Assembly: GCA_903844115.1 (NCBI GenBank)
Contig: CAIMSI010000125.1
Span: 1 to 46,983, forward strand
Direction: 5' to 3'
From: an uncultured Actinomycetes bacterium
Lineage (GTDB): Bacteria; Actinomycetota; Actinomycetes; Nanopelagicales; Nanopelagicaceae
DNA length: 46,983 nucleotides
The notes under the pieces were generated by a model that worked only from the letters and a program-made list of their open reading frames with translations, searched no databases and was not told where the DNA came from. The translations under genes and the position numbers were made by a program. Shown piece by piece: positions 1-46,983 of the stretch. Every line of letters begins with the position of its first letter. The stretch's first letter is position 1.

Positions 1-180
1 ATTGCCGCGATCGATGGTCTTCGCAATCTCTGGGCTCGAATTCGTCGACGTTCCAATCCACGCCCAATCGATGTGGAATCCCTCACTCCGCTGACCCTCG
101 TGGTCTTCGTTTTTCTTGCCGGGCTCTCACTCTTGCTTCTAGCAGCCGACATTTTCAATCCAGTGCACTTCAACTTGTAA
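1..180 (+). CDS. rip1: RIP metalloprotease (site-2 protease, M50), C-terminal end only
   Basis: Only the last 59 codons are inside the window; frame 1 is open from base 1 to TAA at 178-180. The visible part has a basic stretch followed by one hydrophobic segment and ends in ADIFNPVHFNL, which resembles the last transmembrane helix and 'aDivNPv' tail of Rip1/RseP intramembrane metalloproteases. The catalytic HExxH is upstream of the window and cannot be checked. The position immediately before ispG matches the actinobacterial order dxr–rip1–ispG. Family members cleave anti-sigma factors within the membrane; that role is inferred from family and synteny. Confidence 0.75.
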   Translation: MAAIDGLRNLWARIRRRSNPRPIDVESLTPLTLVVFVFLAGLSLLLLAADIFNPVHFNL

Positions 181-189
181 GGTATTCCC

Positions 190-1341
190 ATGGTTAATCT
201 CGGAATGCCGGCATCCCCACCTCCAACGCTTTCTCCTCGTCGAAAGAGTAAGCAACTCAAAGTCGGTAGTGTGCTGGTGGGTGGAGATGCGCCCGTAAGT
301 GTGCAGTCGATGTGTACAACTTTGACTTCTGATGTGAATTCAACTCTTCAACAAATTGCTGAGCTCACCGCTTCCGGATGCCAAATTGTTCGCGTAGCCG
401 TTCCAAGCCAGGATGACGCTGATGCGCTAGCTCAAATTGCTAAGAAATCTCAAATACCAGTAATTGCAGATATCCATTTTCAACCAAAATATATTTTTGC
501 AGCAATTGATGCAGGTTGTGCTGCGGTTCGTGTAAATCCTGGAAACATCAAACAATTTGATGACAAGGTGAAAGAAGTTGCAAAGGCAGCAGGGGATGCA
601 GGAATTCCTATTCGCATTGGAGTGAACGCTGGTTCACTTGATCCACGTCTGATTCAAAAGTACGGCAAAGCAACACCAGAAGCACTCGTTGAATCTGCAC
701 TTTGGGAGGCTTCTCTTTTTGAAGAGCATGGATTCTCTGATATCAAGATTTCGGTCAAACATCACGATCCAGTCACGATGGTAAATGCTTATCGCTTGCT
801 CGCGTCTAAATGTGATTACCCACTTCATCTTGGCGTCACTGAAGCTGGTCCAATCTTCCAAGGAACAATCAAATCAGCGACTGCTTTTGGAATTCTCCTA
901 GCAGAGGGAATTGGCGACACTATTCGCGTCTCACTTTCAGCACCTCCTGTAGAAGAAGTTAAAGTTGGAATCTCGATTTTGGAATCGCTCAACCTTCGCC
1001 AACGTAAATTAGAGATAGTTTCTTGTCCTTCATGTGGGCGCGCACAAGTTGATGTCTACACGCTGGCAGAAAGTGTTCAAGCTGGACTTCAGGGAATGAC
1101 AGTGCCACTTCGAGTTGCTGTTATGGGTTGTGTTGTTAATGGCCCAGGAGAAGCACGAGAAGCTGATCTTGGCGTGGCTTCAGGCAATGGAAAGGGCCAG
1201 ATTTTTGTTAAAGGTGTAGTCATCAAGACCGTTCCTGAATCGCAAATTGTTGAGACTCTTATCGAAGAAGCAATGCGTCTGGCAGAAGAGATGGAAGCTG
1301 CGGGAGTTTCATCAGGCGAGCCAATCGTCTCCGTCAAGTAG
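190..1341 (+). CDS. ispG: 4-hydroxy-3-methylbut-2-enyl diphosphate synthase (flavodoxin/ferredoxin-dependent)
   Basis: Penultimate enzyme of the MEP isoprenoid pathway: a 4Fe-4S enzyme converting MEcPP to HMBPP. The protein is 383 aa, the usual bacterial length, with the TIM barrel first ([32 protein letters not shown]) and the cluster domain last. The three cluster cysteines are C279 and C282 (SCPSC) and C314 ([10 protein letters not shown]), with the conserved Glu at 321. The ATG at 190 follows AAGG (179-182) at seven bases. It sits 9 bases after the rip1 stop, so it is probably co-transcribed. The stop codon doubles as the start of a possible -10 element for proS. Confidence 0.97.
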
Positions 1342-1344
1342 GGT
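1339..1344 (+). promoter_or_regulatory. Candidate leaderless -10 element of proS
   Basis: TAGGGT starts on the ispG stop codon and is followed by six bases (TCTCAC) and the proS ATG. This is the TANNNT-N6/7-start spacing seen at several other genes in the window. No convincing -35 is visible, and the AGGG could instead act as a weak Shine-Dalgarno. Confidence 0.4.
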
Positions 1345-1350
1345 TCTCAC

Positions 1351-3081
1351 ATGTTGCGCATGTCCACTCTCTTACTTCGAACCCTTCGTGATGATCCAGC
1401 TGATGCTGAAGTAGCGTCACACAAACTATTGGTTCGCGCTGGGTATGTGCGGCGAATTGCTGCAGGTATCTATTCATGGTTGCCACTTGGTTACATCACT
1501 TTTAGAAACATTGAACGAGTTGTACGTGAAGAGATGGATGCTGCAGGATTCCAAGAGGTTCACTTCCCAGCACTTCTGCCACGCGAACCTTACGAGCGCA
1601 CAAATCGCTGGGAAGAATACGGCGCTTCGCTATTTCGCTTAAAAGATCGTCGCGGAAATGACATGCTTCTTGGTCCAACCCATGAAGAAATGTTTACTCT
1701 CATGATTAAGGGAGAGTTTGCTTCCTATAAAGATTTGCCAATCTCGATTTATCAGATTCAAACAAAATATCGCGATGAAGCCCGTCCTCGTAGTGGAATT
1801 ATTCGCGGTCGTGAATTCGTGATGAAAGATTCATACTCATTTGATATTGATGACGAAGGCTTGGCCGCCTCCTATGAAAAGCATCGCCAGGCATATATCT
1901 CGCTGTTCGATCGCTTAGGCTTGAAATACAACATCGTTTCAGCAGTCTCTGGAGCCATGGGTGGTTCACGTTCTGAGGAATTTCTCGCGCCTTGCTCAAC
2001 AGGTGAGGACACCTATGTGCTTTGTCCAAAGTGCGGATATGCGGCCAATGTTGAAGCGATGGTTACAAAAGTGCCTCCACATTCAGGTGCTGCCGCCCCA
2101 GACATGAAAGTATTTGATTCACCGAATACTCCTACGATTGATTCCCTCGTTGATCTTCTCAACAAAGAACATGGTGGCGGATTTAAGGCCAGCGATACCT
2201 TGAAAAATGTTTTACTGATGGCAGACGGCAAGGCAATTTCGATTCTTGTGCCTGGCGATCGCGAAGTAGATCTCAAGCGCGTTGAAGCCAATCTTGCAGG
2301 CGTAGAAGAGCTTCGACTTTTTGAGGATGAAGATTTTAAGAAATTCCCTGGTCTAGTTAAAGGTTATGTCGGACCACAAGATGCAAAGAAACAGGGCATC
2401 ACTGTTTATGCAGATCCTCGAATTGTTAAGGGATCACATTGGGTAACCGGAGCAAACCTTCGAGAAAAGCATGCTTTGTATGTAACTCATGGAAGAGATT
2501 TTGAAGTTGATGGATTTATCGAAGCAGCAGAAGTGCGAGCGGGAGATCAATGCCCTGAGTGTGCAACTCCTGTAGTTATTGATCGCGCTATTGAAATTGG
2601 CCACATCTTCCAACTTGGCCGTAAATATGCCGAAGCACTTGATCTCACAGTGTTGGATAAAGACGGTAAAGCCCGTGTAGTAACCATGGGTTCATATGGA
2701 GTTGGAGTTTCTCGCGCAGTTGCCGCTATTGCCGAACAAAGTCATGATGAAATTGGTCTGATCTGGCCTCGCGAAGTTGCGCCCGCAGATGTTCATATTG
2801 TTGCGACAGGTAAAGATGACCTTCCATTTGATACAGCCGAGAAATTAGCAAGTGATTTGGAAGCACTTGGATTGCGCGTAATGCTTGATGACCGGCGCGA
2901 GGCAAGTCCTGGCGTTAAATTTAAAGACGCTGAACTTATAGGAAATCCATTTATTGTTATTGTTGGCAAAGCTTTGGAGCAAGGCAATATAGAACTTCGC
3001 AATCGCAAGAGCGGTGATAAGAGTGAGATTGCTCTAGATGGAGCGCATATAGCAATTCAAAAAGTAGTCACTGCGCACTGA
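1351..3081 (+). CDS. proS: Prolyl-tRNA synthetase (bacterial type, with editing insertion)
   Basis: Charges tRNA-Pro with proline in the cytoplasm. It is 576 aa, typical of the bacterial ProS form. Class II motifs are visible: motif 1 around 69-80 ([12 protein letters not shown]), motif 2 at 141-156 ([16 protein letters not shown]) and motif 3 at 447-455 (GSYGVGVSR). The stretch between about 220 and 400, including [11 protein letters not shown] and [16 protein letters not shown], corresponds to the INS editing domain that hydrolyses Ala-tRNA-Pro. The C-terminal anticodon-binding domain is present ([20 protein letters not shown]). The stop overlaps the next ATG by one base (TGATG), suggesting translational coupling. 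Confidence 0.97.
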
Positions 3082-3860
3082 TGTCGCTTTCTACCTGGAT
3101 CTTTCTTGCAATTGCTTCAGGTTTCGCAGGTTTTGTTGATGCGATGGCTGGTGGAGGGGGATTGGTCCAACTTCCCGCCTTGTTGATCGGCATCTCGGAC
3201 AAACCGCTACCAATGATTTTAGGAACAAATAAGATTCCTTCAGTTTTTGGAACCACAACTGCTACATATAATTATTTCAAGAGAGTTAAACCAGATTTTC
3301 GCATAGCCCTCTACATGGCGATTCCTGCATTCCTTGGATCAATGTCTGGTGCACGGCTTGCCGCTTCCGTTCCAAAAGACTTCTTTCGTCCATTCATTCT
3401 CATCCTTTTAATTCTGGTTGCTCTATATACCTGGTTCAAACCAGAGCTTGGAATGGAAGAGAACCTCAAATTTACATCGACAACTCGTCATTGGATTGTC
3501 GGTTGCTGTGGGCTCTTGATTGGTTTTTACGATGGAATTTTTGGTCCAGGTACCGGGACATTCTTACTCTTTGTTCTTGTTGGAGTTGTTGGATATGCAT
3601 TTTTAAAGGCTTCGGCGACTGCCAAACTTGTGAACTGGTCAACAAATGTGGCTGCAATTATTTCCTTTCAAATTACCGGACATATTTGGTGGCATGTCGG
3701 ATTGATATTGGCCTTTGCGAACGTGACGGGGGCGCTGCTTGGAACTCGGATGGCAATTAAGGGCGGGTCTCCGCTTGTTCGAAAAGTCTTTCTCGCCGTT
3801 ACGTTTTTACTAATCGCCAAAGTGGGATATGATTGGGTTGTTCTTGTAACAAGTCATTAA
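3081..3860 (+). CDS. TSUP family membrane permease (TauE/SafE-like)
   Basis: Integral membrane protein of 259 aa with about seven to eight hydrophobic segments. The N-terminal GFVDAMAGGGGLVQLPALL and internal GFYDGIFGPGTGTFLL are the two repeated signature loops of the sulfite-exporter TauE/SafE (PF01925) family. Members move small organosulfur compounds, sulfite or other anions; the substrate cannot be read from sequence. The ATG overlaps the proS stop by one base, so it is probably co-translated with proS, although no functional link is obvious. The ExxxH-type features that would specify a subgroup are absent. Confidence 0.85.
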   Translation: MSLSTWIFLAIASGFAGFVDAMAGGGGLVQLPALLIGISDKPLPMILGTNKIPSVFGTTTATYNYFKRVKPDFRIALYMAIPAFLGSMSGARLAASVPKDFFRPFILILLILVALYTWFKPELGMEENLKFTSTTRHWIVGCCGLLIGFYDGIFGPGTGTFLLFVLVGVVGYAFLKASATAKLVNWSTNVAAIISFQITGHIWWHVGLILAFANVTGALLGTRMAIKGGSPLVRKVFLAVTFLLIAKVGYDWVVLVTSH

Positions 3861-3886
3861 AAACTAAATAGTGTTTGGAGTATTTC

Positions 3887-4333
3887 ATGAATGTTCGTGA
3901 CCGTATCGCCGAGGCGATTACTCCCACTATTGAATCCAGCGGCGCATTTTTGGAAGATATCTATCTTGTCCGCGCGGGAAAGAAAAGCCTTCTAACAGTT
4001 ATTGTTGATGGAGAGAGCGGACTGAATCTTGACCAAGTGACTGAAATTTCTCGAAATATCTCGGAAATTGTTGAAGCTCTTCCTGAATTGGGAGAAACTC
4101 CCTTCACACTTGAAGTTACATCTCCCGGTATAGATCGCCCACTAACAGTTCCACGCCATTGGCGCAAAAACAAAGGTCGCCTTATAAAGGCCACAATGGT
4201 TGATGGATCTGTGAATGAGGGTCGCATTGGTGAGTCATCAGAAACATCAGTGATGATTGGTGAGTCAGATATTGTTTTTACAGAAATTAAGAAAGCCATT
4301 GTTCAAATTGAGTTCAAGGCCCAGGGGGAGTAA
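3887..4333 (+). CDS. rimP: Ribosome maturation factor RimP
   Basis: Acts in 30S subunit assembly. The 148-aa product shows the RimP N-terminal domain (FLEDIYLVRAGKKSLLTVIVD, LNLDQVTEISRNIS), the signature FTLEVTSPGIDRPLT near 85-99, and a C-terminal SH3-like domain. I choose ATG 3887 because GGAG at 3877-3880 lies six bases upstream. An in-frame TTG at 3875 would overlap that site and is less likely. It is the first gene of the rimP–nusA–ylxR–infB cluster, three bases before nusA. Confidence 0.95.
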   Translation: MNVRDRIAEAITPTIESSGAFLEDIYLVRAGKKSLLTVIVDGESGLNLDQVTEISRNISEIVEALPELGETPFTLEVTSPGIDRPLTVPRHWRKNKGRLIKATMVDGSVNEGRIGESSETSVMIGESDIVFTEIKKAIVQIEFKAQGE

Positions 4334-4336
4334 GAC

Positions 4337-5392
4337 ATGCCCGTAGATTTTCAGGGACTTGCTGCACTTGCAGAAGATCGAAAGATCCCAATTGAGCAAC
4401 TTATTAATTATATTGAAAATCGTGTTGCCGAAGCCTACGCAGAATTTCCAGAATGTAAACCTAAAGGAAGATGTGTATACAACCGTCTAACTGGAGAATT
4501 TGTTATTCATGTTCCTGTTTATGATGAAGAAGGCACCTGGCTTGAAACTGTTATTGATGACCCAGAAGGCTTTGCCGCCATTGCTGAATCGATTGCAAAA
4601 AAGTCATTGAAAGAAAAGTTGCGCGAAGAGCGGGATAACGCTGTTTTAGAAGAATTTGGAGCATCGGTCGGAGACATCATCTCTGGAGAAGTCCAACAAG
4701 GCCGTGATGAAAATATTGTTTATGTTTATCTTGGCGGTCGCACTGAAGGAAAAATTCCTCCTACCGAACAAGTAAAAAGTGAAATTTTTAAACATGGAGA
4801 TCGCATCAAAGCTTTTGTTGTTAAAGTCGAAAAAGGTGAACGCGGACCTGAAATAACTTTGTCTCGTTCACATCCACATCTAGTGCGTGCACTATTCGCA
4901 CTTGAAGTTCCAGAAATTAACGACCGTGTCGTTGAGGTAATGGGCATTTCGCGAGAACCCGGTCAACGTTCCAAGATTTCAGTACGTACACATCGCTCAG
5001 GAGTAAGTCCTAAAGGCGCGTTAATTGGCCCTAGCGGAGCACGTTCACGAGCAGTAAGTGATGAACTCTTTGGTGAAAAAATTGATATTGTCGATTGGTC
5101 GCAAGATCCTGCAACGTATGTTGCAAACGCACTAGCTCCTGCGCGCGTAACAAGTGCAGTGAGTGTGAATAATGACCCCAATTCAATCAAAGTAATTGTT
5201 CCTGATTTTCAACTCTCCCTTGCAATCGGAAAGGATGGCCAAAATGCTCGATTGGCAGCTCGTCTGACTGGTTGTCGTATCGATATTCATCCAGATAATC
5301 CCGTTGCCCGAATCGAAAAACCTAAAGCAGCAGAGCCAGAAGTCGAGGGCGATTACGCTCAGCCTGAAGCAGAATTACCAGCCCAGCCCTAA
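4337..5392 (+). CDS. nusA: Transcription termination/antitermination protein NusA
   Basis: Binds RNA polymerase and nascent RNA to control pausing, termination and antitermination. It is 351 aa in the usual order: polymerase-binding N-terminal domain (1-105), S1 domain (about 110-178, SGEVQQGRDENIVYVYLGG), KH1 with GPSG at 231-234 and KH2 with GKDG at 298-301. The acidic C-terminal repeats of enterobacterial NusA are absent, as is normal for actinobacteria. The start is preceded by a GGGGGAG tract at the end of rimP. The last 30 residues are Glu/Pro/Ala-rich. Confidence 0.97.
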   Translation: MPVDFQGLAALAEDRKIPIEQLINYIENRVAEAYAEFPECKPKGRCVYNRLTGEFVIHVPVYDEEGTWLETVIDDPEGFAAIAESIAKKSLKEKLREERDNAVLEEFGASVGDIISGEVQQGRDENIVYVYLGGRTEGKIPPTEQVKSEIFKHGDRIKAFVVKVEKGERGPEITLSRSHPHLVRALFALEVPEINDRVVEVMGISREPGQRSKISVRTHRSGVSPKGALIGPSGARSRAVSDELFGEKIDIVDWSQDPATYVANALAPARVTSAVSVNNDPNSIKVIVPDFQLSLAIGKDGQNARLAARLTGCRIDIHPDNPVARIEKPKAAEPEVEGDYAQPEAELPAQP

Positions 5393-5441
5393 CTCCCGGT
5401 AGGCTTGCGTTCTGAGTCTGACCAGTTCGAGAGGACCCCGA

Positions 5442-5705
5442 TTGTTACCCATTCGGAGTTGCATCGCTTGTCGAAAGCGTGAGAATTGGAGCGACTTGCT
5501 TCGGCTAGTTGTGATTGAAAATCAGGTTCATCCTGATCCAAATCATAAGTTGCCAGGGCGTGGTGGGTGGATGCATAGAAAATGTTTCGATGTAGCTGTC
5601 CAAAGAAATGCATTTAATAGAGCCTTTGGAAGAAATTCTAAAAGTTCGCAAGATTTAAATATTCTAGATTTACAAGTACTTGAGAATTATCTCGAGACAA
5701 AATGA
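5442..5705 (+). CDS. ylxR: YlxR (DUF448) RNA-binding protein
   Basis: Small 87-aa protein of the YlxR/DUF448 family, a putative RNA-binding fold always found between nusA and infB. The family signature is present: RSCIACRKR with C7 and C10 near the start and LPGRGGWMHRKCFDVAV around 38-54. It starts at TTG 5442, supported by GAGAGG (5430-5435) about six bases upstream; no in-frame ATG or GTG fits the conserved N terminus. Its role (nucleoid or RNA-associated regulation in other bacteria) is not settled. Confidence 0.9.
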   Translation: MLPIRSCIACRKRENWSDLLRLVVIENQVHPDPNHKLPGRGGWMHRKCFDVAVQRNAFNRAFGRNSKSSQDLNILDLQVLENYLETK

Positions 5706-5738
5706 ATAAGTAATTAATTAGGTAATAAGGAGCAATAC

Positions 5739-5768
5739 ATGTCTACAAAGGCAACATCACAATCATGA
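5739..5768 (+). CDS. Possible 9-codon leader peptide upstream of infB
   Basis: ATG 5739 encodes MSTKATSQS and stops at TGA 5766-5768. It is preceded by AAGGAG (5728-5733) at five bases, one of the best ribosome-binding sites in the window, in a gap between ylxR and infB that otherwise holds no gene. The stop codon lies inside the 5' arm of a 9-bp hairpin (5763-5785). A ribosome terminating here would therefore open or block that hairpin. No database support is available; it could be a chance short frame. Confidence 0.4.
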   Translation: MSTKATSQS

Positions 5769-5785
5769 GCGCCGCACGCTCATGA
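5763..5785 (+). promoter_or_regulatory. Perfect 9-bp hairpin in the infB leader
   Basis: TCATGAGCG (5763-5771), loop CCGCA, CGCTCATGA (5777-5785). The arms are perfectly complementary. There is no T-run after it, so it is not a Rho-independent terminator. It overlaps the stop codon of the 9-codon leader frame. Confidence 0.55.
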
Positions 5786-5800
5786 GTAAGGCATTGATTT

Positions 5801-5843
5801 AGGCTCCTGAAATACCCGGGGGCCTCCTAAAAGTAGGAAAGGC
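5801..5843 (+). promoter_or_regulatory. Mutually exclusive hairpins controlling the infB ribosome-binding site (candidate)
   Basis: Two alternative folds share bases 5822-5825. Fold A pairs AGGCTCC (5801-5807) with GGGGCCT (5819-5825), seven pairs including one G-U. Fold B pairs GCC-TCCTA (5822-5829) with TAGGA and GGC (5834-5843), leaving two bulged A residues; this buries the AGGAAAGG Shine-Dalgarno (5836-5842) of the infB GTG at 5848. Formation of A would release the site. This is read by eye; no energies were computed. Confidence 0.4.
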
Positions 5844-5847
5844 AACC

Positions 5848-8559
5848 GTGGCTAAAGTTCGCGTTTATGAATTAGCGAAAGAGTTAGGTTTAGAGAGCAA
5901 AGAGTTGCTCGCTAAATTGCAAGAAGTGGGCGAGTTTGTTCGCTCTGCATCCTCGACAGTTGAAGCGCCAGTAGTGCGCAAGCTGATGGAAAAGTTCCCG
6001 GATATGAAGCCGGTTGAAGCTGCTCCGAAGCCAGTTAAAAAAGCAGCTGCTAAAAAGGCAGTGGCAAAACCAGCACCTACCCCTGAAGAGATTGAAGCAG
6101 CGATTGCTTCTCTCGATGAGGGAACCAGGTCTCAGATTGAAAAAATTAGCCGTGAAGCAGCAGCGCCAGTTATAGAAACACCTGCTCCTTCTCCAGAAAA
6201 TCCAGTTTCAGAAAAGCCAGCAACACCAGCTGCTAATCCATTCTCTGCAATGCCACGTCCACCTCGCGCAGGAAATAATCCATTTTCATCAGCAGTCGGT
6301 GGAGCAATGCCACGTCCACCAGCACGTCGTCCATTACATCCAGGAGAGCGTCCACCTCAAACTGGTCCAGCACGTACACCTATGTCAGGTGCACGTCCTG
6401 GTCAAGGTCGTCCAGGTTTTGCGCAAAGAGCACCTGGCGCATCAGGTGGAGCACCAGGCGCGGGATCATCGCGTCCCGGCGGCCCAGCAGGTACTTCAGG
6501 ATCATCGCGTCCCGGAAGTTCATCTCCATATCGCCCAGGTTCAGCAGGTACTTCAGGAGCTCCCACAACAGGCGCTGCTCCAGCAGGCGGTCAAACATTT
6601 GGTAAAGGTCCAGCACGTCATCAACGCGGTGGCGCAGCAGGTGCGTTTGGTAAGCAAACCGGTAAGAGTCGTAAAGCGCACAAGAGTAAGAAAGCGTTAC
6701 GTGAAGAATTCGACAATATGGCAGCACCAAGTCTTGGTGGCGCAGTTGTTCCACGTGGTGATGGCAAGACTGTAGTTCGCTTGCGCCGCGGTGCCTCACT
6801 TATGGATCTTGCTGAAAAGATTAATGCAGATGCTTCTGCTCTAGTTTCAGCGCTATTCCACCTAGGTGAAATGGTTACTGCAACCCAATCAGTAGATGAA
6901 GATACTTTTGCAATTCTTGGTGGCGAGATGGGTTATGTCATTGAGATTGTTAGCCCAGAAGATGAAGATCGCGAACTTCTACAGGAGTTTGATATCGATC
7001 TTGCTGGAGAGCTTGAAGATATTGCTGATGAAGACCTTGTAGTGCGCTCGCCAATCGTGACAGTTATGGGTCACGTTGATCACGGTAAGACACGACTATT
7101 GGATAGCATCCGTAGTACTGAAGTAATTAAGTCTGAAGCAGGCGGAATTACACAGCACATCGGTGCCTATCAAATCCATCACATGCATGATGGCGTTGAA
7201 CGCGCGATTACCTTTATTGATACACCGGGCCACGAAGCGTTCACAGCTATGCGTGCCCGCGGTACAAAGGTCACAGATATAGCAGTTCTCGTTGTCGCAG
7301 CTGATGATGGTGTCATGCCACAAACAATTGAAGCACTTAACCACGCTCAGGCAGCAGATGTGCCAATCGTTGTTGCAGTTAACAAGATTGATAAAGAAGG
7401 AGCGAACCCAGATAAGGTCCGCCAGCAATTAACTGAATACAACTTGATTGCCGAGGAATACGGCGGAACTACAATTTTCGTAAACGTATCTGCTAAATCA
7501 GGTGAAGGAGTCGATGCACTTATCGAGTCAATTCTCCTTACTGCTGATGCAGCTCTAGATCTTCGAGCAGTTGCAAATGATGTAGCTCGCGGTGTTGCAA
7601 TCGAAGCAAATCTTGATAAGGGTCGTGGCCCTGTGGCTACTGTCCTAGTACAACGTGGAACTCTGCACGTGGGAGATGCAATCGTTGCTGGTGGTGCTTA
7701 TGGTCGAGTACGTGCGATGTTGGATGAAAATGGTGATGCCGTAGAAGTAGCCGGTCCATCTCGTCCAGTTCAGGTACTTGGTTTTACAAGCGTTCCTGGT
7801 GCGGGAGATTCATTTATCGTTGCAGAAGATGACCGTACTGCTCGTCAAATTGCAGAAAAGCGTCAACTTGCAATGCGAAATGCAATGCTTGCTAAGACTC
7901 GCAAGAAGGTTTCACTTGAAGACTTTATGGAGCAGTCCAAGGTCAGCACACTTAACCTCATTATCAAAGGTGACGTCTCCGGATCTGTTGAAGCTCTTGA
8001 AGATGCTCTTATGCAACTTGATGTGGGAGCGGAAGTTGATCTCCGTGTTATCCACCGTGGTGTTGGAGCGATCACAAAGAATGACGTCACACTCGCTTCA
8101 GCCTCAACTGCTGTAATCATTGGATTCAATGTTAAGCCTGAACCACAAACGGCTACCTTCGCAGATCAAGAAGGCGTGGAAGTTCGCTTCTATACCGTCA
8201 TCTACAAGGCTATTGAAGAAATTGAAGCCTCACTCAAGGGACTTCTCAAGCCAGAATTTGAAGAAATCGTTCTCGGTAATGCCGAAGTGCGAGAAATCTT
8301 CCGTTCCAGCAAATTCGGAAATATTGCTGGTTGTTTGGTTCAAGATGGAATCATCAAGCGCAACGGTAAAGCACGCGTTATGCGAGCAGGAACCGTCGTT
8401 GGAGACAACTTGGCAATCGAATCACTTCGTCGCTTTAAAGATGATGCAACTGAAGTTCGTGATGGATTCGAGTGCGGTATCGGACTTGGTTCATTCAACG
8501 ATATTCAAGAGGGCGACAACATTCAGGTATTTGAAATCCGCGAGAAGAAGCGCGCTTAG
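5848..8559 (+). CDS. infB: Translation initiation factor IF-2
   Basis: GTPase that places initiator tRNA on the 30S subunit and promotes subunit joining. It is 903 aa. Order: N-terminal IF2_N module (1-45, [12 protein letters not shown]), a long Ala/Pro/Gly/Arg-rich linker (about 50-290), a second IF2_N-like module (about 310-360), and the G domain with GHVDHGKT at 408-415, [12 protein letters not shown] and SAKSGEG. Beta-barrel, IF2 domain 3 and C-terminal tRNA-binding domain follow. The GTG start at 5848 is preceded by AGGAAAGG. The linker contains short tandem duplications of RPG/GTSG-type units. Confidence 0.98.
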
Positions 8560-8570
8560 GGGTTATTCAC

Positions 8571-8987
8571 ATGGCCTCCAATCGAGTGTTGAAGGTTGCC
8601 GATCGCATCAAAGAAGTGATCGCGCAATTGCTTGAGACCAGGGTGAAAGATCCTCGTCTCGGGTTCATCACAATTACTGATGTTCGCGTTACTGGCGACC
8701 TTCAGCAAGCCTCCATTTTCTATACCGTTTTGGGAGATGATGAAGCACGCGCCTCGACCGCTGCAGCACTTGCGTCGGCTCGTGGAATGTTGCGCGCTGA
8801 AGTTGGTCAAGTTCTTAATCTTCGTATCGTCCCAACGCTCGAGTTTTTTGCAGACGGTTTACAAGAAAGTGCATCTGCAATGAATGATTTAATGAGTGAA
8901 GTTCGCAGGAAAGATGAAGAACTCGCGAAATTGCGTGCCAATGCAAAGCCAATTGGTGATGCAGATCCGTATAAGGTCCACGAGTAA
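8571..8987 (+). CDS. rbfA: Ribosome-binding factor A
   Basis: 30S maturation factor that binds 16S rRNA near helix 1 and is needed for efficient processing, notably in the cold. The 138-aa product has the KH-like fold signature: RVADRIKE-type opening (LKVADRIKEVIAQLL), VKDPRLGFITITDVRVTGDLQQASIFYTVLG and LRIVPTLEFFAD. It sits 11 bases after infB, in the canonical infB–rbfA–truB order. A C-terminal extension of about 25 residues is charged and probably disordered. Confidence 0.96.
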   Translation: MASNRVLKVADRIKEVIAQLLETRVKDPRLGFITITDVRVTGDLQQASIFYTVLGDDEARASTAAALASARGMLRAEVGQVLNLRIVPTLEFFADGLQESASAMNDLMSEVRRKDEELAKLRANAKPIGDADPYKVHE

Positions 8988-9001
8988 CACTTTCAATCAA
9001 C

Positions 9002-9877
9002 ATGAATGGTTTCCTCGTAATAGATAAACCAAGTGGCATGACGAGCCACGATGTTGTAGCAAAAATTCGTAAGCGACTGGGAACTAAGCGGGTAGGTCAT
9101 GCAGGAACCCTTGATCCGATGGCTACGGGAGTGCTTGTAATTGGCGTAGGTAATGCAACAAAATTGATGCAGTACATCGTTGATGGAGCGAAAAGCTATG
9201 AGGCAACAATCGCACTCGGCGCGGCCACACATACAGATGACGCAGAAGGCGACATAACCTTCACGGCGCAAGGCCAAGTTTTGTCCGACATCACCGATTT
9301 CCAAATCCGAGAATATCTTTCAAAAAGCGTTGGAACGATTATGCAAAAACCTAGCTCCGTTTCAGCAATCAAAGTGGATGGAAAAGCTGCGCACCAACGA
9401 GTTCGCGAGGGAGAAGATGTTGATCTTCCGGCTCGGGAAGTTACGATTTCAAAGATTGATATTCATTCGATTGAGCGCAACGAGAAGCAGATCCTGGTTC
9501 GAGTAAGTGTTGATTGCTCATCTGGAACCTATATTCGTGCGATTGCTCGCGATCTTGGGCAAATCCTCGAGGTCGGCGGACACCTCACGGCGCTGCGACG
9601 AACTTTTGTCTCACCTTTTGCACTTTCTGAATCGGCCGGAATAGAAGAGGCCGAGCTCATTGATACTGCTATCGGCATCGCTCGCGTTCTTCCTACGCGT
9701 GTATTAGATTTTTCTGAAATGAATGAAATATCGTTTGGCAGAAGCGTGGCAGCCAATCCCGATGAAAGAATTTATGCCGCTCTTTCTCCTGCATCCACTT
9801 TTGCGGCATTGCTAGAGAATAAAGATTCCGGTGGAACGCTAGCGGCAGCGCCAAAGCTTGTCGCTGTGCAAGAATGA
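9002..9877 (+). CDS. truB: tRNA pseudouridine-55 synthase
   Basis: Makes pseudouridine 55 in the T-loop of tRNAs. It is 291 aa. The catalytic aspartate is D38 within HAGTLDPMATGVLVIG, and GTYIRAIARDLG (around 176-187) is the second conserved TruB block. The N-terminal GFLVIDKPSGMTSHDVV is also typical. The start ATG lies 14 bases after rbfA with no evident Shine-Dalgarno. The end runs just short of the ribF start, indicating one transcript. Confidence 0.97.
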   Translation: MNGFLVIDKPSGMTSHDVVAKIRKRLGTKRVGHAGTLDPMATGVLVIGVGNATKLMQYIVDGAKSYEATIALGAATHTDDAEGDITFTAQGQVLSDITDFQIREYLSKSVGTIMQKPSSVSAIKVDGKAAHQRVREGEDVDLPAREVTISKIDIHSIERNEKQILVRVSVDCSSGTYIRAIARDLGQILEVGGHLTALRRTFVSPFALSESAGIEEAELIDTAIGIARVLPTRVLDFSEMNEISFGRSVAANPDERIYAALSPASTFAALLENKDSGGTLAAAPKLVAVQE

Positions 9878-9881
9878 TGCG

Positions 9882-10754
9882 ATGAAGACGACTTCGGTTG
9901 CAATTGGAATCTTCGATGGCGTACACGCTGGCCATCAAGAGATACTTGCTGAAGCCGCGCGCCATGGACGTGTTGTGGCTCTTACCTTTCATCCCCACCC
10001 CACTTCGATATTTGCTCCAGAGCGCACCCCTACAGCAGTAGTGAGTATTGAAGATCGAATCGCCCTCCTTGAAGAAAACGGCGCTGCGGAGGTAGTTGTT
10101 ATTGAATTTACAAAGGAATTTGCATCCAAGTCTCCTGAAGAATTTATTCAAGAAGTACTGATAAATCAATTACAGGCGACGCACGTAACAGTTGGAGCAA
10201 ATTTCACATTTGGGCACAAAGCATCTGGAAACGTAGAAACTCTCAAGGCACATGCGAATAGCTTTGGAGTGAGCGCTGTAAACCTCAAAGAGAATCGTGG
10301 CTCAGCAATTTCTTCTACTCGAATTCGCAACTTGATAGTTGATGGCGATGTGGAGCGAGCAAATGAATTGCTTACTCGCATATTTGCATTGAAAGGTCCA
10401 GTTGTCCACGGAGAAAAGCGTGGTCGAACAATTGGTTATCCGACTGCAAACTTAGGGTTGGGGGAGCTGGCAACGATTCCTGCAGATGGAGTTTATGCAG
10501 GCTGGCTGAGCGTTGGTGATCATCGTTGGGCTGCGGCAATTTCCATTGGCACTAATCCGACTTTCCCAGGAATTCGTGGGCGACAAGTTGAGGCGTATGC
10601 AATTGATCAAGTTGGTTTAGATTTGTATGACGAGGAAGCAACAATTGAATTTGTTGCCCGGCTTCGTGACACATTGAAATTTGATGGACTCGATCCACTT
10701 TTGGCTCAGATGTCCCAAGATTGCCTCCAAGCGAAGAAGATATTAGGACGATAA
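9882..10754 (+). CDS. ribF: Bifunctional riboflavin kinase / FAD synthetase
   Basis: Converts riboflavin to FMN and FMN to FAD. The adenylyltransferase domain comes first, with the nucleotidyltransferase signature GIFDGVHAGH at 9-18 and SSTRIRNLI near 142-150. The C-terminal kinase domain has GRTIGYPTANL and DGVYAGWL. I take ATG 9882 (290 aa); a TTG at 9858 is in frame but would add residues before the first strand and overlap truB. The ATG is four bases after the truB stop. Confidence 0.95.
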   Translation: MKTTSVAIGIFDGVHAGHQEILAEAARHGRVVALTFHPHPTSIFAPERTPTAVVSIEDRIALLEENGAAEVVVIEFTKEFASKSPEEFIQEVLINQLQATHVTVGANFTFGHKASGNVETLKAHANSFGVSAVNLKENRGSAISSTRIRNLIVDGDVERANELLTRIFALKGPVVHGEKRGRTIGYPTANLGLGELATIPADGVYAGWLSVGDHRWAAAISIGTNPTFPGIRGRQVEAYAIDQVGLDLYDEEATIEFVARLRDTLKFDGLDPLLAQMSQDCLQAKKILGR

Positions 10755-10810
10755 TCCCCGCGTAAATCAGGGTCGCTTTATCTCGATTTCTCCCTCCTTC
10801 ACCCCGCTGG

Positions 10811-10816
10811 TAGCCT
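10811..10816 (+). promoter_or_regulatory. Possible -10 element of rpsO (weak)
   Basis: The 134-base gap between ribF and rpsO has no gene. TAGCCT at 10811-10816 fits TANNNT, and a TTGACC directly overlaps it downstream (10816-10821) without a well-placed -10 of its own. The rpsO ATG has a good GAGGAG ribosome-binding site. The promoter assignment is tentative. Confidence 0.25.
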
Positions 10817-10888
10817 TGACCTTACAAGCGAGATAGCGCGCCTTCGTGAACTACACCGAGGCCCTCGTGACAGTTAGAGGAGCACCAC

Positions 10889-11158
10889 ATGGCACTTGAG
10901 CCAACAGAAAAGAAGTCAATCATTTCTCAGTACGGCGCCTCCGCTACTGACACAGGAAGCCCAGAAGTTCAGATTGCGCTGCTTTCAAAGAGAATTGAAG
11001 AAATCACCGAACACTTGCAGACAAACAAGCATGACCACCACAACCGTCGTGGCCTCTTGTTGCTCGTTGGTAAGCGTCGTCGTCTCTTGCAATATCTCGC
11101 AAAGACAGATGTAACACGTTACAGAGCGATTATCGAAAAGCTCGGTATTCGCCGCTAA
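10889..11158 (+). CDS. rpsO: 30S ribosomal protein S15
   Basis: Primary 16S rRNA-binding protein of the small subunit platform. It is 89 aa, exactly the family length. The conserved blocks are [40 protein letters not shown] and [21 protein letters not shown]. The ATG follows AGAGGAG at six bases. It lies directly upstream of pnp, the usual rpsO–pnp pair. Confidence 0.98.
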
Positions 11159-11168
11159 TTTAGTAAAC

Positions 11169-11186
11169 GCCTTTCCAGGCCTTTTT
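11169..11186 (+). terminator. Weak terminator-like hairpin after rpsO
   Basis: GCCT-TTCC-AGGC (11169-11180) followed by CTTTTT. The stem is only four pairs, so it would at most attenuate. Partial read-through into pnp is expected. Confidence 0.3.
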
Positions 11187-11302
11187 ATGCAGGTTATCGG
11201 TCCTCGGTAGTGGTTTATGGGACACGGTCCCATGAACTTCGATCGAAGATCCATTTCCTGCACATAAGTCTTTATTTTGTTCTGGAAAGACGAGAAATGG
11301 AG
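11187..11302 (+). promoter_or_regulatory. Structured 5' leader of pnp
   Basis: The gap between rpsO and pnp holds no gene but several palindromes. These are ATGGGAC-ACG-GTCCCAT (11217-11233), the 12-base palindrome CTTCGATCGAAG (11237-11248), and a long-range pair TGCAGG (11188-11193) with CCTGCA (11257-11262) that encloses both. pnp leaders in enterobacteria fold and are cleaved by RNase III for autoregulation; whether this leader does the same is inference. Confidence 0.45.
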
Positions 11303-11319
11303 TGACCCATGGAGGGTCA
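11303..11319 (+). promoter_or_regulatory. pnp: Hairpin carrying the pnp start codon in its loop
   Basis: TGACCC (11303-11308), loop ATGGA, GGGTCA (11314-11319). The loop begins with the ATG at 11309. The 3' arm includes most of GGAGGG, which would otherwise serve a GTG start at 11324. The fold therefore could decide between two starts. Confidence 0.45.
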
Positions 11320-13531
11320 AGATGTGAAGTTCGCCGTTGCAACAATTGATAACGGCAAGTTTGGTAAGCGCGAGATTCGTTTTGAAACAGGACGCCTCGC
11401 AAAGCAAGCAGCAGGAACTGCTGTTGTGTATCTCGATGATGATTCAATGTTGTTGTCCGCAACAACAGCTGGTAAATCACCACGCGATTCATTCGACTTC
11501 TTCCCACTTACAGTGGATGTTGAAGAGCGTATGTACGCAGCTGGCAAGATCCCAGGTTCATTCTTTCGCCGTGAAGGTCGCCCTTCCGAGGAAGCAATTC
11601 TTACATGTCGTTTGATCGATCGACCATTGCGTCCCTCGTTCGTAAAAGGACTTCGTAACGAAATTCAAATCGTTGTAACTGTGATGGCGTTAAACCCAGA
11701 TCACATGTACGACGTTATTGCTATTAACGCAGCATCAATGTCAACACAGCTCGCAGGATTGCCATTCTCTGGTCCAATCGGCGGAGTACGTGTTGCTCTT
11801 ATTGAAGGTCAATGGGTTGCATTCCCAAATCACAGCCAACTCGACAAGGCAACTTTCGACATGGTTGTTGCCGGTCGCGTAACTGCTGACGATGTTGCAA
11901 TCATGATGGTTGAAGCAGAAGCAACAGTCCAAACAATTAACCTCATCAAGGGTGGAGCAAAGGCTCCAACTGAAGAGGTAGTTGCAGAAGGACTCGAAGC
12001 AGCAAAGCCATTTATTCGTATTCTTTGTGAAGCACAGATGGAATTGGCAAAGGTTGCTGCAAAGCCAACTGGCGAATTCCCAGTCTTCTTGGATTACCAA
12101 GAAGATGTCTATGCTGCAGTTGAAAAGGCTTCAAAGGATGAGCTTGCAAAGGCTCTTACAATTGCTGGAAAACAAGAACGCGAAGAGTCTCTTGACGCGA
12201 TCAATAAGTCAGCAACCGAGAAGCTTTCATCACAATTTGAAGGACGCGAGAAAGAAATTTCTGCCGCTCTTCGTTCAGTGACAAAGAAGCTAGTACGCCA
12301 ACGCGTACTTCGCGAGAAGATTCGTATCGATGGTCGCGGACTTCGCGATATTCGCCCGCTTACGGCTGAGGTAGAAGTTATTCCTCGCGTACACGGATCA
12401 GCAATCTTTGAACGTGGCGAGACTCAGATTTTGGGAGTTACTACTCTCAATATGCTCAAGCTCGAGCAACAGCTCGATACTTTGAGCCCTGAGACTTCAA
12501 AGCGTTATATGCATAATTACAACTTCCCTCCTTATTCAGTTGGAGAAACAGGCCGCGTTGGATCACCAAAGCGCCGCGAAATTGGGCATGGTGCACTCGC
12601 TGAGCGTGCTTTGCTTCCAGTTCTTCCAACTCGTGAGGAGTTCCCTTACGCAATTCGCCAAGTATCAGAAGCTCTTGGATCTAACGGTTCAACTTCAATG
12701 GGTTCTGTGTGTGCTTCGACAATGTCGTTGCTTAACGCAGGTGTCCCACTCAAGGCTTCAGTTGCCGGTATTGCAATGGGTCTTATCTCTGATGTCGTCG
12801 ATGGCAAGACTGAATACGTCGCTCTCACCGATATTCTCGGCGCGGAAGATGCGTTTGGTGACATGGACTTCAAAGTAGCTGGAACAAAAGATTTTGTTAC
12901 TGCTCTACAACTTGATACTAAGTTGGATGGTATTCCTGCTTCAGTTCTTACTGGTGCTTTGCATCAGGCAAATGAAGCTCGTCTACATATCCTCTCTGTT
13001 ATGAACCAAGCGATTGATGCACCAGATGAGATGAGCTTGCTCGCTCCTCGCATCATTTCAATCAAGGTTCCAGTTGACATGATCGGTGCAATCATCGGGC
13101 CAAAGGGCAAAATGATTAACCAGATTCAAGATGAGACAGGTGCAGATATCACCATCGAAGATGATGGAACTATCTACATCGGCGCACTTGAAGGATCACA
13201 AGCTGAAGCAGCTAAGGCAATGGTTGAAGCTATTGCTAATCCAGTAATTCCAAAGGTTGGCGAGCGCTTCAACGGCACAATCGTGAAGCTTGCAACATTT
13301 GGTGCTTTCGTTTCACTAGTTCCAGGTAAAGATGGCTTGCTCCACGTCTCGCAGATCCGCAAGATGCATGGTGGAAAGCGCATTGAAAACCTCGAAGAGG
13401 TAATGAAGGTTGGCGACAAGGTTGAGGTTGAAATTGCCGAAATCGATCCAAAGGGTAAATTCTCTTTGGTCCCAGTTCTTGCCGATGGCACAGTGCCAGG
13501 AGCATCTGATGACCAGAGCAAAAACGACTAA
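11309..13531 (+). CDS. pnp: Polyribonucleotide nucleotidyltransferase (PNPase)
   Basis: Phosphorolytic 3'-5' exoribonuclease and RNA 3'-tailing enzyme. It is 740 aa with two RNase PH domains (about 10-150 and 330-545), the helical domain between them, a KH domain ([20 protein letters not shown]) and an S1 domain ([18 protein letters not shown]) at the C terminus. [12 protein letters not shown] and [20 protein letters not shown] are signature blocks. ATG 11309 has GGAG six bases upstream. A GTG at 11324 has GGAGGG seven bases upstream and would shorten the protein by five residues. Both are credible. Confidence 0.97.
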
Positions 13532-13553
13532 TGAAACTAGAGACTCAGAATAA

Positions 13554-15574
<2,021 letters not shown>

Positions 15575-15587
15575 AAAGAAGAAAAAG

Positions 15588-15839
15588 ATGGCCGCGATAA
15601 TTTTGTATGGAGCTGAATGGTGTGGAGATTGCCGTCGTTCAAAGCGGTTCCTTAATGCCAATAACGTTGAGTATACGTATATAGATGTAGAGGCGGACGA
15701 GTCTGCTTCTGAAAAAGTTATTGCAATTAATGGCGGGCAGCGCTCAATCCCTGTAATTCTTTTCGAAGATGGAACGCATATGACTGAGCCATCAGACAAT
15801 GATTTGAAGGCTAAATTAGAAAGTCTTTCGATTCTCTAA
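15588..15839 (+). CDS. Mycoredoxin / glutaredoxin-like protein
   Basis: An 83-aa thioredoxin-fold protein with the active site WCGDC at residues 11-15 followed by RRSKRFL. The cis-Pro region is GGQRSIPVILFEDG and the tail is EPSDNDLKAKL. This pattern resembles actinobacterial mycoredoxin-1 (CxxC followed by RLK, NGGxRTVPT), which reduces mixed disulfides with mycothiol. Whether this organism makes mycothiol is not visible here. It is 13 bases after dapB with a purine-rich AGAAGAAAAAG before the ATG. It converges with azlD, seven bases apart, with no terminator seen. Confidence 0.85.
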   Translation: MAAIILYGAEWCGDCRRSKRFLNANNVEYTYIDVEADESASEKVIAINGGQRSIPVILFEDGTHMTEPSDNDLKAKLESLSIL

Positions 15840-15846
15840 ACTCTAA

Positions 15847-16155
15847 TTAGCTCACGCGATAAACAATCGCTGAGACTATTGCTGCGCCGAATACTGCAAC
15901 AGGAAATGGCAACTTTGCCATGAAAGCTGCAACTGCAAAGCCGACCCCAGCCATACGATGGTCAACAACTATTTTGGTCTTATCTGTGAAAGCTTGGATT
16001 GCGACGAGCGCACTGAGAAGGGCAACTGGAATTAAGAGATTGATTCTCTGCATTCGTGGGTGTGCCAGCCATGATTCAGGGACTGAGTGGCCAAGATATT
16101 TGAAAATAAAAGCTGCAGCACTTGTTCCTAACGCGGTAATCCAATAAATACTCAT
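15847..16155 (-). CDS. azlD: AzlD-family branched-chain amino acid exporter, small subunit
   Basis: A 102-aa membrane protein with about three to four hydrophobic segments, partner of AzlC. HPRMQRINLLIPVALLSALV and GVGFAVAAFMAKLPFPVAV resemble the AzlD (PF05437) pattern. The ATG at 16155 overlaps the azlC stop as ATGA, so the start is chosen there; a GTG nine bases upstream would also be in frame. With AzlC it would export branched-chain or similar amino acids; the substrate is inferred from family. Confidence 0.8.
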   Translation of the reverse strand: MSIYWITALGTSAAAFIFKYLGHSVPESWLAHPRMQRINLLIPVALLSALVAIQAFTDKTKIVVDHRMAGVGFAVAAFMAKLPFPVAVFGAAIVSAIVYRVS

Positions 16156-16793
16156 GCTCGCCACCCCACAATTACAGCGAGAATGGATGTTGCAATAATA
16201 GGAATACCCGCAGGAACAAATGGAGCGAGAGAAAGTGCAAAAATGAATGCAATGGCGGCTAGGAAGTAACTCTTCTTTCCTTTAAGCCGAGGCCAGACCA
16301 GGCCGACGAAAGCTGCCGGCACAAGTGCATCTAATCCATAAGCAGCAGGATCTTTGAGCAACCCAGCGCTAAGGGCTCCGATAAGTGTAAAAATATTCCA
16401 GAAGATGAATACTCCAAATCCAGTCCACCAAAATCCTGTGCGGCTATCCTTTTCATTATCTTGAGCAAGGGCTACTCCGGTTGATTCATCAATTGTCAGT
16501 TGTGCAGCAAGGATTCTTTTTAGCCCTCGAACTTTTAAAAGCGGAGCCATTCGAACTCCATACAGGCCATTGCGCGTTCCAAGTAGCGCGCCCGTCGCAA
16601 TCGCACTGAACGCACCTCCACCAGAACCAATCACTCCCACCGCAGCAAATTGAGAGGCACCAGAAAAAGTTAAAAGCGATATCGCGCAAGTTTGTAGAAC
16701 AGTGAAGTGAGCAGCAACACTGGCAGCACCAAAGGCAGCTCCATAAACGCCAACGGCGAATGAGAGGCTAAGAGAGTCCCGCTTTACTGACAC
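16152..16793 (-). CDS. azlC: AzlC-family amino acid exporter, large subunit
   Basis: A 213-aa membrane protein of the AzlC (PF03591) family: GVYGAAFGAAS opens, TFSGASQFAAVGVIGSGG and LLGTRNGLYGVRMAPLL are the signature, and LTIDESTGVALAQ follows. I choose the GTG at 16793 because CAGAAT (16800-16805) lies six bases before it, the leaderless spacing recurring in this window, and because family members begin close to the first helix. A TTG at 16832 would extend the protein by 13 residues. It is divergent from thyX and couples to azlD. Confidence 0.82.
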   Translation of the reverse strand: MSVKRDSLSLSFAVGVYGAAFGAASVAAHFTVLQTCAISLLTFSGASQFAAVGVIGSGGGAFSAIATGALLGTRNGLYGVRMAPLLKVRGLKRILAAQLTIDESTGVALAQDNEKDSRTGFWWTGFGVFIFWNIFTLIGALSAGLLKDPAAYGLDALVPAAFVGLVWPRLKGKKSYFLAAIAFIFALSLAPFVPAGIPIIATSILAVIVGWRA

Positions 16794-16836
16794 GCCGGTA
16801 TTCTGCCGTATCCAGCGGCTGCGGGGTGCCAATAGG

Positions 16837-16842
16837 TAGGGT
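16837..16842 (+). promoter_or_regulatory. Candidate leaderless -10 element of thyX
   Basis: TAGGGT followed by seven bases (CGCTCAT) and ATG 16850. There is no Shine-Dalgarno before that ATG. It shares the short divergent region with the azlC -10 (16800-16805, reverse strand). Confidence 0.5.
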
Positions 16843-16849
16843 CGCTCAT

Positions 16850-17572
16850 ATGAGTGAGCATGAAATTATCTTCCGAGACGATGTAACCGTAGAACTTATC
16901 AAGTCCAGTGCGAGTGATAACGATGTGGTGTGGGCGGCTCGAGTATCAACGGCCGGTGAAAACTCAAAGGATGCCGTTGGCGAGGATGCCTCTCGAGATG
17001 TTGGACTAATCAATTACCTTGCACGCGAACGCCATGGCTCACCTTTCGAACATACATCGATGACTTTTTTTATCTCCGCTCCAATATTTGTTTTCCGTGA
17101 GTTTATGCGCCACCGCATCGCTTCTTATAACGAAGAAAGTGGTCGCTATCGCGAATTAAGTCCTGTTTTTTATATTCCTTCCAAAGAACGTAAGCTTGTA
17201 CAAATTGGCAAGACTGGTGCTTATGAATTTATTGATGGAACTCCTGAGCAGTATGAAATAAGTGTCAAGGCAATTAAAGAAAGTTGCCTCGTTGCCTACG
17301 AAAATTATCAAAAGATGCTTGATGCTGGAGTTGCTCGTGAAGTAGCCCGCGTTGTATTGCCAGTGACGCTTTTCTCTTCTATGTACGTCACAATGAATGC
17401 TCGCGCCCTCATGAATTTCTTATCACTTCGCACCGCGCGCGAGGGATCCCATTTCCCAAGCTACCCACAGCGCGAAATTGAGATGGTTGCAGAGAAGATG
17501 GAAGAACATTTTGCCCAACTTATGCCTATTACGTACGGAGCTTTCCAAAAATCTGGACGCATAGCTCCGTAA
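16850..17572 (+). CDS. thyX: Flavin-dependent thymidylate synthase
   Basis: FAD- and NADPH-dependent enzyme making dTMP from dUMP with methylene-tetrahydrofolate, without the dihydrofolate product of ThyA. It is 240 aa. The ThyX motif RHRxxSxNExSxRY is complete at 87-100 (RHRIASYNEESGRY). LPVTLFSSMYVTMNARALMNFL matches the conserved C-terminal half. ATG 16850 is chosen over an upstream TTG at 16826 on the basis of the -10 spacing. It lies before dapA as in mycobacteria. Confidence 0.97.
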   Translation: MSEHEIIFRDDVTVELIKSSASDNDVVWAARVSTAGENSKDAVGEDASRDVGLINYLARERHGSPFEHTSMTFFISAPIFVFREFMRHRIASYNEESGRYRELSPVFYIPSKERKLVQIGKTGAYEFIDGTPEQYEISVKAIKESCLVAYENYQKMLDAGVAREVARVVLPVTLFSSMYVTMNARALMNFLSLRTAREGSHFPSYPQREIEMVAEKMEEHFAQLMPITYGAFQKSGRIAP

Positions 17573-17579
17573 TCTCAGG

Positions 17580-17585
17580 TAACCT
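17580..17585 (+). promoter_or_regulatory. Candidate leaderless -10 element of dapA
   Basis: TAACCT followed by TTCCGC T-type spacing of six bases to ATG 17592. There is no Shine-Dalgarno in the 19-base gap after thyX. Confidence 0.4.
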
Positions 17586-17591
17586 TCCGCT

Positions 17592-18506
17592 ATGTCTTCC
17601 GATCAGTCTTCCACTACCCAAATCGATGCTCCATTTGGCCGCCTAATCACGGCAATGGTGACTCCCTTTAAAAAAGATGGGGAAATCGATTGGGACGGCG
17701 TTGCAAAACTAGCGGAGCATCTAGCCGACAGCGGCCATGATGCAATAGCAGTGAATGGAACAACTGGTGAGGCTCCAACAACAAAAAGTTCTGAGAAATT
17801 GGAAATCATTCGTGTTGTGAAAAGTACAGTTGGAAATCGCGTCAAAGTACTGACAGGTGCTGGAGATAATGAGACTTCTTATACTGTTGAACAAGCTAAA
17901 CGATCTGCAGATGCGGGTGTAGACGGACTTCTCATAGTGACTCCGTACTACAACAAGCCGCCACAAGCTGGAATTGAAGCTCACTTCAAAGCAGTAGCTG
18001 CAGCAACCGATGTTCCAATAATGATGTATGACATTCCAGGTCGCACAGGTGTTGAACTTGAACCAGACACTATTTGTCGCTTGGCGGAAGTAAAGAATAT
18101 TGTTGCTCTCAAAGATGCAAAGGGAAACCCTGCATCAACTTCTTGGGTCATTAAACGCTCAGGTATTCCTGTCTATTCAGGCGATGACATCCTCAACCTT
18201 CCACTTTTATCTGTAGGAGCAGTCGGATTTGTTTCCGTGTGCGGCCATACAGTTGGAAAAGATTTGCGCGAAATGCTTGACGTTTGGTTTGCTGGAAACG
18301 CCCAGCGCGCACTTGAGATTCACCAAAAACTATTACCGGTATACACCGGAACCTTCCGCACTCAAGGTGCGATTTTGACTAAGGCTGCGCTCACATTGAT
18401 GGGTCTGCCTGGCGGATTTACTCGTTTGCCACTTGTCGATGCCACCGATGCGCAAATCGCGCAGCTGCGGGAGGATCTACGAGCAGGCGGAGTCCCACTT
18501 AAATAA
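17592..18506 (+). CDS. dapA: 4-hydroxy-tetrahydrodipicolinate synthase
   Basis: Condenses pyruvate with aspartate semialdehyde at the entry to DAP/lysine synthesis. It is 304 aa, a TIM barrel. The Schiff-base lysine is K174 in IVALKDAKG; the tyrosine pair is Y119-Y120 in VTPYYNKPP; GTTGEAPT is the N-terminal conserved loop. The stop overlaps the RNase J ATG (TAATG). The thyX–dapA–rnj order is standard for actinobacteria. Confidence 0.97.
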   Translation: MSSDQSSTTQIDAPFGRLITAMVTPFKKDGEIDWDGVAKLAEHLADSGHDAIAVNGTTGEAPTTKSSEKLEIIRVVKSTVGNRVKVLTGAGDNETSYTVEQAKRSADAGVDGLLIVTPYYNKPPQAGIEAHFKAVAAATDVPIMMYDIPGRTGVELEPDTICRLAEVKNIVALKDAKGNPASTSWVIKRSGIPVYSGDDILNLPLLSVGAVGFVSVCGHTVGKDLREMLDVWFAGNAQRALEIHQKLLPVYTGTFRTQGAILTKAALTLMGLPGGFTRLPLVDATDAQIAQLREDLRAGGVPLK

Positions 18507-20188
18507 TGAATCACCCACATCCAGACCTTCCATTTCCTTCAAAACTTGCAAAGAACACTCTTCGAATAGTTGCCCTCGGTGGGCTTGGAGAAATCGGTCG
18601 CAACATGACCGTCTTCGAGTATGAAGGACGTTTACTTATTGTTGATTGCGGCGTTCTCTTTCCTGAAGAAAGCCAGCCAGGAATTGATCTAATCCTTCCT
18701 GATTTTTCTTACATTGCCGAGCGACTGCTTGACGTTGAAGCAGTGGTATTAACGCACGGCCACGAAGATCACATAGGTGCTCTTCCGTACCTACTTCGAG
18801 AGCATGCAGATATCAAAGTTGTTGGGTCAAAACTGACATTGGCATTTGCTAACGCAAAACTAAAAGAACGTCGCATAACTGCCCCCTTGATTGAAGTTCA
18901 AGCAGGCATGCAAATGAGTTTCGGACCGTTTAATCTTGAATTCGTTGCTGTCAACCATTCAATTCCTGACGCACTTGCAATTGCAATAAAGACTCCAGCA
19001 GGCACAGTGCTTGCAACCGGAGACTTTAAAATGGATCAGCTTCCATTGGATGGACGCATCACAGATCTAGCGACATTTGCTCGTCTTGGATCTGAGGGAA
19101 TTGATTTGTTCATGGTTGATTCCACGAACGCCGATGTGCCTGGTTTTACAACTTCTGAGCGCGACATCATGCCGACTTTGGATCGAATTTTCACTCAGAC
19201 AAAACGCCGTGTGATCGTCGCTTCATTCGCATCGCACGTGCACCGAATACAGCAGATTTTGATGATTGCTGAAAAGCATAATCGCAAAGTTGCTTTTGTT
19301 GGTCGCTCGATGGTTCGTAATATGAAGCTGGCAGAAGATCTTGGTTATCTCACGATTCCATCAGGCCTAGTTGTTGATTCAAAAAACATCGAGGAATATG
19401 GCGACAAAATTGTTTTGATTTGCACTGGCTCACAAGGTGAACCACTCGCTGCTCTTTCACGTATGGCAAATGGCGATCATCAAATCCAAGTTGGTAAAGG
19501 TGACACGGTAGTACTTGCCTCATCACTTATTCCTGGCAATGAAAATCCGGTCTTTCGCGTCATCAACGAGCTCGTGCGCTTTGGTGCCGAGGTTGTTCAC
19601 AAAGGAAACGCAATGGTTCACGTTTCTGGTCACGCCGCTGCGGGAGAGCTTCTTTATTGCTACAACATCGTTAAGCCAAAGCACGTAATGCCAATCCACG
19701 GAGAATGGCGCCATCTTCGCGCCAATGCTGAACTAGCAATTAAAACTGGAGTTCCGCGCGAAAAGACCATTGTGGTTGATAACGGAATCGTCATCGATAT
19801 GCATGATGGCTATGTAGATGTTGCCGGAGCCGTACCTGTGGGATTTGTTTACGTTGACGGTCAGAGCATTGGTGAAATAACAGAAAGTTCTCTCAAAGAT
19901 CGCCGCATTCTTGGTGAAGAAGGATTTATTTCCGTGGTCGTCGTCATTGATTCGCAGAGCGGAAAAATTGTTGCAGGCCCTGATATTCATGCGCGTGGAT
20001 TTACAGAAGATCAAGCAATGTTTGATGATGTAAAAGTGCATATTGAAAAAGCACTTGCAAAGGCAGTTGCTGGAGGAATTAATGGCACTCATCAACTCAC
20101 ACAGGTTGTACGTCGAACTATTGGAAGTTGGGTAGGGGAAGAACATCGACGCAAGCCGATGATTGTTCCTGTCGTAATCGAGGTTTAA
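18506..20188 (+). CDS. rnj: Ribonuclease J
   Basis: Metallo-beta-lactamase fold RNase with endo- and 5'-3' exonucleolytic activity in mRNA decay and rRNA maturation. It is 560 aa. The zinc motif HGHEDH is at 84-89. NHSIPDALAIAIKTPAG, GDFKMD and the beta-CASP part (STNADVPGFTTSER, HVSGHAAAGEL, PIHGEWRHL) are all intact. Its start overlaps dapA by one base, so translational coupling is likely. Confidence 0.96.
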   Translation: MNHPHPDLPFPSKLAKNTLRIVALGGLGEIGRNMTVFEYEGRLLIVDCGVLFPEESQPGIDLILPDFSYIAERLLDVEAVVLTHGHEDHIGALPYLLREHADIKVVGSKLTLAFANAKLKERRITAPLIEVQAGMQMSFGPFNLEFVAVNHSIPDALAIAIKTPAGTVLATGDFKMDQLPLDGRITDLATFARLGSEGIDLFMVDSTNADVPGFTTSERDIMPTLDRIFTQTKRRVIVASFASHVHRIQQILMIAEKHNRKVAFVGRSMVRNMKLAEDLGYLTIPSGLVVDSKNIEEYGDKIVLICTGSQGEPLAALSRMANGDHQIQVGKGDTVVLASSLIPGNENPVFRVINELVRFGAEVVHKGNAMVHVSGHAAAGELLYCYNIVKPKHVMPIHGEWRHLRANAELAIKTGVPREKTIVVDNGIVIDMHDGYVDVAGAVPVGFVYVDGQSIGEITESSLKDRRILGEEGFISVVVVIDSQSGKIVAGPDIHARGFTEDQAMFDDVKVHIEKALAKAVAGGINGTHQLTQVVRRTIGSWVGEEHRRKPMIVPVVIEV

Positions 20189-20239
20189 CGGCGCGCCTTA
20201 CCCGCCATGGAGTAACTCATTCTTTAGGCTTAGAGGTAT

Positions 20240-22585
20240 ATGGCCAAAGGTAAGAAAGCGAAATCCTCCCCAAAGAAGAGTTCATTCATTGGGTTATTTC
20301 TGCGTGGCCTGAGCGGTATTTGGCGGCTGATTGCAAAAGCGATTGGCAGTGTGATTCGTTTTGTATTTAGAGGTGCTCAAGAACTAGATCCGGAGCATCA
20401 ACGTGATGGTTTCGCATTCCTTATAGTTATTTTTGCACTTATATCTGCAGCAGGCACTTGGTTTCATCTGAATAATGCAGTTGGAGATGTAATTAGGGCG
20501 GGCTTATTTGGCGCAGTTGGCAAACTTGCTTACCTCACCCCACTGATTTTCTTATTCTTTGCATTCAGACTTTTTCGAACTCCAGATGAAAGTCGAGCAA
20601 CAGGTCGGATCACCGTAGGCACCATTGTTCTGCTCCTGACCACAACTGGCCTGGTTCATATCTTTAATGGCTCTGTAGGAGATTTGGGCAAGACGGCGAT
20701 GCAGGGCGGCGGCGGCTGGCTTGGTTATGGAGTTGCAACTCCTCTCGTTGGACTCATGACAAATATTCTCGCAGTGCCAATTTTGATTTTATTGCTCTTG
20801 TTTGGGCTCCTTGTTGTATCAGCAACCCCGGTCTCCCGAATATTTGAACGCATTGCATCTGTATTCCACTGGTCGCGGGGCAGGTTGTCAGATGTCCGTG
20901 CTGCGCGTGCAGAAAGCGCAGAAGAATTCGAAATCTCCGATACTCCTGCATTTGATACCCCACTCGTTCAAGATTTTTCACATGCAGAGGAGCCCGAAGA
21001 TCTTGATGAAGAAGAATTCGATCAAGAATTCACAGTAGAGGTTCCCTCCAGCCAACGAGTAACTCCGGTAAAGGCCCCTGCTCCCACCGGGCCGGCTCAC
21101 CAATTGCTTCTTGCCGCCGATTCAACTTACACACTTCCATCAATGGATTTACTCAAAGGTGGCCCAGCAAGCAAGGGCAAGTCGAAAGTTAACGAAACCG
21201 TCGTAGCAGCGCTCACCCAAGTCTTCGAACAATTCAATGTGGAAGCTGCGGTAACGGGCTTTATGCGAGGACCTACGGTCACGCGTTACGAAGTTGAACT
21301 CGGTTCTGGTGTCAAAGTGGAAGCAATCACTGCACTTTCAAAGAATATTTCTTATGCAGTTGCAAGCGGGGATGTTCGAATTCTTTCTCCGATACCTGGA
21401 AAGTCAGCTGTAGGAATTGAAATACCAAATACTGATCGTGAAATAGTTTATTTAGGGGATGTTTTACGTTCCCCTGTTTCAATGAATGATCCCCATCCTA
21501 TGGTGGTTGCATTAGGTAAAGATGTCGAAGGTGCATTTGTTTGTGCCAATCTAGCGAAGATGCCTCATTTGCTCGTTGCCGGTGCAACTGGCGCAGGCAA
21601 GTCTTCGATGATTAATTCACTTATTGTTTCTGTCTTGATGAGGGCTACGCCAGATGACGTTCGAATGGTCATGATTGATCCCAAGCGGGTGGAACTTAAT
21701 TCATATGAAGGTATTCCTCATTTGATTGCTCCTATCATTACAAACCCAAAGAAAGCAGCAGATGTTCTTGCCTGGGTGGTCCGTGAAATGGATCAACGAT
21801 ATGACGATCTATCAGCCTTTGGATTTAGACATATCGATGATTTCAATAAAGCAGTCCGTGCAGCGAAGATTAAACTTCCAGACGGAAGTGAGCGAATTCT
21901 TGAACCTTATCCATATCTTCTTGTAATAGTTGATGAGCTTGCAGATTTAATGATGGTTGCAGCTCGGGAAGTTGAAGAATCAATCGTAAGAATTACACAG
22001 CTCGCAAGAGCTGCTGGAATTCACTTGGTCCTTGCAACGCAACGTCCGAGTGTTGACATCGTGACTGGTTTAATTAAGGCGAACGTTCCCTCGAGGCTCT
22101 CATTTGCGACATCCTCCCTTGCCGATTCAAGAGTTATTTTAGATACACCGGGGGCTGAGAAGCTTGTTGGCCAAGGCGATGGACTATTTCTCCCAATGGG
22201 CGCAAGTAAGCCTGTTCGGATTCAAGGAGCATATGTCTCAGAACGCGAAGCAGAAGCGGTCGTCTCTTTTGTTAAATCGCAGTTGCAGCCGGTTTATCGT
22301 ATTGATTTAAATGCGCCAATTAAATCTAAAATTGTGGAAAATGATATTGGCGATGATATGGATCTCTTATTGCAAGCAATTCAATTAGTTATTGGAACTC
22401 AATTTGGTTCAACTTCAATGTTACAAAGAAAACTGCGTATTGGTTTTGCGAAAGCTGGTCGCTTAATGGATTTGATGGAAAGCCGTGGAATTGTCGGTCC
22501 TTCGGAAGGTTCAAAAGCTCGTGAAGTATTGATTAACGCCGAGCAGATGCCAGATGTCCTTGAGGAGATTCAGGGTTTCAACTGA
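20240..22585 (+). CDS. ftsK: DNA translocase FtsK
   Basis: Hexameric septal DNA pump acting in chromosome dimer resolution and segregation. It is 781 aa. About four N-terminal transmembrane segments lie between 50 and 195, followed by a short acidic linker (about 210-300). The motor has Walker A GATGAGKS at 448-455, LLVIVDELADLMM as Walker B, and ATQRPSVDIVTGLIKANVPSR. The winged-helix gamma domain (TSMLQRKLRIGFAKAGRLMDLME) that reads KOPS sites ends the protein. A TAGGCT at 20225-20230 lies nine bases before the ATG. Confidence 0.97.
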   Translation: MAKGKKAKSSPKKSSFIGLFLRGLSGIWRLIAKAIGSVIRFVFRGAQELDPEHQRDGFAFLIVIFALISAAGTWFHLNNAVGDVIRAGLFGAVGKLAYLTPLIFLFFAFRLFRTPDESRATGRITVGTIVLLLTTTGLVHIFNGSVGDLGKTAMQGGGGWLGYGVATPLVGLMTNILAVPILILLLLFGLLVVSATPVSRIFERIASVFHWSRGRLSDVRAARAESAEEFEISDTPAFDTPLVQDFSHAEEPEDLDEEEFDQEFTVEVPSSQRVTPVKAPAPTGPAHQLLLAADSTYTLPSMDLLKGGPASKGKSKVNETVVAALTQVFEQFNVEAAVTGFMRGPTVTRYEVELGSGVKVEAITALSKNISYAVASGDVRILSPIPGKSAVGIEIPNTDREIVYLGDVLRSPVSMNDPHPMVVALGKDVEGAFVCANLAKMPHLLVAGATGAGKSSMINSLIVSVLMRATPDDVRMVMIDPKRVELNSYEGIPHLIAPIITNPKKAADVLAWVVREMDQRYDDLSAFGFRHIDDFNKAVRAAKIKLPDGSERILEPYPYLLVIVDELADLMMVAAREVEESIVRITQLARAAGIHLVLATQRPSVDIVTGLIKANVPSRLSFATSSLADSRVILDTPGAEKLVGQGDGLFLPMGASKPVRIQGAYVSEREAEAVVSFVKSQLQPVYRIDLNAPIKSKIVENDIGDDMDLLLQAIQLVIGTQFGSTSMLQRKLRIGFAKAGRLMDLMESRGIVGPSEGSKAREVLINAEQMPDVLEEIQGFN

Positions 22586-22723
22586 CCCCAGTTCGGGGGA
22601 TTCTTAGGGTGAGTGCTTGCCCTCACGCTCAGCAAGATTTGTACGGGCTTGTTGAATTCTTGTAATTCGTTTTATCATTGGCCTCCAAGAAATTCAAATT
22701 CCCCATTTGATTGAAGGTCCAGA
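22586..22723 (+). promoter_or_regulatory. Intergenic region with hairpin and candidate promoter for the RodZ-like gene
   Basis: Contains CCCC-AGTTC-GGGG (22586-22599 region) just after the ftsK stop, not followed by a T-run. Further on, TTGAAT with TATCAT about 15 bases downstream (around 22650-22677) could be a promoter. GAAGG at 22713-22717 precedes ATG 22724 by six bases. No gene is seen. Confidence 0.3.
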
Positions 22724-23497
22724 ATGTCTGTTGGTACATATCTACGCGAGGCTCGTGAAGCCGCGGGATATTCTGTTGAGCAAATAGCAACAAAAACACG
22801 CATTCGCGCAGAAGTTATTCGCGATTTAGAGTGTGAAAAATTTCAATCATGCGGTGGAAATGCATATGCACGGGGTCACATTCGTACCATCGGTCAATTT
22901 GTTAACGCAGATTTGGACCGCCTCATAACCGAATTTGAAGCGACGACCGGAGAAGTTGATCGTCCCATGATTGATCTACTTACCGAGAACAGTGCAACAA
23001 GTCGCAAGCCACAACGTGCGCTTCCAAAGATGACCTATAAATTTATGGCTTCAACTGCTGCAGTCGTCGTTGGATTGATGATTCTCGTACCGACTGCAAA
23101 TTCTTTTTTCAAGTCAACAACCAAGAGCACTCACTCAACTAAAGTTTCTGCAACAGCGAAATCCGTCGCCGTTCCAGCAACCCAGGCTGCTACCACTCCC
23201 GTAGGTTCACCTACTGGAAACCTGCTGATTTCAGCTGATCGTGGAACAACCTGGATTGCTGTTACTGATGCAAATGGCGCAAGTCTTTTTACCGGTAAAA
23301 TCACAACAGGACAGAGTCAGAGTTTTGATGCTTCGAAATTAATTAATGTCACTCTTGGAAATGCAGGAGCAGTTACGATGACATTGAATGGCAAGTCAAT
23401 TGGAACACCAGGAGCATTGGGTGAAGTGAAGTATCTTCAATATGGTCCAAATTCATATAACGCTGCAAGCGCGGTTTCACCTGTAATTGCTGGCTGA
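22724..23497 (+). CDS. RodZ-like helix-turn-helix membrane protein
   Basis: A 257-aa protein. The N-terminal HTH_25 domain (1-75) contains [21 protein letters not shown] and [14 protein letters not shown] single transmembrane helix lies at about 107-125, then a Ser/Thr/Ala-rich linker, and an outside beta-rich DUF4115-like domain ([33 protein letters not shown]). RodZ links MreB to the wall machinery in rods; actinobacterial members are often found between ftsK and rimO or pgsA without clear MreB partnership. The function is therefore only suggested. Confidence 0.82.
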
Positions 23498-23512
23498 CTC
23501 ACCCTTACCCGG

Positions 23513-23518
23513 TAGAGT
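23513..23518 (+). promoter_or_regulatory. Candidate leaderless -10 element of rimO
   Basis: TAGAGT followed by seven bases (GGTGCCA) and ATG 23526, with no Shine-Dalgarno. This is one of the clearest examples of the spacing pattern. Confidence 0.5.
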
Positions 23519-23525
23519 GGTGCCA

Positions 23526-24902
23526 ATGAGCACCCAAACAAAACAACCAAAGACTGTTGCTCTCGTTACTCTGGGTTGCGCCCGCAATGATGTGGATTCT
23601 GAAGAATTAGCTGGACGACTTGCTGCTGATGGGTGGATTCTTGTATCGGATCCAGCAGAAGCCGATGTTGCAGTTGTAAATACGTGTGGTTTTATTGAAA
23701 GTGCGAAAAAAGACTCTGTCGATGCGCTACTTGAAGCAAATGCACTCAAAGGACACGGAAAAACTCAGGCGGTTGTAGCTGTTGGATGTATGGCTGAGCG
23801 ATACGGAAAAGAACTTGCTGATGCTCTCCCAGAAGCAGATGCCATCCTCGGATTTGATGACTACGTAGACATTTCTGCGCGTCTCAATACGATTATTAGC
23901 GGCGGGCATATACAAGCACATACGCCCAAGGATCGACGCTCCCTTCTTCCTATTGCGCCGAGTGAAAGGCAGGCTTCGGTAGAAGTAAAAGCTCCCCAAA
24001 GAACTCGTTTAGATAACGCGCCTATTTCTCCACTCAAAATTGCCACAGGTTGTGACCGCCGTTGCTCATTCTGCGCAATCCCCATCTTTAGAGGTGCATT
24101 TGTCTCTCGGCGTCCAACTGAAATTCTGGATGATGCCCACTGGCTCGTAAGTCAAGGCGTTTCCGAGCTCTTCTTAGTCAGCGAGAACACCACCTCGTAC
24201 GGCAAAGACCTCGGGGATATGACTGTGTTGGAAAAGTTATTGCCGCAGCTGGCAGCCATCGATGGAGTCGAACGCATTCGCTTGTCCTACCTTCAACCGG
24301 CTGAGATGCGCCCTTCACTTCTGCAAGCAATGGTTTCAACCGAGAAAGTTATTCCCTATTTTGACCTTTCATTCCAGCATGCAAGTGGAACGCTGCTCCG
24401 CAGAATGCGCAGATTTGGAGATGGCGAGAAGTTCCTTCACTTAATTGACCAGATTCGTGCGCTCGCTCCAGAAGCTGGAATTCGCTCAAACTTTATTGTT
24501 GGGTTCCCCGGTGAAACTGAGGATGAATACCAAGAGCTCATTCACTTCCTTAATGAAGCCCGCCTTGATGCCATTGGCGTATTTGGGTATTCGGATGAAG
24601 ATAAAACAGAAGCGCTTACCTTGGAAGGAAAGTTGGATGAGGATCTCATCCATCAAAGGACGGAGGGGCTTTCAACTTTAGTAGATGAGTTGCTTCTTCA
24701 ACGCGCCGAAGAGCGTATCGGTGAGAAAGTTCGAGTTCTCATAGAAGATGCCGAACTCCAAGAGGGGCGATCTGAACACCAAGGACCAGAAGTAGATGGC
24801 TCCACTTTTATTCAATCCCGTAACAAATTCCGCGTTGGCGAGTATGTCGATGCCATAGTGACTGATGTTGCTGGCGTTGATTTGGTGGCACAGCCGCTAT
24901 GA
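23526..24902 (+). CDS. rimO: Ribosomal protein S12 methylthiotransferase
   Basis: Radical SAM enzyme with two iron-sulfur clusters that methylthiolates an aspartate of ribosomal protein S12. It is 458 aa. UPF0004 cluster cysteines are C18, C54 and C88; the radical SAM CxxxCxxC is C176, C180, C183 (GCDRRCSFC). A C-terminal TRAM domain follows. [12 protein letters not shown] and [12 protein letters not shown] favour RimO over MiaB; a true MiaB is also present at 33247. The start is set at ATG 23526 by the promoter spacing; in-frame upstream codons exist back to 23487 but overlap the preceding gene. Confidence 0.95.
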
Positions 24903-25435
24903 AGAAAAATATAAATCTACCTAATTTTCTTACCGTGCTTAGAATTCTTGCAGTTCCATTTTGCGCTTATGCACTCTTTAAAAATGGCGGTAATGAACGT
25001 AATTGGCAGATCCTTGCCTGGTGTGGTTTCTTTGCAATAGGTCTCACCGATTTCTTTGATGGTCGAATCGCACGCTCCCGTAAACAAATTACAAGTTTTG
25101 GAGCATTTCTAGATCCAGTAGCAGACAAAATTGCTATCGGCACAGCCATGATTGGCCTTTCAATTCTTGGCAAGCTGTGGTGGATTGTCACAATAATTAT
25201 TTTGACGCGCGAAATTGCAGTGACTTTGCTCAGACTAATCGTGATAAAGGATGGTGTCATCCCAGCGAGCAAGGGTGGCAAACTTAAGACACTTTTCCAG
25301 GGATTTGGAGTTGGGTTCTATATTCTCCCGCTGCCTTCCTACCTTCACCTGCCACGAGATATCTTTATGGCGATTGCCATCGCTCTTACGATGACCTCTG
25401 GTTATGACTATTTTAAGAAAGTCTTACAAAGATGA
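24899..25435 (+). CDS. pgsA: CDP-diacylglycerol–glycerol-3-phosphate 3-phosphatidyltransferase
   Basis: Membrane enzyme of phosphatidylglycerol synthesis. It is 178 aa with several transmembrane helices. The CDP-alcohol phosphotransferase motif DGx2ARx8Gx3Dx3D is complete: D54 G55, A58 R59, G68, D72, D76. [11 protein letters not shown] at the N terminus is typical of PgsA. ATGA overlap with rimO and with cinA puts it in the rimO–pgsA–cinA–clgR run. Confidence 0.95.
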
Positions 25436-25902
25436 ATGAGCTAGCCCAGCTGGTAGTGAAGCAGCTAAAAAAGAAAAATCTGACCCTGGCCACAGCTGAA
25501 TCAATTACTGGGGGCGGGCTTGCTTTCGAAATCACATCGATCGCTGGTTCATCAGAAGTATTCCTCGGCGGAGTGGTTTCTTATTCCGATCAGAGCAAGA
25601 AAAAATTTCTAGGAATTACATCGGCCCTTCTGAAAAAGGAAACTGCTGTTTCAGAGCGAGTTGCGATTGAAATGGCGCAGGCTATTCGGGCTGAGATGAA
25701 ATCTGATTTTGCAATTGCAACCACAGGAGTGGCCGGCCCAGGAAAGGCATATGGCCAAAAAGCTGGAACAGTGTGGATTGCGATCGCATCGAAAAAAGAG
25801 ACCATTTCCGTGGCGCTTTCCCTCAGCGGAGACCGTGAAGCGGTAAGAAACGCAACAATAATGAGCGCGCTGGCTACATTTGCGCGTATTCTTTCCTCGT
25901 GA
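25432..25902 (+). CDS. CinA C-terminal domain protein (nicotinamide-nucleotide amidase type)
   Basis: A 156-aa stand-alone CinA-C/PncC domain. [30 protein letters not shown] is split across the first two conserved blocks, and ATTGVAGPG is the third. Family members deamidate nicotinamide mononucleotide to NaMN in pyridine nucleotide salvage. The MoCF-like N-terminal domain of full CinA is missing, as usual in actinobacteria at this locus. ATGA overlap with pgsA and GTGA overlap with clgR. Confidence 0.9.
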
Positions 25903-26171
25903 CCTTACTTCGTACCCACCTCGGTTCCACGTTGCGTTCTGCACGCGTGGCTCAAGGTCGTACCCTGCGCGAAGTGGCTAAGAGTGCGCGAGTATCACTC
26001 GGTTACCTTTCTGAGGTTGAACGAGGTCAGAAAGAAGCGTCATCTGAACTTCTCAATTCAATTTGCATGGCACTTGAATTAACTCTTGCATCCGTTCTTG
26101 TGGATGTAGCGCTCCAAATCAGAATTGCTGAAGCACCAACTCTCATCGTTGTGGACGAAGCTGCCGCTTAA
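25899..26171 (+). CDS. clgR: ClgR-type XRE-family regulator of Clp protease genes
   Basis: A 90-aa HTH protein. [32 protein letters not shown] (split blocks at 21-52) is almost the ClgR consensus known from Streptomyces, Corynebacterium and mycobacteria, where the regulator activates clp genes and others under stress. The position after pgsA and cinA matches those genomes. The C terminus ends EAAA; C-terminal alanines form the ClpP degradation tag of Streptomyces ClgR. It is shorter than most ClgR proteins. GTG start overlapping cinA. Confidence 0.85.
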
Positions 26172-26172
26172 G

Positions 26173-26697
26173 GTGCCTTCGCCCCAGAAATACGCAAAGC
26201 AAATGGCTACACATCAACGTTCTCGCGAGGCAATACTTGGCGGAGCAAAAATTGTTATTGCAGAAGTTGGTTCCTACGAATCTAATCTTGTAAACATTGC
26301 AGCACGCGCTGAAATATCACGAGCAACTATCTACAATCATTTTGCTGATCGCGAAGAGATGATGGTTGCAATCGTTGAATCAGAAATTAATCGCCTTTCT
26401 GAGATGGCTATGAACGCCGAAAGTAAAGAAGCTGCACTATTCACACTCTCTCGTGAAATTTCAACTGATACTGCGCTGGCTAAGATGGTTGAAACCGACC
26501 ACGATGACATCGTCAAACTCATTACCATTTCTGATCATCCACTATGGATATCGGTTCATCGCAATCTTGCAGATACTTTTGGCGCGAATGAGAACAATGT
26601 GGGACTCATCCTTCGTTGGCTGCTCGCACAATTTACTTCACCTCTTACTGAATCTCAATCGCGTGAACAATCAGCGAAATTGGCCACTCTTCTCTAA
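26173..26697 (+). CDS. TetR-family regulator (between clgR and DUF3046)
   Basis: A 174-aa protein with an N-terminal TetR HTH at about 37-58 (VNIAARAEISRATIYNHFADREEMM). The ligand domain has no recognisable relatives. GTG 26173 is two bases after the clgR stop (AAGGTG context); an ATG at 26203 would drop ten residues. It is probably co-transcribed with clgR and DUF3046. The target and ligand are unknown. Confidence 0.78.
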   Translation: MPSPQKYAKQMATHQRSREAILGGAKIVIAEVGSYESNLVNIAARAEISRATIYNHFADREEMMVAIVESEINRLSEMAMNAESKEAALFTLSREISTDTALAKMVETDHDDIVKLITISDHPLWISVHRNLADTFGANENNVGLILRWLLAQFTSPLTESQSREQSAKLATLL

Positions 26698-26889
26698 ATG
26701 CGCATTACTGAACTTCGCACACGTATGAGCGATTATTTTCCAGATTCTGATACCTACGCTAGAGATATCGTTCACTCTGAATTAGGTGGCCAAACAGTTA
26801 ATCAAGCTCTCGATATGGGGATGGAAGCTGGGGATATCTGGAGAGCCATTGTTGCTCATAATCCCGAAATGCCGGCAAAGTTTCGCTAA
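26698..26889 (+). CDS. DUF3046 protein
   Basis: A 63-aa protein of the actinobacterial DUF3046 family: MRITELRTRMSDYF opens, then ELGGQTVNQALDMGMEAGDIWRAIVAHN. In mycobacteria the homologous gene (Rv2738c) lies directly upstream of recA; here about 4.6 kb of other genes intervene. The start codon abuts the stop of the TetR gene. The function is not known. Confidence 0.85.
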   Translation: MRITELRTRMSDYFPDSDTYARDIVHSELGGQTVNQALDMGMEAGDIWRAIVAHNPEMPAKFR

Positions 26890-26904
26890 TTCTAGAAAGA
26901 GTGC

Positions 26905-26910
26905 GAGAAT
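26905..26910 (+). promoter_or_regulatory. Candidate leaderless -10 element of the second TetR gene
   Basis: GAGAAT followed by six bases (TACAAG) and GTG 26917. It resembles the azlC element (CAGAAT-N6-GTG). Confidence 0.35.
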
Positions 26911-26916
26911 TACAAG

Positions 26917-27501
26917 GTGCCAAAGATTCAAGCTTCCTCAATCGTTGCTAACCGCGAGTTACGTCGCCAGCAACTAATTGGCGCAGCACTGGAATTGGCG
27001 ATGGTCGGGGGAGCGCAAGCCGTAACTGTTTCCGCAGTAGCGCAAAAAGCAGGTTTATCCCGCAGTTCAATCTACGAGTATTTTTCTAGCTCAGCTGATT
27101 TAATCGCTGACCTGGTAGTGGAAGAGTTGGATTACTACACCACGCGCCTTGCTGAAGCAATCAAAGATGCCACCGACCCTTTTGAAAAAATTGAATTATG
27201 GATCGCCGAAGGCCTTCGATATGTTGAAGATGGTCGCCATATGTTGGTCAAGAGCCTGAACACAGTTTCAACCCCTGAATATCGTAAGGAAGAAATTGCG
27301 ATGGGACACCGCCGTCTAATCTCCCCTTTACGCGAAGCACTCTCTCAAACTGGAATCAAGGAGATTGCCTCTGCTGCAGCATTTTTGCAGAGTGTCACAG
27401 ATGCCGCGAGCACACGCATTGACGCCGGAAATGATGCCGAGCTAGAAATCCAGAACGCAGTTACATTTGCGTTAGCTGGACTCCGAGCTCTGACTGTTTA
27501 A
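26917..27501 (+). CDS. TetR-family regulator next to the heme-uptake cassette
   Basis: A 194-aa protein with the TetR HTH at about 36-56 (VTVSAVAQKAGLSRSSIYEYFSSSADLI) and a helical ligand-binding domain. It starts at GTG 26917 in the same AAGGTGCC context as the preceding TetR gene. Its stop codon directly abuts the stop of the convergent secreted-protein gene with no bases between. Given its position it may regulate the secreted proteins and transporter, but nothing in the sequence proves that. Confidence 0.8.
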   Translation: MPKIQASSIVANRELRRQQLIGAALELAMVGGAQAVTVSAVAQKAGLSRSSIYEYFSSSADLIADLVVEELDYYTTRLAEAIKDATDPFEKIELWIAEGLRYVEDGRHMLVKSLNTVSTPEYRKEEIAMGHRRLISPLREALSQTGIKEIASAAAFLQSVTDAASTRIDAGNDAELEIQNAVTFALAGLRALTV

Positions 27502-28431
27502 TTATTTAATAGTTACTATTATTTTTGCAGTAAGCAATGAATAGTTCTCAGTTCCAACAGCCTTCGCAGTTATAAGGCAATTGCCACTTTTGATTGCTTT
27601 GAGAGTCGAACCTTTAACTGAGCACACCTTCGGTGTTGTTGAAAGATATTTAATGCTCTCACCAAAGTTACTGACCTTATCAAGTGAAATGCTCTTTCCT
27701 ACTTTGCTCATGTAAGAACTCTTAACGCTTTGGCTTCCTAATCCCACGATAAATGGGAAGTGAGAAGACTTACTTCCGACAGTTACTGCGATGTCACATT
27801 GTCCAAAGCCTTTAAGTGCCGTAACCGTATTTCCGGTAAGTGGGCAAAGATCTGGTGTGTATGACTTCAAAGTTACGGGAGCCCCAGAACCAGAATTTGC
27901 AGTGAAAGTTACAACTTGGCGGTAAGCGATCATTCCTGGCACGTTTTCTTTGGCATCAACACCATCAATTTTAACTGCAAGAGTATCTGCAGGCGCCGCC
28001 GCTACGGGAGTGCTCGATGCCGCAAAAGTGATTGGAATAAATTGATCTTCTGAAGTATCTGCAGGCGCCGTATGGTCCATACGAATAAAAATTCCACATA
28101 TTTGATGGGCGCAATCTGCGTTCCAAGCATGGCCGTTATCAACGTTAACTACGATATCGCCCTTTGGATCTGTAGCTCCCGTTGCAGTTCCCACCCATAC
28201 TTGTGAAGCGGTATTGATGAGTGTTGGACGGGTGCCAGCATCAGGCTTTACTGCTTGATATATATAAAGACCATGCGCAGTTGGGTAACCGGATAGGGAG
28301 AGATGAATCTTGTCGCCAGCAAGATTGAGATTGGTAAGGGGTCCACCTTGCACAGAAGTTTGAGCCATTGCTGAAGGGGCGAGAGCTATTACTAGTGCAG
28401 TAGCTGCCAGAGCTGAAATTAATCGACGCAT
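27502..28431 (-). CDS. Secreted two-domain protein (neocarzinostatin-like domain plus Ig-like repeat)
   Basis: A 309-aa exported protein with a signal peptide cleaved after AMA (residue 23). Domain 1 (about 30-136) resembles the smaller protein encoded upstream: both end in C(A/R)..C(G/A)I(F/Y)(I/V)R.DHT…D….IP(I/L)(T/S)F. The C-terminal part (about 225-309) is an Ig-like module with the VCSVKGSTLKAIKSGNC pattern common in actinobacterial wall proteins. No LPXTG or anchor helix is seen. ATG 28431 has AGGAG upstream. It is likely involved in capturing the substrate of the divergent ABC importer. Confidence 0.7.
   Translation of the reverse strand: MRRLISALAATALVIALAPSAMAQTSVQGGPLTNLNLAGDKIHLSLSGYPTAHGLYIYQAVKPDAGTRPTLINTASQVWVGTATGATDPKGDIVVNVDNGHAWNADCAHQICGIFIRMDHTAPADTSEDQFIPITFAASSTPVAAAPADTLAVKIDGVDAKENVPGMIAYRQVVTFTANSGSGAPVTLKSYTPDLCPLTGNTVTALKGFGQCDIAVTVGSKSSHFPFIVGLGSQSVKSSYMSKVGKSISLDKVSNFGESIKYLSTTPKVCSVKGSTLKAIKSGNCLITAKAVGTENYSLLTAKIIVTIK
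27507..27526 (+). terminator. AT-rich palindrome with T-run at convergent stops (weak)
   Basis: TAATAGTTACTATTA (27507-27521) is a 15-base palindrome followed by TTTTT. It lies inside the end of the reverse-strand secreted-protein gene. The stem is all A/T apart from one G-C pair, so it would be a weak terminator for the TetR gene. Confidence 0.3.
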
Positions 28432-28449
28432 ATATTCTCCTGTGGTTGA

Positions 28450-28932
28450 TTATTTTTTGGTAGTGAATGAAAGCGGAATGGCTAAATCGTGAGTGCGATC
28501 ATCTCCGCGAGTGTGATCGGCTCGAACGTAAATTGCGCACTTTGTAGAGCGGCAATCAATCTTCCCAATCATGGGTGAAACTTTTATCAAGACGCTAAAT
28601 CGCCCGCCGGGTTGGAAGGGCTTTGCTAATCCGACTCCGTACGATGGCGGATTTGAGGAAATCCAAATTGAGGAGCCAGTAGCTCCGGTTTCATCAATTC
28701 CTCCACCACACGGAGTAGGCAGAATGCCTGCTTTAACTATTGTGCACATCGCGACATAGATGCCCACGGTCTCATCAAAGTGTTGACCTGTAATGACGAG
28801 TTTGTCACCAGATTTGATTCCCGTTGTCTTTGATACTTTAAGAATCTCACCGTGTTGGCCCACTAAGGCCTGCGCTGGGCTTGCTAAGAGTGCTGCAAGT
28901 AAAACACCTGCGATAGCAATCTTTTTGAACAT
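28450..28932 (-). CDS. Secreted neocarzinostatin-like domain protein
   Basis: A 160-aa exported protein. The signal peptide is MFKKIAIAGVLLAALLASPAQA, split from the mature part after residue 22. The mature domain begins KVSKTTGIKSGDKLVITGQHF and contains CGGG, SSIWISSNPP, GGRFSVLIKV and CAIYVRADHTR, a pattern I associate with secreted actinobacterial proteins of neocarzinostatin-like fold near heme transporters. Four cysteines would make two disulfides. I choose ATG 28932 because it opens a clean signal peptide; longer in-frame starts up to 29007 overlap the operator region. It lies 18 bases before the second secreted gene. Confidence 0.72.
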   Translation of the reverse strand: MFKKIAIAGVLLAALLASPAQALVGQHGEILKVSKTTGIKSGDKLVITGQHFDETVGIYVAMCTIVKAGILPTPCGGGIDETGATGSSIWISSNPPSYGVGLAKPFQPGGRFSVLIKVSPMIGKIDCRSTKCAIYVRADHTRGDDRTHDLAIPLSFTTKK

Positions 28933-28963
28933 GAGAGAAATATAAATCCCTTCTTTGATTGTG

Positions 28964-28996
28964 TTACCCGACAACTCATTCATCCGCGTCGGGTAA
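28964..28996. promoter_or_regulatory. Long inverted repeat in the divergent heme-cassette promoter
   Basis: TTACCCGAC (28964-28972), 15-base spacer, GTCGGGTAA (28988-28996). The nine-base arms match perfectly. It sits between the reverse-strand secreted gene (start 28932) and hmuT (start 29018), where a shared operator would lie. It does not match the DtxR/IdeR consensus. The binding protein is unknown; the adjacent TetR is a candidate. Confidence 0.5.
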
Positions 28997-29004
28997 AGGT
29001 TTGA

Positions 29005-29010
29005 CATACT
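29005..29010 (+). promoter_or_regulatory. Candidate leaderless -10 element of hmuT
   Basis: CATACT followed by seven bases (GATTCCT) and GTG 29018. A TTGACA overlaps it (29001-29006) and is too close to be the -35. The upstream inverted repeat ends nine bases before this element. Confidence 0.4.
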
Positions 29011-29017
29011 GATTCCT

Positions 29018-29920
29018 GTGAAGAAGGTGATAATTACTGCGCTGCTGGTGAGCCTGTTGGTGACTGGTTGCTCGACACAGAAGAGTTCAGTGTCGGATAT
29101 TTCTGCGACGGATATCGCACTACCAATCGTTCACTCTTCAGAGATTCCTTCATCAAAACGTGTCGTAGCTCTTGCAAATGGAAGTGCTGAAATCATCGCA
29201 GCTCTTGGTTATCAATCAGTGTTGGTGGGTAGAGATGTTGCTTCAAACCTACCGCAGATGCGTTCAATACCCATCGACAATCCCGGACATACAGTCTCCA
29301 CCGAAAATGTTCTTTCGCAAAAACCAGATCTTATTTTGATTGATTCAAATACATCACCTCAGAGCGCGATAAATACATTGCGTAAGAGTGGAATTCGCAT
29401 AATTACTATTACTGATCCATTTAATTTGGCTGATGTTGCCTTAAAGGAAAAAGCCGTGGCAGCAGCAATTGGAGTGCCACAAGCTGGACTTTTACTTTCC
29501 AATCAAATTTCACAATCATCGTTTGCAAAGAGCTCAATAAAAGTAGCATTTCTGTATGTCAGAGGTACATCTGCAATCTACTTAATCGGCGGAAAAGGAT
29601 CAGGAGCAGATTCACTGCTCACGGCAATCGGGATGAGAGATGTTGGCGCAGAAACACTCCCACATCCCTTCAATGCCATGAGCGCAGAAGAGTTGATTTC
29701 GATACAACCTGATGTTCTACTTTTGATGACTAAGGGGCTGCAATCTGTAAATGGAATCGATGGGTTAATTCAACTTCCTGGAATCGCGCAGACGCCGGCT
29801 GGAAAAAATCGCGCTGTGGTCACAGTGGATGACTCGCTATTGCTCTCTTTTGGCCCGCGCTCAGTAGCCTTACTACCTAAGCTTCGGGCAGAGATTGAAA
29901 AGGCGGCACATCAGAAATGA
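29018..29920 (+). CDS. hmuT: Heme-type ABC transporter substrate-binding lipoprotein
   Basis: A 300-aa lipoprotein with a lipobox LVTGC (C18). It is a class III periplasmic-binding fold (TroA-like): VVALANGSAEIIAALGY, DLILIDSNT, then YLIGGKGSGADSLLTAIGMRDV. Near the end is LPGIAQTPAGKNR, a combination typical of HmuT heme receptors of corynebacteria. Vitamin B12 or siderophore binding cannot be ruled out. GTG start without Shine-Dalgarno. ATGA overlap with the permease gene. Confidence 0.78.
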   Translation: MKKVIITALLVSLLVTGCSTQKSSVSDISATDIALPIVHSSEIPSSKRVVALANGSAEIIAALGYQSVLVGRDVASNLPQMRSIPIDNPGHTVSTENVLSQKPDLILIDSNTSPQSAINTLRKSGIRIITITDPFNLADVALKEKAVAAAIGVPQAGLLLSNQISQSSFAKSSIKVAFLYVRGTSAIYLIGGKGSGADSLLTAIGMRDVGAETLPHPFNAMSAEELISIQPDVLLLMTKGLQSVNGIDGLIQLPGIAQTPAGKNRAVVTVDDSLLLSFGPRSVALLPKLRAEIEKAAHQK

Positions 29921-30900
29921 GAAAAGTTTTAATCTCGATTCTTTTGGCAACTCTTGCAGCAGTGCTCTTTGTAATTTCTCTTCGCACCGGAATCCTCCAC
30001 CTTTCGCACTCGGTTTTCTCTCTCATAGGCAAACACGATTCCGTTGATGCTGTAACCGTTTGGGATGTGCGCTTTCCGCGTGCTCTCGGAGCATTGATAA
30101 TTGGTGCTGGCTTGGGAGTCGCCGGTGGATTGGCTCAATCAATATTTCGTAACCCCTTGGCAGAACCTACGCTCATCGGTCTGTCCAGTGGGGCAACCTT
30201 AGGGTCCATCACAGTCATAACTACAGGTATCGCAACATATGGCTCGGTAGTAAATATCGGCGTAGCTATTGGGTTTGCAATCATTGCAGCTTCTTTAGTC
30301 CAACTCCTTACCCCAAATAAAGGGAATGGTTTTCTACTTACTGGCGTGGCAATTTCGGCAGTTCTCACGGCTATCGCAGGTCTTATTATTTCGATTTCTC
30401 CCAAACCGGGGGTTCAATCATTAACTTTCTGGAATTTTGGATCTCTCACTCTCTTAAATAATTCAACAGTGAAACTGCTTGCACCCTTTGTTTGTATTGG
30501 GTTGATTCTTGCTTTTCTCATCGCGCCTTCACTTGATGGGTACAGCCTTGGCGATTCAACTTCGCATTTCATCGGAATGAATCCACGAAAACTTCGTTAC
30601 GCGGCAATCATTTCAATGGCTCTGTTAGTTGGGGCTAGCGTCAGCGCAGTTGGAGCAATTGCATTCGTAGGATTACTTGTTCCACATATTGTTCGTTTGC
30701 TGATTGGCCCAAAGCATCGACCAATGCTCTTGATGAGCGCCCTCGTGGGTGCAACACTTTTGATGCTTGCCGACCTACTGGCCCGTACCGTGGCCAGCCC
30801 GCGCGAGATTCCACTTGGACTTTTGACTTCGATTATCGGTGCGCCAGCTCTCATTGTTTTATTGCGTCTTGCGCGAAGCCAGTGGGTCGATCATGATTGA
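29917..30900 (+). CDS. hmuU: FecCD-family heme/iron ABC transporter permease
   Basis: A 327-aa permease with about nine to ten transmembrane helices. Family features: VWDVRFPRALGALIIGAGLGVAGGLAQ at 40-65 region, NPLAEPTLIGLSSGATLGS, and AIAFVGLLVPHIVRLLIGPKHRPMLLMSAL near the C terminus, the site that contacts the ATPase. It overlaps hmuT by four bases and hmuV by eight. It works with them as an importer of heme or a related metal chelate. Confidence 0.85.
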   Translation: MRKVLISILLATLAAVLFVISLRTGILHLSHSVFSLIGKHDSVDAVTVWDVRFPRALGALIIGAGLGVAGGLAQSIFRNPLAEPTLIGLSSGATLGSITVITTGIATYGSVVNIGVAIGFAIIAASLVQLLTPNKGNGFLLTGVAISAVLTAIAGLIISISPKPGVQSLTFWNFGSLTLLNNSTVKLLAPFVCIGLILAFLIAPSLDGYSLGDSTSHFIGMNPRKLRYAAIISMALLVGASVSAVGAIAFVGLLVPHIVRLLIGPKHRPMLLMSALVGATLLMLADLLARTVASPREIPLGLLTSIIGAPALIVLLRLARSQWVDHD

Positions 30901-31507
30901 GATAAAGAAACTTTCATATTCTCGTCCTTCAAAAACTATCTTTGAAGATTTCAGTGCAGACATTCCTCTCAAATTTGCAACGCTGCTAACTGGAGCTAAC
31001 GGTTCTGGTAAAACAACACTGGTCAATCTCATCGGGGGAGTACTCGCTCCGACATCGGGGTCAATCACTATGGGCGGTTTGGACATCACAAGCCTGTCAG
31101 CACGTGAACAATCACAACTACGATCCATCGCTCCGCAGCGTCGAATTTTCGATTTGGCATTTACTGTCAGCCAACTCCTTGACATAATCCCTGTTACCCG
31201 ACGGGCGACTCATTACACAGACGTATTGGACGCTCTTGAAATTGGGGAGATTGCGCAACTCAAAGTCACCGAGCTATCTCTTGGCCAACAACAGCGAGCA
31301 AGCGTGGCATTGGCCCTCATTCAAGATTCCTCTTTTTATCTCCTAGATGAACCCCTCAGCGCCCAGGATGCTGTCCACCAAGAGCGTGCTCTGGATTTGA
31401 TTATTACTCTCGCGCAGGAGCGGGGCATCCTCGTTGTTGCCCACAATTCAGATTCCTTTGCTGCTCGATTTGGGCGTGTCTTGCCTGTTCGAACAGTTGT
31501 TCGGTAG
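30893..31507 (+). CDS. hmuV: Heme-type ABC transporter ATPase (short)
   Basis: A 204-aa ABC ATPase: Walker A GANGSGKT at 34-41, Q-loop in IAPQRR, signature LSLGQQQR at 128-135, Walker B FYLLDEP at 148-154, H-loop H184. It is shorter than most FecE/HmuV proteins (about 250 aa), lacking part of the C terminus, but no motif is missing. ATG 30893 overlaps the permease gene. Its last five codons and stop carry the SOS box and -10 of recA. Confidence 0.85.
   Translation: MIEIKKLSYSRPSKTIFEDFSADIPLKFATLLTGANGSGKTTLVNLIGGVLAPTSGSITMGGLDITSLSAREQSQLRSIAPQRRIFDLAFTVSQLLDIIPVTRRATHYTDVLDALEIGEIAQLKVTELSLGQQQRASVALALIQDSSFYLLDEPLSAQDAVHQERALDLIITLAQERGILVVAHNSDSFAARFGRVLPVRTVVR
31489..31504 (+). promoter_or_regulatory. 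LexA/SOS box of recA
   Basis: TCGAAC-AGTT-GTTCGG matches the actinobacterial SOS box TCGAAC-N4-GTTCGA at 11 of 12 positions. It lies inside the end of the upstream transporter ATPase gene and directly abuts the -10 at 31505. Confidence 0.85.
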
Positions 31508-31510
31508 TAT
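31505..31510 (+). promoter_or_regulatory. recA promoter -10 element
   Basis: TAGTAT, whose TAG is also the stop codon of the ATPase gene. It is immediately downstream of the SOS box, so LexA binding would cover the -35 region. Transcription would begin near 31517, leaving a leader of about 145 bases. Confidence 0.6.
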
Positions 31511-31661
31511 TCGTTCATTCGGGAATACCCCCGGATATACCCAACCAGAGCGGTTCCACACTTCCGCCAGGCAAGCGCCTAGGCCGTCGGTGGTATTCCG
31601 TACCTTCTGGACCGAGACGTTGGTTAATCACCAACCAGATGAACGATGAAAGGTTCACACC
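31511..31661 (+). promoter_or_regulatory. Structured recA leader
   Basis: No gene is seen in these 151 bases. GGAATACC (31522-31529) can pair with GGTATTCC (31592-31599). Inside this are AGGC-AAGC-GCCT (31569-31580), and after it GTTGGT-TAATC-ACCAAC (31619-31635). GAAAGG lies about eight bases before ATG 31662. The folds are read by eye. Confidence 0.4.
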
Positions 31662-32753
31662 ATGGCCGCTGAAAAGCCAGAGAAAATAGATAAGGCCGCC
31701 GATAGAGCGTCACTAGATCGCTCAAAAGCCCTTGATAGTGCCCTAGCCCAAATCGAGCGTCAGTTCGGTAAGGGATCAGTTATGAAGATGGGCGATCGCG
31801 GACCACAGATTATGGAAGTAATTCCAACTGGTTCTGTCGCATTGGATGTTGCACTTGGAATTGGCGGATTGCCACGAGGTCGCATCGTAGAAATTTATGG
31901 ACCTGAATCATCAGGTAAGACAACTGTTGCTCTGCATGCAATTGCAAATGCACAGAAGAATGGCGGCATTGCTGCATTCATCGATGCTGAACATGCGCTG
32001 GATCCAGAGTATGCACGCAAACTCGGTGTTGATATTGATGCTCTCCTTGTTTCACAACCAGATACAGGTGAACAAGCACTTGAAATTATGGATATGTTGG
32101 TTCGTTCTGGCGCGCTAGATATTGTTGTTGTTGACTCTGTCGCAGCACTTACACCACGTGCTGAAATTGAAGGCGAGATGGGCGATTCCCATATGGGTCT
32201 CCAAGCTCGCTTAATGTCACAAGCACTTCGAAAGATGACTGGCGCACTTCATCAATCAAATACAACTGCAATCTTCATCAACCAGTTGCGCGACAAGATC
32301 GGTGTTTTCTTTGGAACTCCAGAGACAACTACTGGCGGAAAGGCACTCAAGTTTTACGCTTCCATTCGTCTTGATGTCCGTCGTATCGAAACTCTTAAGG
32401 ATGGCCAAGACGCAGTGGGTAACCGTACTCGCGTAAAGGTTGTTAAGAACAAGATGGCTCCTCCATTCAAGCAAGCAGAATTCGACATTATTTATGGTGT
32501 TGGAATCTCACGTGAAGGCTCACTCATTGACCTTGGCGTTGAACTTGGAATCGTAAAGAAGTCTGGTGCTTGGTACACCTATAACGGTGATCAACTTGGC
32601 CAAGGTAAAGAAAATGCTCGCTCATTCCTTATCGATAACCCAGATCTTGCTAACGATATCGAGAAGCAGATTCGTGAATCGAGCGCACCGACCGCCGTTG
32701 ATCCAGCACTCGTTGCTGAGATTGATGAAGTCGGCGCTGATGTCGATTTCTAA
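31662..32753 (+). CDS. recA: Recombinase RecA
   Basis: DNA strand-exchange ATPase and LexA coprotease. It is 363 aa. Walker A is GPESSGKT at 80-87; the second motif [14 protein letters not shown]1 region [19 protein letters not shown] and L2 region [20 protein letters not shown] are intact. No intein is present, unlike M. tuberculosis RecA. It overlaps recX by 14 bases. Confidence 0.99.
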
Positions 32754-33237
32754 AACTGATTCAGAGGCACTTACTTACTCCGACGCGATGAACGTGGCGC
32801 TTTACGCCCTCGCTCCTCGTGCTCGGAGTAGGGCCGAACTTCATACCCACCTGATCAAGCGCAACGCGCAAGCAGAGGTTGCAGACGCTGTTCTTGATCA
32901 GTTGGAACTTGAGGGCTTGCTCAATGATTTGGAATTTGCTCAGCTCTGGTCAGAATCTCGCCAGCGCCAAAAAAAGATGAGTAAGCGGCTAATCATTCAA
33001 GAGCTTCGCGTCAAAGGTGTGGCTCAAGACATCATTGATGAAGCGATGGAAGAGATTGACGATGAAAGTGAATACAAGCTTGCATACGCCCTCGCCGAAC
33101 GAAAGTATCGCTCGTGTTCCCACCTTGAACCCGAGAAGATATACAGTCGTATTTCAGGTGCACTTTCGCGCAAAGGCTTCTCTGGAGGCCTGACTTCGCG
33201 GATTATTCGTGAATTGACGGGCACAGAGTCCCAATAA
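32740..33237 (+). CDS. recX: RecA regulatory protein RecX
   Basis: Binds and inhibits RecA filaments. The 165-aa product shows three-helix RecX repeats: [51 protein letters not shown] (in part) and [12 protein letters not shown] take ATG 32740, which overlaps the end of recA by 14 bases. An in-frame ATG 15 bases upstream (32725) is also possible. The recA–recX overlap suggests coupled expression at a low RecX ratio. Confidence 0.92.
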
Positions 33238-33240
33238 GAT
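33235..33240 (+). promoter_or_regulatory. Candidate leaderless promoter of miaB
   Basis: TAAGAT followed by six bases (TAGGGA) and ATG 33247. A TTGACG lies at 33214-33219, 15 bases upstream of the -10, the best -35 match among the leaderless candidates here. Part lies within the end of recX. Confidence 0.5.
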
Positions 33241-33246
33241 TAGGGA

Positions 33247-34650
33247 ATGAGCGCCCGTTCCTTTGTCGTAGAAACATACGGCTGTCAAATGAATGTGCAC
33301 GACAGTGAGCGGATTGCAGGACTACTTCTTGATGCCGGTTACACCCAGGCACTTGAAGGTAGCGAGCCAGATCTAGTTGTTTTCAATACTTGCGCCGTCC
33401 GCGAGAATGCCGATAACAAACTTTATGGACGTTTAAGTTTTCTCGCTCCGATAAAGAAGAAGAACCGTAATTTTCAAATTGCCGTCGGTGGATGCATGGC
33501 GCAAAAAGACCAAGAGAGCATCATCAAACGCGCCCCGTATGTAGATGTTGTTTTTGGTACGCATAACATTGGTTCACTTCCTGCCCTTCTTGAACGCTCA
33601 CGCATTGAAGAAGAGTCACAAGTTGAAATAAAGGAAGCTCTTGAGCATTTCCCTTCGACTCTTCCTTCGCGTCGACATTCGGCATTTAGCGCATGGGTAT
33701 CCATCTCGGTTGGATGCAACAACACCTGCACCTTCTGCATTGTCCCGTCATTGCGAGGGGTCGAAAAGGATCGAGAAGAAGTCGATATTCTCAAAGAGGT
33801 AAGAGCCCTTGTTGATCAAGGAGTCGTTGAAATAACTCTCTTGGGTCAAAATGTGAATGCATATAAGAACGGCGGATTCGCTTCTCTTTTGCGTCAAGTC
33901 GGCAGCGTCGATGGGCTTGAGCGACTTCGCTTCATGTCACCGCATCCACGTGATTTCACCGATGATGTAATTGATGCGATGGCGCAAACACCTTCCGTCA
34001 TGCCACATCTACACATGCCACTGCAATCAGGATCTGACACAATTTTGCAATCAATGCGCCGCTCATACCGCCGCGAAAAATATATGGGAATTATCGATCG
34101 AGTGCGTTCTGCCATTCCGGATGCAGGAATAACAACAGACATTATTGTGGGCTTTCCAGGCGAGACCGAATCTGATTTTGCACAGACGCTAGAAGTTGTG
34201 GAAGAAGCAAGATTTACTGCCGCCTACACCTTCCAGTACTCAAAGCGCCCTGGAACTCCGGCGGCAACAATGCCCAATCAAATCGATGACGCAACGATGG
34301 CAGATCGATATGGACGCCTACACAGTGTTCAACAGCGCATTTCTGAGGAAATTAACGACGCTTCCCTAGGTAAGAGTTATGAACTGCTTGTAACTGAAAA
34401 CCGCGATACTCGTACGCCAGATTTCAGACTTGTCCATATTCCTGAAGGAGTGGACGCGCGTCCTGGAGATATGGTTATGGGGAAAATTACCAAAGCAGCT
34501 CCTAACTTTATGGTTGCTGAGGAAATTCAATCAGTCCGCAAAACTCGCGGCGGGGAAGCACATGCTGCGCGAATCGCTGAAATTGGCCCCGAGCCGATCA
34601 TGATTGGAATGCCCTCACTTGCAAAGCTGAAATTGATTCACGGTTCATGA
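33247..34650 (+). CDS. miaB: tRNA-2-methylthio-N6-dimethylallyladenosine synthase
   Basis: Radical SAM methylthiotransferase acting on i6A37 of tRNA, downstream of MiaA. It is 467 aa. First-cluster cysteines are C13, C49 and C83; radical SAM cysteines are C157, C161, C164 (GCNNTCTFC). [13 protein letters not shown] and NTCAVRENA distinguish MiaB from RimO. A TRAM domain is at about 365-435. The end overlaps miaA as ATGA. Confidence 0.97.
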
Positions 34651-35549
34651 CGCTAGTTTTTATTTGTGGAGCTACCGCAACAGGTAAAAGCGATCTCGCT
34701 GTTGAGGTAGCAAAGAAAATAGGCGCAGAGATTGTTAATGCCGATTCGATGCAGCTCTATCGTGGAATGGATATCGGGACTGCAAAACTCTCTCTGGATG
34801 AGCGTCAGGGCATAGCCCACCACTTGCTCGACATCGTGGATGTTAAAACGGATGTAACTGTTTCTTGGTACCAAGAGATTGCACGCGCAAAGATTGATGA
34901 ACTTTTAAAGGCCAATACACCAGTTGTCGTCGTTGGTGGAACGGGCTTGTACATAAAAGCAATTTTGGATGATCTCAATTTTCCAGATACTGATCCGCAA
35001 GTTCGCGCCAAGATTGAAGCCCAAGCAGAACAAATTGGGGCAGCGGCCCTACATGCGCGCTTAGCAACTCTTGATCCAGCTGCTGCAGTTGCAATTCCTA
35101 AAGAGAATATTCGACGTGTTGTTCGAGCTCTTGAAGTAATAGAAATTACTGGCAAGCCTTTTACTGCCAATCTGCCACGCGCCAATTCCACAAAGTATCC
35201 ACAAGCACAACAATTTGGGTTGCGGATGGATCGTGCGCTTTTAGATGAGCGAATTGATCAACGCGTAGAAAAAATGTGGGAACGCGGGCTCGAGGCAGAG
35301 GTTGAAAAGTTAATAAGTGAAGGTCTTCTTCAGGCAAAGACTGCGCAAGCGGCGCTAGGTTATGCCCAGATAATTGCAGCTGGTATGGGCCTTAGCGTGG
35401 ATGCAAAGACCGATACGAAGATCGTTACTCGCCAATACGCACGGCGACAGGAAACATGGTTTAACCGAGATGCTCGAATTCATTGGCTTGAACCCGCCCC
35501 TTTAGAAGTTCGCCTCGAGCGCGTTCTAGCGTCTATTATCAAATCATGA
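34647..35549 (+). CDS. miaA: tRNA dimethylallyltransferase
   Basis: Adds the dimethylallyl group to A37 of tRNAs reading UNN codons, using DMAPP from the MEP pathway (see ispG). It is 300 aa. P-loop GATATGKS at 8-15, then [31 protein letters not shown] and a zinc-free C-terminal half with ALGYAQI and [11 protein letters not shown]. Four-base overlaps with both miaB and dapF make a tight tRNA-modification pair. Confidence 0.97.
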
Positions 35550-36343
35550 TTGCAACCTACGGCCATGGAACACACAATGATTTTGTGCTGCTCTTTGATC
35601 CGGAGGGCGAGCTTTCTTTAACCGCAGAACAAGTGCAACGTATCTGTAATAGAAAATCGGGAGTTGGGTCTGACGGAGTTATCCGCATTGTGAAGCAAGA
35701 TGGAAAATGGTTTATGGATTATCGCAATGCTGACGGATCGATTGCAGAAATGTGTGGCAATGGTATTCGCCTCATGGCGCGTTATCTTGTCGAGCGTGGG
35801 CATCAAGGCGAAGGAATTTTCGGAATAAATACTCGAGCAGGAATGCGTTATCTAGCGGTTCCGGCTGTTGATGACATCTCAGTAAATATGGGTAAAGCGG
35901 TCATTGATGATGAATATCCAGAAGTTGCAGTTACGGTCGGAGAAAAATCCTGGCCGGGTTACAACATCAATGTCGGCAATCCTCATGCCGTTGTCTTTGT
36001 TGATGATCTTGCGGAAGCTGGAGATTTACTCACTGCGCCAATTGTGGATCCACGTGAGGCATATCCAGAAGGTGTAAACGTTGAATTTGTGCAGGTATTA
36101 CCAAATGGTGAACTTGCCATGCGGGTCCATGAACGTGGCGTCGGGGAAACTCAATCCTGCGGCACAGGTACTTGCGCAGTTGCACTTGCCGCGACTCTTC
36201 AGTCAAAAAAATCTCTGCCATCTCATTGGATCATTAATCCACCTGGCGGGCGGTTGGTTGTAGATACCGACGGGCATAGCAATGCCACACTTATTGGTCC
36301 AGCGGTACTCGTTAAAGATGTTGATGTGAGTAAATATTTGTGA
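35546..36343 (+). CDS. dapF: Diaminopimelate epimerase
   Basis: Interconverts LL- and meso-DAP for peptidoglycan and lysine. It is 265 aa. The two catalytic cysteines are C70 (MCGNGIRL) and C205 (SCGTGTCAVA). GHGTHNDFVLLFD opens the protein. ATGA overlap with miaA and GTGA overlap with hflX, as in mycobacteria (miaA–dapF–hflX). Confidence 0.97.
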   Translation: MIATYGHGTHNDFVLLFDPEGELSLTAEQVQRICNRKSGVGSDGVIRIVKQDGKWFMDYRNADGSIAEMCGNGIRLMARYLVERGHQGEGIFGINTRAGMRYLAVPAVDDISVNMGKAVIDDEYPEVAVTVGEKSWPGYNINVGNPHAVVFVDDLAEAGDLLTAPIVDPREAYPEGVNVEFVQVLPNGELAMRVHERGVGETQSCGTGTCAVALAATLQSKKSLPSHWIINPPGGRLVVDTDGHSNATLIGPAVLVKDVDVSKYL

Positions 36344-37779
36344 AAGATGAGCCTCTTGATTTAGATATCGATCAACTTTTGCGCGAATCAGCGATGGCAG
36401 CCGCCGAGTTTGATGCCGCCGAAAGTGATGCCAATTACGCTGAAAGTTCGCAACAAGATTTGCAAGATCGCCAAGCTCTTCGCAGAGTCGCCGGATTATC
36501 AACAGAACTTCAGGATATTTCTGATGCTGAATATCGCCAGCTTCGTCTTGAAAAAGTTGTACTGGTTGGCGTTTGGACAGAAGGAACTGCAATCGATGCG
36601 GAGAATTCCCTCAAAGAACTTGCTGCGCTAGCGGAAACAGCAGGCTCGCAAGTATTGGACGCTCTTATTCAGCGCCGTGACAAACCAGATGCTTCAACAT
36701 TTATTGGTTCCGGAAAAGTAGAAGAACTTCGTCAAACAGTTATGGCGACAGGGGCAGACACAGTTGTCTGCGATGGAGAGCTCTCACCTGCTCAACTGCG
36801 AACTCTTGAACAAAAAGTAAAAGTTAAAGTGATTGACCGCACTGCGCTCATTCTTGATATTTTTGCTCAACATGCAAAGTCGCGTGAAGGTAAGGCTCAA
36901 GTTGAGTTGGCTCAAATGTCATATTTGCTTCCACGCCTTCGTGGTTGGGGTGATTCACTTTCACGACAAGCCGGTGGTATCGGCGGGCGTGGACCTGGTG
37001 AAACAAAGATTGAAACTGATCGCCGACGTATTAATGACAAGATGGCAAAACTTCGCCGCGAGATAAAAGAGATGAAAACTGCCCGCGACACAATGCGGCA
37101 GGAACGTCGACGAAACAATATTCCCTCGGTAGCAATTGCCGGATACACAAATGCTGGAAAGTCATCCTTGATGAATCGGCTTACAAATGCTGGTGTTCTT
37201 GTTGAGAATGCACTCTTTGCAACTTTGGATCCAACGGTTCGCAAATCCACAACATCTGACGGACGTATTTTCACCCTGTCGGACACTGTTGGATTTGTTC
37301 GTCATTTACCTCACCAACTTGTGGAAGCATTCAAATCAACCCTAGAAGAAGTGTCCCAATCGGACTTAATCGTGCACGTTGTCGATGGTTCTCACCCGGA
37401 TCCTCGTGAGCAAATTCGTGCAGTGCGTGAAGTCATTAATGAAATTGGCGGGGGAGATATCCCTGAGATTATTGCGATTAACAAAGCCGATATTGCGCTA
37501 CCTGAAGTGCTTATGCAGCTACTTCGCGAAGAGACCAATAGTTTTGCATTTTCAGCCCGTACGGGTTTTGGAATGGAAACTGTTCTTAAAGCCATTGAGA
37601 CTTCTCTCCCTAAGCCTCGAATTGAAATTACGGCACTTATTCCATTTAGTCGCGGGGATTTGGTTTCTGCAATTCACGAACGTGGTGAAATTCTCTCTGA
37701 AGATTATTCAGAGCAAGGAACGAAGATTCATGCCTTTGTTGATGGCTCCCTCGCGCGTAAATTGGAAGAGTTAGGATAA
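36340..37779 (+). CDS. hflX: GTPase HflX
   Basis: Ribosome-associated GTPase that splits or rescues stalled 70S ribosomes. It is 479 aa with a charged extension of about 50 residues, the HflX domain (DKPDASTFIGSGKVEEL, VKVIDRTALILDIFAQHA), the glycine-rich GGIGGRGPGETKIETDRR, and the G domain with GYTNAGKS at 268-275, DTVGFVRHLPHQLVEAF and NKAD. GTG start overlapping dapF. Confidence 0.96.
   Translation: MKDEPLDLDIDQLLRESAMAAAEFDAAESDANYAESSQQDLQDRQALRRVAGLSTELQDISDAEYRQLRLEKVVLVGVWTEGTAIDAENSLKELAALAETAGSQVLDALIQRRDKPDASTFIGSGKVEELRQTVMATGADTVVCDGELSPAQLRTLEQKVKVKVIDRTALILDIFAQHAKSREGKAQVELAQMSYLLPRLRGWGDSLSRQAGGIGGRGPGETKIETDRRRINDKMAKLRREIKEMKTARDTMRQERRRNNIPSVAIAGYTNAGKSSLMNRLTNAGVLVENALFATLDPTVRKSTTSDGRIFTLSDTVGFVRHLPHQLVEAFKSTLEEVSQSDLIVHVVDGSHPDPREQIRAVREVINEIGGGDIPEIIAINKADIALPEVLMQLLREETNSFAFSARTGFGMETVLKAIETSLPKPRIEITALIPFSRGDLVSAIHERGEILSEDYSEQGTKIHAFVDGSLARKLEELG
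37772..37777 (+). promoter_or_regulatory. Candidate leaderless -10 element of the tsaC-like gene
   Basis: TAGGAT followed by six bases (AAATTC) and GTG 37784. It overlaps the end of hflX. Confidence 0.45.
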
Positions 37780-37783
37780 ATTC

Positions 37784-38428
37784 GTGGGAGATTTCTTATC
37801 GCTTAAATCTGAAGATCGTGGTGCTGCAAAAGACACGGTTCTAAGAAATATTCGTACCGGCAATGTCGCTGTTTTGGCATCCGAGTTTGGATACATCTAC
37901 GCGGTTGATGCCTTCAACTCTCAAGGTCTGGATCGAATTCGCGCAATCAGGGGATCTGAACCAGGAACTGCTTCTCAGGTTTTTGTCGGTGAAATCAAAA
38001 CCGTATCTGGAGTTGCTAGAAATTTTGATGGAGAAGCAGCATTGCTGGCAGAAAAATTCTGGCCTGGCGCACTCACCTTGTTGTTGGCGCCTCAGCAAGG
38101 ATTAAGTTGGGATCTGGGCGATGGAGGTTCACTCGATGAATTTGCACTTCGTATTCCTTCTCAGAATTTTCTACTTGAAGTACTCCGAGAGAGTGGTCCG
38201 CTCGCAGTTGCTTCAGCATCGGTAGCGGGCCTTGCACCCACCTTAGATATCAATTATGTCCCGGCGCTGCCATCTGATGTTGGAATTTATATAGATGAAG
38301 GACCACTTGAAGCATCTGGCCGTTCCACTGTTGTGCGTCAGAGAATCTCAGGATTGGAGATGGTTCGTGAGGGAGATATCTCATTTGAGCAACTCCAAGG
38401 GATCATTTCGGGAATTTCGCGGGGCTAG
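37784..38428 (+). CDS. Diverged Sua5/YciO/YrdC (TsaC-like) protein
   Basis: A 214-aa protein with the YrdC fold recognisable from FWPGALTLLL (92-101), FALRIPSQ and RSTVV. TsaC makes threonylcarbamoyl-AMP for t6A37 tRNA modification. The usual signatures are changed: PTDTVYGL is replaced by LASEFGYIYA (31-40), the KxR block by RIRAIRGSEPG (51-61), and TSANxSG by ASASVAG (143-149). The location before glyA and wecA matches the actinobacterial sua5 locus. It is either a fast-evolving TsaC or a paralogue with another role. GTG start at 37784. Confidence 0.7.
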   Translation: MGDFLSLKSEDRGAAKDTVLRNIRTGNVAVLASEFGYIYAVDAFNSQGLDRIRAIRGSEPGTASQVFVGEIKTVSGVARNFDGEAALLAEKFWPGALTLLLAPQQGLSWDLGDGGSLDEFALRIPSQNFLLEVLRESGPLAVASASVAGLAPTLDINYVPALPSDVGIYIDEGPLEASGRSTVVRQRISGLEMVREGDISFEQLQGIISGISRG

Positions 38429-38431
38429 CAA

Positions 38432-38437
38432 TAGGCT
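38432..38437 (+). promoter_or_regulatory. Candidate leaderless -10 element of glyA
   Basis: TAGGCT followed by six bases (TACGCC) and ATG 38444. There is no Shine-Dalgarno in the 15-base gap. Confidence 0.5.
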
Positions 38438-38443
38438 TACGCC

Positions 38444-39709
38444 ATGACAACTTTCTTTGGCCCCGATTTCGATGCTCTGGAATCTCAAGATCCAGATATT
38501 GCAACGCTTCTGCTAACCGAACTTGATCGTCAACGAAAGAATTTACAATTAATTGCGAGCGAAAATTTCACCTCACCTTCGGTTCTTGCAGCCCTAGGTT
38601 CAACACTTTCCAATAAATATGCCGAAGGCTATCCAGGTAAGCGTTACTACGGCGGATGCGAAGAAGTCGACAAGGTCGAGACAATTGGTATTGAACGAGC
38701 AAAAGCACTTTTCGGCGCAGAACATGCAAACCTTCAACCGCACTCAGGAGCATCGGCAAACGTTGCCGTATATAAAGCGTTTACTAATCCGGGGGATACC
38801 GTACTTGCGATGTCACTTCCGCATGGCGGCCACCTGACCCATGGAGCAAAAGTTAATTTTTCAGGCAAGTGGTACAACATTGTTTCCTATGGCGTGCGCC
38901 AAGATAATGAGCTCATTGATTACGATGAACTTCGAGATTTAGCAATCCAACATAAGCCAAAAATTATTATTACTGGTGCAACGGCCTACCCAAGCCTCAT
39001 TGATTTTGAAACGGTGCGAAAAATTTGTGATGAGGTTGGCGCGATCATGTGGGTGGATGCCGCTCACTTCATTGGATTGGTCGCTGGCAAAGCGATCCCT
39101 TCTCCCGTTCCGTACGCTGATGTAGTTTCATTCACGACACACAAGGTGCTTCGAGGACCACGTGGTGGAATGATTCTTTCAAAAGCTGAGCATGCAGCAG
39201 CACTGGATAAAGCAGTGTTTCCGGGTATGCAAGGCGGGCCCATCATGAGCGCGGTTGCAGGAAAGGCGATTGCGTTAAAAGAAGCTGCAACCCCTGCTTA
39301 TCAAGCGTACGCAAAGAAAGTTATTGAAAATGCTCAAACTCTTGCTGCTTCATTGGAAAGTGAAGGAATGCGCGCGGTTTCCGGGGGAACTGCGACACAC
39401 TTGGCGCTCATGGATATTCGTGGAACTGGCATCACGGGCAAAATTGCCGATGAACGTTGTGGGCTTTCGGGCATCACGCTGAACAAGAATTCAATCCCAT
39501 TTGATCCTGAAACTGCTGCTGTCACTAGCGGTATTCGTGTTGGAACAGCTGCAACAACAACCCAAGGAATGGGCGCTCCAGAGATGAAGGCAATTGCATC
39601 ATTGATTGCACGCGCAATTAAAGATGGCGGAGATGAAAGTAAAGCTGCCGCAATTCGATCTGATGTCCATACTCTCACCGCGAAGTTCCCTGTCTATCCT
39701 CGCGCATAA
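38444..39709 (+). CDS. glyA: Serine hydroxymethyltransferase
   Basis: PLP enzyme converting serine and tetrahydrofolate to glycine and methylene-tetrahydrofolate, the one-carbon donor used by ThyX. It is 421 aa. The PLP lysine is K234 in SFTTHKVLRGPRGG. Other blocks are LIASENFTSPSVLAA, NKYAEGYPGKRYYGG and QPHSGASANVAVY. It sits between tsaC and wecA and ends 11 bases before wecA. Confidence 0.98.
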   Translation: MTTFFGPDFDALESQDPDIATLLLTELDRQRKNLQLIASENFTSPSVLAALGSTLSNKYAEGYPGKRYYGGCEEVDKVETIGIERAKALFGAEHANLQPHSGASANVAVYKAFTNPGDTVLAMSLPHGGHLTHGAKVNFSGKWYNIVSYGVRQDNELIDYDELRDLAIQHKPKIIITGATAYPSLIDFETVRKICDEVGAIMWVDAAHFIGLVAGKAIPSPVPYADVVSFTTHKVLRGPRGGMILSKAEHAAALDKAVFPGMQGGPIMSAVAGKAIALKEAATPAYQAYAKKVIENAQTLAASLESEGMRAVSGGTATHLALMDIRGTGITGKIADERCGLSGITLNKNSIPFDPETAAVTSGIRVGTAATTTQGMGAPEMKAIASLIARAIKDGGDESKAAAIRSDVHTLTAKFPVYPRA

Positions 39710-39720
39710 ATTAACTCTCA

Positions 39721-40815
39721 ATGCGTGAATATCTTTTAACTGCAAGCTTCGCAGCAGCGCTCTGCTTTCTCATAACTCCGTGGGTAGCCCGCTTTGCAAT
39801 GCAATCCGGCGCCTTTGTAAAGATTCGCGAAAGAGATGTGCATAAAGCTACGACTCCACGTTGGGGCGGAATTGCGATGTGGGGAGCTATGTCACTCACC
39901 TTCTTAGTTGTTAGTCACCTTCCACTGGTGAGCAAATCATTTGGACGCGAGTCGCAAGGAATCTTCCTCGCTGCAACATTCATCATGTTGCTCGGAGCGC
40001 TAGATGATCGTTTTGACCTTGATGCCGTAACAAAATCTGCCGGGCAAGCTCTTGCCGGTGGAATATTGCTTCTTCATGGAGTGCAAATTCTTTGGTTACC
40101 CATCAATGGAATCTTGACCCTTCCTCCGGCTATCGGACAAGTCATCACAGTTATTTTCGTCATGCTTGTAATCAACGCCGTCAATTTCGTTGACGGACTA
40201 GATGGATTGGCTACAGGAATTGTGGCAATTTGTGGAACGGCATTCTTTATATTTTCTTACATTCTTGCAGTGGTCAATGGTTTCAATCGCGCAGGCGCCC
40301 CATCACTTATCACCGCAGTTTTGGTTGGAATTTGTATTGGATTTTTGCCTCACAACTTTCATCCGGCAAAAATATTCATGGGGGATTCTGGGGCGATGCT
40401 TCTAGGCTTATTGCTTGCTGCAAGTGCTATCACTCTTACGGGGCAGATAGATTTGAATGCAATTGCGCAATCAAACTCGCGCAGTACATTTTTGCCACTG
40501 ATACTCCCATTCACCATACTTGCAATTCCGCTCATTGACCTGGCAATGGCTATTGTGCGACGCATACTTGCAGGGCGCTCACCATTTGCCGCCGACCGCG
40601 AGCATCTGCACCATCGCTTGCTTTCAATGGGCAACTCGCATCGACGTACGACCTTTATTCTTTATACATGGACTGCGATGTTTGCAATCCCAACTGTGAT
40701 TGCAGCCTTCGCACCATTATGGATTGCACTTCTTGTTGCCCTATCAATGCTCGCATTTTCACTTGGTCTCATCGCGGACACTTTAAGAAAGAACCAGGAG
40801 TTGGCAAATGTCTAA
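39721..40815 (+). CDS. wecA: WecA/Rfe-type undecaprenyl-phosphate sugar-1-phosphate transferase
   Basis: Polytopic membrane enzyme of 364 aa (about 11 helices) that starts lipid-linked polymer synthesis by loading GlcNAc-1-phosphate on decaprenyl or undecaprenyl phosphate. Catalytic blocks: KATTPRWGGIAM, VNFVDGLDGLATG at 154-166, HNFHPAKIFMGDSGAMLLG and DREHLHHRLLSMGNSHRR. Mycobacterial Rfe is at the same place before atpI. Start 11 bases after glyA; TAAATT lies eight bases upstream. Confidence 0.93.
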   Translation: MREYLLTASFAAALCFLITPWVARFAMQSGAFVKIRERDVHKATTPRWGGIAMWGAMSLTFLVVSHLPLVSKSFGRESQGIFLAATFIMLLGALDDRFDLDAVTKSAGQALAGGILLLHGVQILWLPINGILTLPPAIGQVITVIFVMLVINAVNFVDGLDGLATGIVAICGTAFFIFSYILAVVNGFNRAGAPSLITAVLVGICIGFLPHNFHPAKIFMGDSGAMLLGLLLAASAITLTGQIDLNAIAQSNSRSTFLPLILPFTILAIPLIDLAMAIVRRILAGRSPFAADREHLHHRLLSMGNSHRRTTFILYTWTAMFAIPTVIAAFAPLWIALLVALSMLAFSLGLIADTLRKNQELANV

Positions 40816-41266
40816 TACAGCTGAAGGTTCGTTGTGGAAGGGTGCACTTATTCCTTCGGGAGTAATTGCAATTCTCTGCATTGTTGGTTCTGATCTCATC
40901 AGGCATACATCGGGCTTATGGGGAGCACTCATGGCCAGCGCTACCGTCGTAATTTTTTTCTCGATTCACTTGATCATTAATCAAGTCTCGAAAAACCTAG
41001 ATCCAATTGCTGTAATGGCTTTAGCTATGTTCTCTTATTTTGCAAAAGTGCTTGTCATGGGCGCATTTTTGGTAATTGTCACCAAGACCACCACTCCGCA
41101 AAACGTAGATCGGCCCGCCTTTGCTGTTACTGCATTGGCAATTACGGCAGCCTGGCTGGGCGGGGAAATCCGTGCCTTCCTCAAGCTGCGTTTGGGGTTA
41201 CCATTACCCTCCACAAGCTCTTCGCAAAGCGGGGAGCATCCAGGAGGTTCTGATGGCACGAAGTGA
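40808..41266 (+). CDS. atpI: AtpI-like four-helix membrane protein
   Basis: A 152-aa membrane protein with four predicted helices (about 12-32, 38-58, 64-92, 102-124) and a Ser/Gly-rich tail. Sequence similarity to a named family is not obvious to me. Its place between wecA and the ATP synthase genes, where actinobacteria carry atpI (M. tuberculosis Rv1303), and the helix count support AtpI. It overlaps wecA by eight bases and the next gene by 14. Confidence 0.6.
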   Translation: MSNTAEGSLWKGALIPSGVIAILCIVGSDLIRHTSGLWGALMASATVVIFFSIHLIINQVSKNLDPIAVMALAMFSYFAKVLVMGAFLVIVTKTTTPQNVDRPAFAVTALAITAAWLGGEIRAFLKLRLGLPLPSTSSSQSGEHPGGSDGTK

Positions 41267-41465
41267 TTCCGAGAAGCGCAATGAAGAAGGCGCAATGTGG
41301 TCGATCTTCGGATACCTGCTTTCCGGGCTCATCGTTTGGGGTGGAATTGGCGCTGCCATAGACCACTGGGTGATGCATAAGAACCATTGGTTCATGCTTG
41401 TGGGATTCCTGTTAGGAATGGGTGCCTCGCTCTACCTGGTCTGGCTCCGTTTCGTAAAAGAGTAG
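41253..41465 (+). CDS. AtpZ-like F0F1 ATPase accessory protein
   Basis: A 70-aa protein with two helices (about 16-36 and 45-65): MWSIFGYLLSGLIVWGGIGAAIDHW and LVGFLLGMGASLYLVWLRF. This matches the AtpZ/AtpI 'F0F1-ATPase gene 1' type, thought to aid c-ring assembly or Mg/Ca entry. ATG 41253 has AGGAGG five bases upstream, one of the strongest ribosome-binding sites in the window. Confidence 0.75.
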   Translation: MARSDSEKRNEEGAMWSIFGYLLSGLIVWGGIGAAIDHWVMHKNHWFMLVGFLLGMGASLYLVWLRFVKE

Positions 41466-41606
41466 GGCTGGAAGTAGCGCTGAAGTACTAGGCCTCACAC
41501 CTCTTTTAGACGGCCGAGGATTTCAACTTTCCCCCAATAACTAATAAGGTTCAACCGTCTTCCCGATGACCCCCAAATCGGCTCATTTCGAGCCCAAGGA
41601 GTAAGT
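41466..41606 (+). promoter_or_regulatory. Leader/promoter region before atpB
   Basis: No gene is seen. TAAGGT at 41545-41550 fits a -10, with a weak TTTCAA 18 bases upstream. GGCTC-ATTTC-GAGCC (41580-41594) is a 5-bp hairpin just before the AAGGAG ribosome-binding site (41596-41601) and could modulate it. Confidence 0.3.
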
Positions 41607-42383
41607 GTGCGAGCTTTTGCGTTCGAAGGTGGCTTCGTCCCGCCTAGCACTGCTGACTTCAACCTCCCTCCAGCATTTGGAAATAGCGAATTCACAACCA
41701 AGCCAATTCTTTTGGTCTTTCTTTCAGTTGTTTTAATAAGCGTTTTCTTCGTTGCCTCATCGCGTAAAGCACTCGTGGTCCCAACAAAGCTTCAATTCGC
41801 TGGTGAATTGATTTATGGCTTCGTTCGCAACGACCTTGGCAAGGAAATTATTGGCGCTGAATTTATGCGCTTTGTTCCACTGCTCTTCTCACTCTTCACT
41901 TTTATTTTAACTAACAACATCTTCGGAATCATTCCGCTCCTACAATTCCCAGCGATGTCTCACGTTTCATTTCCATATGTTTTAGCAGCATTTCCATTCA
42001 TCGCCTTCCATTGGGTTGGAATAAAGAAGCAGGGACTTGGCCATTACCTCAAGGGCATTGCATTCATGCCTGGAGTTCCAAAGGCTGTTTATGTTCTGTT
42101 GACTCCAATTGAAATTGCGACATTCTTTTTAGTTCGCCCACTGACCCTTTCTTTGCGTTTGTTCGCAAATATGTTTGCCGGTCACCTGCTCCTGCTTGTG
42201 TTTATCATGGGTGGAGATCACCTCATCAAAGGCGTTATCGGGCTCAAGCTCGTCGCTCCATTCTCATTTACTCTTGGCATCGTCATGACATTCTTTGAAT
42301 TCATGGTGCAATGTCTTCAGGCTTACATTTTTACTCTTCTATCAGCGCTCTACATTGCTGGCGCGCTGGCGGATGAGCACTAA
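41607..42383 (+). CDS. atpB: ATP synthase F0 subunit a
   Basis: Membrane stator subunit forming the proton half-channels with the c ring. It is 258 aa with about six helices. The essential arginine is R184 in SLRLFANMFAGHLLL. The N-terminal FVPPSTADFNLPP is typical of actinobacteria. It starts at GTG 41607 after AAGGAG. Confidence 0.97.
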   Translation: MRAFAFEGGFVPPSTADFNLPPAFGNSEFTTKPILLVFLSVVLISVFFVASSRKALVVPTKLQFAGELIYGFVRNDLGKEIIGAEFMRFVPLLFSLFTFILTNNIFGIIPLLQFPAMSHVSFPYVLAAFPFIAFHWVGIKKQGLGHYLKGIAFMPGVPKAVYVLLTPIEIATFFLVRPLTLSLRLFANMFAGHLLLLVFIMGGDHLIKGVIGLKLVAPFSFTLGIVMTFFEFMVQCLQAYIFTLLSALYIAGALADEH

Positions 42384-42425
42384 CACGTACCAAACCCAAA
42401 GCACCACCTACAGAAAGGCACCACA

Positions 42426-42629
42426 ATGAAAGGCACACTCAACCTGGTCGGTTATGGCCTATCAGCTATCGGACCTGCAATTGCAACAGGCTTGATCTTC
42501 GCTGCATACATCAACGGCGTAGCTCGTCAGCCAGAAGCTCGTAGCGTTCTACAGCCAATCGCGTTCCTCGGATTCGCACTTGCTGAAGCACTTGCTCTAT
42601 TCGGTCTCGTTCTCGCATTCGTTCTCTAA
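42426..42629 (+). CDS. atpE: ATP synthase F0 subunit c
   Basis: Proteolipid of the rotor ring. It is 67 aa and forms a helical hairpin. The proton-carrying carboxylate is E54 in [12 protein letters not shown], and the polar loop is ARQPEAR (33-39). No Na+-type Gln/Ser-Thr set is seen, so proton coupling is expected. AGAAAGG lies before ATG 42426. The gap after atpB is 42 bases. Confidence 0.98.
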
Positions 42630-42636
42630 TTTGTAA

Positions 42637-43187
<551 letters not shown>

Positions 43188-43188
<1 letters not shown>

Positions 43189-44015
43189 TGTTGAACCTCG
43201 GTGGAAACTCTCGCCAATCGTTATCGGCGATTCGCGTTGTACTTGATGGAAAGCTCAAAGGGCTTTCGGCGATCGAGTGCACTGCTGTTTCTGCGGAGCT
43301 TTTCAACGTACTTCTTGCTCTTCAATCTTCAGGTGCGTTGCGCCGCGCGGTCACAGACCCTGCGCGTGAGCACGAAGCAAAGAGCGCACTCGTAACCGAT
43401 CTCTTTGGTAAGTCACTTTCAAAGTCAACGTTGGATCTAGTAAACCAGCTTGTTGCACTTCGTTGGTCTCGCACAACAGATATCGTGCATGCAATCGAAC
43501 AGCTTGCAGTTGAAGCAGAAGCTACTGCAGCAAATACCGATGATTCATTGGATAGCGTTGAGGAAGAACTCTTTGCTTTCTCCAAGGTACTCGTTGCAAA
43601 TAATGATCTTCGCCAGGCGCTGAACAGCTCATTGGATTCAGGGGATCACAAGGCCGAACTCATCAAGGCAATTTTTGGTGGCAAATACAAGCCCTCATCA
43701 GTTCGACTACTCGAGCAGCTTGTGCGCGTACTACAGCGTCGCAGCATCGAACTAGCGCTGCTTGCCTTTATTCACGGCATTACCGCTCGCCATAATCGCC
43801 TGCGCGCAGTTGTGCTTAGCCGCAGTGAATTATCTCCAGCCCAGCGAGAGAAATTGGCTTCTACTCTTACAAAGCAAATGGGTCAGCCAGTTCATGTCTC
43901 AGTTGAGATTGATGCCAGCGTTATCGGTGGTGTCGCAGTTCGTTTTGATGATGAAGTTATCGACGGAACTATCAGTAATCGTTTGGCAGAAGCGAGCAGA
44001 GCGCTCGCAGTATAA
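43188..44015 (+). CDS. atpH: ATP synthase F1 subunit delta
   Basis: Connects the b stalk to the F1 head. It is 275 aa, longer than the E. coli protein (177 aa). The C-terminal signature AVVLSRSELSPAQREKLASTL and VHVSVEIDASVIGGVAVRFDDEVIDGTI are clear; the first 100 residues form an N-terminal extension typical of actinobacteria, where delta can be fused to b-like sequence, though no membrane helix is present here. Confidence 0.93.
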
Positions 44016-44019
44016 GAAT

Positions 44020-44041
44020 TCTCTACTTCACCCAGTAGAGA
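44020..44041 (+). promoter_or_regulatory. Intercistronic hairpin between atpH and atpA
   Basis: TCTCTACT (44020-44027), loop TCACCC, AGTAGAGA (44034-44041). Eight pairs and no T-run, so it is unlikely to terminate. It could mark a processing or stability site that adjusts subunit ratios. Confidence 0.5.
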
Positions 44042-44069
44042 TTAGTTAGCAGAACAGAGGGAGAACGAA

Positions 44070-45629
44070 ATGTCGGATACAACAATCCGCCCCGAGGATA
44101 TTCGTGATGCGCTTTCTAAGCACGTCGCGTCCTATAACCCAGGCGCAGCAGCTCGCGATGAAATCGGTGTAGTTACCGAAGCAGGCGATGGTATTGCGCG
44201 CGTTGAAGGCTTGCCTTCGACTATGACAAATGAGCTTTTGAAATTTGAAAACGGAACTCTTGGTTTGGCATTGAACCTTGATGTACGTGAAATCGGTGTC
44301 GTTATTTTGGGTGAATTCACTGGCATTGAAGAAGGAACAACCGTACGACGCACTGGTGAAATTCTCTCTGTACCAGTGGGCGATGGATTCCTTGGTCGCG
44401 TAGTTGATCCGCTTGGTCGTCCAATTGACGGCAAGGGTGAAATTAAGGCAGAGGCAACTCGCGCCCTTGAACTACAGGCACCTTCTGTTGTTCAACGTCA
44501 ACCAGTTAAAGAGCCAATGCAGACAGGTATTAAAGCTATCGATGCAATGACAGCTATTGGTCGCGGACAGCGCCAGCTCATCATCGGTGATCGCCAGACA
44601 GGTAAGACTGCAATTGCAATCGATACCATCATCAACCAGAAAGAAAACTGGAAGAGTGGAGATCCAAAGAAGCAAGTTAAATGTATTTATGTTGCTATTG
44701 GTCAAAAGGGTTCAACAATTGCATCCGTTAAGGGCGCTCTTGAAGAAGCTGGTGCGATGGAATACACAACAATTGTTGCTTCACCTGCATCAGATCCAGC
44801 AGGCTTCAAATATTTGGCTCCGTACACTGGTTCTGCAATTGGTCAGCACTGGATGTACAACGGCCAGCATGTATTGATTATTTTTGATGATCTCTCGAAG
44901 CAAGCTGAGGCTTATCGTTCAGTCTCACTATTGCTGCGCCGCCCACCGGGCCGTGAAGCGTATCCAGGCGACGTTTTCTATTTACACTCACGTTTGCTCG
45001 AGCGCTGCGCGAAGCTTTCTGATGAATTAGGTGGCGGTTCAATGACCGGCCTTCCAATTATCGAAACAAAGGGAAATGACGTATCTGCGTTTATTCCAAC
45101 AAACGTAATTTCTATTACCGATGGTCAGTGCTTCCTTGAAACAGATCTCTTTAACGCAGGCGTTCGCCCGGCGATTAACGTAGGTATTTCAGTTTCACGT
45201 GTGGGTGGATCTGCTCAGACAAAGGCAATCAAGAAGATTGCTGGACGTTTGCGTCTTGACCTTGCTCAATACCGCGAACTGGAAGCATTCGCAGCATTCG
45301 GCTCTGACCTTGATGCAGCATCCAAGGCACAGCTCGAACGCGGAGCTCGCATGGTTGAACTTTTGAAGCAGGGCCAATACAGCCCTTATTCAGTTGAACG
45401 TATGGCGGTTTCAATTTGGGCAGGAACAACCGGCAAGATGGATTCAATTCCAGTGGCCGATGTTCGTCGCTTTGAAAGTGAATTCCTTGATTTCGTAGCG
45501 CGCGAGCGTTCATCAATCATGGATGTAATTTCCAATACTCGTGAACTAACCGACGATACAGTCGCTGCCCTCGATGAAGCAGTCACAGTATTCAAGGCGC
45601 AATTCACATCGAGTGAGGTTAAAAACTAA
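44070..45629 (+). CDS. atpA: ATP synthase F1 subunit alpha
   Basis: Non-catalytic nucleotide-binding subunit of the F1 head. It is 519 aa. P-loop GDRQTGKT at 173-180; [31 protein letters not shown] and [16 protein letters not shown] are highly conserved blocks. GGGAG lies before ATG 44070. Confidence 0.99.
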
Positions 45630-45632
45630 CTC

Positions 45633-46520
45633 ATGGGTGCTCAACTACGGATTTATCGCCGACGGATGCGCTCCGTTAAGGCGACAAAGAAGATTACGAA
45701 AGCAATGGAGTTAATTTCTGCTTCTCGTATCGTGAAGGCGCAACAACGCGTTGCTGCCTCATCTCCGTATGCCACTGAAATTACAAACGCAGTTACAGCT
45801 GTAGCCACCTATTCCTCAACTGACCATCCGCTCACAACGGCGCATGTAAATGCACGTCGCGCAGCAGTTCTGGTTATTGCCGCAGACCGCGGTATGGCTG
45901 GTGCCTACTCAAATGCGGCGATCAAAGAGGGCGATATTTTGACTGCATCGCTTAAGGAACGCGGCCTAGCCGTGAGTCCTTTTCTCGTCGGACGCAAAGC
46001 AGTGAATTTCTACAAGTTCCGCAATCGTGAGATTACTGCCTCATGGACTGGTTTCTCAGATAATCCGACCTTTGAAAATGCACGTGAAGTTGCATCAGCG
46101 CTCACTGAACATTTTCTTGGGGAAATCGATGAGATTCATATTGTCTATACAACTTTTAAGTCAATGATTACCCAGCAGCCTGTTGCAGCTCAAATGCTTC
46201 CACTTCAATTGGACGCATCTGCCAAGCCAACTGGTCTACTACCTGCATATGAATTCGAACCAAACCCAGCTGAGGTACTTGATTCACTACTTCCTCGCTA
46301 TGTTGAGGCTCGAGTATTTAACGCGATGTTGCAATCAGCTGCCTCAGAACACGCTGCTCGTCGTCGCGCGATGAAGTCGGCGACAGATAATGCTGATGAA
46401 CTCATCAAGACTTTAACCCGTCGTGCGAACGCTGCACGTCAGGCAGAAATCACACAAGAAATCAGTGAAATTGTTGGCGGCGCAGATGCGCTTGCCTCAG
46501 CTAGCGCAGGGAGCGAATAA
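45633..46520 (+). CDS. atpG: ATP synthase F1 subunit gamma
   Basis: Central rotating shaft. It is 295 aa. The ends carry the conserved coiled coil: [27 protein letters not shown] is split at the N terminus, and [31 protein letters not shown] at the C terminus. The start is three bases after atpA. The stop overlaps the atpD ATG (TAATG). Confidence 0.97.
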
Positions 46521-46983
46521 TGAGTCAAACTACTGAAGCAACAAAATATGGCCGCGTTGCTCGCGTAATCGGACCGGTGGTGGATATTGAATTCCCATCA
46601 GATGCGATGCCAGCGATCTTCAACGCCCTTAAGGTAGAAGTGACGCTGTCGGGTACAAAGCGTATTTTGACTCTCGAAGTAGCGTTGCACATTGGCGATA
46701 ACCTCGTGCGCGCAATCTCAATGCAACCAACGGATGGAATGGTCCGTGGCGCAGAAGTGAGCGATACAGGTGCCCCAATCTCTGTACCAGTGGGCGATGT
46801 AACAAAGGGTCACGTATTTAATACCCTTGGCGAATCACTCGACGTTCCAACTTCTTCACTTGATATTAAAGAGCGTTGGCCAATCCACCGCACAGCACCA
46901 GCATTTGATCAACTCGAGTCAAAGACCGAGATGTTTGAAACAGGTATCAAAGTTATCGATCTTCTTACACCGTATGTACGTGG
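46520..46983 (+). CDS. atpD: ATP synthase F1 subunit beta, N-terminal part
   Basis: Catalytic subunit, cut by the window edge after 154 codons. [49 protein letters not shown] and [15 protein letters not shown] are the canonical beta-subunit blocks; the P-loop GGAGVGKT would follow just beyond the window. Confidence 0.98.

Follow-up and report, generated by a model that had tools for sequence, protein, structure and literature searches.

The window, the whole 46,983-nt stretch of DNA analyzed, carries infB, the gene for translation initiation factor IF2, at positions 5848–8559 of the forward strand, with a GTG start codon. The gene before it, at 5442–5705 on the same strand, we take to be ylxR from its position and sequence. 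An earlier note on this DNA described a 9-codon frame with a strong Shine-Dalgarno (SD) sequence upstream of infB, and this frame is present. It is mini-ORF1 (5739–5768, forward strand like all leader features below), which runs from an ATG at 5739 to a TGA ending at 5768, encodes MSTKATSQS, and is preceded by the SD AAGGAGC. However, it is only the first of three chained mini-ORFs, which the note had missed. The TGA codon of mini-ORF1 (5766–5768) overlaps the ATG at 5765 that opens mini-ORF2 (5765–5785, MSAARS), giving the sequence ATGA, and the TGA of mini-ORF2 (5783–5785) overlaps in the same way the ATG at 5782 that opens mini-ORF3 (5782–5802, MSKALI). The TAG stop codon of mini-ORF3 (5800–5802) abuts the left arm of a hairpin.

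This hairpin pairs a left arm, L (5802–5809), with a right arm, R (5817–5824), and is followed by the infB SD. L would sit under a ribosome terminating at mini-ORF3. Arm R pairs with L or, in the window, extends the infB SD hairpin (GCCTCCTA/TAGGA..GGC, 5822–5843), which competes with L:R for positions 5822–5824. Both of the downstream structures that had been proposed to have bases 5822–5824/5 in common are present. The SD of mini-ORF1 (AGGAGC, 5728–5733), which we label U, can in turn pair with L (GCTCCT, 5803–5808) in the minimum-energy fold, and when the window leader is folded in full U:L is present together with a closed SD hairpin. The leader in the window folds better than its dinucleotide shuffles (z = −2.75, with 2 of 200 shuffles equally good). 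No Rfam family matched the leader, either in the window at gathering scores or in seven relatives at E-values up to 1. In the window, Rfam matched nothing but the already known cis-regulatory Actino-pnp RNA (RF01688), at 11196–11254 of the forward strand. It is flanked by two ORFs that we read as rpsO-like (a short one) and pnp-like.

The perfect 9-bp hairpin claimed for this leader is found in the window (5763–5785, arms 5763–5771 and 5777–5785) and consists mostly of two TCATGA junctions paired to each other. We rejected it as a class-wide element. At least 7 of its 9 base pairs are kept in just 16 of 110 leaders, 15 of which belong to the order of the window. TCATGA junctions are self-complementary and pair with each other, and the hairpin is a local by-product of them.

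Leaders for comparison were gathered from the genus, family, and class (Actinomycetes) of the window and from beyond the class; by their family labels, those from the class come from ∼39 families. Under a strict rule, requiring three chained ORFs within 130 nt, 121 of 136 non-redundant leaders from the class carry the chain, against 0.65 expected from dinucleotide shuffles, and it precedes infB in none of 47 leaders from outside the class. A relaxed rule that allows 1-nt overlaps and gaps of up to 3 nt finds the chain in 146 of 148 leaders (the shuffle control covers the strict rule only), and the two failures, L056 and L067, still have two chained ORFs. Stop and start codons overlap in the forms ATGA, GTGA, and TGATG. 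The encoded peptides are, for example, MSAR, MSTQR, and MSTSS in L132; MSTR, MSTR, and MSTPMK in L141, which we read as Streptomyces-type; MSTP, VKSRR, and MTMRRS in L209, presumably mycobacteria-type, with a GTGA overlap; and METK, VNGSK, and MRPVRD in L216. When 148 genomes were scanned with the chain pattern, matches fell almost exclusively at infB.

Several loci depart from this arrangement. L084 seemed to be a chain-less exception and was discarded, its 193-amino-acid ORF (1501–2082) having an IF2-like start with no IF2 body after it, and so not being infB. The chain pattern was also matched by a tandem CGATGAGCCCC repeat at L256 (G082:C1:2349392-2349423), which lies on a different contig from infB. 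In L161 and L202 the chain (MRTSTR, MNAQG) stops well short of the last hairpin 5′ of the infB SD; these leaders possibly hold a shifted or reduced version of the device.

The distances between successive ATGARY motifs are almost always 8, 11, 14, or 17 nt. Of 138 spacings, 128 equal 2 modulo 3, and 9 more (25 and 28 nt) fit two steps. Mini-ORF2 mostly has 4–6 codons and mini-ORF3 mostly 5–7, and mini-ORF3 still ends right before the hairpin. An in-frame mini-ORF3 stop codon lies within 12 nt of L in all 115 leaders compared, against 14 and 7 for the other two frames, a count that is partly built in since the loci were picked for having the chain. The peptide sequences vary widely among these leaders, with no conserved stall codons or peptide and a preference for Met-Ser as the sole regularity. 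The conservation of the 9-codon peptide that the earlier note proposed to check in relatives is thus absent. As judged by comparison, what is kept is the shortness, the overlap, and the number of the frames and not the peptide, and in this sense the mini-ORFs behave as reading frames.

The predicted SD strengths are −5.1 kcal/mol for mini-ORF1, −2.5 for mini-ORF2, −2.4 for mini-ORF3, and −7.4 for infB, compared with −3.0 for random sites. Across the class, the SD is as a rule moderate at mini-ORF1 and strong at infB, whereas at mini-ORF2 and mini-ORF3 it is no better than at random sites. The absence of SDs on mini-ORF2 and mini-ORF3, together with overlaps that keep frame, is what serial termination-reinitiation would need. 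Termination-reinitiation at AUGA has been shown by experiment, with reporters in Mycobacterium smegmatis (PMC11260477) and also in Escherichia coli and Haloferax (PMC6728339).

Most of the class has a partner for arm R within the infB coding sequence. This partner, which we label C, comprises infB codons 3–6 (AAG GTC CGG and variants). With R placed by its fold with L and by a sequence profile, leaving the infB sequence out, a mean of 6.8 of 8 positions pair with C, compared with at most 5.1 at the other registers tried. Seven or eight R:C pairs form in 77 of 115 leaders, against at most 1 leader at other registers. Swapping infB starts among species lowered the mean to 6.44 ± 0.055, with 0 of 2000 permutations as high, and in a duplex-energy test the observed −17.4 compares with −14.5 ± 0.28 for swapped starts (again 0 of 2000). 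The permutation tests in this analysis ignore relatedness and do not fully correct for base composition; the compensatory cases across families outweigh the p-values. Specifically, R has changed together with C where Val is replaced by Leu in L027 (CGTGGAGCT/AGCTCCGCG), by Thr in L221 and L227 (CGGGTC/GACCCG, with the register shifted in L221), and by Ala in L172 and L224 (CGCGGGCC/GGCCCGCG), as well as with the codons GTT in L076 (GCGAACC/GGTTCGC) and CGT in L220 (CACGGACC/GGTCCGTG). At the wobble base of the Arg codon the R:C pair is swapped between C-G and G-C (43 versus 30 leaders). The compensatory base changes sought in relatives are therefore found, and a competing fold exists as had been supposed, but in most of the class the conserved version involves infB codons 3–6 and not the SD.

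L:R uses the same arm R as R:C or R:SD, making the hairpins mutually exclusive. In the 77 leaders with strong pairing, R:C would enclose the infB SD and start codon in its loop. Masking L changed the cost of opening the SD by a median of 0 over all leaders, with a rise of more than 1 kcal/mol in 32 of 115. This overall effect is small because the SD in R:C leaders sits in a loop and not in a stem. A “blocked start” measure taken from sampled structures was saturated and uninformative.

The clade of the window has lost R:C, its infB reading AAAGTTCGCG. Where R:C is weak or lost, as here, R tends to strengthen the infB SD hairpin. It had been claimed that one of the two downstream hairpins frees the infB SD and the other hides it. 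This contrast is partial. A 5-bp stem over the SD (5825–5829/5834–5838) stays in both folds, but the computed cost of opening the SD together with the start went up on masking L, from 6.8 to 14.2 kcal/mol (L001). The corresponding increases were from 4.3 to 11.1 kcal/mol in L208 and from 7.0 to 14.5 kcal/mol in L218, and most of the largest increases occur where R:C pairing is weak or lacking, for example in leaders that by our own taxon reading are Nocardia-like, mycobacterial, and Micrococcaceae-like. The switch logic thus seems to be kept while the partner of R differs. U and L covary in a low-GC subset of 23 leaders, mainly from the order of the window (−11.5 versus −9.65 ± 0.45 for permuted pairs, 0 of 2000), through pairs such as AGGAGC/GCTCCT, GGATGCGA/TCGCATCC, and GCGAGC/GCTCGC. 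As a class-wide pairing U:L was not supported, since 103 of 2000 permutations were as good in mid-GC and 131 of 2000 in high-GC leaders, and just 66 of 115 leaders beat shuffled sequence. With U:L the window leader has four competing segments, as does the trp attenuator.

The comparison thus establishes at the level of sequence the chain, the keeping of frame, the number three, the SD-less second and third ORFs, and the L:R and R:C pairings. Our main reading of this comparative and computed evidence, to which we assign a probability of roughly 55%, is an attenuator in which serial termination-reinitiation reports initiation capacity and IF2 exerts negative feedback on its own synthesis. A ribosome would load at mini-ORF1, end after a few codons, restart at the overlapping start of mini-ORF2, and then do the same at mini-ORF3. 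Only a ribosome that had made all three starts would get to the mini-ORF3 stop codon and cover L, releasing R to shut infB. Closure would be achieved in most of the class by R binding to infB codons 3–6, with the SD and start in the loop, and in the window clade and others by R reinforcing the SD hairpin. When initiation capacity (IF2, fMet-tRNA, or IF1/IF3) is scarce, ribosomes would drop out before mini-ORF3, L:R would form, and the infB start would be open. IF2 would accordingly rise when initiation is limiting and fall when it is ample. Since three consecutive starts would be needed, occupancy of L should drop steeply with falling initiation capacity. Here we infer that the mini-ORFs are translated and that a terminating ribosome masks L. 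The direction of control would follow from the arm on which such a ribosome sits, and IF2 is proposed as the sensed factor only because infB encodes it. The translational attenuator that the earlier note had suggested for infB is thus well supported by the comparison, including the compensatory base changes, but the single leader peptide on which it was built is not conserved.

Trp- and erm-type attenuators select among alternative hairpins by the position of a ribosome in a leader ORF. The infB leader likewise has segments competing for common arms, as in whiB7/wblC, the actinobacterial case (PMC10727445), but where those leaders have one stalling peptide it has three serial overlapping ORFs with no codon or drug signature, and it would regulate an initiation factor. 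For Mycobacterium abscessus, a published list of WhiB7 binding peaks includes one ahead of infB, MAB_3131c (PMC10727445), so infB may also answer to translation-stress control. Reinitiation at ATGA overlaps (PMC6728339, PMC11260477) has the same stop-start sequence and downstream starts without an SD; the infB-leader ORFs differ in being a few codons long, in coming in threes, and in encoding no known protein. Coupling in the infB leader seems to work like a counter or a gate. In the case of E. coli infC, which encodes IF3 and has an AUU start codon, an initiation factor tunes its own synthesis via the initiation step. The infB leader concerns another factor and has a mini-ORF chain instead of a non-standard start codon. 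Eukaryotic GCN4 and ATF4 report initiation capacity through several short upstream ORFs and reinitiation. Several short ORFs and a proposed reinitiation readout are found here too (GCN4/ATF4 are reviewed in PMC5972666), but the infB leader is bacterial, has overlapping starts and an RNA switch with no cap scanning, and would control an initiation factor itself. More tentatively, and at a little below even odds, we propose a GCN4-like, class-wide three-step reinitiation counter that works through an RNA switch to gauge initiation capacity and adjust IF2 levels, with a four-segment U-L-R-SD form in the order of the window that would leave infB open only if ribosomes load yet fail to complete the chain.

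The closest competitor, to which we give a substantial though minority share of the probability, is the same attenuator with an input other than IF2, such as fMet-tRNA supply, IF1/IF3, recycling (RRF), or antibiotic stalling. In vitro, 70S reinitiation has been reported to be triggered by fMet-tRNA, to be regulated by IF1 and IF3, and to depend strongly on an SD at the second cistron (PMC5972666), so that IF2 may not be the sensed factor, a point against the main reading. The whiB7/wblC leaders of the same phylum, moreover, sense stalled ribosomes (PMC10727445). The near restriction of the chain pattern to infB in the 148-genome scan nonetheless points to the product of infB, and the unconserved peptides argue against a stalling peptide. 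We consider it unlikely that the chain simply hands ribosomes to infB by reinitiation ∼43 nt past mini-ORF3, L:R just shortening the path (positive coupling). The median gap between the mini-ORF3 stop codon and infB is 43 nt, and post-termination ribosomes are able to travel more than 40 nt (PMC5972666), but infB itself carries a strong SD (−7.4 kcal/mol), and a class-wide R:C pairing enclosing the infB start once L is covered would be unexpected in a delivery device.

Two further explanations fit the leaders poorly. Leaders of the Streptomyces type, and certain other GC-rich ones, strongly conserve the repeat CGATGAGYAC, as would suit a protein- or RNA-binding motif (a DNA operator or RNA repeat) in place of reading frames. 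This we judge very improbable, given that the spacing changes in steps of 3 with the frame kept, that mycobacteria-type leaders swap ATGA for GTGA and retain the chain, and that mini-ORF3 stops at L despite its variable length. A small-molecule riboswitch or a classical peptide-stall leader could account for the alternative folds but is the least credible of all; the leader matches no Rfam family, we saw nothing like a conserved aptamer core beyond the arms, and the peptide sequences diverge. Nothing thus indicates the small ligand that the earlier note had entertained as a signal.

On the preferred reading, a feedback attenuator, the leader seems to be an ancient mechanism, so far undescribed, that adjusts how much IF2 is made to the capacity of the cell for starting translation. 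We found no published description of an infB mini-ORF leader in the open-access literature, and to our knowledge there is no established autoregulatory mechanism for bacterial IF2. The chain may have been overlooked because mini-ORFs of 4–6 codons fall below the usual length limits of gene finders. It spans Streptomyces-type, mycobacteria-type, and freshwater Nanopelagicales genomes and would lend itself naturally to sensing initiation capacity, and the three mini-ORFs would offer a clean system in which to study bacterial reinitiation.
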